DNA from: a virus
Length of the DNA: 48,804 nucleotides
IMG/VR virus record: IMGVR_UViG_3300021379_001015
Coordinates: 1 to 48,804 of that record
Strand: one strand, 5' to 3'
Below are positions 1 through 48,804 of this stretch, piece after piece; position 1 is the stretch's first letter, and each line of letters opens with the position of its first letter. The notes beneath the pieces are model-generated. The model saw nothing but the letters and a program-made list of their open reading frames with translations. It did no database searches and was not told the origin of the DNA. Position numbers and translations under genes: made by a program.

Positions 1-392
1 CCGCCCATATCTTCTTGAGTCAATTTTGCTGTGTATTCGTCTTTTGCATCTTCTTGCTGATATAGTTCTTGTGGTTCGTTTGGATTACGTACAATAATGT
101 GACTTTGAGGAACACTGCATACACCGCCTAAGTATTCTTGTAATACTTGTACAGTTGTTGGGTATGTTAGTTCAACTTCATAGTACATTACATCTGTGTT
201 TTCTAACTGTGGAAAATCTAATGGACGCTCTTGAATTGGAGTTTTCTTGCCAGCTGACATTTTTGTAATGCCAAACTTTTGCAATCCTGTTTCAATTATG
301 TCCTCGCATCCGTCAGGTCTATCACCTGCGATGCCAATTTTAAATTCATATGTTTTCTTTGATTCTGTTAAATAATCAGCAAAATTTTTCAT
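1..392 (-). CDS. Conserved T4-like virion-type protein, partial (N-terminal 130 aa)
   Basis: An open frame starts at an ATG (complement 390-392) and runs off the left edge without a stop, so only the N-terminal 130 residues are visible. An AGGA Shine-Dalgarno lies about 11 nt upstream, and a GATAAATA late promoter overlaps the end of gp16. The protein begins MKNFADYLTESKKTYEFKIG and later has a KKTPIQERPLDFP stretch. I recall similar proteins in T4-like marine phages, where they are annotated as hypothetical. The first ten residues resemble the capsid-targeting propeptide of T4 internal proteins (MKTYQEFIAE type), with an L-x-E site at residues 8-10 that a gp21-type protease could cut. That makes an internal head protein plausible, but this is inference. 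No enzymatic motif is visible. The gene is last in the gp16-side operon as seen here. Confidence 0.75.
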   Translation of the reverse strand, partial: MKNFADYLTESKKTYEFKIGIAGDRPDGCEDIIETGLQKFGITKMSAGKKTPIQERPLDFPQLENTDVMYYEVELTYPTTVQVLQEYLGGVCSVPQSHIIVRNPNEPQELYQQEDAKDEYTAKLTQEDMG

Positions 393-414
393 TGACGTAT
401 CCTAAACTATAATA

Positions 415-894
415 CTATTTATCTTTATCTATGCCTTTTAGACGTTCAAGCAGACTGTTTCTATCTGTTACCACATAGCCTTCACCGCTTACAATATCAC
501 CATCTCCGGGTCCGCTGTCTCTATCCATTTTTTCTTTTTTAAGTTGTAGCTCAACCATTTTAAGTTTTTTATCTAGTTTTGCAACTTTTGCATCTAAACT
601 GGTTTTTAACATTGTGCCAGCAACTTCAAAAACTCTGCCACTGTAACGACTTTCTACATTCATACCTAAATCCATCAAGTCGTCATACGCAGTCATTGCT
701 TTGTCTGCAACTTCATTTAATTCTTTGTCTGCCATATCGCCTAAGCCTTTTACAGCAGGCAATGCACTTGCTATTTTATCAAACTCGGCTATATCTCTAA
801 ATGTGTCTTCGTGCTGGACAACTGGCGTAGGTTCTTCTTCTTTGAGATCTTCGTTGTCAGGCAAATTTAACATTTCTTCAAGTTTTTTAGTCAT
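415..894 (-). CDS. 16: Small terminase subunit (gp16-like)
   Basis: This 159-aa protein matches T4 gp16 in length (164 aa) and design: an acidic N-terminus (residues 1-30), a helical centre with DDLMDLGMNVESRYSGRVFEVAG, then a lysine-rich coiled-coil segment (about residues 100-125, LDAKVAKLDKKLKMVELQLKK). gp16 forms a ring that recognises concatemeric DNA and stimulates the large terminase gp17 during packaging. gp17 is not in this window and may lie beyond the left edge. The start ATG is at 892-894, 25 nt after the 2OG oxygenase stop. Identification rests on family resemblance and on the gp4 neighbourhood, without alignment. Confidence 0.8.
   Translation of the reverse strand: MTKKLEEMLNLPDNEDLKEEEPTPVVQHEDTFRDIAEFDKIASALPAVKGLGDMADKELNEVADKAMTAYDDLMDLGMNVESRYSGRVFEVAGTMLKTSLDAKVAKLDKKLKMVELQLKKEKMDRDSGPGDGDIVSGEGYVVTDRNSLLERLKGIDKDK
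416..423 (-). promoter_or_regulatory. T4-type late promoter (GATAAATA)
   Basis: The minus strand reads GATAAATA, close to the T4 late consensus TATAAATA, and overlaps the gp16 stop codon. The predicted start lies about 6 nt downstream and would give an 18-nt leader to the ATG at 392 with an AGGA ribosome site. The same 8-mer recurs before several operons in this window. Confidence 0.55.
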
Positions 895-919
895 AATTGT
901 TATCCATTAAATGCTAGTA

Positions 920-1456
920 TTATTTACCCCAGTTTTTATCAGTGTTCATATATGCGGTTATAGTTGCACGCCAATCATTGCCACTTTCGTAACTGTGCCA
1001 CGTTTCTCCGTTATTACCAGCAAACACTAAACAACGTCCTGGCTTCCATGGTATTTCTATTTTATCAGTTTGATCAGGAGAACTCATTACATATGTACCG
1101 ATACTTTCTTCTGGTCCAATATATGTTACAAAAGTCCAAACTTTGGTTTCATCATCACAATGAGGCTGAAAACTATAACCGGCTGGATTAATTGCCAAAT
1201 GACCTAACGGATATGTTTTTCCTTTCCTAGGAGACTGATAATTTAATTTACGTATTAGCCTTGGCATTTTTCTAATTGCTAGTTCTAATATTTCGCTTTG
1301 AGTTTGCGGCAGATTATCAATATTATAATGTTGTTTAGAATTGTGTTTTTCAATATGACTTTTAGAAAAATCTTGTAATGTTTTTACCTGCTGATAGTCT
1401 AAAAAATCATCTATAATCCAATGTTTCCAAGGGTTATTATTTTCGTTTATATTCAT
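920..1456 (-). CDS. 2-oxoglutarate/Fe(II)-dependent oxygenase
   Basis: The 178-aa protein carries the double-stranded beta-helix signature of 2OG-Fe(II) oxygenases. The metal-binding H-x-D is at H99-C-D101 (QPHCDDETKVWTFVTY), the distal histidine is probably H154 (ETWHSYE), and the 2-oxoglutarate-binding arginine is probably R163 (DWRATITAYM). Small enzymes of this class are common in T4-like marine phages and resemble prolyl-4-hydroxylase/PiuC types. Substrates are unknown; peptide or nucleobase hydroxylation is possible. The start codon overlaps the gp4 stop (ATGA), so the two are translationally coupled. Its position between gp4 and gp16 suggests late expression. Confidence 0.8.
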   Translation of the reverse strand: MNINENNNPWKHWIIDDFLDYQQVKTLQDFSKSHIEKHNSKQHYNIDNLPQTQSEILELAIRKMPRLIRKLNYQSPRKGKTYPLGHLAINPAGYSFQPHCDDETKVWTFVTYIGPEESIGTYVMSSPDQTDKIEIPWKPGRCLVFAGNNGETWHSYESGNDWRATITAYMNTDKNWGK

Positions 1457-1890
1457 CTTCTACGTCCTTGATGGAAAATGTCGCCTTCATTTACAACTCT
1501 AAAATACATTCCTTTTTGCTTACAATAAGCTCTAGCTGCTCCCCACTTGGCTTGGTTTAACACATAGTGTGCTTTATTAGCTCTGCTATTGCCAATTTGT
1601 TCTTTTACAGTTTGGTTGGCAGGTTTTACTTCAATAAGTTCAACATGTTGTTTGCCATTTCTATCGGCATATACAATAAAAAAATCAGGTACATAAATTG
1701 TATGTTTGCCTGTGAATGGATTTCTATAGGGTATTTTTATTGCTTCACTTGCCCATTGTGATATATTATCGTTTGTATCACACATACGCATAAATGCAAA
1801 TTCCCAACTGCTACGATATGTAGGAGTTCGACCGCCAATATATTTGTCAGGGTTTTTGAGAGTAAATTTACCTTGGGCAAAACGTCCCAT
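1453..1890 (-). CDS. 4: Head completion protein (gp4/gp50-like, nuclease fold)
   Basis: The 145-aa protein strongly resembles T4 gp4 (about 150 aa). It opens MGRFAQGKFTLKNPDKYIGG, followed by YRSSWEFAFMRMCD, then IPYRNPFTGK, a YVPDFFI segment and a VELIEVKP segment. The PDF...E-x-K arrangement is the PD-(D/E)xK-type nuclease core seen in this family: D at VPDFF, E and K at IEVKP. In T4, gp4 (also called gp50) acts with gp2 and gp64 on filled heads before tail attachment. The start overlaps the preceding gene's stop as TAATG, and the stop overlaps the next start as ATGA, so translation is coupled on both sides. Confidence 0.88.
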   Translation of the reverse strand: MGRFAQGKFTLKNPDKYIGGRTPTYRSSWEFAFMRMCDTNDNISQWASEAIKIPYRNPFTGKHTIYVPDFFIVYADRNGKQHVELIEVKPANQTVKEQIGNSRANKAHYVLNQAKWGAARAYCKQKGMYFRVVNEGDIFHQGRRR

Positions 1891-2264
1891 TACACTCTCA
1901 CATTTCGATTTTCTGTGGTTTCGATTGTATAATTGTTTTTATAACCTAGAGCACTAATTTTACTACGGTTATTGTTAAGTATTGCACTTACTAATTGACT
2001 TAATTGAACTTCTGTTAAACCTGTTAATGTATCGATAAGTTGAAAAACATTTTTGTTTTCTGCTTTTGCTTGTTGTATAATCACAGTAGCAACTGCAATT
2101 GATGCATCTTTTGTAAATTTTCTTTTTGTAAAAAATCCAACAACAGTATCAACTTCATTACTAGTGATGTTAATTTGTTTTGTAAAATATCTATCAAAGA
2201 GTTGTCTAACTTCTTTGCCACTGTCTGTTTTTTTATTTTGTTCTTCTGCTGCGTAACTGCTCAT
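1890..2264 (-). CDS. Conserved small late protein of unknown function
   Basis: I do not recognise a specific function for this 124-aa protein. It is largely helical: a polar N-terminus, then VRQLFDRYFTKQ, a VGFFTKRKFT turn, a helix rich in A/V/I (about residues 53-67), and a C-terminal NNNRSKISALGYK motif. I recall similar small proteins in the same place in T4-like marine phages. It sits between the tube-initiator-like gene (ATGA overlap upstream) and gp4 (TAATG overlap downstream). Tight coupling to tail and head-completion genes suggests a structural or assembly role. No signal peptide or transmembrane segment is visible. Confidence 0.7.
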   Translation of the reverse strand: MSSYAAEEQNKKTDSGKEVRQLFDRYFTKQINITSNEVDTVVGFFTKRKFTKDASIAVATVIIQQAKAENKNVFQLIDTLTGLTEVQLSQLVSAILNNNRSKISALGYKNNYTIETTENRNVRV

Positions 2265-3568
2265 CCAATTATTCCAATTTCTTTTAGATCATTTTGGAAG
2301 CCCGTAGTGTTTCCAACTGCACCTTTTTCTAAATCATTAAAATTATTCAACGCACTTTGTTCAACCTGTGCTTTTACATTAGGAGATAAGTTGTTGTAAA
2401 ATTGTTTTGATTCTTGCAAGTTTAAACCTGAGAAAACACTGATTTGTATCTGTGCTTTTGATTGTGCATAGTTAGCCAACTTTTGTGGATTGCTTTGCAA
2501 TTGTCTTTTAAACTCCTGATCACTTAAACTTAAATTTTCCTGCTGGAATGCAACAGGTTGTGCAAATGTAGTTATGTTTTGATTCACAGTAGTTGGAAAA
2601 AAGTTTGTTGTGTTTGCAGGCGGATTGGTTGTTTGTGTAATTGGTTGAACAGAAAGTGGTAATTGATTTTGTCTTTGCTGACTGTTAAATCCTGTCAAAT
2701 CAACGATATTAGAAAGTAAATCTCTAAATAGCTCTGGCCAAAAAGTATTGTCATCTGTATTCTTTGCAATACCACTTGTGCTTACACTATTATAAGGACT
2801 TGGCACTGTATCATAATGTTGTATATCTCCAAAACTTTGAATATTTTCTTTTGAAGTTATTTCTCGATCATATAAAACAGTTTCGTATGCTATACGCATA
2901 TTGTTTTTCATTACACCCGAACCGTTGCTTTGATCTACTCTATCATGACTCCATGAGGTAATTAATGGATTTACTAGTGTGAAACTTGTAAATGTGCTTT
3001 CTTTATTTTGTGGATGTAATTGATGAATTGTAATACTATTAAAAAATGGTATATCGGTAGTACGTCTTCTATTAAAACCGTGTCTATATGTATTAGCTAT
3101 ATCTGTGTCATATAATTTTGTTGCATATGAACGTGGGCGACTACTTTGATCTGTATAGTTACCATCTTGATAATAATATCTGTAATATGCTTCCCAAAGT
3201 AATGTTGTAAGTCCTGCATTATCGTCATGGAACTCAATACCCACTTCGTCGTAATTAATCATTGTCTGTATAACTTTTTTTCTGTTATACTGCGGAAGAG
3301 TTTCAGTTTGGATAGTATATGAAGGTAGATCTGCACTACTTGCTAATAAATTAAATTCACGTTTGTTTAGAATATTAAAAATACTTGAACCTAATGTGCT
3401 AAGAGCAGTTGTATTTACATCAACTACAATGTGATATAAAAAACTATTCTTTGGAGCAAGTCTAAAATTGTTACGTCTGTATAATGCAGAGGCATGAGCA
3501 AAGTCACCGACTATGCCTTTGTTTGCATCTAGACTGCTAAAGTTATCATAAAAACTATTCAACGCCAT
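2261..3568 (-). CDS. Tail-tube-related baseplate protein (gp54/gp48-type tube initiator candidate)
   Basis: The 435-aa protein begins MALNSFYDNFSSLDANKG and contains FLYHIVVDVN, LPSYTIQTETLPQYNRKK and VGIEFHDDNAGLTTLLWEAYYRYY. These are typical of a conserved marine T4-like structural protein with a gp19-like tube fold. The TLPQYNRKKxxQT segment corresponds to the tube-protein loop that stacks on the next ring. It sits directly downstream of the gp19 tube gene, and T4 gp48 and gp54 are gp19-fold tube initiators on the baseplate, so that role is the best inference. The C-terminal third (about residues 290-435) is Q/N-rich and low in complexity. The start lies only 4 nt after a late promoter 8-mer, with no Shine-Dalgarno, so the message may be leaderless. 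Confidence 0.72.
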   Translation of the reverse strand: MALNSFYDNFSSLDANKGIVGDFAHASALYRRNNFRLAPKNSFLYHIVVDVNTTALSTLGSSIFNILNKREFNLLASSADLPSYTIQTETLPQYNRKKVIQTMINYDEVGIEFHDDNAGLTTLLWEAYYRYYYQDGNYTDQSSRPRSYATKLYDTDIANTYRHGFNRRRTTDIPFFNSITIHQLHPQNKESTFTSFTLVNPLITSWSHDRVDQSNGSGVMKNNMRIAYETVLYDREITSKENIQSFGDIQHYDTVPSPYNSVSTSGIAKNTDDNTFWPELFRDLLSNIVDLTGFNSQQRQNQLPLSVQPITQTTNPPANTTNFFPTTVNQNITTFAQPVAFQQENLSLSDQEFKRQLQSNPQKLANYAQSKAQIQISVFSGLNLQESKQFYNNLSPNVKAQVEQSALNNFNDLEKGAVGNTTGFQNDLKEIGIIG

Positions 3569-3572
3569 ACTG

Positions 3573-3580
3573 TATTTATC
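3573..3580 (-). promoter_or_regulatory. Late promoter (GATAAATA) abutting a start codon
   Basis: The minus strand reads GATAAATACAGTATGG, so the promoter 8-mer ends 4 nt before the ATG of the tube-initiator-like gene. T4 late transcripts start about 6 nt after the 8-mer, so the mRNA would begin at or inside the start codon. A terminator lies immediately upstream, so this would be an independent late unit. Confidence 0.6.
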
Positions 3581-3584
3581 TCAT

Positions 3585-3615
3585 TAAAAAAGGAGCCTAA
3601 AAGACTCCTTTTTTT
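3585..3615 (-). terminator. Rho-independent terminator after gp19 (bidirectional-looking)
   Basis: A 7-bp stem (3591-3597 with 3603-3609, one G-T wobble on the minus strand) encloses a 5-nt loop. It is followed on the minus strand by a T run. The plus strand also has a T run (3609-3615), so it could work both ways. It lies 20 nt after the gp19 stop and separates gp19 from the tube-initiator transcript. Confidence 0.8.
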
Positions 3616-3635
3616 GTAGCAATCTCATTTAAGTA

Positions 3636-4274
3636 TTAAAGAGCTGCGCCGCCTGTAGCACCTGTGCCTGTTTCACTGTTTCTATCTTGGAAATTGTTTG
3701 GTGTGCCTACGCCAACATTAAGTTGAACTGCGTTATCATATGTGATGTTTAGTGCAACTGTCATTGCATCGTTTGTTGCGTATGACATTGAACCGTAATC
3801 AACTTGGTTTAGATAACAACCATATAATTCCCAGGTTTCTAGTACTTGTGGAGTATTTGCGCCGTTTCCACCATCTAAGATTTCAATACGTTGTGTAAAT
3901 TTGTAATCTTGACCTGTTGCAGCACTTGCTTGTTCAAAGAAGTCGAACTGCTTCTGTAGCTGTTCGCCAACTAGTTTTTGAACGTTGCCGTTAATATCGT
4001 CACGTAAATTAATTGTTACAGGCTGCCACGTGTGCTTACCTGCCATCATAATTTTACTGTTATATACATCTAATTGAATTGGATCAAACGAAATGTTTGG
4101 TCTTGTTGCATCAATTACTTGCTTTGTTAATTCTGTTGTGTTTCCAGTAATACCAAAATTTTCCAGTGTCACTCTAAAGCGATACTGAAGTTTTGGCATA
4201 AGCAAACCTTGGCTACTTGAAGTAGTGTCGTTTGCTAATGGAACTGTTAAATTCAATAGAGTTGAGATTGCCAT
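3636..4274 (-). CDS. 19: Tail tube protein (gp19-like)
   Basis: The 212-aa protein has the size and layout of T4-like gp19, the subunit of the inner tail tube. Visible hallmarks are LMPKLQYRFRVTLENFGI near the N-terminus, a KHTWQPVTINLRDDINGNV strand-turn, QRIEILDGG, LETWELYGCYLNQVDYG and the final TVALNITYDNAVQL strand. These fit the conserved tube beta-barrel and its DNA-conduit surface. Expression is from its own late promoter (4300-4307) with a strong AAGGAG ribosome site, and it is followed by an intrinsic terminator. Such an isolated unit suits a protein needed at well over 100 copies per virion. Confidence 0.95.
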   Translation of the reverse strand: MAISTLLNLTVPLANDTTSSSQGLLMPKLQYRFRVTLENFGITGNTTELTKQVIDATRPNISFDPIQLDVYNSKIMMAGKHTWQPVTINLRDDINGNVQKLVGEQLQKQFDFFEQASAATGQDYKFTQRIEILDGGNGANTPQVLETWELYGCYLNQVDYGSMSYATNDAMTVALNITYDNAVQLNVGVGTPNNFQDRNSETGTGATGGAAL

Positions 4275-4299
4275 CTATAGTTTCTCCTTAATACACAAG

Positions 4300-4307
4300 T
4301 ATTTATC
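4300..4307 (-). promoter_or_regulatory. Late promoter for gp19 (GATAAATA)
   Basis: The minus strand reads GATAAATACTTGTG, giving a leader of about 20 nt that contains AAGGAG ahead of the gp19 ATG at 4274. It lies just downstream of the gp18-gp19 intercistronic hairpin. Confidence 0.65.
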
Positions 4308-4311
4308 ATTT

Positions 4312-4338
4312 GTAGGGGGTTTTTGTTTCACCCCCTAC
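4312..4338 (-). terminator. Perfect 9-bp intercistronic hairpin between gp18 and gp19
   Basis: GTAGGGGGT (4312-4320) pairs perfectly with ACCCCCTAC (4330-4338) around a 9-nt loop. On the minus strand it starts 9 nt after the gp18 stop but lacks a T run. It may be a weak terminator, an mRNA 3'-end stabiliser or a processing site rather than a classical intrinsic terminator. Confidence 0.6.
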
Positions 4339-4347
4339 TTTATGATA

Positions 4348-7300
4348 TTAAAGACCTGCGATCTCGCCTGTGTTTTTGATACGTAGTGGAATATAGATAA
4401 ATTCTACTGCTTTGACTGGTTCAATAGCAATATCTACGTATAGTTCGTTTCTATCGATTCTTGCTGGTGTGTTGTTTGTTTCATCACATACAACTAAGAA
4501 GTCAAATAGTGCTCTAAGTCCAACTAGTTCAACTAGCAAACTTTCTACCTGTTGCTTGATTTCATCACGTGTGATTTTATCATTTGGTTCAAATAGATAT
4601 GGTTTTGCTAGTGTGTTAAGTTGGCTACGTAAATATACTACCAATCTTGCTACGTTGATTCTATCCAATGCACTTGCATTTCTTGCACGAGTTTTCTGTC
4701 CAAATACAACTAATCCTGCTCCTGTTAGGAATGTAATCGGATTTACGTTGTTTGAGTACAGTGTATCTCTTACGCCTTCGTTAAGTGCTGTTGCAACAAA
4801 CTCACCTTCGCCGTTAATATAACCTGTTGATGTTGCGTTTGTTACGCCGCCACGTCTTGTACCTGCTGGTGCAAACCATGGATAAGCAACTTGATCATTT
4901 AATGCAAATGTGCGTAGTACCATGTGCGATGCTGGAACAACAATGTTGTTGCCTGCGTTGTCACTTGTGAAACCACTTGGATAATATACACCTAAGTATT
5001 CATCTCTACTTACAAGACCGTTATCGTTATCTTCTACAACTGTATTAACGTTTGTTGCCCATTCGTTAAGTGAAGTTGCATCTGATGTCAAACGCATTGG
5101 AGAGTCACCAATAACAAATGCTGTTAAGCCTCTGTCATAGTTTAGTGTGATCATCTCGCCAATCAGTTCTGGATAACCTGGAGTTGCAATCAAGTTAAAG
5201 ATACGTGACTCGTCATCACGGATATCTTGGTTCTCGTTTAGCATTGCTTGTAACGCTTGTACAACAACTTTACGCTGTGCTTTACGTCCAAAGCTACCTG
5301 AGCCATCTGCTTCATTAGCTGACTCTGTTACCCAACGGTGTGGATAGTATCCTGCCATTGAATTGCCGTCGTCACTTCCTCTGCCATTGTTTGCACTAAT
5401 ATCAATATAGTTACGCTCGAAACGTTTTACGTTGAATCCGCTTCTACGTAGGTTCCATAGCAACATACCTTTTGGATATAGTGCTGGATCTGGAGCATCT
5501 GGATCTAAGTAATCACTTGCTAGTAGATCTGCAATATCTCCTGCTTCGCCGCTGTTTGCACCTGCTGTATTGTAACGTGCATCAGCAAAGATAATACCGT
5601 TTTCTGTTGTTTGGTCAGTTGTGTCCAACTCAATCCATGAACTCAATGTTGCATTCCAACGATATACTCTTGGGAAGTTTTCTAAATCTGCTGTGCTTAC
5701 CCATAAGTCGCCTGTTACTAGATCAGTAGTACCATCTGACTGTTTTGTTGGCTCAGTTGCACTTACAATAGGTCCTGCTGGATCTGCACTTGCATATTCG
5801 TTCAAGTAACCTTTCCAGTCTGATCCGTCATGTACCATGATATCAACTTCGTCAATTACGCTGCTGTACCATAATGCGCCATCTTCTGCTAGTGCAGTTG
5901 GTGCTTCATCACTTGCTGTGTATGTAAGCTCTTTCCAAAGACTTGCAACATAATCACTGCCACCTAAACTATAGAAGTTTGCAGTTCCTGTGCTGTTTGT
6001 GTAGTTCCATGCTGGGAACGCCATTACAAATTTGCTGTTTGTGTCAGTAATTCTAATGTCACCGCCAAGTGCGTGTGTAATGATAACTTTGTTACCTGTA
6101 CCAACACTTGCACTAACATTTGTTAGTCCTGCTGCGTTAATTGCTTCAGCAAGATCATCTGCATCATCTGCTGTACCTGCTGCTGTAAATGATACTGTAA
6201 CCGATGTGCTCATTGTTGCACTACCTTTTACACTTTCACTAATTGTAAAGTCGCCAGTACCGCTAGTAATTGTGCCGGTTCCAATTGCTACGCTTGTTAT
6301 GCTTGTTGCACCAGCACCATTTCTTTTGAAGATTGTAAAATCTGCTAGATTAGTTGCTGCTTCAGTAACATTAGTTTGAATGTACAAGTTTGCACTTGTT
6401 AAGTTTGCACCGCCACCTGATAAATCAAGTCCTGCTAATGCTGCATGGTTAGTTGCATAAATTGGTGCTAATGATGTGTCCCAAAGTGCTGTATCTTCGT
6501 TCCATACTTTTACGCTCCAGTTTGCACCTGCGTTTGGTGTTGTTGTTTTAACCCAAACACTGCCTGTTGGTCTTGGAGTTGTGTCACCTGATTTATATTC
6601 TGGAACACTTGTATGCGCACTTGCTTGCAATTTAGGAGCATAATAATCAGTTGCACCTGTTAAACCTGCATCTGCTAAAATTGTTCCTGTTGCAGCAAAT
6701 TCAAAACCATCATGTGACGAACCGTCGTTGTAGAACTCCAGTCTGTTGCTTACAACTGCTGCACTGATACCTGAACCTGTTGCTGCTGCATTAAAGTCAA
6801 TTACAAACTGTGCTGGAGTATTTCCTGTTAATGCAAATGTAAAGATTTGCGTTGCACCGTCTGTCTCATTTACAGTGAAGTTATCACCCGGAACAAAAGG
6901 AGTTGGAGTCATAGCATATGATTTAGTGCTTGTCACTGATGGCCAACTTGCTTTCCAGTCTGCACTTCCTACTACTACCCAAGTGCCTGCTGTGTTTTTA
7001 TAATATAATGTTGGTACTGTTGTTACTGCAACTAATGCATAGTCACCAACTGCGCCTACTGATCCTTTTGGTGTATAATCTTCACCTGCAAAATCTACAA
7101 CTTTTGTTGTGTCTGTTACAACAATAGGTGTTTTACCTGAGAATGATTGTCCTGTTGTGTTAGAAATATCAACAGCACTTCCGTTCCATTCAAAGACGCC
7201 GTATCTGCTTGTTGCTGTGTCTAACCAGTATGTTCCGCCTGCTGGATCAGCAGTTGTTGCAGTTGAACTTGCATTTAACCCATTCAGATCAATATCTGCA

Positions 7301-7632
7301 CGTACAACGTATGCTCTATTGCTCACACCCAAATATGAGTATGCAGCCTGCAATCCATATTCGTTTTGCTCTCCGCCATGGATTGGATTGTTGTTGTTAT
7401 CAACATAGAATGTTGGATCGCCAAATGTATCTACCAGTTCACGCTGTGAAGTAAGTAGGTATGGTTTTCCAGCATTTGCTTTTGTGGTACCTGGAGCAAT
7501 TCCTGTTCCTGCACCATTTAATTTATTCTCGCCTGTGGCGACAAATATAATAGGTACTGTACCTGGTTCAGCCGGAGTATAAAAACTCTCGTCAATTACC
7601 TGGACATCTACACCTGGTGATACTAATGCCAT
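4348..7632 (-). CDS. 18: Contractile tail sheath protein (gp18-like) with a large insertion
   Basis: The N-terminus (MALVSPGVDVQVIDESFY..VPIIFVATGENKL) and the long C-terminal half (NYIDISANNGRGSDDGNSMAGYYP, FNLIATPGYPELIGEM, then QKTRARNASALDRINVARLVVYLR and IYIPLRIKNTGEIAG) are unmistakably T4 gp18-type. The sheath contracts around the gp19 tube to drive injection. At 1094 aa it is far longer than T4 gp18 (659 aa). The excess is a block from about residue 125 to 675, rich in T/S/A/G. It holds several tryptophan-centred units (for example SRYGVFEWNGSAV, DIMVHDGSDWKGYLN, VYRWNATLSSWIEL) that look like surface-exposed decoration modules. The AGGAG ribosome site and ATG start are clear. It is preceded by a GCTAAATA late promoter. 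Confidence 0.95.
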   Translation of the reverse strand: MALVSPGVDVQVIDESFYTPAEPGTVPIIFVATGENKLNGAGTGIAPGTTKANAGKPYLLTSQRELVDTFGDPTFYVDNNNNPIHGGEQNEYGLQAAYSYLGVSNRAYVVRADIDLNGLNASSTATTADPAGGTYWLDTATSRYGVFEWNGSAVDISNTTGQSFSGKTPIVVTDTTKVVDFAGEDYTPKGSVGAVGDYALVAVTTVPTLYYKNTAGTWVVVGSADWKASWPSVTSTKSYAMTPTPFVPGDNFTVNETDGATQIFTFALTGNTPAQFVIDFNAAATGSGISAAVVSNRLEFYNDGSSHDGFEFAATGTILADAGLTGATDYYAPKLQASAHTSVPEYKSGDTTPRPTGSVWVKTTTPNAGANWSVKVWNEDTALWDTSLAPIYATNHAALAGLDLSGGGANLTSANLYIQTNVTEAATNLADFTIFKRNGAGATSITSVAIGTGTITSGTGDFTISESVKGSATMSTSVTVSFTAAGTADDADDLAEAINAAGLTNVSASVGTGNKVIITHALGGDIRITDTNSKFVMAFPAWNYTNSTGTANFYSLGGSDYVASLWKELTYTASDEAPTALAEDGALWYSSVIDEVDIMVHDGSDWKGYLNEYASADPAGPIVSATEPTKQSDGTTDLVTGDLWVSTADLENFPRVYRWNATLSSWIELDTTDQTTENGIIFADARYNTAGANSGEAGDIADLLASDYLDPDAPDPALYPKGMLLWNLRRSGFNVKRFERNYIDISANNGRGSDDGNSMAGYYPHRWVTESANEADGSGSFGRKAQRKVVVQALQAMLNENQDIRDDESRIFNLIATPGYPELIGEMITLNYDRGLTAFVIGDSPMRLTSDATSLNEWATNVNTVVEDNDNGLVSRDEYLGVYYPSGFTSDNAGNNIVVPASHMVLRTFALNDQVAYPWFAPAGTRRGGVTNATSTGYINGEGEFVATALNEGVRDTLYSNNVNPITFLTGAGLVVFGQKTRARNASALDRINVARLVVYLRSQLNTLAKPYLFEPNDKITRDEIKQQVESLLVELVGLRALFDFLVVCDETNNTPARIDRNELYVDIAIEPVKAVEFIYIPLRIKNTGEIAGL

Positions 7633-7665
7633 TTTTGTTTCTCCTAAACAATGTTATTATGTTAT

Positions 7666-7673
7666 TATTTAGC
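7666..7673 (-). promoter_or_regulatory. Late promoter for gp18 (GCTAAATA)
   Basis: The minus strand reads GCTAAATAATAAC, a one- or two-base variant of the window's GATAAATA motif. It gives a leader of about 27 nt with AGGAGAAAC before the gp18 ATG. Confidence 0.45.
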
Positions 7674-7696
7674 AGATCTGGTGTAAAATAGCGGTT

Positions 7697-8215
7697 TTAA
7701 GGGGTTATGTGCGTACTTAATTGTCCTTTATACAGTTCATCTACCCAGAACTCTAAGTCAGCTAATGTACCATTATTGTCTATATAAAAATCGGCCATAT
7801 AAGGCTCGAGTGTCATACTGTCTGTAGATTCTTTGGGCAAGTAGTCACTACGATCAACCCAAATTGCATAATCAAAAACATTGGTGTTACGCATAGCAAA
7901 GTATTCACGCTTGTTTCGTAATCCGCAGTAAATATCATGCTCGTTAAATATAGCTCTACCTAATGTTGCTGCATCCTTTGCATTCATATCACTAATAGCA
8001 TTATACCATTCAGTTCTATGATTATGCCTATCAGCATAACACTCTTCCTCGCTGTCATAATTGTATTTTTTCTTTAACAAATCATAGATAAAAAGTTTTG
8101 AGCAAAACGCACTACTGCTTTCAAAACTATATCCATATTTGTCTCTAAGTATTTCGCAGACAGTATCTTTACCGTGCCTGCCATGTCCAATTACCAACAG
8201 CTTCTTTTTATTCAT
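7697..8215 (-). CDS. Deoxynucleoside monophosphate kinase-like P-loop protein
   Basis: The 172-aa protein begins with a P-loop GHGRHGKDT (residues 10-18). It has the GKDT variant characteristic of T4 gp1 dNMP kinase and related phage kinases, rather than GKS/T. Downstream are a YAIWVDRSDYLP strand and an acidic DFYIDNNGTLADL segment, as in NMP kinases, where the C-terminal IxNDGSL-type loop follows the LID. It probably phosphorylates dNMPs for phage DNA synthesis, but it is shorter than T4 gp1 (241 aa), so specificity is uncertain. It sits between the SGNH gene and gp18, an unusual place for a nucleotide enzyme. Confidence 0.72.
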   Translation of the reverse strand: MNKKKLLVIGHGRHGKDTVCEILRDKYGYSFESSSAFCSKLFIYDLLKKKYNYDSEEECYADRHNHRTEWYNAISDMNAKDAATLGRAIFNEHDIYCGLRNKREYFAMRNTNVFDYAIWVDRSDYLPKESTDSMTLEPYMADFYIDNNGTLADLEFWVDELYKGQLSTHITP

Positions 8216-8234
8216 TATTTAAAATAACATTTTT

Positions 8235-9047
8235 TTATTGCTTTGTCAAGATCCATTTTTTAAAAAGTTGTGCCCAATGTATATGAGCTGGATCTAGTGG
8301 ATGATCAGATCCTTTTCCACATTCAAAATTATTTGTTTTTGAGTATTCCCAAAATCCCATATTATTTTCTACATGAATAATGTTAGGCAAATTTAAACGA
8401 TTTTTCATGTCTTGATAATAGATATTAGGTTTATGATGTTCTAAAGTCATTAAATCATTAAAAGCAGTTGTGTAATAAAATTTTAATCCACGTGCCTGTA
8501 ACCAACTTGTTAAGTATTCAAGTTGTTGTAATGGATAATATATATGATTATCTACAGTTGCTCTACGTGTATAAAATTCAATTACTGTGCGCACTAAATG
8601 TTCAGCAGATAATTTTTCACGTCTTTGAAGTTCAGCTTTTCTGTTATTTCCTCTAGTTGCACCATCGCCATCTGATGGTAATGTTAATAAAAATTTATCT
8701 TCGTCGTCAAAATAAGTTTTGCCTGGCGGATAAATTGTAGGAAATTCTAAACGCAATATACTTGTCCACATCACACATACTACAATTTCTTCTGGCTTGT
8801 ATAATTTTAAATTGCGTTCTGTTTGATAAATTACACGTCTTACAATACTGCCATATCCTGCACCAGACACAGCCACATTATCTAATTTTGCATTATAAAA
8901 TAAAATTCTTTGTAAATTGTTAGCCCATGTTTTTTCACTACGTGGACGAATTATTCCAACGTTACTTTGATTTCCGTTCCAATCTGATAGTTCATCGCCT
9001 GCTGTAAAACTACAACCGCCAACAATAAGTTTTTTTATATTATCCAA
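8235..9047 (-). CDS. SGNH/GDSL-like hydrolase-fold protein
   Basis: The 270-aa protein starts with LIVGGCSFTAGDEL, where S13 in GGCSFT is the block-I nucleophile position. A VSGAGYGSI turn may form block II. Near the end is SDHPLDPAHIHWA, with D252-x-x-H255 as the likely catalytic Asp-His pair. SGNH proteins of this type are frequent in marine T4-like phages. They may deacylate or deacetylate surface glycans, but no substrate is known. The only sensible start is a TTG (complement 9045-9047) that overlaps the gp13 stop by 8 bp, so translation is probably coupled to gp13. No signal peptide is visible. Confidence 0.72.
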   Translation of the reverse strand: MDNIKKLIVGGCSFTAGDELSDWNGNQSNVGIIRPRSEKTWANNLQRILFYNAKLDNVAVSGAGYGSIVRRVIYQTERNLKLYKPEEIVVCVMWTSILRLEFPTIYPPGKTYFDDEDKFLLTLPSDGDGATRGNNRKAELQRREKLSAEHLVRTVIEFYTRRATVDNHIYYPLQQLEYLTSWLQARGLKFYYTTAFNDLMTLEHHKPNIYYQDMKNRLNLPNIIHVENNMGFWEYSKTNNFECGKGSDHPLDPAHIHWAQLFKKWILTKQ

Positions 9048-9807
9048 TCAAGAATCCGTAACCTGTTCCACCTGCCACAGCCATTGCTAGATCCATTTCT
9101 AGTTTTTCCATTTCTTGCTGTGCTTCGGCTTTTAGCGTATCACCGTTAAGTGTTGTTCCGCCCCCAGGTCCGGCAATAGTAGCAAATTTACTACGTGCCT
9201 CACCTAGCATGTATTTACAACTTGCTAGTGTGTAATCTTTAATCCATTGACTTGCTTTGTAATCTGACAACAATTGCATGTCAGGACGATAGTTATAGCA
9301 ATACAAAAGTGCTTCTTCTTCTGCCCTCGGACGTTGTAAAATAGTCAGTTTGCTAGTTGTTGGATTCCATTTAAATTCAATAAAACTACCAAACATACGT
9401 CCTACTAATTCTTGTTGTTGTGCAAAGAAATCATAAGTTGCAAGACCTCCGATACCACTACCTGCTAACAAATATGTATTTGTGTATGCTAGGTTAAATG
9501 GTTCAAACAAACTACCGCCATCTGCACTACCGCCTAATCTACTGCCAACACTGCGTCTATAAATTTTACGTACCTCAATAATTTCTTGTGGTAACTCATA
9601 AACGTTTTGGTCTTGATTAAATTTGATAGTTACATAGCTTTCTTCAACACTGTTTTCGCTACGCTGTCTGTACTTGGTTAATGCCTTTGTAAGTGCAGTT
9701 TCGTAATGAATTGGATCAAGTTCAACGTCAACCATTCCTCCGCCAAGGAATGCATTCACATAATCAAATACTTGTTGTTTTTGTGTTGTTAGGTTACTGT
9801 CTGCCAT
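9040..9807 (-). CDS. 13: Neck / head completion protein (gp13-like)
   Basis: The ATG at complement 9805-9807 is preferred because GGAG sits just upstream, giving 255 aa. A TTG 12 nt further upstream is in frame but overlaps the ribosome site. The N-terminus (VFDYVNAFLGGGMVDVELDP..YETALTKALTKYRQRSE) matches the T4 gp13 pattern of a helix followed by V-x-V-E-L and a K-Y helix. It continues with VYELPQEIIEVRKIYRR, FIEFKWNP, and a glycine-rich C-terminus. In T4, gp13 and gp14 form the neck between portal and tail. The gene is divergent from the gp14-like gene across a shared late promoter palindrome. Confidence 0.82.
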   Translation of the reverse strand: MADSNLTTQKQQVFDYVNAFLGGGMVDVELDPIHYETALTKALTKYRQRSENSVEESYVTIKFNQDQNVYELPQEIIEVRKIYRRSVGSRLGGSADGGSLFEPFNLAYTNTYLLAGSGIGGLATYDFFAQQQELVGRMFGSFIEFKWNPTTSKLTILQRPRAEEEALLYCYNYRPDMQLLSDYKASQWIKDYTLASCKYMLGEARSKFATIAGPGGGTTLNGDTLKAEAQQEMEKLEMDLAMAVAGGTGYGFLIG

Positions 9808-9822
9808 CTTGTTCTCCAATTG

Positions 9823-9838
9823 TATTTATCGATAAATA
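9823..9838. promoter_or_regulatory. Abutting divergent late promoters in a perfect 16-bp palindrome
   Basis: TATTTATCGATAAATA is perfectly self-complementary and contains GATAAATA on both strands (minus 9823-9830, plus 9831-9838). The minus copy serves gp13 with a GGAG ribosome site. The plus copy would start transcription about 9844, which is the A of the gp14 ATG. The two promoters cannot obviously be occupied at once. Confidence 0.7.
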
Positions 9839-9843
9839 TGTGT

Positions 9844-10998
9844 ATGCCACGTTTAAGTTTATATAGACCGGAAAGGTCGCACGATTACGATTTCTTAGAC
9901 AAAATGATCTATGAACAATTCACTGTAGGTGGAACTGATTTGTTAATACACAAATACTTAGGTCCAAAAACAGTAACAGAAGATGATGCAACTCCAGAAC
10001 AGCCTGCATACAATGTTGTTGATGAAACAAACATACAAGATTTGTTGTTTTTGGAAAATCGTGATAGAAAATACGATCCCGACATCTATAGTGTGCGTGG
10101 GCATTACAATGTACAGGATCAAGACTTTGATTTAAGTCAGTTTGGTTTATTTCTACAAAATGACACACTGTTTATGACAATTCATATTAATAGCAGTGTA
10201 AAAACAATAGGCAGAAAAATCATGCCAGGCGATGTTTTTGAATTGCCGCACTTGATAGATGAATATGCTGCTAATGATTTAGAAGTTGCACTCAAAAGAT
10301 ATTACGTAGTAGATGAAGTAACTAGAGCAGCAGAAGGCTTTAGTCAAACTTGGTATCCACATTTGTACAGAGTAAGATGTAAGCAAATACTAGACTCTCA
10401 AGAATATAAAGATATTTTAGACTTGCCAACAGGCGACGAAGCGGGTACTACGCTTAGAGATGCACTAAGCACATACAGTAAAGAACTAGAAATAAATGAC
10501 GCTATAATTGCACAAGCAGAAGAATATGCAAATCAAAGTGGTTACAGCACAATACAGTTTTACACTTTAAGTTTGAAAGAAAATGGCGAAGTCAATATTG
10601 TATCCAGTGATTATCAAGACTTGTTGGTTGACGGAACTATAACTTCGGATACAGTTTTTGTTACACCAGACGGCAATGGATATCAAGGTTATTTGGTAGG
10701 AGATGGTATTCCACCTAACGGTGCTCCATTTGGTGCAGGTACAGGATTTCCTGCTGGGTCTAATATAGGATCATATTTTTTAAGAACTGATTTATCTCCT
10801 AATAGATTGTTTAGATATGATGGAAACAGTTGGACAAAGATTGAAGATGCTGTACGTACTTCGATGACACCAGACGATAATAAAGATACTCTAAAAGGCA
10901 CATTTATTAACAACACAACTGTAAATAACATTGGTGGCGAAGACGTTGTTGAAAGACAAGCACTAAGCAAAGCACTAAGAGCAAAGGCAACTAACTAA
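9844..10998 (+). CDS. 14: Neck protein (gp14-like), extended
   Basis: The start is placed at the ATG giving MPRLSLYRPERSHDYDFLDK, the N-terminus I recall for this marine family; an ATG six bases earlier and a TTG at 9820 are less likely. The 384-aa protein has the T4 gp14 core: a Y-x-V-x-x-x-Y strand, then LSQFGLFLQNDTLFMTIH, MPGDVFELPHL and LKRYYVVDEV, corresponding to gp14's FGMQVQDEVTLSI..PKEGDLIYFP segment. T4 gp14 is 256 aa. The extra C-terminal part (residues about 210-384) includes a glycine-rich loop and an LFRYDGNSWTKIEDAV unit like those in gp18 and gp15. There is no Shine-Dalgarno. Its stop overlaps the gp15 start (TAATG). Confidence 0.8.
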   Translation: MPRLSLYRPERSHDYDFLDKMIYEQFTVGGTDLLIHKYLGPKTVTEDDATPEQPAYNVVDETNIQDLLFLENRDRKYDPDIYSVRGHYNVQDQDFDLSQFGLFLQNDTLFMTIHINSSVKTIGRKIMPGDVFELPHLIDEYAANDLEVALKRYYVVDEVTRAAEGFSQTWYPHLYRVRCKQILDSQEYKDILDLPTGDEAGTTLRDALSTYSKELEINDAIIAQAEEYANQSGYSTIQFYTLSLKENGEVNIVSSDYQDLLVDGTITSDTVFVTPDGNGYQGYLVGDGIPPNGAPFGAGTGFPAGSNIGSYFLRTDLSPNRLFRYDGNSWTKIEDAVRTSMTPDDNKDTLKGTFINNTTVNNIGGEDVVERQALSKALRAKATN

Positions 10999-12689
10999 TG
11001 CAGTTTTTTTATGACGGACAAATACGAAGATACTTAACACAAATAGTAAGAGTGTTTAGTAATTTTAGTTATCAAGACGGCGATGGTGACCTAAAACGTG
11101 TGCCTTGCATGTATGGAGACATGACAAGACAAGTTGGTAGCATTATCAAAGAAAATTCAGAAAATAAACTGCCTAGTGCGCCACGTATAAGTGTGTATGT
11201 GACTAGTCTGCAAATGGATAGAGCAAGATTAAGTGATAGCAGTTATATAAGCAAAATTAATTTACGTGAAAAAGAGTTTGATGAAAATACCAGTAGCTAT
11301 CTTGCACAACAAGCTAAAGGATATACAGTTGAAAGACTACATCCAACTCCATACACATTAGCAGTCAATATTGATGTGTGGAGTACTAGTACTGATCAAA
11401 AATTACAAATACTTGAACAAATTTTTATGTTGTTTAACCCAGACATGGAATTTCAAACCAACGACAACTATGTTGATTGGACAAGTTTAACATATCTATA
11501 TTTGGAAGATATTAACTTCAGCAGTAGAACAATACCAATGGGCACAAATGATGAGATTGATGTTGCTACTGTTGGTTTTACTGCTCCAATTTATATTTCA
11601 CCTCCAACAAAGGTTAAGAAACTAGGTATAATTACAGATATTATCACAAGTATTTTTAATCAAGATGCAGGAACTTTAGAGTTAGACGGATTTAATCCTC
11701 CAACAGATGGCGATTTAGGAGCAAGCAGTGGTACAACTGTATTGCCAGATGGTACTATAGTTAATAACAACAGTATAACAGGCATAGGTCCTAACGGTCG
11801 TTTAGATGCATTAAATCCAGTTGTGACAAGTTATAGAAATTTTGATTTAATTGTTCAAGAAGAAACTGGTCAATTAGCACTAAACGGTAAATTAAGAATT
11901 GGCGAAATCACCTGGTTAAACATTTTAGAAGCAGAACTACCTGCAAAATATCAACCTGGTATTAGTCAAATTAGAATACGTAGGACAGAATTACCGGGAG
12001 AAATAGTAGGAACTTTTGTAGTAAGAAATGGTGATCCTACTTTTATAGACATAGACTGGGATGCTGATACACTGCCAACTAACACACTAATTGAAGGACC
12101 TACTAAAACCGATGGGACAATAAACTATATTGTAAATCCAATTGAATTCAATCCTACAAGTGTAAAATCAGTTGGAACTAGAATACTGTTATTAGGACCA
12201 TTGGGTTTCCGTGTAGATAGAACATTTACTGCAACATACAGTAGCAACAAAATCAACACAGATATAGATTACACAATTGCTACAAGTTCATTAGGAGATA
12301 GAATAGGTGACGAAACTGTAACAAGTTTTGATGTATATGTCAATGGATTGCGTGTTGCTGCTACTGGTGATAATGTTGATGATAAATTTGTTATCACATT
12401 AGGAACACCGTATGATGCAGGCGATGAAGTTAAGTATGTGTTAAATCTAAATGAAGATGGCGCCGAGGCGTGGAAGAACGCAGATAACAGTGACTTTGTT
12501 GCTGATGCAAATGATATTGTTGAATGGGATGGATCTAAATGGAATATTATTTGGGACGGTAGTGTAGAGAATAGCACAACTTATGTTACTAATGTTACAA
12601 ACGGTCAGCAGTATTATTGGAATAATTACTATTGGCAACTAGCAGTAGATGGCTATTATCCACGAGGAACTTGGACAATAACACTTTAA
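10998..12689 (+). CDS. 15: Tail sheath stabilizer/completion protein (gp15-like), extended
   Basis: The N-terminal 210 residues match T4 gp15: FFYDGQIRRYLTQIVRVFSN, LKRVPCMYGD, PRISVYVTSLQMD, TVERLHPTPYTLAVNIDVW, LEQIFMLFNPDMEFQ. gp15 forms the terminal hexamer that caps sheath and tube and binds the neck. T4 gp15 is 272 aa; this one is 563 aa. The extra C-terminal part is beta-rich and ends with tryptophan-rich VEWDGSKWNIIWDGS and YYWNNYYWQLAVDG, resembling the surface units in gp18 and gp14. Translation is coupled to gp14 by a one-base TAATG overlap. A short gap leads to the Nudix gene. Confidence 0.88.
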   Translation: MQFFYDGQIRRYLTQIVRVFSNFSYQDGDGDLKRVPCMYGDMTRQVGSIIKENSENKLPSAPRISVYVTSLQMDRARLSDSSYISKINLREKEFDENTSSYLAQQAKGYTVERLHPTPYTLAVNIDVWSTSTDQKLQILEQIFMLFNPDMEFQTNDNYVDWTSLTYLYLEDINFSSRTIPMGTNDEIDVATVGFTAPIYISPPTKVKKLGIITDIITSIFNQDAGTLELDGFNPPTDGDLGASSGTTVLPDGTIVNNNSITGIGPNGRLDALNPVVTSYRNFDLIVQEETGQLALNGKLRIGEITWLNILEAELPAKYQPGISQIRIRRTELPGEIVGTFVVRNGDPTFIDIDWDADTLPTNTLIEGPTKTDGTINYIVNPIEFNPTSVKSVGTRILLLGPLGFRVDRTFTATYSSNKINTDIDYTIATSSLGDRIGDETVTSFDVYVNGLRVAATGDNVDDKFVITLGTPYDAGDEVKYVLNLNEDGAEAWKNADNSDFVADANDIVEWDGSKWNIIWDGSVENSTTYVTNVTNGQQYYWNNYYWQLAVDGYYPRGTWTITL

Positions 12690-12702
12690 GATAATTATTT
12701 TT

Positions 12703-13137
12703 ATGAACAAAATAATTTGTAGTGGCGCACTATTCTATTCATTAGACACTCAACGTTTTTTATTTTTACATCGTACTCAAAGTAAAGCAAAAAATCTTTG
12801 GGGACTAGTAGGTGGTACCAACGAAGATAAAGAAACACCATGGCAAGGATTACAAAGAGAAATAAATGAAGAAATAGGATTTCTGCCAGAAATTAGTAAA
12901 ACTATACCTTTAGAAACATTTGTAAGTACAGATGAACACTTTAACTTCCATACCTATCTTTGTGCAGTTAAAGAAGAATTTATTCCTAAACTAAATGAAG
13001 AACATGACGGATATGCTTGGGTAAATTTTGGATCTTGGCCAAAACCATTGCACAACGGATTACAAAACACACTTAGAAGTAAAACAAACCAAAACAAGTT
13101 GAAAACTATTATTCAGCTTGTTGATATAATCGTTTAA
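12703..13137 (+). CDS. Nudix hydrolase
   Basis: The 144-aa protein has a perfect Nudix box at residues 38-60: G38-x5-E44-x7-R52-E53-I-N-E56-E57-I-G59-F, with the metal-binding REINEE core intact. The preceding LFLHRTQSKAKNLWGLVGG is typical of Nudix enzymes. These cleave nucleoside diphosphates linked to another moiety; phage members act on (d)NTPs, ADP-ribose, NAD caps or sugar nucleotides, and specificity cannot be read here. The position beside glycosyltransferase genes would fit sugar-nucleotide turnover, but that is inference. It is last in the plus-strand gp14-gp15 operon, and its 3' end overlaps the convergent 871-aa gene by 29 bp. Confidence 0.9.
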   Translation: MNKIICSGALFYSLDTQRFLFLHRTQSKAKNLWGLVGGTNEDKETPWQGLQREINEEIGFLPEISKTIPLETFVSTDEHFNFHTYLCAVKEEFIPKLNEEHDGYAWVNFGSWPKPLHNGLQNTLRSKTNQNKLKTIIQLVDIIV

Positions 13138-15724
13138 ACTCTTCTTTCAACCATTCAAAGTCATTGATTTTTGACAGTTCTTCTACGTTATCTTTATTAA
13201 GTTCTCCAAACTCTTTACCTGCCTTAGCACCAGAAATAGCTGCTTTACCGAATGGTTTGTCTGCTCCTCTTGAACACCATGCATCTAATCTAAATTCTGT
13301 TTCTTCATCTTTTTGTCTAGCAATACTGCGACTTGCTAATTTAGCACACTCTCTAAATCCACTGCGCCACGCACTAAATGAATCAGTGTTAAACGCACTA
13401 GTGTTACTCATTTCTTCAACACCTTTAAACTTATCACTAATACTTGTTGTCATATCAGTTGTAGATTCGTCTAAGTTTCTAGTTAATTGTGTGGGTAATA
13501 ATTTTACACCGCCGTAACCATATACAAGACCATTTACAGGATTTAAACTTCTCCACACATGCACAGTTTCTTTACCATCAATATCATATGCAGGCACATA
13601 ATAATCAAAATCAAATCCATCAATAATCTCTGCATCACCATCTACTACCCAAAACATATCTGTTTCTACTAGTTCTGCTGCACGTTTATGTGCTGCATGG
13701 ATGCCTTTGATATCCATTACACGTTTTGTTCTTGGAAACTTTTCACTAAGCAAATCAAAATTGTCGTCTGCATTTGGTTCTCCATTACTAATAAAAACAA
13801 TATCGTAAGGTTTAGGATAACTGCCTACTTCAGGATATTCTTTTTTAGTAACAAAGAATCTATAATCAATTTCTCTTTGACTGATACTTAGTTTTGTACT
13901 TGTAAGTGCTATACCATCATAAAAGTCTTCGTTTTTCCAAACATGATTTATTTTACGTTCATATTGGTTATGATGACTAATATAGAAGTTCCAATCAAAA
14001 TCTGGCACCGGTAAGAAACTGTCATTTACCATCCAAAACATATCATAGTTACAATCTTTTTTTGCATTTAAATAATCGGTATAATCATTTACTGTGTAAA
14101 TTGGATATGGTTTAGGATTACTTGCTACAACATCCCATTCTTTCTTTTTAATTAAAAATCTATGTTCTATTTCTTTTTCACTTACCAGAACGTTTTTACT
14201 GAATAACACAATACCATCATAATTTTCACCATTTAAAAATACATGATTAATATTTCTATCATAAGAATTATGATGATCAAAATACAAACTAAAATTAAAA
14301 TCTTCTGCAACTTCTACATCGTTAGGAACACCCCAAAACATTTCTGAATGACAATTATATAGTGCTTCTGTATAATCTTCATAATTGTTGATTGTAAAGC
14401 GTTGATAAGGCTTTGGTGTACTTGCTACAACTTTGTGTTCCTTTTTGTTTACATAAAATCTGTGTTCAAATTCTTTTTCACTGATTTCAGCTTTAGCACA
14501 CATTAATGCAACACCGTCATATGAATTACCGTTCAAAAACACATGGTTAGTTTTCATATCAAATGTGTCTTGTTTATGGAAATATTCATCCCATTCAAAA
14601 TCTTCTGCAATATCTACATCTTTTGGTATTAACCAAAACATATCAGTGCCACAATGTTCTAGTGCATTTTTGTATTGTTCATACGTATAAATGGTAAAGC
14701 GTTCAAAGTTTTTTGGAACACTTGCAACTTCTTCGTGTTCAATTTTTTCTTTTATATCTCTAAATAATATTTCTTCTTCAGTTACTTTTTTGTTTTTGCT
14801 AAACAAGAAAACACCATTATAATTATTACCATTTAGCCATGCATGATTAGATTTTTTATCACTGCTGTGATGACTAATGTAATAATCAAACTTAAAATCG
14901 TCATTGATTATAATTTGATTACTATAACCCCAAAACATGTCTGTGGTTGATTTATCCATTGCGTTTAAATAATCATAATAATTATTGATTTCAAAAATAT
15001 CATATGGTCTAGGATTACTAGCCATAATTCTAATTTCTTTTTTGTTTACAAAAAATCTATGAGTGATTTCTTTATCTGTTGCTGCATAATCTTTTGGCAA
15101 CAAAACAATACCATCTAGTTGATCAATATCACCGTTACCAAAAACGTGAGGCATATCATAACTCCATTCATCTGGAGTATAACTAAATTTAAATGTGTCT
15201 CTAATCACAGTATCGTCATGTACAATCCAAAACATATCAGTAAATGTACGTTCTTTTGCTTGTTGTATATTTTCTACAACTTGTACGTCAAAACCTCTTT
15301 CGATTAATTTGTCTAATACAGTTTTATCAGATCCAATATAAAAAATTTCAAATTTGCCTGTTCCTTTTGTAGGATCATAGTGTCCGCAAATATGTGCATG
15401 TTTTTTTACTTCATAATTGCCAGGCGCTGTAGGAACTAGTCTAACCATTTTCCAACTTTTTACTTCACGACTTTTTTCAAACACATACGGAAATGCATGT
15501 ATTGCTAAAGCTTCGTCCGGTGCAGGTTTATAAAACCAAGGAAAGCTATCATACACTTTTAAATCTGGATCAACTAACCAAACATATTCAGCACTGCCTT
15601 GCCAATCTGCAATTTCATTTTCATCATATACAACAGGATATTGTTCAAAAATATGATTTTTTAAATAATCTTGTCCATTATGAATTGGATTTCCAAAACG
15701 TTCAAATCTGTCTATTGCTCTCAT
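13109..15724 (-). CDS. Repeat-built glycosyltransferase-like protein (six MFW modules)
   Basis: The 871-aa protein contains six copies of an MFW motif (TDMFW, SEMFW or YDMFW), each in a module of about 100 aa. The usual order is a P-K-P-Y strand, a DY-x-x-x-L/A helix, MFW, a short strand, an F-x-F/W-D-x-Y-x-S-H-H segment, NH-V/A-F/W-x-N-G, then YDGI/V. The last module (ETDMFWVVDGDAEI) carries a clean DxD and is followed by VHVWRSLNPVNGL, VYGYGGVKL and a WRSGFRECAKLASR C-terminus, as I recall for marine phage glycosyltransferases. Earlier copies have degenerate equivalents (HDD, SNQ, PKD, PND, NDS). An active C-terminal GT-A domain with inactive copies is the best reading. Its start overlaps the upstream glycosyltransferase stop (ATGA). 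Confidence 0.78.
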   Translation of the reverse strand: MRAIDRFERFGNPIHNGQDYLKNHIFEQYPVVYDENEIADWQGSAEYVWLVDPDLKVYDSFPWFYKPAPDEALAIHAFPYVFEKSREVKSWKMVRLVPTAPGNYEVKKHAHICGHYDPTKGTGKFEIFYIGSDKTVLDKLIERGFDVQVVENIQQAKERTFTDMFWIVHDDTVIRDTFKFSYTPDEWSYDMPHVFGNGDIDQLDGIVLLPKDYAATDKEITHRFFVNKKEIRIMASNPRPYDIFEINNYYDYLNAMDKSTTDMFWGYSNQIIINDDFKFDYYISHHSSDKKSNHAWLNGNNYNGVFLFSKNKKVTEEEILFRDIKEKIEHEEVASVPKNFERFTIYTYEQYKNALEHCGTDMFWLIPKDVDIAEDFEWDEYFHKQDTFDMKTNHVFLNGNSYDGVALMCAKAEISEKEFEHRFYVNKKEHKVVASTPKPYQRFTINNYEDYTEALYNCHSEMFWGVPNDVEVAEDFNFSLYFDHHNSYDRNINHVFLNGENYDGIVLFSKNVLVSEKEIEHRFLIKKKEWDVVASNPKPYPIYTVNDYTDYLNAKKDCNYDMFWMVNDSFLPVPDFDWNFYISHHNQYERKINHVWKNEDFYDGIALTSTKLSISQREIDYRFFVTKKEYPEVGSYPKPYDIVFISNGEPNADDNFDLLSEKFPRTKRVMDIKGIHAAHKRAAELVETDMFWVVDGDAEIIDGFDFDYYVPAYDIDGKETVHVWRSLNPVNGLVYGYGGVKLLPTQLTRNLDESTTDMTTSISDKFKGVEEMSNTSAFNTDSFSAWRSGFRECAKLASRSIARQKDEETEFRLDAWCSRGADKPFGKAAISGAKAGKEFGELNKDNVEELSKINDFEWLKEEFKRLYQQAE
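13649..15235 (-). repeat. Tandem MFW modules, about 300-bp period
   Basis: The string CCAAAACAT (complement of ATG-TTT-TGG) occurs at 13649, 14033, 14333, 14633, 14930 and 15227. Spacings are 384, 300, 300, 297 and 297 bp. The near-constant period, with divergent sequence in between, points to old in-frame tandem duplication of a domain of about 100 aa. Confidence 0.85.
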
Positions 15725-16305
15725 AATTGATTGGCCTTTATTCCTATATGTGCAAGTTTTATATCAGCATCTACGTAAGTATCATATCCATGATGCATTG
15801 CTTGATTACAAAAGTATATATCCTCGCCACTGTGTGTATCTAAAGTTTTATTGTATTCGTGTGCAAACCATGGCTTAGGTAAATCTTCAAACACCTTTCT
15901 TGTTACAAGCATACAACCCATGCCTACTGCCCAAACTTTATGTAAGCCGTTTGTTGCAGTAAGTCTTTTATCCATGTTGTTAGAATCTGTGAATGCTACA
16001 CTTTGATATGGTGCATATCTAGTACTATAATTTGCTGCTACAATATCTTTTTTGTGAGAAATCAAGTCTAATACAATATTTGCAGGAAAATACATATCAC
16101 TGTCTAACCAAAGCAAGTGTGTTGCTCCACTGTCTAATGCTTCACGTGCTAGTTGTGTGCGTGACTCACAGACAACACTGCTACTAACAATGTGCAGATT
16201 GTATTCTATCGAAAGTTTGGTTAAACGACTAGTTAAATTTGCTAAACTTTGAGCAAATATTGTGTGTACTTTGTCGCCTGCTGGTACGCAAATACTTAAT
16301 TGCAT
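15721..16305 (-). CDS. GT-A fold glycosyltransferase
   Basis: The 194-aa protein has MQLSICVPAGDKVH at the N-terminus (strand 1 of a GT2-like nucleotide-sugar-binding fold) and SRTQLAREALDSGATHLLWLDSDMYFP, where D68-S-D70 is the metal-binding DxD. Next come DIVAANYSTR and VWAVGMGCMLVTRKVFEDL, and then HSGEDIYFCNQAMHHGY, whose GED is the likely acceptor-side acidic motif. A sugar donor cannot be assigned. It is translationally coupled to the 871-aa gene downstream (ATGA) and to the 124-aa gene upstream (TAATG). A role in glycosylating fibres, virions or host surface is inferred from its place at the end of the fibre cluster. Confidence 0.85.
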   Translation of the reverse strand: MQLSICVPAGDKVHTIFAQSLANLTSRLTKLSIEYNLHIVSSSVVCESRTQLAREALDSGATHLLWLDSDMYFPANIVLDLISHKKDIVAANYSTRYAPYQSVAFTDSNNMDKRLTATNGLHKVWAVGMGCMLVTRKVFEDLPKPWFAHEYNKTLDTHSGEDIYFCNQAMHHGYDTYVDADIKLAHIGIKANQL

Positions 16306-16679
16306 TAGAGCATTGTGTTTGGAATTGTTTCCTGATTAAGATCTTTTTCAGCACTGATAGTAAGCTGATTCCAATCACGTGCTGATCCAGTTGCTACTTT
16401 TACACATTCTTGGAAGTCATCTGCTGACAAACTTGCCATTTTGATCATGTTTTCTGGTTGTACTTTTCCAAGTGTTAACAGGTCAGCACCTGCTGCTTTG
16501 CCAAATGTCATGATCCAATGCAGTCTGTCGTCGTCTTCTGGAATATCCATTGCTGCAATTGCAGTTTTTGCTTCTGCTGTAAGTTCTCCAGCGTCAAGCG
16601 TGGCAAGTTTTGAAAGTTTACGTGCTTTGGTATATTCTTGTGCTAGATCTACGTTTAAAATTTCGTATAGTGTTTTCAT
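16305..16679 (-). CDS. Small late protein of unknown function
   Basis: The ATG at complement 16677-16679 is chosen because AAGGAA precedes it by a normal distance; an in-frame TTG or upstream M lies within the preceding gene. The 124-aa product is acidic and helical (YTKARKLSKLATLDAGELTAEAKTAIAAM, then ENMIKMASLSADDFQECVKVATG) with no recognised domain, membrane segment or catalytic motif. It lies between the 60-aa virion-type protein and the glycosyltransferase. It could be a fibre chaperone or assembly factor, by location only. Confidence 0.65.
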   Translation of the reverse strand: MKTLYEILNVDLAQEYTKARKLSKLATLDAGELTAEAKTAIAAMDIPEDDDRLHWIMTFGKAAGADLLTLGKVQPENMIKMASLSADDFQECVKVATGSARDWNQLTISAEKDLNQETIPNTML

Positions 16680-16689
16680 TGTTGGTTCC

Positions 16690-16872
16690 TTAAGGTAAGA
16701 TTGGAAAATAGTATCCGCCAAAACTTGAACTCATTGATATTGTAGTACCGGCACTAATACCAATATATGTTCCAAGTACGCTGATTGTGTAGCTACTAGC
16801 AAAGCCGCCACCCACAAAATAATTGCGAATGTCACTCATTGATATTGTGCTGCCTGTTGCTGGTAATGCCAT
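16690..16872 (-). CDS. Small fibre/tail-associated virion protein candidate
   Basis: The 60-aa protein begins MALPATGSTISMSDIRNYF and ends TISMSSSFGGYYFP. The IS-MSDIR and ISMS-x-FGGYY pair is typical of short beta-rich pieces found at ends of marine phage tail proteins and fibres. An AGGATT ribosome site lies upstream of the ATG. It is the first gene after the 3181-aa fibre terminator and has its own sigma70-like promoter. No catalytic residues are expected or visible. Confidence 0.65.
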   Translation of the reverse strand: MALPATGSTISMSDIRNYFVGGGFASSYTISVLGTYIGISAGTTISMSSSFGGYYFPILP

Positions 16873-16891
16873 TACGAATCCTATTTTCTAT

Positions 16892-16920
16892 ACAATAACA
16901 CACTATTTACTCTGTGTCAA
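16892..16920 (-). promoter_or_regulatory. Sigma70-like promoter (TTGACA-17-TATTGT)
   Basis: On the minus strand a perfect -35 TTGACA (16915-16920) is followed after 17 nt by TATTGT (16892-16897). It lies just after the large fibre's terminator and would drive the 60-aa, 124-aa and two glycosyltransferase genes. A GTAAATA late-type motif sits inside the spacer, so either polymerase form may use the site. Confidence 0.5.
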
Positions 16921-16923
16921 TAA

Positions 16924-16949
16924 AGGATAGCCAATAAATTGGCTACCCT
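16924..16949 (-). terminator. Rho-independent terminator after the 3181-aa fibre
   Basis: An 11-bp stem (16924-16934 with 16939-16949, one G-T wobble) with a 4-nt loop is followed on the minus strand by TTTATTG. It begins immediately after the fibre stop codon and ends the giant fibre transcript. Confidence 0.78.
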
Positions 16950-16950
16950 A

Positions 16951-19900
16951 TTATTTATCTAGTAGTTTTTGTACCATCGCTTTCAGTTCATCGATTTCTT
17001 TTTGCTGCTCTTTGATTGCTTCAATAAGAACAGGAACCATTTTATCATACTTGACTGTTTTATAATCATGCTCACCTTGTATTGGTGCTTTTTCAATTAG
17101 TTCTGGCAATACTGCTTCAACTTCTTGAGCACTGACACCAATTTGTACTCGATCGTTATTATATCCAAGTTCTTTGGCTTTAGCATTTTCTGTGAACAAG
17201 TATCCATTTAGACTCATAATTTTGTCTAATGCATTTGGAACTTTACCTTGGAAATCTTTCAAACGTTCATCTGAGTAGTAAGCAGTTATTTCGCTTGATG
17301 CTTTGAATTGGCCATCTACATACAATACTGTGGTAGGTTCTGTACCTTCAAAGATAAATGCTTCGTTGCCGCCAAGTGATTGTGTATCAATGTGCGTATA
17401 TCTCATTGTACCTACTTGACTTGCACTGCTTTGGTCAGAGAATGTAATACCAACATATCCACCGTTTGTTGTGTTACGCAAGTTCAGTCTGTTTTGACCG
17501 CTGCCGCTAAATGTAATTACACCACTTACACTGTCGTTCGCATCACTTCTTACAAACTGTGTGCTATCAAGACCATCTAGTGTGTTAGCGTCATCAGCAC
17601 TAATACCAGTTAGGCCACTACCGTCACCTGTGAATAGGTTTGCAGTTACGTTACCTGTGATATTGATACTACCTGCACCACTGATTTCTCCACTGAACGA
17701 GTCGTTTGCATCACTGCGTAGGAATGAACCGCTGCTAAGTCCGTCAAGTTGGTCAGCATCTAGTCCGCTACCTGCACCATCGTTACCACTGTGCCACACT
17801 GTGTATTCTGTACCATCGTAGTTATATTTCAAACCATTTTGACCAGATCTAATATCAACAAAGTCATCGCTAACATCATTGTACAAGCGTAGTCTATCAC
17901 CGCTATCTACATATTGAATGTAAGCTGCTCTTGTACCTGCTTGGTAGAAACTCATGTAAGGATTACCTGTTGCACTTGTATCTGTCAAGCGTAACATTTC
18001 GTCGCCAGCAAACTCAATTGTGAGCAATGCACTCATTGTGTCTGCTGTATCGCTGCGTAAGAAACTTGTACTGTCAATACCGTCTAGTGTTTCTGCATCA
18101 ACGTTTGTCAATCCACTACCGTTACCAGTGAATGTGCTTGTACCAATGTCGATGTTACCAAAGTTACTTGAGATACTACCCGCATCTAGTGCGCCTGTAC
18201 CAGTTAAGTTGCTGTATGTTCCAGTAATACGTGCATTTGGAACAGTACCTTGATCCAAGTTACTTGCACTTAGATTATCAATACCGCTACCATCTGCTGT
18301 GTTTAATGATCCTGCATACAAGTCACCTGCAACACCCATGCCACCGCCTACACGCACAGCACCAGTTGTAGTGTTAGTTGCTGCACTAGTATCGCTGAAT
18401 GTTTTTACACCAGCCATTGTTTGGTTGCCACCTAATCTTGCGCCGTCAACTGTACCAGAATCTAACTCACTTGCATTAAGTGTTGTTAATCCACTACCAT
18501 TACCTGTGAATGTGCTTGTACCGATATCAATGTTGCCAAAACTACTTGCAATACTACCAGCAGCAAGTGCACCAACTGTTGTTAAACTACTGTTCACAAC
18601 ACCTGTACCCAGTGTTGTTGCACTAAGTACATCTGAATTATTCACACGATATACTTTAGTATTAGCTACATTAATACTTTCGCTAAACTCCCATGCTGCA
18701 TTTGTTACATTGTACAGCATGGTTTTATTTGTATCACCTAACAATGTAATACCGCCGCCGTTTGCTGTTATATCAGTTGGAGATGCAACATTACCAAGTT
18801 CAATGTTTTTATCTTCAACAATCAATGTTGTAGTATCTAGTGTAGTAGTTGTACCGTTGACTGTTAAGTCTCCAGTAAGAACCAAGTCACCTGCAATTGT
18901 TGTGTTACCAGTAGTGAACGCAATAGTAACTTTATCTAGTGCATCACCAAATTTTAGATCACCATTCTCGTCAATCTGCATACGCTGTACGTTTGCAGTA
19001 AAGAAGTCCAAGTCGTCGTTGTCGTCGCCACTTGCAGTTTCTGCTCTAATAAATGTGTCTTGGTCGATGTCTTTAACGCCACCTAGTGTTGCCCATGCTG
19101 TGCCATCGTATCCTTCAAATGCTACGTCAGTTGAGTTAAAGCGTATTTGACCAGTCGTTACTGGAACACGTATGCCTGCTTCGCCTGGACGTTGTGCAGT
19201 TGTGCCTAGCGGTACTTTGATTGCTGTTGTATCTGTAAAGTCTGTGTAACCAGTGATATCTGTATCACCATATGTGTCAATTGTTAGACGCACAGTTGAT
19301 GTTTGTTGTAAATCACTTGTTGTGCTTGTTTCACCTGTTTTAACAGTGAATGTTCCGCCTGTTGCGTTACCTGTACCAATACCTGCTTCAAGTGTTAAGT
19401 TTCCACCTGCTACGTCAGTACCAAAGCCATCTGTACCTTTGATAGTACCATTTGCCGGTGTTGCACTTGATTCGGCATTACCAACAACAACAGTTTCATT
19501 TTTAAGAATCAATGTGTTGTTGATTGTGTGAGTACCTGCTGGAATATCGGTAACTAGAGCAGTAACAAGGTTATCTGTTCTAATTGTAAATGAAGTAGCA
19601 GTTTCGGTTGCACCACTAACAATCCATGTACCATCTAAGTTTGTTACACCGCTACTACCAATATTAACAGTGTCGCCTGGTAAAACACCAAGTGTAAATG
19701 GTGTGTATTGGAATGCTAGTGTTGTTGCTGATAAGATACTACCTGTTGTATCATTACTCAAATAAATTGCATCATCTGTAACACCACTAACAGTTGTATT
19801 TGAAGGAATACTTGTACTACCAGTAACAATCATACCTGCAAGAATACCAGTAGTGTCTGTCATAATAACTTCGTTGACACCGTTTTGTGTTACTTCACTT

Positions 19901-22900
19901 GTGCTTTGTGTAATACTTTCTAAGTTTACAGCAACGTCTCTAGCAACAGTTGCTTCGTAGCTTGCAATGAATGGGAACAAGTCTCTTGGTCCATCTCCAT
20001 TACCAAGTCTAACATTAGTTGCTGCTCCGCCAATTTGCAAACTGGTTACGTTTTCATTGTAAATTCTACCTGCACCTGTACTCTTAGAAGTAAGTGCAGC
20101 AGAACCAACATCCAAACCTTCTGCAAGATCAAGTGCTGTACCCCATTCAGGTACGGTGCCATTTGATTTTAGGAAGTTATTTCTTCTACCAATGCCTAAT
20201 TGGTTCAACGTACTTGCAGACTGTGCGTAAATAATATCACCAATACTGTATGTTGCTAGAGCTGTACCACCTTTGTTAACTGGTACAACACTGGTCAAGT
20301 TTGATGGATTTAAGAAATATGCACTATCTAGTCCGTCTAGCGTACCTGCATCAATAACACCGTCTTTGATAAATACTTGTCCTGATCCACCAGTATCAAC
20401 ATCAAACTGTGATTGTAGGAATCTAGATACACCCAGTCCTGAGAATGTACCCAGTGGGTCATAATCAACGTTTGCAATACCAATATTAACTGGATCGCCA
20501 TAAAACTCGCCACTTAAACTCGAACCTGTAAGTGTAATTGGGTTATCTGTTGTGTTTGCAACCTTTACACTTTGCACAACGGTTTTGTAACTACTGTCAC
20601 CAAACAATGCAGTGTCACTATTTGGAACACCGCTTGCACCAAGTCTACTAGGCGAAATTGTACCAGAGATAATATTTTCTGCGTCAATGTTGGTTACAGC
20701 AAGTGTATTCCAGTTATCAAGTAATCTACTTGAGGTGTTAATAACACTGTTAACTTGCACATTGTTTTTAATAACTTGTGCGCTTCCTACACCGGTGCTA
20801 ATAATATCAATTGCATTTGTAACAAGGTCATTAATACTGTTTAATGCATCTGAACGCAGTGCGTGAATTGTAAACGAGTTATCTGTCACAGAACCTACAA
20901 AGAATCTGCTACCACTGTCAATAGCATCACCTGTTGAAACTGTTGGCAACACGTTTACAGTTGATCCATCTTCTAATGTTTCAATACGGAACGCATCACC
21001 TGTTGTAAATCCATGATTCTCAACAACAATACTGTTATCAGTTATGTTTACTGTTTTACGTGTAATATTGTGATTGTTGTTTGCAGGAGTGCTTGAGAAC
21101 TCAACTTGGTTAAGCAGTGCAAAACCTTCATACAATTCAATTGTGTTAACATCAATAACTTTTACGTAATACACTTGTTCGTTTAACAATCCACCAATTG
21201 GTGTGTTTGCAAGTGAATCATATGATACAGGATCGCCTTGTCCAAAACCGTGATTTGGAATTGTAATTCTGTAATCAACGTAGTTGACAGCACCGCCGCC
21301 ACCTGTTGAACCAGCTAGGAAGTTATGTGTAATAACATCATCTAAGTTAATATCTCTAGCAGTAGCAACTGCTGTGTTATCTTCAACAAAGTCAATACTT
21401 GTTACACTTGCAACAAACAGTTCGCCGCCTAAGATATTAACATATGCACGTTTTGCAACACTCGTAACTTCAATTTCAAAACCACTACCTGTGCCACCTA
21501 CGTCACTAGCAAGAACTTCTAACAAGTCGCCTACTTCGTATCCGCTACCACCTCTTGTAATATCAACGTCTGTGATTTGTCCAGCAGTAATAGTGATGTT
21601 ACCTTTGGCTCCTGTACCGCTACCTGTTTTTGCTTGGAAAGGTACTGCCTCGTATGTTTTTGTTGCAAGCAATGGAGTATAGCCACTACCATTTACAAGG
21701 TTAGCATTGTCCAAGTTTTCCGCAATACCTTCTACGTATTCTGTAACAGCACCTTGGGCACCACCGTCAGCACTTGTAACAATAGTACGCACTGTACCTG
21801 TAGCTGCTGCGCTGGCTTTTGTTGGATCAGCACTGTCAACGTTTGCATATGTAAATGTTGTGCTACTTGGAACACTTAAAACCAAACCGTTTTCGTTGTA
21901 AGATTCATCACTACAAATAATGTTAACGTTGTTGGCAACTTGTAAATTGTGTGCCACATCAGTAGTCACTGTTGCGACATCGCTATTACGTTCTATAGTT
22001 GTAATATTAACACTAGTAAATGTGTAATCATCAGTTGGATCCAAATTCAAGAACTGGCTTGAGTTTGAACTACGTAGGAACCAGTTGTCGATAATTTCTG
22101 TGCTTGGACCTTTTGATGCAATTGTTGCACCTGAATCTACACCTTCAACAAACAAACTACCTGCACTAACTTCCCAAGGATCGCCAACGCTGTCGTCTTC
22201 ATCGTTCCATTCACCGCCAATGGTAACAACAAGAAGGTTACCACTTGCAATATAGTTACCTTTAGCATAACCAATAGCATCTGCAACACCTGGCTGCGTA
22301 ATAACATCGCCATCATTTGCTGTGATGTTACCTGTTAGTGTAAGTTCAACTTGCTCATAGTTTTCTGTAGCAATGTCACCAGCTTTCAAATCAATTGGAG
22401 GAATATCATCAACTTGTTCTAGTCGTGATTGATAACCATCTGTGTTTGTGTTTGTAAACTGTCTAGTAGCAGGAATCAAGTCTGCGTTCAACTGACCGTT
22501 TGTGTTCAACTGAACAATAGCACCTGGAACAGCCGCAGTACTCACAGTTTTGTCAACAAAGCCACCTAGTCTGTTACTAATGAAACTTCTAACCGATAAC
22601 TGTGTTGGAAGTCTGGCATCGCTTGGACCGCCGATTTCATCGTCACCTAAGTTCACACTAGTTGAAATTTCTTCAATAGCAACATCTGACAAGCTCAGTC
22701 TCAACGCATCAAGTTCGTCCACCTGAACTTTGTTTCTAAATGTAATGTTACCAGTTCTGTTAAACGCTGTAATAAAGTCACCAACTTTAAAGTCACCAAG
22801 TTCGTTTGTACCTGATGAATACACACGACCTGGCAGTTCTTCAAACTGTTCGTATTCTGCTCTTGTGTTACCGCCGTTCTGTGGTAGAGCGTTATAGTCT

Positions 22901-25900
22901 GTACCCGAACCTGCATATTCCCAAGTGTGTGCAGATGAGTTAACAACCGATGGTCGGTGGAACCAACACTGGTTCTCAGGCAAGTTAATTAAATTAGATA
23001 GACTGCTACTACCGTCTGTAGCTGTAACACTAAATGTTGCAGTACCTAAGTTTGTACGAGAAATTGCTTCATTAACACCGATAGTTGTGTTTGGTACACT
23101 TGCGTGGTCTGAATCAATTGTACTTGTTTCATCAAATTGAATACGTAGCAAGCTCTGTCCAACAGCAACTTCTTCGATACTCACAACTAGTAATCTGTCT
23201 CTTGGTTCCCAACTGTGAACAATAGCACTGTTGTTTTGTGCGCCTGTAGTGCCTGTAATAGCTCTACCAGGAACAAACTCAAATCCTTCTGATCCAGATT
23301 CTAATTCTAGTTGTTGATATGTTGTATGACTGCTTAATATTTCTTCAACATAAAATTCAATAACACCTGATAAGAATTTATGTGTTCCTGTGCTTGTACC
23401 GATAATATTAACACCAAAATCTAAGCTGTCGTCAAAAGCTAATCTAAATTCATCTTCACTGATCAAATTAATATAATATTGTTGTTCAGGATCTAAACCT
23501 TGAATTGGCGTATTGCCATTTGGATCATAGATAACTTTTTGTCCATTTGTGAATCCATGTCCTATAATTGTAATAATATCTGTAGCTGCATTTACTGCTG
23601 TTACACCATCAAATGTAGTTTCAGTTGGTGTTGTTTTAAAGTCGTTTGTAATATCACCTTCTGAACTAACTTCAGTTGGATCTGGCAAGTCCAATGGATC
23701 ATTAATAATTGTAGTTACAATATCAAAACGTGATCCAGCAAAATCTTGTGTAGCAGCACTCAAACTTGAAATATATGTCAGTGCTTCTACTTTTGCTTGA
23801 TCAATTGCAGCTATAGTTTGCAATTCTTGTCCACTAATTGTAAGTTGTGTACTGTCCTGCAAGTTACGTGTGTAATATGCTAGGCCAGCACTACGTGAAT
23901 ATCTGTTACCTGTGTCCCATGTGTCTTTTGCAACAGCTTCAACAATAAGTTGTGTGTCTCTATTACATTTAGACTCATCATATGTAAATCCATACCAAAT
24001 GTTTGCTTGAATTTGTTCATTGATATATTGTGTAACGTTTTGTGCAATGTTGATACGACCTTCTTCGTCAAGTTCGTTGTAAGCACTATATTCTGCATTA
24101 CTGTTAACCCAAGTTAAGTCGGGCTCGATCCTTGTAGGTGCAGTTGCACCTTCGCTTTGAATATAATCTATAATTTCTTGTACTCTATCGCCTGCGTCAT
24201 CGCTGGCATCTGTGCTACCTGCTGATGCTGCAACGTTTTGTGTTTCAGGGTTACCAGAGCTAACACTAACAGGTGTTGTTAAAATTACTTCTTGGATAAC
24301 TGTTTTTAATCTTTCATATGCAGCAACAGTTTCTTCTAACTGTCCGGCACCGTATTGTTGCACTCCATCTACAAAGTATGCAAGTGCTGCAATTGTAGTT
24401 TGTAAGTTACCACCATATGTTAAATCATATACAAGTGCATCAACAATTAATCCTGTGTCTCTTTCACATTTGTCTTCGTTGTAAACAAAACCTGTGCTAA
24501 ACGGATCGATACCTGCACCAACTTGTGTTCCAATCCAAGCAGTGATTTCTTTTTGTATAAACAGTTTGTTGTTCAACAATTGTGTTACTGCATTTGCATA
24601 ACCAGAATCGCTTGCGTTTCCTGTGCCGCCTGTTGGAATTGGTCTAGTGTAAGCATCTGCTACTGCATCACCTGGTACAGTATTTGCATCACCATTTGTG
24701 ATAATGTCAATAATTTCATCCCACAGTGCATTTGATCTACTTGTTGCAGTTGCATCACTTAGATAGTTTGCTGTGAGTGTTTTTGCTTGACCAAATGCTG
24801 CAATGTGCTGATCTTTCTGTGCAGCAAAAGTATCAGTATCAAAACTTCCGCTGAAGTAACGTAGTGCAGCACTCACTGTTCTATAGTTTGAGTTGAAGAT
24901 GATATCGTATCTAATTGCATCTAGCAAGTCTCTAGTATCTCTACGACACTTGTCTTCGTTGTAAGTAAAGCCTGCCCATATGCTTGGAGTTGCTGCACTG
25001 ATTTGTGCGTTGATCCAAGTTACTGTGTCGGCGGCAATCAAGTCCTTGTTAGAAATTAACAAGTCGTGTGCTGTTTTATAATCTGGTTCTCTAAAACGTA
25101 AAACAAATTCTTCAACAGGTGCATCACGATTGATACCTACAATACTGATTGTTTGTTTACCATCAGAAATACCTGTTGCTGTAACAAAACTTCTGTCAAA
25201 CGCAAATGCTTTTGGAGAGAAACCTGAACTTCGCAGAGCATACAAACCAAAGTTTGTAGCAGAGTTGGTAATTGAACAATATCCGCCTGACTGACAATAA
25301 ACACCGTTGAGCAGGAAGATTTCAAAACAAGACACGATCTGTGCATAAGCATCGTTGGTTAGTCGCCACGCTGTACCACCAAATGATAGAATAGTAAAGG
25401 CGTTAGCAACCATTGATTTACCTTGTTCAGGTATCGCACCAACAACTGGATTCTCAGCCTCAATACCGTATGTCGGAACGTTGGGAGATTCAACTTTACT
25501 ACCATCAATCTTAGCACCGTTCATACCTAAGAACGAAATGATCGAAGCGTTCTGAATATATGGTGAAGTAACAATAGTTGGTCTTGTGTTAGGTAAGTTT
25601 GTGTAATCAGCTCTGTCTGTAATAATTGGATCGAACGGATCATCAAATGCCACTGCGTAGTCAGCTGTAATAGTTGGAATAAAGTTGTCATCAACGCCGT
25701 CACGGAAAGTAAATTCACCAAAGTAACATGCGTTACGAACACGTAGAATATCCAAGTTAGCGTTTGCAGGACGAATAATACAACCACGCAAACCGTCGCC
25801 TTTGATAACTGTGTTATCTGGAACAATAACTGGGTTGTCTTCTGTATAGTCACCAACCGCAACTTTGATGTTTACACGTTTAAAGTTAATTGTGCCATCA

Positions 25901-26496
25901 CTGTTGTAAACTAGTCCAGAAGCAATTTGACAGGCTCTTTTAACAGTTTTAACCGGAGCACTCTGTCCATCGTTATCATCATCACCTTGTTCTTGTGAAA
26001 CATAAACCACGTTACCACCAAAGATATCCGAGTCTTGGAAGAATAATTGACCATTGCCATCTGTCGCTAAGATTTGACCTACGGTACCTTGTGACGGAGG
26101 CAATGTCAAGTTGTACCCTGCATCTAGTGTGTCTGGTGCTTTAATTGCCACACCGTCATCACCTGATGCTGTAAGTTCTTTAAACGTTAGTGTTTTTGCA
26201 TCTTCAATATCTAAGTCATTAAACAAGTTCATACCTGCTGCTGTAAATTGAGCAGTGTCTTGTTCATTTACTCTAATATTAATTTCTGCTGCGGCACTAT
26301 CACCTTTATCAGTAATAGCAATCTCGGTATCGTTATCAAAAATTCTTCTTGTAACATCTTGTACAGTGTTATCATCACGCAGTAGGAAGATTTTACCATC
26401 TGCTGTGTTGATTGCTAATTCGCCTGATTCTAGTTGAGATACTATCGGTTGCTTACCCGCGACCGCACTACGTTTATGTTTAATTCTTGTTGCCAT
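16951..26496 (-). CDS. Giant tail fibre with beta-helix N-terminus and C-terminal S74 chaperone
   Basis: This 3181-aa fibre opens with a virion-attachment-like segment (SQLESGELAINTADGKIF). A pectate-lyase-like region follows (about residues 165-460; VVYVSQEQGDDDNDGQ, AVGDYTEDNPVIVPDNTVIKGDG). Next are three KC-x-RD modules (DNA near 24945, 24465 and 23960), then a module with DYNALPQNGG and GRVYSSGTNELGDFKVG shared with the 2530-aa fibre. After long beta-rich stretches come shaft repeats such as LDGIDSTSFLRSD. The last 107 residues are a Peptidase_S74 chaperone: SDERLK places the Ser-Lys dyad at S3075 and K3080, then IGVSAQEVEAVLPEL, TVKYDKMVPVLIEAIKE and a coiled coil. S74 domains aid trimerisation and cleave themselves off. 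AGGAGG precedes the ATG. Confidence 0.93.
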   Translation of the reverse strand: MATRIKHKRSAVAGKQPIVSQLESGELAINTADGKIFLLRDDNTVQDVTRRIFDNDTEIAITDKGDSAAAEINIRVNEQDTAQFTAAGMNLFNDLDIEDAKTLTFKELTASGDDGVAIKAPDTLDAGYNLTLPPSQGTVGQILATDGNGQLFFQDSDIFGGNVVYVSQEQGDDDNDGQSAPVKTVKRACQIASGLVYNSDGTINFKRVNIKVAVGDYTEDNPVIVPDNTVIKGDGLRGCIIRPANANLDILRVRNACYFGEFTFRDGVDDNFIPTITADYAVAFDDPFDPIITDRADYTNLPNTRPTIVTSPYIQNASIISFLGMNGAKIDGSKVESPNVPTYGIEAENPVVGAIPEQGKSMVANAFTILSFGGTAWRLTNDAYAQIVSCFEIFLLNGVYCQSGGYCSITNSATNFGLYALRSSGFSPKAFAFDRSFVTATGISDGKQTISIVGINRDAPVEEFVLRFREPDYKTAHDLLISNKDLIAADTVTWINAQISAATPSIWAGFTYNEDKCRRDTRDLLDAIRYDIIFNSNYRTVSAALRYFSGSFDTDTFAAQKDQHIAAFGQAKTLTANYLSDATATSRSNALWDEIIDIITNGDANTVPGDAVADAYTRPIPTGGTGNASDSGYANAVTQLLNNKLFIQKEITAWIGTQVGAGIDPFSTGFVYNEDKCERDTGLIVDALVYDLTYGGNLQTTIAALAYFVDGVQQYGAGQLEETVAAYERLKTVIQEVILTTPVSVSSGNPETQNVAASAGSTDASDDAGDRVQEIIDYIQSEGATAPTRIEPDLTWVNSNAEYSAYNELDEEGRINIAQNVTQYINEQIQANIWYGFTYDESKCNRDTQLIVEAVAKDTWDTGNRYSRSAGLAYYTRNLQDSTQLTISGQELQTIAAIDQAKVEALTYISSLSAATQDFAGSRFDIVTTIINDPLDLPDPTEVSSEGDITNDFKTTPTETTFDGVTAVNAATDIITIIGHGFTNGQKVIYDPNGNTPIQGLDPEQQYYINLISEDEFRLAFDDSLDFGVNIIGTSTGTHKFLSGVIEFYVEEILSSHTTYQQLELESGSEGFEFVPGRAITGTTGAQNNSAIVHSWEPRDRLLVVSIEEVAVGQSLLRIQFDETSTIDSDHASVPNTTIGVNEAISRTNLGTATFSVTATDGSSSLSNLINLPENQCWFHRPSVVNSSAHTWEYAGSGTDYNALPQNGGNTRAEYEQFEELPGRVYSSGTNELGDFKVGDFITAFNRTGNITFRNKVQVDELDALRLSLSDVAIEEISTSVNLGDDEIGGPSDARLPTQLSVRSFISNRLGGFVDKTVSTAAVPGAIVQLNTNGQLNADLIPATRQFTNTNTDGYQSRLEQVDDIPPIDLKAGDIATENYEQVELTLTGNITANDGDVITQPGVADAIGYAKGNYIASGNLLVVTIGGEWNDEDDSVGDPWEVSAGSLFVEGVDSGATIASKGPSTEIIDNWFLRSSNSSQFLNLDPTDDYTFTSVNITTIERNSDVATVTTDVAHNLQVANNVNIICSDESYNENGLVLSVPSSTTFTYANVDSADPTKASAAATGTVRTIVTSADGGAQGAVTEYVEGIAENLDNANLVNGSGYTPLLATKTYEAVPFQAKTGSGTGAKGNITITAGQITDVDITRGGSGYEVGDLLEVLASDVGGTGSGFEIEVTSVAKRAYVNILGGELFVASVTSIDFVEDNTAVATARDINLDDVITHNFLAGSTGGGGAVNYVDYRITIPNHGFGQGDPVSYDSLANTPIGGLLNEQVYYVKVIDVNTIELYEGFALLNQVEFSSTPANNNHNITRKTVNITDNSIVVENHGFTTGDAFRIETLEDGSTVNVLPTVSTGDAIDSGSRFFVGSVTDNSFTIHALRSDALNSINDLVTNAIDIISTGVGSAQVIKNNVQVNSVINTSSRLLDNWNTLAVTNIDAENIISGTISPSRLGASGVPNSDTALFGDSSYKTVVQSVKVANTTDNPITLTGSSLSGEFYGDPVNIGIANVDYDPLGTFSGLGVSRFLQSQFDVDTGGSGQVFIKDGVIDAGTLDGLDSAYFLNPSNLTSVVPVNKGGTALATYSIGDIIYAQSASTLNQLGIGRRNNFLKSNGTVPEWGTALDLAEGLDVGSAALTSKSTGAGRIYNENVTSLQIGGAATNVRLGNGDGPRDLFPFIASYEATVARDVAVNLESITQSTSEVTQNGVNEVIMTDTTGILAGMIVTGSTSIPSNTTVSGVTDDAIYLSNDTTGSILSATTLAFQYTPFTLGVLPGDTVNIGSSGVTNLDGTWIVSGATETATSFTIRTDNLVTALVTDIPAGTHTINNTLILKNETVVVGNAESSATPANGTIKGTDGFGTDVAGGNLTLEAGIGTGNATGGTFTVKTGETSTTSDLQQTSTVRLTIDTYGDTDITGYTDFTDTTAIKVPLGTTAQRPGEAGIRVPVTTGQIRFNSTDVAFEGYDGTAWATLGGVKDIDQDTFIRAETASGDDNDDLDFFTANVQRMQIDENGDLKFGDALDKVTIAFTTGNTTIAGDLVLTGDLTVNGTTTTLDTTTLIVEDKNIELGNVASPTDITANGGGITLLGDTNKTMLYNVTNAAWEFSESINVANTKVYRVNNSDVLSATTLGTGVVNSSLTTVGALAAGSIASSFGNIDIGTSTFTGNGSGLTTLNASELDSGTVDGARLGGNQTMAGVKTFSDTSAATNTTTGAVRVGGGMGVAGDLYAGSLNTADGSGIDNLSASNLDQGTVPNARITGTYSNLTGTGALDAGSISSNFGNIDIGTSTFTGNGSGLTNVDAETLDGIDSTSFLRSDTADTMSALLTIEFAGDEMLRLTDTSATGNPYMSFYQAGTRAAYIQYVDSGDRLRLYNDVSDDFVDIRSGQNGLKYNYDGTEYTVWHSGNDGAGSGLDADQLDGLSSGSFLRSDANDSFSGEISGAGSINITGNVTANLFTGDGSGLTGISADDANTLDGLDSTQFVRSDANDSVSGVITFSGSGQNRLNLRNTTNGGYVGITFSDQSSASQVGTMRYTHIDTQSLGGNEAFIFEGTEPTTVLYVDGQFKASSEITAYYSDERLKDFQGKVPNALDKIMSLNGYLFTENAKAKELGYNNDRVQIGVSAQEVEAVLPELIEKAPIQGEHDYKTVKYDKMVPVLIEAIKEQQKEIDELKAMVQKLLDK

Positions 26497-26527
26497 TAAG
26501 GCTGCCTCCTATTTAGGTACGGGTCAA

Positions 26528-26566
26528 GTCTATATAGACGCCCAATTAAAGCAATAGAAATTGCTT
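26528..26566 (-). promoter_or_regulatory. Structured leader of the 3181-aa fibre mRNA
   Basis: Between the late promoter and the AGGAGG site lie a 7-bp hairpin (AAGCAAT at 26549-26555 with ATTGCTT at 26560-26566) and a perfect 12-bp palindrome GTCTATATAGAC (26528-26539). Both would be in the transcribed leader, so they may stabilise the mRNA or modulate translation of this very large gene. Confidence 0.5.
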
Positions 26567-26570
26567 AAAG

Positions 26571-26578
26571 TATTTATC
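26571..26578 (-). promoter_or_regulatory. Late promoter for the 3181-aa fibre (GATAAATA)
   Basis: The minus strand reads GATAAATACTTTAAG, about 75 nt upstream of the fibre ATG and about 25 nt after the stop of the 2530-aa fibre. It matches the gp19 promoter in nine consecutive bases. Confidence 0.62.
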
Positions 26579-26602
26579 ATAGGAGAAAAAGTAGTAGCTT
26601 AA

Positions 26603-29600
26603 TTAAAAGCTACCACCGTCTAGTGTATCAGTCCAAACTGGAGTTGCGTCACTGTCACTTGTTACTGTTAGTACTTGATAACTGACGCTTGCATCGCTAG
26701 TTCCTGCTGCATCAGTGACTTGTACTGGACTGTCTGCATTACCATACAAAATACCATCTTCAGTAAATTCACTTACACCTGTACCACCATACTGTACTTC
26801 AAGATCGTTATTTGTTAGTATTAGTGTTCCATCAACTGTTACGTCAATGTCAAATGTTGTGTTACCATTTACAGTGCCGCCTGTAAGTTTGTTTAGGTAT
26901 CTGTTTTCAACATAAGTTGCAACTGCTTTCTGTGTTGGAGCAGTATTGAAGTCTTGAGTACCAATACTTGATACCAAGTTTGCGTTGTCACTAACCTCTT
27001 TTAGTTCAACACCAACTGGTACGCCGTCTCTAATAAATGGACCAACACTGGTTAGACCTGACAAGTCAATTTCATTAGCATTCAGTGTAATAGCACCTGT
27101 TAGAGCATTAACACCAAAGAAGTTACCAACTCTAAAGTTACCAATTTGGTCCACTGTACCACCAGCAAACACTCTACCTTGATTACGTTCGATAATCTCT
27201 TGTTCTGGTATTGCTGTACCGCCAAAGAACGGAAGTGCATTGTAATCAACACCTGCACCCACATATTCAAAGGCATGACCTGATGTACTAATTGTACTCA
27301 CATTGTACAGAGCTGCTTTCTTATCAGTTGTAACACTTGTTAGTCCTGGGAAGATAGTAATTTCCGCTGTACCACCAAATTCTGCATTTAGATCATCAAT
27401 TGCTGATGTAACAATCGCTTCTTGATTACCTAGTATAATGTTTCTTTCACTATGATAAACTGCGCTTCCTAATTCGTGATTGTGAGGAACTTCATGCCAA
27501 CCTGTTGTTGTGTTTTCTAATACGCTTAGTGCAATTCTATCAACTAGTAGTTTGATATTATCGCCAACTGTGCTAGAAGCATCATCATTTGTTAAGAATA
27601 CTTGGTTTTCAAAGTTTGCATAACTCTTAGTTACAGGATCATTGGCTGCAATTTGTTTCATAATTGTGCCGAGATAATAATAGCTATATGCAGTTAAGTC
27701 ACTTTGATTTGGATAATTTGTACCACTTAGATTGTTTAAGATTGCTCCGCTGTAATATGCAAGTCCTGCTCTACGTGATTGTTTGTTACCACCGTACATG
27801 ATATCATAAATTACTGCATCAATAATATATCCTGTATCACGCTTACACTTGTCTATGTTGTATTCAAATCCTAAAATACTTTCGTTGATGTAGTCAATTG
27901 TACCTTGTTGGATATTTGCTTTTTGTGATAGCAAACCTGCTGCTGCTGATTTAGTTGATGCTGGAAGCCAACTGTAATCTGCTTCAATTTCGCCTGGAGT
28001 ACCAACTAGTGTTTGATTATCTACTGCATCTTTTACAATACCAATCAAATCAACTGCAATTGTACTTTCAACACTTGTACCATAATCGCCGCTTAGTACT
28101 TGGCTTTCGGTGTTGCCTGGCTGCGGTGTTACAGCAATACCTTGAATACAATCTTCTACCACATCTTGTAAGTGTGTGTATGCATCTACTGTGATATCTT
28201 TTTGTTCATTTGGCAGATAATTAGTAGTTCCTAAGAAGTATGCTCTTGTTGCAATCAATGTTGCAATATTACCTGTGTAAAGCAAATCATAAACTATAGC
28301 ATCAATAATCTGTCCTGTGTCTTCTTTACACTTGTCTTGATCATATGAGAATGCATTGTAAGTTGTTTCTAAGAATGTTATTGTGCCATCTACAATAGTT
28401 GATTTTTGAGCTTGTAAATTATCAATTGCTGCCTGTGCTCCTGCACTTGCCCAAGTTGTATCTGGATATGTAATACTGCTTGGCAACTGATCGCTACCAT
28501 TTTCAATTACATCCTGTATAATTTGTAGTAATGTTTCTGCTCTAGTTACTTCAGTTGCACTTGCTGCACCTGCTGTTGTATCTTGAGTTTCGACTGTTTG
28601 CTCAGGATCTGCTACAACAACGTCTAATAGCACATCTCCTAGTAATGTTTTAACCCATCCTAATGCTTGTGCTGTTTCTGTTTGTTGTCCGCTAACTTGA
28701 CTTGCAGTGCCAACATAATAACTTTGTGCAGCTGAGTATGTTGCTGCATTACCACCATAAAGAATATCATAAGTTAATGCATCTACAATATATTTTGTGT
28801 CTCTATTACACTTAGTTGCGTTAAATTCAAATGTTCTTGTGAAGGTAAAGTTAATATAGTCAATTACTAGGTTTTGGAAGTAACCTGTGTTGTTTGTTAA
28901 ACTTGTGAAGTCATTTTGTAAAGTTGAACTTGTCCAAGAAATATCTGTGTCAATATCTGCAGGTAGTCCATCTAAGTTGCCTGCATTAATAACATCTTCT
29001 ACAATTTGTATTAAGTTGTCTGCAACACCTGCTTCAATAGCACCTGCACTTGGTCTAGTTGTATCTTGCACAACTGTAACCTGTTCAAGTGTTGAGTGTG
29101 GAGTACCTTGGATAACGTCTGATAAAACATTTGCAAGTTCTTGATACGCTGCCACTGTTGCCGCTTGTTGTCCTGCACCTAATTGACTTGTTGTGCCTAC
29201 AAAATAGCTTTCAGCAGCTTGTTTAGTTGCCAAGTTACCTGGATATAGCAAGTCGTATGCAATAGCATCAACAATATACTTTACGTCTCTAGCACACTTG
29301 TCTTCATCAAATACCAGTGAAAGATAATTGTTTGTAACAAATGCTGTTGTTTCTGCTGCAATGAAGTCTCTGTTTGCTTGCAAATGTTCTACAGCAACAG
29401 GTTTGTTAGCATTTATACCACTATCTGGATAAACAATCGTATCTGCGGCTGTGTCTGTGCTGGTTTCACCGTTTTCAATAATATCAATAATTTCGTTAAA
29501 GCCTGCTCTAACTCTATTAACAAATAAACTTGATAAACGGAACATTTGTTCAATAATTTGATCACGCAAGTATTTTATAGCAAGAACAGTTTGCAAGTTT

Positions 29601-32600
29601 TGATCACTTAAAACATAACCACTATTTGCTCTTTGGTATGCTAATCCTGCTGTAACACTATTATAGTTTGTACCAATAGCACCATCATACGCAACTGCCT
29701 CTATCATAATGCCAACATCTCTACGACACTTAGCTTCATCGTATTCAAACGATTGGAAATTGTTAGCAATAAAGATACTGATGTTGGTTTGTACTAGCTC
29801 TTTGTTGCCCTTAATTGTGTTGTAGCCTTGGATTTTTTCCTGTGATGCATAAGTGATATTAGGAAGTTGTGTTGCTGGTAAATTGTCTAAATTACCGTTT
29901 GCAATTACTTGTGTAATAATATCAACTAATCCTTCAGCATCGTCAGCTTCTGTTGAGCTTGCTGGAGTGCCGCTTGTATCTTGGAATGCGCCATTGCCTG
30001 CAGATTTTACAACAGGCTGTTCGATTAGGATATCTCCTACGATATCTCTAAGTCTATCATATGCACCAGCTGTAGCTGCTTCTTCACTAGGCGAACCTAG
30101 TTGGCTAACACCATCTACAAAATAACTGTTGGCTACTGTAATTGTTGCACTGTTACCACCATACAAAATGTCATGGCATAATGCATCAACGATATAACCA
30201 ACATCACGCTCACATTTTGCACTATCATATGATAAACTTGGGAAGTTTACCGCAATCCAAGCAATCACTTCTGATATAATAAAGTTTTTATTTGCAATCA
30301 ATTGATTTTTAGCTTCTACAGCATTTGTTGTTGGTAGTACACCGGGTGTTGGAAATAACAATGGATCTGCTGCATCGTCTGTGCTTAGATTACCGTTTTC
30401 TAAGATATCAATAACTTCGTCAACCGAAGCATTAACAAGTGGTTCAACTACATCTGTTAGTCCTAAAAGCACAAGTTGCTTTTTAAGTTCTCTCAAAGAC
30501 GCACTTGTCTGAATTAATTGATTATCTTGTAAATTAGCATTACTTGCTCTTTGATATGCTAAGCCTGCTGTTACACTGTTGTAATTTGTTCCTAAAGTAA
30601 GGTCAAGTGCAACTGCATCCATTATCAAACCAATATCACGCTCACACTTGTCTCTATTGTATGAGAAGTTTTGATAGTTGTTCTGTATAAACGATACTGC
30701 TTCTGCTGCTAAGAAATCTCTGTTGGCTTGCAATTGATCTTTTGCTGCAATAGTTGCTGCTGTTGCACCAGTTGGATTAGTAAATGTCAAAGGATCAGCT
30801 GCTGTATCCGTGCTAACCACACCATTATTTAAAATATCAATTACTTCATCAAAGTTTGCTTCAACTGCTGTCTGTGTTGCAGTATCTCCTACTGTTGCAA
30901 TGCTTGCTTCGCCTTTTGCATAAGATAATGCTGCGGCAGTTTCTGCTAATTGATCTGCAATAACTTTTGCGCTATTTGCACGTTGATACGCTAAACCGTT
31001 TGTAACTGCATTATAGTTGGTGCCGAGTAGTGCATCATAACCAGCACCGTCGATAATGATACCTGTGTCTCTTTCACACTTGGCTTGGTCATATGTGAAG
31101 TTATTGTTGTTGATATATGCTACAACATCCTCTTGTAAGAACGCTCTGTTTGCAACAACTTGTGCATGAGCATTAATTAATTCTGTGCTTGCAGGACCCG
31201 GTGTAGGATACAAATTACCTTCACTTGGTTGTTGATCAAATTCAATTATGTTAAAGATGTCTTCAAATAAGTTAGTAACTTTTGTTTGGAATATTGCACT
31301 TCCATTTGATGCTGCTACTGCAAGATCGCCAGCGTGTCTCAATGCAATGATAGTTGCTGGTCTTTGCTCTGTATTTAGGTAAGCAACGTTTGCTCTGCTA
31401 TAACTTAATGCCGCTGTAATACTGTGATGGTTTGTATCAACTAGTGCATCTCGATAAACGGCATCAACTATATAACCTACATCACGCTTACATTTTTCAA
31501 CATCATAGGTTAAGGTAGGATTATTTGCTTTGTTGTAGTCAATAGCATCTTGTATGTAGTTTGGTACTTGTGAAAGCACTTGATTGGCTGCATCAACTTG
31601 TGGAATTGGTTCATCGCTAATGTCTGGATATCTTTTGGTTGCTAGATTTGTTAATGTTTGTTCATTAATAATTAACTCTAAGTTTTGAATCAATGCATCT
31701 AATTCACTAGCTTCAACTTGTGTGGCTGTACCACTTGAAAAATCTTGTGATTCCACATTTCCTGTGGTTGCTGTAACAGTAAATCCTCTAACAATACGTT
31801 GTACAATAAATCTTACTCTTGCAAATGCATCTTCAATAATTGCAATTTGTGCAGTTGTAAAGCCACTCCATGTTACCGCATTGAATATATATTTTGTTTC
31901 TTGTACTGTAGCAGTGTTGCCGCCATAAAGTATATCATATGATAGCGCATCAACTAGATTACTAACATAATCTTCCCATTCAGCTTGATCATATTCTATT
32001 GTGCCACCGTTTAAATCAACGTATGCAACCCAGTCTGCAATTATAAAATCTTTGTTTGCTTGCAATTGATTTTTTGCATCAACACCGTTTTGAGTAAATC
32101 CGCTATGTGTAGGATATAGACTAACAATACCTGTACTATCGCCGTCATCAACAACGTTTTTTAATGTGTTTATTGTTTCATCAACTGCCGCTTGAGCAGG
32201 ACCGTTTGCTGCAACAAAACTTAGATTTTTAAATTGTGTTCTAAGATATTCAAAACTAGATAACAACATGTCTCTAAAGCGAGGTCTGTATCTAAATTCT
32301 TGTGCTTGACGTACAACGTTGTGTGTTCCTCCGTGCGCAATATAGTATGACATTTCTGTTAATAATTGTGTCAAATCTTCTGTATATTGTGCTTGATTGT
32401 AACTTAATTCTGTAAATTGATCATTGATGTATGCACTTAACTCTTCGATAATAAAATCTCTATTGGCTAAAATATTGTCTTTTGCTTCGATTACTTCGCC
32501 GTCAATTGTGGTTAAATCGTTAAGTGTAGCAGCGTAGTCACTACCTAAATATTCTGTAGCACTACTGTCGCCTGCGTTTAATGTATCAACAATAACTGCA

Positions 32601-34195
32601 AATCTTTGATCAATTTCTTCTTTGAGAGCAAGATTTGTAGTTAATGCTTTCATTTCGTCTCGTGTTGCTTCAATACCGTAAATAGTAGGAGCCAACTGAT
32701 CTAAAATAACTTTTCTACTTGTGCTACGCAAATAGCTTGTTGCTGCGGCTGTACTTTGATAATATGTGCCAAACACAATATCACTAGTTACAGCATCAAT
32801 AATTCTGCGCACGTCTCTTTTACAGGTTTCAACATTATATGTAAAAGGATTTTCTGTAATTTCGTTAGCAGTGATGTAATAATATGTTTCGTCGCCTTCA
32901 AATTTGATAATACTACCAGTTTGCGGTTTGTCTCTCAAACTTGCAAGTTCAATACTGCTATTAGTTGATAGATTAACATCAGCAGTAGCATCAACACTTG
33001 CACCGCCGCCAGTGAATCTAACCTGTGGAATTTCGGTATATCCACTACCTTGATTGTCAATAGTGACAGCACTAACTGTTCCTGTTGTGATGTCAATTTG
33101 TGCAGTACCTTGTGCAGTTACACCGCCTGCACCAAGTGGTGGATCAAATGTAACAGTTGGTGCGCTGGTATAACCAATACCCGGAAAATCCATAGTAACA
33201 CTTGCTACTTTTGAGAAATAATCTTGTGTTGGAACAGCTTCAGTGTATGCAATTGGATAGAAGCCATCTGCTACAACACCTTCTGTACCAAAGTCACTAA
33301 CTGAGTTTGAAATACTTAGGTAACCACCTTTGGTAGTTAGGAAACCTACGCTACAGAAAACTGAGAAGCAACTAACAATCTGTGTATAACCAAAGTTTGT
33401 AATGTGGAAGCCAATACCACCTTGTGAAATCTGTGTAAATGCGTCTGCAACAAATGAGAATACAAGTGATGCAGGATCATACTCGTCGCCATCAACAAGT
33501 ATGCCGCCGCCTCCGCCTGTTAGATTAACTTGTTTTTCAACAGGAAGATCTGGATAGTCTGCAACTTGTAAAGGTCTTGCACCTGGTTCGATACCTTCAA
33601 TTTGAACTGTTTCAAATGGTGTAAATTCAGTACCGTCATTCAACCAAGGACCGTTCATGTTAGTACAGTTTTGTACGTACGGTGATGTTGTAACAAGTGC
33701 GCCTGGACGGATTCTTGCACACCAACCCGGATAACGTAGTCCTCTAAATGTCATTTGGAATAGATAACAACCGTTGCCCATAAAGAACAAATCATCTGTA
33801 TTGTTCTTAGGAAAAATTCTTGTGTTACGTAATTCGCCTTGTCCTGAAACAGTCACAAAGTCTCTAAGTGTAATAGGGTTATCTTCAACGTAATCACCAG
33901 GTGCAACAACAATTAAACTACCTTCAGGTGCTACTTCTGCTGCTTTTTTAATACTAGCAAACGCTCCGTTAGCATCTTGACTTCGGCCGTCATTGTTATC
34001 ACTGCCTTCTTCAGTAACATAATAAATGTTCTGTGTCTTTGGACCTGATGTACTACCATCAACAACAACGTCTGCGTCAATTCTAAATTGTTTGCCTTCG
34101 TCGAGATTCATTTCTATATTGCCATCTGCGGTCAATATAAAAGTATTGTCTCCTACTTTCCTTTGATGTAATGACTGTCTCTTTATAAAACTCAT
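26603..34195 (-). CDS. Giant repeat-rich fibre with beta-helix N-terminal domain
   Basis: The 2530-aa protein begins with a short attachment-like region, then a right-handed beta-helix segment (about residues 55-330: IYYVTEEGSDNNDGRS, IVVAPGDYVEDNPITLRDFV, QGGIGFHITNFGYTQIVSCF). The centre is about twelve tandem modules of 140-160 aa, each starting with a F-x-Y-x-x-x-KC-x-RD-x-x-x-IIDA-x-x-x-D motif. Two end types occur: YGGN..SYFVG or GTNYNSVTAGLAYQRAN. The C-terminal region has DYNALPFFGG and GRVFAGGTVDQIGNFRVG, paralogous to the middle of the 3181-aa fibre. There is no S74 domain. It is coupled to the upstream 110-aa gene (TAA adjacent to ATG). A structural adhesin role is inferred; no catalytic site is evident. 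Confidence 0.88.
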   Translation of the reverse strand: MSFIKRQSLHQRKVGDNTFILTADGNIEMNLDEGKQFRIDADVVVDGSTSGPKTQNIYYVTEEGSDNNDGRSQDANGAFASIKKAAEVAPEGSLIVVAPGDYVEDNPITLRDFVTVSGQGELRNTRIFPKNNTDDLFFMGNGCYLFQMTFRGLRYPGWCARIRPGALVTTSPYVQNCTNMNGPWLNDGTEFTPFETVQIEGIEPGARPLQVADYPDLPVEKQVNLTGGGGGILVDGDEYDPASLVFSFVADAFTQISQGGIGFHITNFGYTQIVSCFSVFCSVGFLTTKGGYLSISNSVSDFGTEGVVADGFYPIAYTEAVPTQDYFSKVASVTMDFPGIGYTSAPTVTFDPPLGAGGVTAQGTAQIDITTGTVSAVTIDNQGSGYTEIPQVRFTGGGASVDATADVNLSTNSSIELASLRDKPQTGSIIKFEGDETYYYITANEITENPFTYNVETCKRDVRRIIDAVTSDIVFGTYYQSTAAATSYLRSTSRKVILDQLAPTIYGIEATRDEMKALTTNLALKEEIDQRFAVIVDTLNAGDSSATEYLGSDYAATLNDLTTIDGEVIEAKDNILANRDFIIEELSAYINDQFTELSYNQAQYTEDLTQLLTEMSYYIAHGGTHNVVRQAQEFRYRPRFRDMLLSSFEYLRTQFKNLSFVAANGPAQAAVDETINTLKNVVDDGDSTGIVSLYPTHSGFTQNGVDAKNQLQANKDFIIADWVAYVDLNGGTIEYDQAEWEDYVSNLVDALSYDILYGGNTATVQETKYIFNAVTWSGFTTAQIAIIEDAFARVRFIVQRIVRGFTVTATTGNVESQDFSSGTATQVEASELDALIQNLELIINEQTLTNLATKRYPDISDEPIPQVDAANQVLSQVPNYIQDAIDYNKANNPTLTYDVEKCKRDVGYIVDAVYRDALVDTNHHSITAALSYSRANVAYLNTEQRPATIIALRHAGDLAVAASNGSAIFQTKVTNLFEDIFNIIEFDQQPSEGNLYPTPGPASTELINAHAQVVANRAFLQEDVVAYINNNNFTYDQAKCERDTGIIIDGAGYDALLGTNYNAVTNGLAYQRANSAKVIADQLAETAAALSYAKGEASIATVGDTATQTAVEANFDEVIDILNNGVVSTDTAADPLTFTNPTGATAATIAAKDQLQANRDFLAAEAVSFIQNNYQNFSYNRDKCERDIGLIMDAVALDLTLGTNYNSVTAGLAYQRASNANLQDNQLIQTSASLRELKKQLVLLGLTDVVEPLVNASVDEVIDILENGNLSTDDAADPLLFPTPGVLPTTNAVEAKNQLIANKNFIISEVIAWIAVNFPSLSYDSAKCERDVGYIVDALCHDILYGGNSATITVANSYFVDGVSQLGSPSEEAATAGAYDRLRDIVGDILIEQPVVKSAGNGAFQDTSGTPASSTEADDAEGLVDIITQVIANGNLDNLPATQLPNITYASQEKIQGYNTIKGNKELVQTNISIFIANNFQSFEYDEAKCRRDVGIMIEAVAYDGAIGTNYNSVTAGLAYQRANSGYVLSDQNLQTVLAIKYLRDQIIEQMFRLSSLFVNRVRAGFNEIIDIIENGETSTDTAADTIVYPDSGINANKPVAVEHLQANRDFIAAETTAFVTNNYLSLVFDEDKCARDVKYIVDAIAYDLLYPGNLATKQAAESYFVGTTSQLGAGQQAATVAAYQELANVLSDVIQGTPHSTLEQVTVVQDTTRPSAGAIEAGVADNLIQIVEDVINAGNLDGLPADIDTDISWTSSTLQNDFTSLTNNTGYFQNLVIDYINFTFTRTFEFNATKCNRDTKYIVDALTYDILYGGNAATYSAAQSYYVGTASQVSGQQTETAQALGWVKTLLGDVLLDVVVADPEQTVETQDTTAGAASATEVTRAETLLQIIQDVIENGSDQLPSSITYPDTTWASAGAQAAIDNLQAQKSTIVDGTITFLETTYNAFSYDQDKCKEDTGQIIDAIVYDLLYTGNIATLIATRAYFLGTTNYLPNEQKDITVDAYTHLQDVVEDCIQGIAVTPQPGNTESQVLSGDYGTSVESTIAVDLIGIVKDAVDNQTLVGTPGEIEADYSWLPASTKSAAAGLLSQKANIQQGTIDYINESILGFEYNIDKCKRDTGYIIDAVIYDIMYGGNKQSRRAGLAYYSGAILNNLSGTNYPNQSDLTAYSYYYLGTIMKQIAANDPVTKSYANFENQVFLTNDDASSTVGDNIKLLVDRIALSVLENTTTGWHEVPHNHELGSAVYHSERNIILGNQEAIVTSAIDDLNAEFGGTAEITIFPGLTSVTTDKKAALYNVSTISTSGHAFEYVGAGVDYNALPFFGGTAIPEQEIIERNQGRVFAGGTVDQIGNFRVGNFFGVNALTGAITLNANEIDLSGLTSVGPFIRDGVPVGVELKEVSDNANLVSSIGTQDFNTAPTQKAVATYVENRYLNKLTGGTVNGNTTFDIDVTVDGTLILTNNDLEVQYGGTGVSEFTEDGILYGNADSPVQVTDAAGTSDASVSYQVLTVTSDSDATPVWTDTLDGGSF
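27450..32880 (-). repeat. About twelve tandem KC-x-RD modules in the 2530-aa fibre
   Basis: Codons for the KC-x-RD core lie near 27846, 28326, 28806, 29293, 29727, 30210, 30640, 31073 and 31490, with degenerate copies near 31975 and 32390 and another near 32820. Spacings cluster at about 430 and 483 bp, matching the two module types. Three related modules occur in the 3181-aa fibre. Confidence 0.8.
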
Positions 34196-34528
34196 TTAAA
34201 CTTCCAAAAAACTCAATGTTGCTGATAAAACTGTAGGTGATCCACCTACACATACGACTGTGTCGCCTTCTTCTAAAATCAATCTTTCAGTTGAAAACGT
34301 AAATGTATCTGCACTATCAATTGGTAAATCATTGATAATACGATTTGCATCTGATTTAGATTGACCATCGGGTATAACATGCACATCTACTTGCGTATCA
34401 TTTACTCCACTTCCATCATTTACACCATTGTTGCAAATTAGTAGTGTTGTTAGTGCATATTTTTTGCCAGCAGGAACAGTGAGTAACGTTGTGTCAGTTG
34501 TTGCTATTGTTGCATTTACTATTGCCAT
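34196..34528 (-). CDS. Small beta-rich virion/fibre-associated protein
   Basis: The 110-aa protein begins MAIVNATIATTDTTLLTVPAG and is almost entirely beta strand (YALTTLLICNNGV, VDVHVIPDGQ, TFTFSTERLILEEGDTVVCVGG). This resembles small decoration or fibre-accessory proteins of T4-like marine phages. It lies between two fibre genes in the same operon and its stop directly abuts the giant fibre ATG. No signal peptide or catalytic motif is visible, and the exact role is not known to me. Confidence 0.7.
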   Translation of the reverse strand: MAIVNATIATTDTTLLTVPAGKKYALTTLLICNNGVNDGSGVNDTQVDVHVIPDGQSKSDANRIINDLPIDSADTFTFSTERLILEEGDTVVCVGGSPTVLSATLSFLEV

Positions 34529-34537
34529 CTTTATTCC

Positions 34538-35593
34538 TTAAAAAATTATACTATAAAGCAGAGCTTTGTTTCTGCTTACAAATTCGTCTTGTGTTCCGTC
34601 TTGGTTTGTAAAATACAATCCAGTTCCGCCATCGCCTAAGGCTTTACTGTAAAGTGTGATACCTTCTGAGGGTGGATCTGCAGGGTCTGATTCTAACAAA
34701 AAGTTTTGATAACCATCAATTTCAACTTGACCGGTGCCGCTACCTCTAAGTCTAATTGCAGTATTAATACCATTACTTGTAATAACACCAACATCACCTG
34801 GATCAGAAATAAATCTCAAGTTACCAATTTCAACTCTGGTATCATAAAAGTTTGTGTAATTTACACCATCAAGTGTAATAACAACTTTTGTATCTCCGCC
34901 GTCGATATCAGCATCAAAAATTTCTACACTACTGTCATCTTTAGCAATCTTAGGTTGGAAGAAATTTGTATGATAACTATCAACATATTCTACCAAACTC
35001 TTTGCACTAACCAATGCATCATTTTTACCTGCTTGCACAGGACCTGCACTAAAGTTGATTTCTAAATCAAGCAAATCAGTTGGATTATCGTAAAGGAAAA
35101 CTTGTCTTTCATAATTGGTTACACCTGTAACTGTTACAGTACCTGTGCCTTGTCCAATTAAGTACAAGTCTTCGTTTGTATCAGTGATAATACTACTTGT
35201 ATGAATACCTTTGTATTCGCCATTTCCTAAACCAAAGTAAAATGCTCCTGGATCTACACCGCCTGAATCAAAACCGTCAAGGTCTTCATCATAAAAGATT
35301 CTAGCATCTACTAGTTCTCCAGGACCTCTACTGATAATAATACCAGCACCGCGATTATATCCATCTAATAGATCTTTAATACCACCTACAGTTTCGTTTT
35401 TGTTTATTGTGAACGTTTTGTCACCAATAGCAACTTCTGTTGATTCAACAGTTGTTGTTACACCTAATACATCTAAGTCACCTTTTACAGTAACTTTACC
35501 TACAGCATTACCTGTGTCAAAAACGATTTCTCCAGCGTCATTGACTTCGATTGTGTATTTGTCTGCACCTATACGATTGAAACGTTCAGCCAT
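34538..35593 (-). CDS. Tail fibre-like structural protein
   Basis: The 351-aa protein contains VKGDLDVLGVTTTVESTEVAIGDKTF near the N-terminus, a fibre-shaft motif (also present in the 3181-aa fibre as a GDLTVNGTTTTLDTTTL stretch). Further on are GIIISRGPGELVDARIFYDED, GAFYFGLGNGEYKGI and IRLRGSGTGQVEIDG. The product is probably a trimeric, beta-rich fibre segment or a connector to the baseplate. No S74 or enzymatic domain is present. It is second in the fibre operon, 11 nt after the 120-aa gene, with a GGAG ribosome site. Its exact place in the virion is unknown. Confidence 0.8.
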   Translation of the reverse strand: MAERFNRIGADKYTIEVNDAGEIVFDTGNAVGKVTVKGDLDVLGVTTTVESTEVAIGDKTFTINKNETVGGIKDLLDGYNRGAGIIISRGPGELVDARIFYDEDLDGFDSGGVDPGAFYFGLGNGEYKGIHTSSIITDTNEDLYLIGQGTGTVTVTGVTNYERQVFLYDNPTDLLDLEINFSAGPVQAGKNDALVSAKSLVEYVDSYHTNFFQPKIAKDDSSVEIFDADIDGGDTKVVITLDGVNYTNFYDTRVEIGNLRFISDPGDVGVITSNGINTAIRLRGSGTGQVEIDGYQNFLLESDPADPPSEGITLYSKALGDGGTGLYFTNQDGTQDEFVSRNKALLYSIIF

Positions 35594-35604
35594 CTAAGTG
35601 CTCC

Positions 35605-35967
35605 TTAAATAGCTGTTAAACGTAAAACTGTATCGGTTGAATCGTCTTCTAAATCCCAAGTGTAACGATTGCTATCAAAATCTACTGCTGTTCTGTTGAA
35701 TAGTTTTTTGATAACTCTGCGCACTCCGCCGGCATCAAAACCTTCGATAACCATTTCGCCTGCTGCTACACTATCAGTTGCTTTGTTAACCAAACGGCAA
35801 ACTGCTGTTGCTGTAGCACCGTTGTTTGACACTGTGAACTTGTTTGTTCCTCTTTGGTCTACAATGTATGCTTGCTCGTCAATACCGCCGCCAACATATG
35901 CACGTACTGTGATATTCGTTGCGTCAGCCGGATCTCCGAAATTTCTTTTATTTACTGGACGTCCCAT
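35605..35967 (-). CDS. Small conserved virion protein at the head of the fibre operon
   Basis: The 120-aa protein starts MGRPVNKRNFGDPAD, an N-terminus I recall in marine T4-like virion proteins (MARPxNKRYFG type). It continues with AYVGGGIDEQAYIVDQRGTNKFTV and ends in a WDLEDDSTDTVLRLTAI strand. It is beta-rich with no catalytic motif. It is the first gene after the GATAAATA late promoter at 36053-36060 and has a strong AAAGGAG site 8 nt before the ATG. Confidence 0.75.
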   Translation of the reverse strand: MGRPVNKRNFGDPADATNITVRAYVGGGIDEQAYIVDQRGTNKFTVSNNGATATAVCRLVNKATDSVAAGEMVIEGFDAGGVRRVIKKLFNRTAVDFDSNRYTWDLEDDSTDTVLRLTAI

Positions 35968-36052
35968 TTGTTTCTCCTTTGTTACGTTCTAAGTAATACG
36001 CGGTTGGTCTTCCGCATAAGTCCTCATCTAGAGGTTCTCTCTATGACAATAG

Positions 36053-36060
36053 TATTTATC
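36053..36060 (-). promoter_or_regulatory. Late promoter of the fibre operon (GATAAATA)
   Basis: The minus strand reads GATAAATACTATTGTC. The leader of about 80 nt contains two small hairpins (CCTC/GAGG near 36022-36034 and GCGG/CCGC near 36001-36016) ahead of AAAGGAG. It lies 30 nt after the ncRNA terminator. Confidence 0.62.
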
Positions 36061-36090
36061 AAATTAAATAAAATGGGTTATAATGTCCGT

Positions 36091-36123
36091 AAAAAAAGGC
36101 CTGCAATTATGTTGCAGACCTTT
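36091..36123 (-). terminator. Rho-independent terminator of the orphan RNA
   Basis: On the minus strand an AAAGGTCTGCAA arm pairs with TTGCAGGCCTTT (one mismatch, 5-nt loop), followed by an uninterrupted seven-T run. It is one of the strongest intrinsic terminators in the window and does not follow a protein gene. Confidence 0.88.
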
Positions 36124-36346
36124 CTCTATTAATGTGATAGGTAGGACTAAGGATTACCTACAAGTGCCGTGACATATCCTGTCTACATAACTAGCACAAC
36201 CTCACAATAGAATGGTTAGTTCTACTTTCTCTGCAACGCCTTGTCTCCAAGGTCTTACAGCGCCACCATAGCGTGTGAGTCAAGTTAATGCCTATGTGAA
36301 GCATCGTTTCCTTGCACTATCTAACTCGGACCGTCGTCTTTGTTAT
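36091..36346 (-). ncRNA. Orphan structured RNA, about 250 nt
   Basis: This is the only long stretch without a plausible protein gene. It has a sigma70-type promoter at one end and an intrinsic terminator at the other. Several helices can be drawn on the minus-strand RNA. A 10-bp helix with a 3-nt bulge (36202-36211 with 36125-36137) closes a three-way junction. That junction holds hairpins at 36164-36197 (GUGC/GCAC and inner GACA/UGUC) and 36141-36161 (GUAGG/CCUAC). A separate hairpin at 36231-36260 has a CCUUG/CAAGG stem capped by a GAGA (GNRA) tetraloop. GUUAG (36321-36325) can pair with CUAAC (36215-36219) to enclose the 5' domain. I do not recognise a known family; tRNA, tmRNA and RNase P RNA hallmarks are absent. 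Start and function are inferred. Confidence 0.7.
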
Positions 36347-36352
36347 GTACTT

Positions 36353-36380
36353 AATATAGCATATACAAAATAAAAGTCAA
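36353..36380 (-). promoter_or_regulatory. Sigma70 promoter with extended -10 for the orphan RNA
   Basis: On the minus strand TTGACT (36375-36380) and TATATT (36353-36358) are separated by 16 nt, with TGC directly before the -10 (extended -10). The predicted start is about 36346-36348. It differs from the T4-type late promoters elsewhere, suggesting early or constitutive expression by host holoenzyme. Confidence 0.75.
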
Positions 36381-36385
36381 CCTCT

Positions 36386-36580
36386 TTATTCAACTTTTTT
36401 TAAATTTTCTGCATGTTTTCTGCCATTTTTTTCTACTGGTTCGTATTCAACTCTATCGCCCAATTTCAAATTATGTTCTTTTTTTCTGAACAAAACATCA
36501 GTCCTATTTTGTCCCCATTCGTCGGGACGTATTAATCCGTGAATACCAATAAATTTATAAACTTGTCCTGTGACTATCAT
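36386..36580 (-). CDS. Cold-shock-domain-like protein
   Basis: The 64-aa protein has the length and strand order of CspA-family proteins: TGQVYKFIGIHGLIRPDE (strands 1-2, RNP1 position), DVLFRKKE (RNP2 position, corresponding to DVFVHF), LKLGDRVEYEPVEKNGRKHAENLKKV (strands 4-5, like G-Q-x-V-x-F..G-x-x-A-x-N-V). The aromatic RNA-binding residues of classic CspA are only partly kept, so nucleic-acid binding is likely but modified. It could act as an RNA chaperone or antiterminator. Its start overlaps the MetF-like stop (TAATG), and it lies right before the promoter of the orphan RNA, a suggestive pairing without proof. Confidence 0.75.
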   Translation of the reverse strand: MIVTGQVYKFIGIHGLIRPDEWGQNRTDVLFRKKEHNLKLGDRVEYEPVEKNGRKHAENLKKVE

Positions 36581-37278
36581 TACATCATCTCCAGTTGTAA
36601 TAGTGTTTGATCTAACTTGCCAAAGTTATACAAGTGTATGGGATTATTTCTTAAATCTCTAACAAACTTTACAGTGTTAAATCCTTTTGTATTAACATAA
36701 GTTAAACCTCGTAAATTGCCTACAGCATACGACACGCTATCAGTAAGTCCGCATAACTTTGCATACTTCCAAAGTCCTTCTAGTGTGCAATTAGTTGCTA
36801 TGCCAAAACGTGTTTTCTTTTCCCATTGGTTTAATAATCTTGGATTAAAACATAATTGACTTATACCGCCTTTGAAGTGCATGTATTTTGTAAAAGCCAT
36901 ATTTGCATATGTTTCTGCTTGAGGATATACACCGCAGTACATATCAAATCCATAATCTTCTATTGCATCTTTTACTTCATAAAAAGTTTGATACACTTTG
37001 CCTTCGTATGTGCTACCGCCAATTAACAAAACTTTGTCAATACCTGCTTTACGCATTGCAATACAGTTTTCGTGTAATTCACTTTCACTTTGTAAATTAC
37101 GTGCTGCAATATGCGCAACTGCTTTTGCACTACCTGCTTGTTGATTTAGTTCAATTGCAGCATCTTTAATACGAGACAAATCGGTTTTAGGCAAATGTGT
37201 AATACTTACACTAGTTGCTGTGTCAACTGCATATTGACTTAATTTTTGTTTTGGAGTTTTTTCTACACTTATGTCCAT
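36580..37278 (-). CDS. MetF-like (methylenetetrahydrofolate reductase family) protein
   Basis: The 232-aa protein resembles the MTHFR TIM barrel: VSITHLPKTDLSRIKDAA (strand 1 and helix), AVAHIAARNLQSESELHENC (the conserved H-I/L-T-A/C-R-x-x-x-x-x-E-L block), AGIDKVLLIGGS (strand 4, where MetF has LRGD), then a YPQAETY segment like the family's H-P-E motif, and FKGGISQLCFNPRL (like G-A-x-x-x-x-T-Q). It is shorter than E. coli MetF (296 aa). The catalytic Glu of strand 1 and the Asp of RGD are not obviously present, so it may be a divergent folate-binding or demethylation enzyme. As an auxiliary metabolic gene it could alter one-carbon flux in the host. Confidence 0.7.
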   Translation of the reverse strand: MDISVEKTPKQKLSQYAVDTATSVSITHLPKTDLSRIKDAAIELNQQAGSAKAVAHIAARNLQSESELHENCIAMRKAGIDKVLLIGGSTYEGKVYQTFYEVKDAIEDYGFDMYCGVYPQAETYANMAFTKYMHFKGGISQLCFNPRLLNQWEKKTRFGIATNCTLEGLWKYAKLCGLTDSVSYAVGNLRGLTYVNTKGFNTVKFVRDLRNNPIHLYNFGKLDQTLLQLEMM

Positions 37279-37293
37279 AATGTAGTTATCATA

Positions 37294-37319
37294 AAAATAG
37301 GCCCCGTAGGGCCTATTTT
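37294..37319 (-). terminator. Terminator after gp23 with an 11-bp stem and UACG tetraloop
   Basis: AAAATAGGCCC (37294-37304) and GGGCCTATTTT (37309-37319) pair perfectly around four bases. On the minus strand the loop is C-UACG-G, a UNCG-type very stable tetraloop, and the stem runs into TTTTTAT. It ends the head operon after gp23. Confidence 0.85.
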
Positions 37320-37339
37320 AAAACTGTTTAAACTAAAAC

Positions 37340-38518
37340 TTATGAGAAGCTTAGGTTTGCTGCATTTGTCTGTAGGTCGATTAGCGCCAAGTAGTCGGCT
37401 GCGTTACCTAGAGACGATGCTGTGTTTGATAGCTCAACATAACCATAACGTGTCATAAATGATACTGTTGGTTCGAATGTTGATGGATCAAGAACAACAC
37501 CTGAAGACATTAGTGGGATGTATGGGCAGTAGAACGCTGCTGCGTCTGACTCGCTTGTACCTTTGTATCCAACTAGGATGTCGTCGTTTGCTGCATATGT
37601 GTTTACATACACTTTCATTGCGCCATTCAATGTACCAACCATTTTTGTGTTTGTTGGTGCTTCAAATGTGCCTTCTGTTGTACGTGCAAATGCAGAAGTT
37701 GTTGCAGATTGTAGGATTGTCAATGTTGTTGGTGAAACAACTGCCCAGTTACCAGCACCGCGGCGAGTACGCTGAGCGATTCTGTTTGCTGCACGGTTGA
37801 CTAGAACTGCTAGAGCAGCATGTTCGTCACCTACGAATGTTGCAGTACCTGAAACAGCAGCTTGATTGTATGTATCTGATGCTGTACCAGCTAGTGTTGT
37901 TAGAGATGCTAGGACCTCTTGGTCGATCTCTGCTGTGATTTCTTGAGCCAAAGCAGCCATAATTTCTGCTTCAACGTCAATACCGTGCTGTGACTGAGCG
38001 TCTTGAGCAGCTTCAAAGGTCCAACGTGCTGATAGCTTACGTGTTTTCGCTTCTACAGTCTGTTTCAAGATCTGGATGCTTAGTCTGTTTCCAGCTTCAC
38101 CTTCAAGTGCCGCAGTTGCGTCAGCTTTTGCTGTTGTAGCATTACCTGAATATGCTTCTGCGATTTTGAATGGTGATAGTGCTTCTTCACCAGCTACTGC
38201 GCCTGATGCGCCTGAGCCTGCTGTGTCGCTGTAGCGAACACGCAATGTGTGAATCTGACCAACTGGACCAGTCATTGGTTGTACACCAACTAGTTCGTTT
38301 GCAATAACTGTTGGCATAACACGTCTGATCACTGGAAGGATCACACGGTTAAGTGTTGCGATGTTACCGGCAGATGTAGCACCTGCAGTCGCGGTTTCAG
38401 CCAAATACTTACGTGTATTTTCTAATGTTGAAGCCATTACTGCTTTCTTATTGCCTGATAGGCCTTCAAGAAGTGCGCTTTTTGTATCGTGCCAGCGACT
38501 TTCTAATAGTTCTGACAT
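37340..38518 (-). CDS. 23: Major capsid protein (gp23-like)
   Basis: The 392-aa protein has the gp23 pattern: NRVILPVIRRVMPTVIANELVGVQPMTGPVGQIHTLRVRY, then ARKLSARWTFEAAQDAQSQHGIDVEAEIMAALAQEITAEIDQEVL (in part), RTRRGAGNWAVVSP, and a MTRYGYVEL C-terminal strand. It builds the icosahedral-prolate head shell with the HK97 fold. The N-terminal propeptide probably ends after the L-A-E at residues 39-41 (KYLAE before TATAGAT), a typical gp21 site. It is shorter than T4 gp23 (521 aa), lacking T4's large insertion, as in marine relatives. It is the last gene of the head operon, followed by a very stable terminator. Confidence 0.96.
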   Translation of the reverse strand: MSELLESRWHDTKSALLEGLSGNKKAVMASTLENTRKYLAETATAGATSAGNIATLNRVILPVIRRVMPTVIANELVGVQPMTGPVGQIHTLRVRYSDTAGSGASGAVAGEEALSPFKIAEAYSGNATTAKADATAALEGEAGNRLSIQILKQTVEAKTRKLSARWTFEAAQDAQSQHGIDVEAEIMAALAQEITAEIDQEVLASLTTLAGTASDTYNQAAVSGTATFVGDEHAALAVLVNRAANRIAQRTRRGAGNWAVVSPTTLTILQSATTSAFARTTEGTFEAPTNTKMVGTLNGAMKVYVNTYAANDDILVGYKGTSESDAAAFYCPYIPLMSSGVVLDPSTFEPTVSFMTRYGYVELSNTASSLGNAADYLALIDLQTNAANLSFS

Positions 38519-38530
38519 TGGTTTCTCCTC

Positions 38531-39622
38531 TTATAATCCAGCTAAACGCTTTAAGTCAACAACATTGTTGTCTGCGTCTGCTTTGATGTCATTTGATTGT
38601 TCTCTGTTGCCTGTTACTTCTTTGCCTTCTGCTAATACTGCCTTCTTCTTTGCTGGACCTTTACCGTCGATAACTGCCGGTAGGTATTTGTCAAACGCAG
38701 AACGTAGTCTGTCAGTCTGAACTGATTCCAGTAAGTCTACCATAATTTCACGCTGGTCTTTGCTTAATGGCGCAACCATATCGTTAATTGTGTCTTTGCG
38801 TTTAGCACTTTCAGTGATCATTTTGTTTTGATTTGCTTGTGCTTCTGCAAGTTTAATTGCTTTAGCCGCTGCTTCTCTTGCTTCTGCAAGTTGTTTGTCT
38901 TTTGTACCAACAACTTTTAGAAGTTTTGAAGTTTCACTCTTTTCGTTTAGATATGAGTGTTGATATTCGTTAGCAAATGCTTCGAATAACTTACGACCAA
39001 AATCATTTTCACGTGCTGCATCAATATCTTCTTTAAGTGCTGAAATTTCTTTTTTAAGACCTTTAGCAACTGTTTCCGATACCAATTTTGCACTTTTTTC
39101 AATAAAGTCTTTTTTAACTTTATTAACGTGAGCTTTGCCTTCACGTACAAGACGTACTTTTGTTTCGGCAAGATCTTTTTTATCTTCGTAAAACTCTGCA
39201 ATTTCTTTTGCAAGTGACTCTACTACAAACTCTTCTAGGGCAACAAACTTGTCAGCCATTGCTTTTTGATCTGAGTGTAGTTCTTTGATTTCTTTTGCTA
39301 GTGTTTCACTAACAAATGATTTCATTAGATTAGCATTTTTACGCTGTGCAATAGCAAATTTTGCTTTTGCTTCTGCTAATTGCTTGCGATCTTCAGCAAA
39401 CTCTGCAATTTCTTCACTAAGTTTTTCTGTCATCATAGCATCAATGGCTTCAACCATTGTTGTTTTATCATGTTCATACTTTTTAGCAAATTCTTCACGT
39501 AGTTCTGCTGTCGCTTGTAAACGGTTTTCTTTTACTTTAGCGTTCCATGCTTCTTCTAGTTCTGAGCGCACTTCTTCCGATAGTGCTGAATTTTCAAAGA
39601 GTGATTTTAGTGCATCTAACAT
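38531..39622 (-). CDS. 22: Prohead core scaffold protein (gp22-like)
   Basis: The 363-aa protein is charged, helical and almost entirely coiled-coil forming (E/K/A-rich), as expected for the gp22 core scaffold, which is degraded by gp21 during maturation. It contains related helical segments: MKSFVSETLAKEIKELHSDQ, FVVESLAKEIAEFYEDKKD and AKLVSETVAKGLKKEISALKED, suggesting internal duplication. The C-terminus VVDLKRLAGL is like that of other T4-like gp22 proteins. It lies between gp21 and gp23 in the canonical order. Several L-x-E/I-x-E sites could be cut by the protease. T4 gp22 is shorter (269 aa). Confidence 0.88.
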   Translation of the reverse strand: MLDALKSLFENSALSEEVRSELEEAWNAKVKENRLQATAELREEFAKKYEHDKTTMVEAIDAMMTEKLSEEIAEFAEDRKQLAEAKAKFAIAQRKNANLMKSFVSETLAKEIKELHSDQKAMADKFVALEEFVVESLAKEIAEFYEDKKDLAETKVRLVREGKAHVNKVKKDFIEKSAKLVSETVAKGLKKEISALKEDIDAARENDFGRKLFEAFANEYQHSYLNEKSETSKLLKVVGTKDKQLAEAREAAAKAIKLAEAQANQNKMITESAKRKDTINDMVAPLSKDQREIMVDLLESVQTDRLRSAFDKYLPAVIDGKGPAKKKAVLAEGKEVTGNREQSNDIKADADNNVVDLKRLAGL

Positions 39623-39639
39623 TGTCTATCCTCTCCTTG

Positions 39640-40263
39640 TTAGCGGAGTTTGTCTATTATATCTAATAGACTCTCTTTTAAGTATTTCTGTGCCTTTTCG
39701 TCGCCTTGAACTTCCCTTGATGTTTGGAACGCCCTATAACCGCCTCGGCTATTCATAAGATGTTCGTAAATCGGTGTTGGATATGCGCCTGGCGCAGAAG
39801 GTTGCGCCACAACGTCTACTGTGATGATTTCAAAGTCTGATACTTCTCCACCGCCACTTTCGCTTACATTACCAGACCCTCTAGATGAGACACCTAATTT
39901 AACGTTGCTTTCTAGCATTGTTCTAACTAGTTGTCCCATCGGAGTTGGTAGAATTTTTAACTTACCATAACCGTTTGGTCCATCCATCCACATTTCTGTA
40001 ATCATATGGCTTACACGGTCTAAGTTTATATTAAGTCCGTCAGGATGATCAACTTCGCCTAACACTGAATAGCCACCACTAATTTGTTCGTTGAGTGTGG
40101 TGACAGCCCTGCCAATTTCATTAACGGGATATACACGCTGATTTGCGTTGCGTACTCCGCCTTGAATGCAAATACCTTTCATAAAAAGATCTTTACCTTC
40201 GTTAGCAGACTCAACAACAATTCTAGCCTGGTCGAAATTCAGATGTTCGCTTAGTACCTTCAT
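39640..40263 (-). CDS. 21: Prohead core protease (gp21-like)
   Basis: The ATG at complement 40261-40263 is chosen over the TTG immediately before it, giving 207 aa, close to T4 gp21 (212 aa). The fold is that of herpesvirus/HK97-type prohead serine proteases. The catalytic His is H73 in LGEVDHPDG, the Ser is S126 or S127 in GVSSRGSG, and the third acidic residue is probably in DFEIITVDVVAQPSAPGAY. It cleaves the scaffold, core proteins and the gp23 propeptide after L/I-x-E sites. It precedes gp22 by 17 bp, in the standard T4-like order. Confidence 0.95.
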   Translation of the reverse strand: MKVLSEHLNFDQARIVVESANEGKDLFMKGICIQGGVRNANQRVYPVNEIGRAVTTLNEQISGGYSVLGEVDHPDGLNINLDRVSHMITEMWMDGPNGYGKLKILPTPMGQLVRTMLESNVKLGVSSRGSGNVSESGGGEVSDFEIITVDVVAQPSAPGAYPTPIYEHLMNSRGGYRAFQTSREVQGDEKAQKYLKESLLDIIDKLR

Positions 40264-40273
40264 CAATCAGTCC

Positions 40274-41317
40274 TTATTTTGCTCTTTTAGGAGCACCATT
40301 TAAAGGTGAGCCTGCGCTTTTGTCAGCACCTTCTGGCTTGCCTTTTTTCTCGGCACCATGGCCGGGTTGTGACTTCATTGATTTTGAAGCCTTACCGCCT
40401 GGAACGTTTACATTCCCTGCGTTATCTTCTTTCGTTGATGGTGCTGCTAAGCCGCCGGTTGTGCCGCCTGTGTCAGCGTCTCCACCTTTTGCGATATTTG
40501 CAGATGTTCCGCCCATATCGTTTTTACCTGCAACTACTGATTTTGCATTCGCACCATTGTCTCCGCCAATTTTAGAAGCATCTAAGCCGCCGCCGGTGAC
40601 TTTATCTGTGTATTCACGCATAATTTCTGTTTGTGACTTTGGTGCTTTTGACTCTTCTACTTCTTCGTCAGCTGCTTCTTCTACTTCTTCGTCTTCGAAA
40701 GCAATTGCTTCTTCTTCAGCTTCTTCGTCGTCACCTTCTTCTGAATCCATATCCATTGGCATATCATCAGCTGGCTCTTCATCACCTGGCTCTTCGTCGC
40801 CCATCATAGCTTCAAATTCTGCTTTTAGAGCTTCTAGTTCGTCTTCTAGGTCTGCAACACGATCTTCTACATCGCCTTCTTCGTCGCCCATACCCATATC
40901 GTCGTCACCCATTTCTGGTTCCATTGCCATATCTGGATCTTCTACGTCACCCATCATATCGTCTACTGGGTCACCTTCTACTGCGACTTCGTCACCAAAA
41001 AAGTTTTCGTCAACTTCTTCGTCTGCTTCATCTAGATCTTCATCAGCAGCTTCGTCAACTTCTTCGTCAGTTGCTTCGTCTACTTCTTCATCTGTTGCTT
41101 CGTCTAGATCTTCTTCTGATTCATCTACTTCTTCATCTGTAGCTTCATCAACTTCTTCATCAGTTGTTTCTTCTACTTCTTCTTCATCTTCAAGTAGTGA
41201 TTCGTAAATATCTCTTGATTTTTCTACCACGATTTCGTGGAACAATGCTTCTGCACCTTCTCTGTCTTCGTTGACGAGGCGCTCAAGCATTTCTTCAAAC
41301 TTGTTGCGATCAGTCAT
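40274..41317 (-). CDS. 67: Acidic prohead core protein (gp67-type), expanded
   Basis: The ATG at complement 41315-41317, preceded by AAGGAG, is preferred to the TTG at 41338; this gives 347 aa. The N-terminus (FEEMLERLVNEDREGAEALFHEIVVEKSRDIYESLL) parallels T4 gp67 (helix, then ARKLFAEAMAARTIDLI) followed by an acidic tail. T4 gp67 is only about 80 aa. Here residues 50-105 are tandem units of the form DEEVDEAT, followed by further Asp/Glu/Met-rich sequence to about residue 225. A basic, glycine-rich tail follows (ANAKSVVAGKNDMGGTSANI), as I recall in marine relatives. The polyanionic part probably fills the prohead core and is processed by gp21. Confidence 0.78.
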   Translation of the reverse strand: MTDRNKFEEMLERLVNEDREGAEALFHEIVVEKSRDIYESLLEDEEEVEETTDEEVDEATDEEVDESEEDLDEATDEEVDEATDEEVDEAADEDLDEADEEVDENFFGDEVAVEGDPVDDMMGDVEDPDMAMEPEMGDDDMGMGDEEGDVEDRVADLEDELEALKAEFEAMMGDEEPGDEEPADDMPMDMDSEEGDDEEAEEEAIAFEDEEVEEAADEEVEESKAPKSQTEIMREYTDKVTGGGLDASKIGGDNGANAKSVVAGKNDMGGTSANIAKGGDADTGGTTGGLAAPSTKEDNAGNVNVPGGKASKSMKSQPGHGAEKKGKPEGADKSAGSPLNGAPKRAK

Positions 41318-41350
41318 GTCATTCTCCTTTATTGTCAAGGCTGTCTATTA

Positions 41351-41358
41351 TATTTACA
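41351..41358 (-). promoter_or_regulatory. Late promoter of the head operon (TGTAAATA)
   Basis: The minus strand reads TGTAAATATAATAG, a variant of the late 8-mer. It is about 35 nt upstream of the gp67-like ATG, whose ribosome site is AAGGAG. It would drive gp67-gp21-gp22-gp23. Confidence 0.45.
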
Positions 41359-41378
41359 CTTTTTTGAAAATATACGTG

Positions 41379-41406
41379 TAAAATGGGGTCAAAACGGCCC
41401 ATTTTA
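41379..41406 (-). terminator. Hairpin after the glycosyltransferase-like gene
   Basis: TAAAATGGG (41379-41387) pairs perfectly with CCCATTTTA (41398-41406), 4 nt after the end of the upstream minus-strand gene. There is no T run, so it may be a weak terminator or an mRNA-end stabiliser. Confidence 0.55.
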
Positions 41407-41410
41407 TAGT

Positions 41411-42004
41411 TTACTGGAACTTTTTCGCAAAATCTTCTACTGTGATATGCGATAAATTAGATAAATCTTTAAGATGGTCTGGAACGTAATCGTTCTTTGA
41501 CTTTTGTATTCGATAGTATTTAGTCCTTGGAAACTGATTTATACACATCATAGTTTGTCTTTGCCAGTTTCCATAATATGTTGCTCTGTCTTTGGTTCCT
41601 TTGTAATTTTTACTACCTGCATATATGTTGTTTACAAATTCTTTATTTTCACCAATGCCTACATAATCAAATCCTAAAATATAAATTGTCTTATAACCGT
41701 GCTGACTAGCAAGTAATAATGCAGTAGGTCCACTACTCCAACCTTTGTTTGGATCCATTAATTTAACATTAGGTGTACGTTCTGTAAGTTTATTTCTATT
41801 GCTCCATACATTATGTTTGTGTTGATACTGTACATCATTTATTTCGGTAATCATTTTTGTATCTACACAAACTAAATGATCAGGTGCAAACTCTCTGTAC
41901 AAAGCATTGCAGCCATATACTACACCATAATTTTTTAATTTTTGATTATTGATTTCTTTGCGACTAGTACCATTACCTAGTACAAACGCTGTTCTGTTTG
42001 CCAT
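41411..42004 (-). CDS. Sialyltransferase/DUF115-like Rossmann-fold protein
   Basis: The 197-aa protein begins NRTAFVLGNGTSRKEINNQKL, followed by YGVVYGCNALYREFAPDHLVCVD and later GWSSGPTALLLASQHGYKTIYILGFDYVG. The GNG-x-S...L...G-CN-x-x-x-x-x-x-PD-x-x-x-x-D arrangement resembles GT42-type sialyltransferases (CstII) and DUF115 proteins, where GNGPS binds the nucleotide-sugar. The phage protein is shorter and its activity is unproven. It is embedded in the head operon between the gp68-like gene (TAATG overlap) and gp67, an odd place for a sugar enzyme. A small T4-like structural role cannot be excluded. Confidence 0.6.
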   Translation of the reverse strand: MANRTAFVLGNGTSRKEINNQKLKNYGVVYGCNALYREFAPDHLVCVDTKMITEINDVQYQHKHNVWSNRNKLTERTPNVKLMDPNKGWSSGPTALLLASQHGYKTIYILGFDYVGIGENKEFVNNIYAGSKNYKGTKDRATYYGNWQRQTMMCINQFPRTKYYRIQKSKNDYVPDHLKDLSNLSHITVEDFAKKFQ

Positions 42005-42252
42005 TAAACTCCGCCAAGTGCTGCCTGTGCTGCTAATCCGTACATTTGTCTAATATAATTCAAATCTTTGGCTTTTTGGTCTCTATGGGCATCGCTTGCT
42101 TTGCGGGCTCTGTTGATATCTTTAAGAGTCAAACGACTTTTACGTTCATCATCAACTTTAATCACATCGGTATCGTTTTCAGGATCGTATGTTTTATCCT
42201 CTTCCGGTTCCATTGTTTCTTTGTTAAAGTAATATAGTTCTCTTAGTATCAT
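42004..42252 (-). CDS. Small conserved protein between gp20 and gp21 (gp68-type candidate)
   Basis: The 82-aa protein starts MILRELYYFNKETMEPEEDK, has an acidic YDPENDTDVIKVDDERKSRL centre, a KDINRARKASDAHRDQKAKDL helix and ends YIRQMYGLAAQAALGG. I recall close relatives at this exact place, just after the portal gene, in marine T4-like phages; in T4 the small core proteins gp67 and gp68 occupy it. The function is probably prohead core or portal-associated. It overlaps the downstream gene by TAATG and starts 9 nt after the portal gene. Confidence 0.7.
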   Translation of the reverse strand: MILRELYYFNKETMEPEEDKTYDPENDTDVIKVDDERKSRLTLKDINRARKASDAHRDQKAKDLNYIRQMYGLAAQAALGGV

Positions 42253-42260
42253 ATTATTAT

Positions 42261-44018
42261 TTATATAGTTTGTGCTGTTTCTTCTCCACCGCCGCCGAGG
42301 TCGCCGAGGTCGTCTTCTGTGTTTGTATCTACACCTTCGCCTGTGCCGCCATCAATGCCGCCAGCATCGCCACCTAGATCAGTTTCAATACCACCTAAGT
42401 CGCCTGCAAGGTCAGCACCACTAAGTCCTGCGCCTCGCATTTCTCCTGCCATATCGTCTGTAACTAGATCTGTTAAGTTTTCATCATTTTCTTCTTGCCA
42501 TAAACGTTCATTCTCTGCAATCTCTTCTTCGCTAAGTCCTAAGAACCTCTGTAATGCAAATCTATTTGAAATATAAGGCACTGCTGCCATACTTGTAAAT
42601 GTACTAATACGATTGTTATCAAGTTCTGCTTGTCTGTATGCTGCAAAGTTTTGTGGAGGTGTTAGCCTCAAATCAAACATACTAAAGTCTATGTTTGCGC
42701 CTTTGCTTTGTAAGAATAGTTTGAACTCTTTGTTGAAGTCTTCTTCAACCATGGATTGCAAACGTTCGCAATATTTGTTGAAGCGTAGTTCTTGTATATA
42801 GGCAGTACCCACACGTCCATCATTATACTGTGAAGCGCCGTCATCTGCTCCAGTTGGTAAGTACGAACTTGGGATACGTAAGCCGCGTACCAACTTATTA
42901 GTAAAGTATCTAAGGTCATCAATCTCTCCTAGGTTAGTACCGCCTGGTAGAGTCTCAACTTTTGATCCACGCCCTTCAGCAGTTTGTGGAAAGAAGTAAT
43001 CTTCGTTGATTGACAGTGGATTATATGAACTGTCTATAACATTTGTGCCACCACCTGTCTTGGATGGGATTCGTCTTTGATGTATTTCCGTTTTTACACG
43101 CTCCACAAACTGCATAGCAAGGTGTGAAGGCATATTGCCCACATCAACGTAGAATACTCTGCGCTCTGGCGCACGTTGGACACGATAGATAATAATCGCA
43201 TCTTCTAATAATTCTTTTTGCTTGTATACTTTAAAAATACTTTCTAGTAGGCTGTTACCAAATGGATAGTTTTGATCAAGTCCTTCACTCATGCTCAAAT
43301 GCAATACGTGATTAGCATCTACATAAGTTTCGTCGTGTTCTTGTGCAAATCTACTGGTGTTACCACTTGGTGTATGATTGCCACCAGTCATACCTTGTTG
43401 TTTAACTTGCTGATAACCGTTGGTGCCACCTGGACCGTAACTGTTTTGTGTGTTAAGCGGTGTTGCTTCTAATGCTTCAAATGCAAAGTTTAGATTTTTA
43501 ACAACATACTGCTCAGGCTTTTTGCCTTCGCTTTCGTTTACAATAATTTTTGTAACTTGGCTAGGATCTACATGGAACAATTTTTGTGTTTCTGGATCAC
43601 GGATAAAGAATTGATCGCCATATTTGAATGCATTGCGGATAGTTCTAAACATACGTGTTTCAAACTTGTTTAGTTTGCACCACTGCTGCAAATATTGTCC
43701 AATAACCTGTATTTCACTGTTAGTAGGATTGCCTTTAAAATCTAATTTAAAATGTGTATCGTTTGATTTATTTTTTTGTGTGCAAAATTCTGCAAGTATA
43801 TCTAGTGCAGCATTAACTTCTGAATCACTGTCCATTGTGTTGTATTGATTGTAACGTTCAATACGATTAGGTGATCCAACATATACGTCTGGAAGGTGTG
43901 AGGAATAGTTAGCAGCAGCAGGGCCAACGCCGTTGTTACCTTTTAAACTAAATGGTGAATATCCACCATTTCTATTATCCGCAGTTGGAACTGGAGTAAA
44001 ATATTTCTTCCAACTCAT
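42261..44018 (-). CDS. 20: Portal vertex protein (gp20-like)
   Basis: The 585-aa protein is a clear T4-like portal: VYVGSPNRIERYNQYNTMDSDSEVNAALDILAEFCTQ, RNAFKYGDQFFIRDPETQKL, then LEDAIIIYRVQRAPERRVFYVDVGNMPSHLAMQFVERVK, and SYNPLSINEDYFFPQTAEGRGSKVETLPGG, with IPSSYLP and NKYCERLQSMVEEDFNKEF. The dodecameric portal nucleates prohead assembly and is the packaging channel. The C-terminal about 70 residues are acidic and glycine-rich (DLGGIETDLGG type). It starts immediately after the tape measure stop (TAA adjacent to ATG), so the two are coupled. Confidence 0.97.
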   Translation of the reverse strand: MSWKKYFTPVPTADNRNGGYSPFSLKGNNGVGPAAANYSSHLPDVYVGSPNRIERYNQYNTMDSDSEVNAALDILAEFCTQKNKSNDTHFKLDFKGNPTNSEIQVIGQYLQQWCKLNKFETRMFRTIRNAFKYGDQFFIRDPETQKLFHVDPSQVTKIIVNESEGKKPEQYVVKNLNFAFEALEATPLNTQNSYGPGGTNGYQQVKQQGMTGGNHTPSGNTSRFAQEHDETYVDANHVLHLSMSEGLDQNYPFGNSLLESIFKVYKQKELLEDAIIIYRVQRAPERRVFYVDVGNMPSHLAMQFVERVKTEIHQRRIPSKTGGGTNVIDSSYNPLSINEDYFFPQTAEGRGSKVETLPGGTNLGEIDDLRYFTNKLVRGLRIPSSYLPTGADDGASQYNDGRVGTAYIQELRFNKYCERLQSMVEEDFNKEFKLFLQSKGANIDFSMFDLRLTPPQNFAAYRQAELDNNRISTFTSMAAVPYISNRFALQRFLGLSEEEIAENERLWQEENDENLTDLVTDDMAGEMRGAGLSGADLAGDLGGIETDLGGDAGGIDGGTGEGVDTNTEDDLGDLGGGGEETAQTI

Positions 44019-46118
44019 TTATACACCTCTCAACATATTCCCAGTTAATCCTTTAGTGGCTTTCATTGTTTGTCGTTGTGTTCCGACTGCCATGTTTTCA
44101 ACTTGTATTAGTTGACCTAAAAGACTAATCATTGTGTCTAATTTTTTATTGCTTTCCATATTATACATATTAGGTTCGCTACTAGTACTTATGTTATTTT
44201 CCATATTAGAACTTACTTCTTGAACATTTGTATCTAATGTTCTTATGCTTTTCATAAGTGTTTGCATTGCACCCATACTATTTTTTGCACTCATTATATT
44301 TGCAGGACCTGTGACAAATTCTGGACCTGCTTCTCCTACCATTCCAAAACCTCCAGCAGGAATATTACCACCATCTGCAAATCCACCACTGAATGTACCC
44401 ATGCCTGCTCTTGCTCTATTGTACGCATCAATTTTGGTCATAGTAAATTCTTGAGCTTCGGCTAATCTTTCAACTGCTAAAGCAGCTTTTTCTGCTGCTT
44501 CTTTTGCTGCTCGCATTGGAGGATCCATGTCGTCAAAGCCTTGACTTGTAAGTTCTGCTACCTTAGCATTTGCTTTAGCTAATCTGTCTTCTGCTGTTGA
44601 TATAGAGCTAACAGTTTTTTCTGTTGATTTTTTTAATTCTTCTTCTGTTTTTTCTTGTGTTTCTTCAGCACTTTCTCGTATTCCACTTTCCACTTTTGGA
44701 CCTAGTTGGTCTATACTACGAGTAGTTTCAGTTTGTGCTTCTGCAAGTGCATCAGTGCGATCAGCTGCATTAAATAAATTATTCACACCAGTAGTAATAC
44801 CATCTGCAATTTCTTTAGCAGAAGGCATTGCAGCTTGCATTTTTTCCAAACCTGCAATAGCAACATTTTCAATGTGTGGAATAGTTTCTTCCATAACCTG
44901 CGATGTTAATTTACGCAGATTTTCTTGCACTTTCATTGTTTCATCAAACACACCAGTTACTTGCTCCATTTGAGTAAGTTGTTGTTCTTGAATTTGAGCA
45001 CGTATTTCTTTTTCTGCTTGTTGAGCAGTCATTGTGTCGTCTTTAGTAGCATCAATTGAATTTTTGTAATCGATTGCTGCGCCACTGGCTTTAGCAAAAG
45101 CATCAGAAACACCAGTCACACTTCCTAAAATAGCAGTGTTCCTAAATTCTTCAGTGTCTTGAAAGTCTACTGCTAATCCAGTTGCAGTGCGTAAACTGTC
45201 TTGGAATGCTGTAATATCGCCTCTGTTGAATTGAGCAGCCGCATTGTATAATTCATCAGCGCCGTCTCCCATAGCGAGCATAGCATTGCGAGCACCTTCT
45301 GTGGTAGGAGCACCTCTTAATGCAATATCAACAAATGCATCAGCAGCATCTTGTCCTAGTTTTGCTTGTAGTTCTGTAAGTTGTGCAGTAAATGCAGCTT
45401 GTTCATCAGCGTTCTTGCCCATTAAGAATGCATTAATATCACCTTGACGTCTTCTTGCTCTCATTTCATCAGCAAGTTCTTGTCTTTGTTTTCCAGTTAA
45501 TTTAGATAATCCATCTAATTCTACCATTAGAGCTTTTGCACTGACTGCTTGCTGTGCTAATGTTTGTCTTTCTTCGTTAGCATTGGCTCGTGTAATTTCG
45601 CCAAACAAAGCAAGTCCTTCGTTGATATCTTTAGTAGTGTATCCTAATCTACGTAGTTCCATTCCAAGTTCAGCACTGTCTAATACAGTGTTACTTAGAG
45701 CTTTGAAACGTGCCATAGCTTCGTCAGTAGTACCACCAAATGCTCTTAAACCTTTTGCATTTTCTCTTAGGAAGCCAGTCATATCTTCAACTGTCATTCC
45801 TAATTCAGCAGCAGCTACTTTGATATCTTTTATTTCTTTGCCAAACGTAGCACCGATGCCTGTGAGAGCTTGATATTCTGCTAGGCTTGCTTCAGCAAAT
45901 TGTGTTAAACCATTTACAACTTTACCAAGTGCTCCGCCTAGTTTGCCAAAAGCATCAGTGTTTTCTGCTAATGCACCACTGTATGCACTAAGTTGTTGTT
46001 GTCCAGTAAGTAGGGCTCCACCTAAACCTATAGCGGTTTTTGCGGTTCCACCTAAGGCTTTGGTTAATGTATCTAGACTTGAGCCGAATAAACTTGCTGC
46101 TCTACTTTCTTCTGCCAA
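44019..46118 (-). CDS. 29: Tail tape measure / baseplate hub protein (gp29-like)
   Basis: The 699-aa protein is mostly helical. Its C-terminal part has the classic tape-measure tail signature GGFADGGNIPAGGFGMVGEAGPEFVTGPA, then a long Asn/Ser/Met-rich end. Hydrophobic stretches near residues 20-60 (GTAKTAIGLGGALLTGQQQL) could form the segments that act at the host membrane. Its length sets tail length together with gp19. It fits T4 gp29 in size (590 aa) and role. The start is a TTG (complement 46116-46118), 8 nt after AGGAG; the nearest upstream in-frame codons are a stop, and no ATG is near. It neighbours the divergent gp26-like frameshift gene, as tape measures and their chaperones usually do. 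Confidence 0.88.
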   Translation of the reverse strand: MAEESRAASLFGSSLDTLTKALGGTAKTAIGLGGALLTGQQQLSAYSGALAENTDAFGKLGGALGKVVNGLTQFAEASLAEYQALTGIGATFGKEIKDIKVAAAELGMTVEDMTGFLRENAKGLRAFGGTTDEAMARFKALSNTVLDSAELGMELRRLGYTTKDINEGLALFGEITRANANEERQTLAQQAVSAKALMVELDGLSKLTGKQRQELADEMRARRRQGDINAFLMGKNADEQAAFTAQLTELQAKLGQDAADAFVDIALRGAPTTEGARNAMLAMGDGADELYNAAAQFNRGDITAFQDSLRTATGLAVDFQDTEEFRNTAILGSVTGVSDAFAKASGAAIDYKNSIDATKDDTMTAQQAEKEIRAQIQEQQLTQMEQVTGVFDETMKVQENLRKLTSQVMEETIPHIENVAIAGLEKMQAAMPSAKEIADGITTGVNNLFNAADRTDALAEAQTETTRSIDQLGPKVESGIRESAEETQEKTEEELKKSTEKTVSSISTAEDRLAKANAKVAELTSQGFDDMDPPMRAAKEAAEKAALAVERLAEAQEFTMTKIDAYNRARAGMGTFSGGFADGGNIPAGGFGMVGEAGPEFVTGPANIMSAKNSMGAMQTLMKSIRTLDTNVQEVSSNMENNISTSSEPNMYNMESNKKLDTMISLLGQLIQVENMAVGTQRQTMKATKGLTGNMLRGV

Positions 46119-46143
46119 AAATAAAACTCCTACTTAATGATTA

Positions 46144-46167
46144 AATAAATATGCTATAGTATTTACC
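46144..46167. promoter_or_regulatory. Divergent late promoters between tape measure and gp26-like gene
   Basis: The plus strand has AATAAATA (46144-46151) and the minus strand has GGTAAATA (complement 46160-46167), facing each other as an inverted TAAATA pair. The plus promoter gives a leader of about 26 nt with AGGA. The minus promoter leads to the AGGAG ahead of the TTG start of the tape measure. Confidence 0.5.
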
Positions 46168-46182
46168 TAATAGGAAAACCTC

Positions 46183-47025
46183 ATGGAAAACAAAAAAAGT
46201 CCTTTGCAGAAATTTCAGCGACAACCTAAGTTGTACATTGATTTACCTAGTAATGGAAAATGGTACAATGAAAATATAATTGCAGATGGTACATCAACGT
46301 CTTTGGCAGTTTTTAGTATGACAGCCAATGATGAAATAGCTTTTAAAACACCTGATGCGTTAGTCAATGGCGAAGCCACTGCTAATAACATGAAAAGTTG
46401 TATTCCTAGTATTCTTGATCCTTGGAATATTAGGACAGTTGATATTGATAGCATTTTGATTGCTATAAGAATAGCTACATATGGACAACAAATGACTGTA
46501 AACACTGTTTGTAAAAAATGCAGTGAAGATAATGCATATGAAATTGATTTGCAAAAATATTTAGATTATTATGTTACAAAAACCTATAATGATACTGTTG
46601 AATATGAAAATTTTATTGTAAAACTGCAACCTTTGACTTATAGACAATGGACAGAAGTACAAAAGAAACAAACTAGTTTTCAAAGGGCATTAAACTTACA
46701 AATTCCTTTGATTGAAGATGAAGCAAAAAAAGAAGAAGCTATTGAAAGTATTATTGCACAAATAAATGAATTGACAATTATGAGTATTATTAATCAAGTC
46801 AAGAGCATAGAAGTTGACGGTGAAATTGAAACAGATCCTCAAGAAATTGTAAACTTTTTAGCATCTGGTCAAGACGTAAAGTTTTTTCATCATGTAAAAA
46901 GTGTTATCGAAAGCAACATTACAAACTGGAGTTTACCAACAGAAGACATTGAATGCGATAAATGCAATCACAAAGACAAACTTAGAGTAAGTTTAGATAC
47001 ATCGGATTTTTTCGTTACAGGCTAG
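46183..47025 (+). CDS. Baseplate hub/tail assembly protein (gp26/gp51-type), short product
   Basis: The 280-aa protein begins with a basic segment, then LPSNGKWYNENIIADGTSTSLAVFSMTANDEIAFKTPDALVNGEAT, CIPSILDPWNIRTVDIDSILIAIRIATYGQQM. A zinc-ribbon-like C-x-x-C (VCKKCSE) is matched by CDKC near the end. This is the T4-like baseplate hub/assembly family annotated as gp26 or gp51. In T4, genes 26 and 51 are adjacent and upstream of 27-28-29, and their products are not obvious in the finished baseplate, which fits an assembly-factor role. The frame closes with F-F-V-T-G three residues after a slippery heptamer, so this would be the major, unshifted product. It is next to and divergent from the tape measure. 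Confidence 0.82.
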   Translation: MENKKSPLQKFQRQPKLYIDLPSNGKWYNENIIADGTSTSLAVFSMTANDEIAFKTPDALVNGEATANNMKSCIPSILDPWNIRTVDIDSILIAIRIATYGQQMTVNTVCKKCSEDNAYEIDLQKYLDYYVTKTYNDTVEYENFIVKLQPLTYRQWTEVQKKQTSFQRALNLQIPLIEDEAKKEEAIESIIAQINELTIMSIINQVKSIEVDGEIETDPQEIVNFLASGQDVKFFHHVKSVIESNITNWSLPTEDIECDKCNHKDKLRVSLDTSDFFVTG

Positions 47026-47246
47026 CGAAGTTAGATGATACAGCGATTATTTCGCTAGCCGATGAAATGGAAAATGAAATTAAAAGTATCAAAGAAGGTT
47101 GTTATCGTTTGTCTTGGTATATGCGTGGTGGCGTAACCATTGAGCAACTACTTTATGATACAGATTTAGAAGATCATGAAATTATGAGTAAAATCATAAA
47201 GGATAATATAGAAAATACTAAAAACAGTAAATTACCACTGCTTTAA
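46183..47246 (+). CDS. Predicted -1 frameshift product of the gp26-like gene (354 aa)
   Basis: Slipping back one base at T TTT TTC (47007-47013) joins residue 277 to a 77-aa extension read from 47013 to the TAA at 47244-47246. The extension reads RYRLAKLDDTAIISLADEME, then CYRLSWYMRGGVTIEQLLYD and a basic helix ending KNSKLPLL. It has no ATG for its first 18 codons, and the first ATG (47067) lacks a ribosome site. I recall W-Y-M-R-G-G proteins in marine T4-like phages encoded right after the gp26-like gene. Two overlapping products with a shared N-terminus beside a tape measure match the lambda G/GT tail-assembly-chaperone design. No experimental support exists here. Confidence 0.75.
47007..47060 (+). 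promoter_or_regulatory. -1 programmed frameshift signal: slippery heptamer, spacer, stem-loop
   Basis: The heptamer TTTTTTC is read in the zero frame as GAT-TTT-TTC, the X-XXY-YYZ arrangement. After a 6-nt spacer, GGCTAGCGAA (47020-47029) pairs perfectly with TTCGCTAGCC (47051-47060) over 10 bp around a 21-nt loop. The zero-frame stop TAG (47023-47025) lies within the 5' arm. Loop bases TGATAC (47036-47041) can also pair with GTATCA (47086-47091). Confidence 0.85.
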
Positions 47247-48692
47247 TTATTGTCCTGGTCTAAATCCCGGGGCGCCACTGTTCACACTTGGCTCAGGTTC
47301 TTGTGAATTTGGCATTTCGGGAACATCTTCTATACTTAGAGCAGCTTTTAATAAATCTTCTCTTTTTTGTTCACTGATATACGGAACCAGTCTAGTGTCT
47401 TCACCTTCCGGAAACAACAATGCACCAAAAACATTTTTTGCCCATTCACTGTTTCCATAATACTCTCCAGATACACCGCCGATAGTTTTCTTTTCAGTGG
47501 TGAGTGCATCTTTCAAAAATCCTGTGCCAAACTTTCCATCAAACTGCTGATCTAAATCTCCCAATACATCGTTTACAAATGCACCTACGTTACCAAGATA
47601 TTCACCTAACACAGTGCCTGCTATCACTTGAGCTATAGCTCTATGTGTTTGAGGCATTGACAATACTAAAATTGCTGCCCAAGATATTGCTTCAGTGATT
47701 ATAAAAGTTAAGCCAATGCCTGCTCCTGCTACGGGTGCTGCTGCTCCTCCAGTTACAACTGTTGCTGTTCCTGCTACTGTAACTGCGCCTAATCGTATTG
47801 CAGTTTTTAGTATGTTTAGAATAATTGATACATATCGTGCAACTCTTAAATAAGGAATAATACCTGCAACCAATAAAATTAATAATTGTCCACGAATTAT
47901 ATCAGCTTCTGTATTAAGTTCTTTCTCATTACCTTGTCCACTTGCAATTTCAGCTTCAATTTCTCCAATAGCCATCATTGCACCAAAGAATAATCCAAAC
48001 GGAGCCGACAACGGTCCAAGTTTTTGTATCGCTCCTATAAAAAATCTCATAATCTTGCTTTTATTAACAAAGTTTGCAATCTTTGTATTAGTAGCATTGC
48101 CTTTTTCAAAAAAGTTTTTAAATTCTTGTATAGTTTTACCTGTAAACGATCTAGTTTTTATTTCAACCCGTGATGGAATTTTGTCTAGAGATAAATCTTT
48201 TGCAGCTAGTGTATTACTAATATTAGTTGCATTGGTTAATTTTGTAATTTGAGCAGGTGTTTTTCCTTCATCTACTAATTCATCAACAAGTGCTTGAAAT
48301 ATTTTTGCATCTTTCTTGGTTTTAAGTATTACAGCATTTTTTTCATCAGGCAAATAATAGTAAAACTTATCACCTACCATTGATAAACCAGACTTAAATT
48401 TTATATTTTTTGTATCTGGAGTTGCAGGTGCTTTAGCTTTTGTTGCGTTTTTATTTGTTTCACTTTTTGGAGCCGGTGGTTTATTATCTTTAGGTTGAGG
48501 TGGAGTTGGATTTCTTAATTTTTCAGCTGCTCTTTCAGCTTGACCTTTTTCTTTATGACTGCTCACAAATACACTAGTACCAGATGTAGTATTGTAAACA
48601 CCCCATTTCTTTCCATTAGGTGTTTTTCTTACTACAAATGTTTCTTCTTCCAATAATATTTGCGTTTCAAAGATTAATTCAGATAATTTCAT
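47247..48692 (-). CDS. Membrane-segment-containing putative internal virion protein
   Basis: I do not recognise this 481-aa protein with certainty. The N-terminus MKLSELIFETQILLEEE resembles T4 capsid-targeting propeptides with an I-x-E site at residues 7-9. Residues 65-95 are a Pro/Lys/Ala/Asn linker (PTPPQPKDNKPPAPKSETN). The middle holds hydrophobic segments (about 205-235, 255-295 and 300-340, including ILLVAGIIPYL and AISWAAILVLSM) that could span or perforate a membrane. The C-terminal 60 residues are Pro/Glu-rich and end PGFRPGQ. Such a design would suit an ejected internal or tail-tip protein. Its stop abuts the convergent frameshift gene's stop, and a late-type promoter and terminator hairpin precede it. 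Confidence 0.65.
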   Translation of the reverse strand: MKLSELIFETQILLEEETFVVRKTPNGKKWGVYNTTSGTSVFVSSHKEKGQAERAAEKLRNPTPPQPKDNKPPAPKSETNKNATKAKAPATPDTKNIKFKSGLSMVGDKFYYYLPDEKNAVILKTKKDAKIFQALVDELVDEGKTPAQITKLTNATNISNTLAAKDLSLDKIPSRVEIKTRSFTGKTIQEFKNFFEKGNATNTKIANFVNKSKIMRFFIGAIQKLGPLSAPFGLFFGAMMAIGEIEAEIASGQGNEKELNTEADIIRGQLLILLVAGIIPYLRVARYVSIILNILKTAIRLGAVTVAGTATVVTGGAAAPVAGAGIGLTFIITEAISWAAILVLSMPQTHRAIAQVIAGTVLGEYLGNVGAFVNDVLGDLDQQFDGKFGTGFLKDALTTEKKTIGGVSGEYYGNSEWAKNVFGALLFPEGEDTRLVPYISEQKREDLLKAALSIEDVPEMPNSQEPEPSVNSGAPGFRPGQ

Positions 48693-48717
48693 TCACAAGT
48701 GTTCCAGCTGTATAATG

Positions 48718-48725
48718 TATTTAGT
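48718..48725 (-). promoter_or_regulatory. Late-type promoter (ACTAAATA) for the 481-aa gene
   Basis: The minus strand reads ACTAAATACATTATAC, a variant of the late motif about 26 nt before the ATG at complement 48690-48692, with GGAA as a weak ribosome site. Confidence 0.4.
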
Positions 48726-48732
48726 TATTAAA

Positions 48733-48751
48733 AGTTGAACTACGTTCAACT
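48733..48751 (-). terminator. Hairpin terminator at the right edge
   Basis: AGTTGAAC (48733-48740) pairs perfectly with GTTCAACT (48744-48751) around a 3-nt loop, and on the minus strand is followed by TTTAATAA. It would end a minus-strand gene beyond the right edge. The remaining 53 bases to the edge show no further gene. Confidence 0.6.
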
Positions 48752-48804
48752 GTGTTTTCGTTACACTCAACACGAACTATTTGTTCTTGATAACAATATT
48801 AATA

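Follow-up and report, generated by a model that had tools for sequence, protein, structure and literature searches.

The minus strand of a T4-like phage fragment of 48,804 bases, the whole of which is referred to here as the window, encodes a member of the manA RNA family (Rfam RF01745). As judged by comparison with related loci, this RNA is probably the product of an independent, single-copy phage noncoding RNA gene that has its own promoter and, in the lineage of the window, usually its own terminator, and that would act in trans. The family was described in 2010 as cis-regulatory and a probable riboswitch (PMC2864571), its Rfam type is Cis-reg (5′-UTR element, candidate riboswitch), and the S-CREM1 paper repeats the cis-regulatory/riboswitch view while calling its verification open.

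The major head protein of the window is at most 69.5% identical to those of isolates, and a phage portal protein and large tail-fibre proteins are also encoded. All of the elements considered here lie on the minus strand between a cold-shock-like gene of 64 aa (36580 to 36386) and the next gene (35967 to 35605), whose product begins MGRP. Following the upstream gene are a sigma70-type promoter (36380 to 36353), identified by a promoter scan and its conservation in relatives; the full-length manA RNA (36340 to 36131), identified by an Rfam match and covariation; and an intrinsic terminator (36124 to 36091), identified by folding and by the terminators of relatives. Together, the promoter, structured body, and terminator delimit a transcription unit with a predicted length of about 255 nt. 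Outside this unit are the late-promoter motif of the next gene (36060 to 36052), recognized by its sequence and by comparison among relatives, and a freshwater-2 RNA (RF02980; 36036 to 35965), which is the next gene's leader and sits between the late-promoter motif and that gene.

The earlier note on this DNA had stated that the RNA matched no family known to its author, a statement overturned by the Rfam search that it called for. In a permissive Rfam scan, the body matched the whole manA model (positions 1 to 192) with 52.0 bits and an E value of 1.7e-12. The match was repeated in a genome search (E value of 3.6e-14), in which the model had no matches in 14 control genomes. Because 52.0 bits is below the gathering cutoff of 55.2, a default Rfam scan misses the manA RNA and reports only the freshwater-2 RNA, which at 51.6 bits is above its own cutoff of 49.9. 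Searches by blastn with the region and with the RNA yielded no matches in the phage collection. Matches to Thr_leader, STnc370, MicC, and Esr41 were below the respective cutoffs, overlapped the terminator hairpin, and were treated as chance.

Related loci were collected with sequence patterns; the pattern for the conserved 3′ hairpin retrieved at least 119 stretches in IMG/VR, and a pattern for the 5′ part of the window's clade retrieved 114. The family comprises two clades. Clade A, from marine cyanophages, has the closing helix GGGAG/CUCCC and full-length matches of 146 to 174 bits, whereas clade B, to which the window belongs, has the closing helix (P2) GAUAG/CUAUC and scores of 27 to 58 bits, with 11/25 records above the gathering cutoff. 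The window RNA resembles other manA RNAs in aligning over the full model, in having the same helices and the conserved 3′ hairpin motif TGTNGGTANNCNNTANTCCNACCTNNCAC, and in its occurrence in a T4-like phage, but it belongs to a diverged clade, and with its promoter and terminator it forms a gene apart rather than part of a 5′ UTR. One locus (L242, positions 4281 to 4405) has two copies of the 3′ motif CCTACCTCCCACCCTT, suggestive of a partial duplication of the manA end.

The minimum free energy fold of the window unit contains both a three-way junction and a hairpin with a GAGA cap, in agreement with the three-way junction and GNRA-capped hairpin described in the earlier note. The unit as a whole is stably folded (z score of −4.17), but this stability stems largely from the terminator, and the body by itself shows no unusual stability (z score of −0.86); the evidence for structure is therefore homology and covariation rather than energy. 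Covariation in homologs, a check proposed in the earlier note, was assessed with 58 distinct clade-B sequences aligned by MAFFT, using a structure that combined the Rfam alignment with the window fold. In total, 88.7% of the cells were paired and 24 pairs had changed on both sides, and the covariation score of 0.288 exceeded both that of shuffles (0.114) and those obtained with slid partners (0.080 or less). The manA helices are thus conserved with compensatory changes, and two pairs of the closing helix are exchanged between the clades. Helices 5, 8, and 10 were paired in just 55 to 66% of the cells of this alignment; inspection suggests that helix 5 is off by one base in part of it. In the window, helix P1 has only 3 bp. 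The outermost brackets in the Rfam alignment were read as a nested closing helix, not as the pseudoknot described in 2010.

It is very improbable that the stretch encodes a small protein or lacks a function. Small hypothetical ORFs that overlap manA are annotated in some isolate records, among them PSSM4_169.1 of P-SSM4, SSSM5_127 of S-SSM5, PHM1_121 of P-HM1, and PHM2_011/012 of P-HM2. The 58 relatives, however, share no conserved frame, in line with the earlier observation that the stretch between the promoter and the terminator lacks a good one: their longest ORFs averaged 29 aa, compared to 27 aa in shuffles, and no conserved small protein was found in the homologous regions. The covariation and the full-length RNA-family match also stand against this explanation, and the annotated small proteins are probably not real genes.

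The promoter of the window consists of TTGACT, a 16-nt spacer, and TATATT, with an extended −10 (TGc), and transcription would start near position 36346. A single match of this quality is within chance, given that 21 promoter-like sites were found where 25.6 were expected. Its conservation, unlike the single match, is beyond chance. A sigma70-type promoter with at least 9/12 matches precedes manA at all 60 clade-B and all 61 clade-A distinct loci, and 119 of these 121 loci have at least 10/12 matches, a level reached by 2.7% of random 75-mers; the cutoffs and locus classes were chosen in this analysis, and because the loci are related, their counts do not represent independent trials. The promoter region lay outside the patterns used to collect the loci. 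In both clades, the −10 element ends 27 to 32 nt before helix P2. The promoter was also read directly in 11 of 12 cyanophage genome records, the 12th being unmatched by the pattern used, and a similar −10 is present at a similar distance from manA in a Photobacterium chromosome; the manA copies of Acidimicrobiales have no evident promoter of their own. At 26/59 clade-A loci (e.g., L016, L017, and L018), a terminator-like hairpin carries the −35 element TTGACA in its loop, as in GGAGGGC-TTGACA-CCCTCC-T7; sequence therefore seems to be shared between the end of one unit and the beginning of manA.

At the other end of the unit, a 13-bp hairpin of −17.1 kcal/mol is followed by a U run (36124 to 36090; z score of −5.8). 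An intrinsic terminator was found within 60 nt of manA at 38/54 clade-B loci and within 200 nt at 47/54, and none was detected after manA at the remaining 7. Among the 47 terminator-bearing loci, 44 have a late-promoter motif no more than 130 nt past the terminator (background of 1.7%), and 42 have a freshwater-2-like stretch 3′ of it. In the window, this motif is GATAAATAC, from which the manA promoter differs, as the earlier note had observed for late promoters nearby. The order of promoter, manA, hairpin with a T run, and TAAATA motif recurs in P-HM1 and MED4-213. A conserved-looking stretch (around GTAAC.AGAAAGGA, in some cases CGCCCGTTGGAGGCCACGGTTAGCCTCC) was observed 3′ of manA at five loci where no close terminator was detected (L159, L176, L187, L197, and L201). 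The central claim of the earlier note, that a structured RNA stands alone here between a sigma70-type promoter and a terminator of its own, is supported by homology, covariation, the conserved promoter, and the clade-B terminators.

Exactly one manA was found in each of 12 cultured cyanophage genomes, with differing neighbors: gp23, pstS, regA, ferredoxin, pebS (annotated phycoerythrobilin), or the nrdB region upstream and gp32, purL, talC, or hypothetical genes downstream. A tRNA gene lies directly 3′ of manA at 11 clade-A loci, and manA is located within a tRNA array in two Acidimicrobiales MAG contigs. Because the neighbors vary while the RNA and its promoter are kept, a gene of its own fits better than a leader. 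The cold-shock-like gene is directly upstream at only part of the related loci, others having gp23, an S21-like protein, ferredoxin, or other genes, and the window gene itself matches the Pfam cold-shock domain weakly (E value of 0.002; 18.4 bits against a cutoff of 27). The earlier suggestion that this gene encodes a dedicated partner of the RNA was rejected because the upstream gene is not constant. At L159, L172, L174, L176, and L187, the small gene directly upstream, recognized by eye from its translation, resembles that of ribosomal protein S21.

The published classification and the Rfam class would instead have manA regulate the downstream gene in cis, as a leader or riboswitch, with the window terminator serving as its expression platform, an explanation that we consider unlikely. 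In its favor is clade A, where at 52/66 loci the first element scored downstream was an ORF that no detected terminator preceded, and the ORF, often gp32, is frequently 27 to 98 nt from manA; a leader role is possible at these loci for that reason. Against it, manA is present once per genome, and the genes that follow change and include tRNAs. Nor is the RNA placed in a 5′ UTR in the window, where the terminator and a separate late-promoter motif intervene before the next gene; the same applies to the 44 of 47 terminator-bearing clade-B loci that have such a motif and to the 11 clade-A loci that lead into a tRNA. Conserved antiterminator pairing was looked for and not found: complementarity between manA and the terminator arm had a mean longest run of 5.36, compared to 5.12 with shuffled arms. 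Less probable still is a 5′-end element that affects RNA polymerase or RNA decay in cis, i.e., a put-like antiterminator or 5′ stabilizer. It would account for an RNA that in both clades starts very near the inferred transcription start and that in clade A usually precedes genes without an early terminator, but it sits poorly with a single copy per genome and with clade B, where a terminator usually follows within tens of bases, along with a separate late-promoter motif.

For an independent RNA gene, we propose that a host-type sigma70 polymerase would initiate at the manA promoter, a few bases upstream of helix P1, and copy the structured body closed by helix P2. In the lineage of the window, transcription would stop at the adjacent terminator and yield the predicted RNA of about 255 nt, which would not simply be the next gene's leader, since that gene is preceded by a late-promoter motif of its own. 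The same promoter-RNA cassette lies ahead of tRNAs or mRNAs in marine cyanophages, where processing could release the RNA, possibly through RNase P at the tRNA 5′ end. During infection, the RNA may then act in trans on machinery of the host or of the phage, as suggested by the lack of a constant downstream element and by the terminator that usually closes the clade-B unit. No manA expression data were found in the cyanophage expression literature, of which main texts and few subscription journals were covered.

GOLLD and ROOL are structured bacterial and phage RNAs that likewise adjoin no fixed protein-coding target and are in some cases near tRNA genes; they are far larger than manA, and no sequence-family relation was found here. 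Species C and D of T4, with which the earlier note drew an analogy, are small stable RNAs of a T4-like phage; no Rfam or sequence link between them and manA was found.

Whether the entire family lies outside the riboswitch/leader class and consists of promoter-driven, single-copy, trans-acting RNAs that have a general role in infection by T4-like phages of aquatic bacteria, we regard as an even bet. Although manA has been a candidate riboswitch since 2010, no ligand is reported in the literature searched. If manA is a free RNA transcribed from a promoter of its own in abundant marine phages, binding partners rather than ligands should become the object of the search, and testing would be practical in cultured Prochlorococcus phages, such as P-HM1 and MED4-213.
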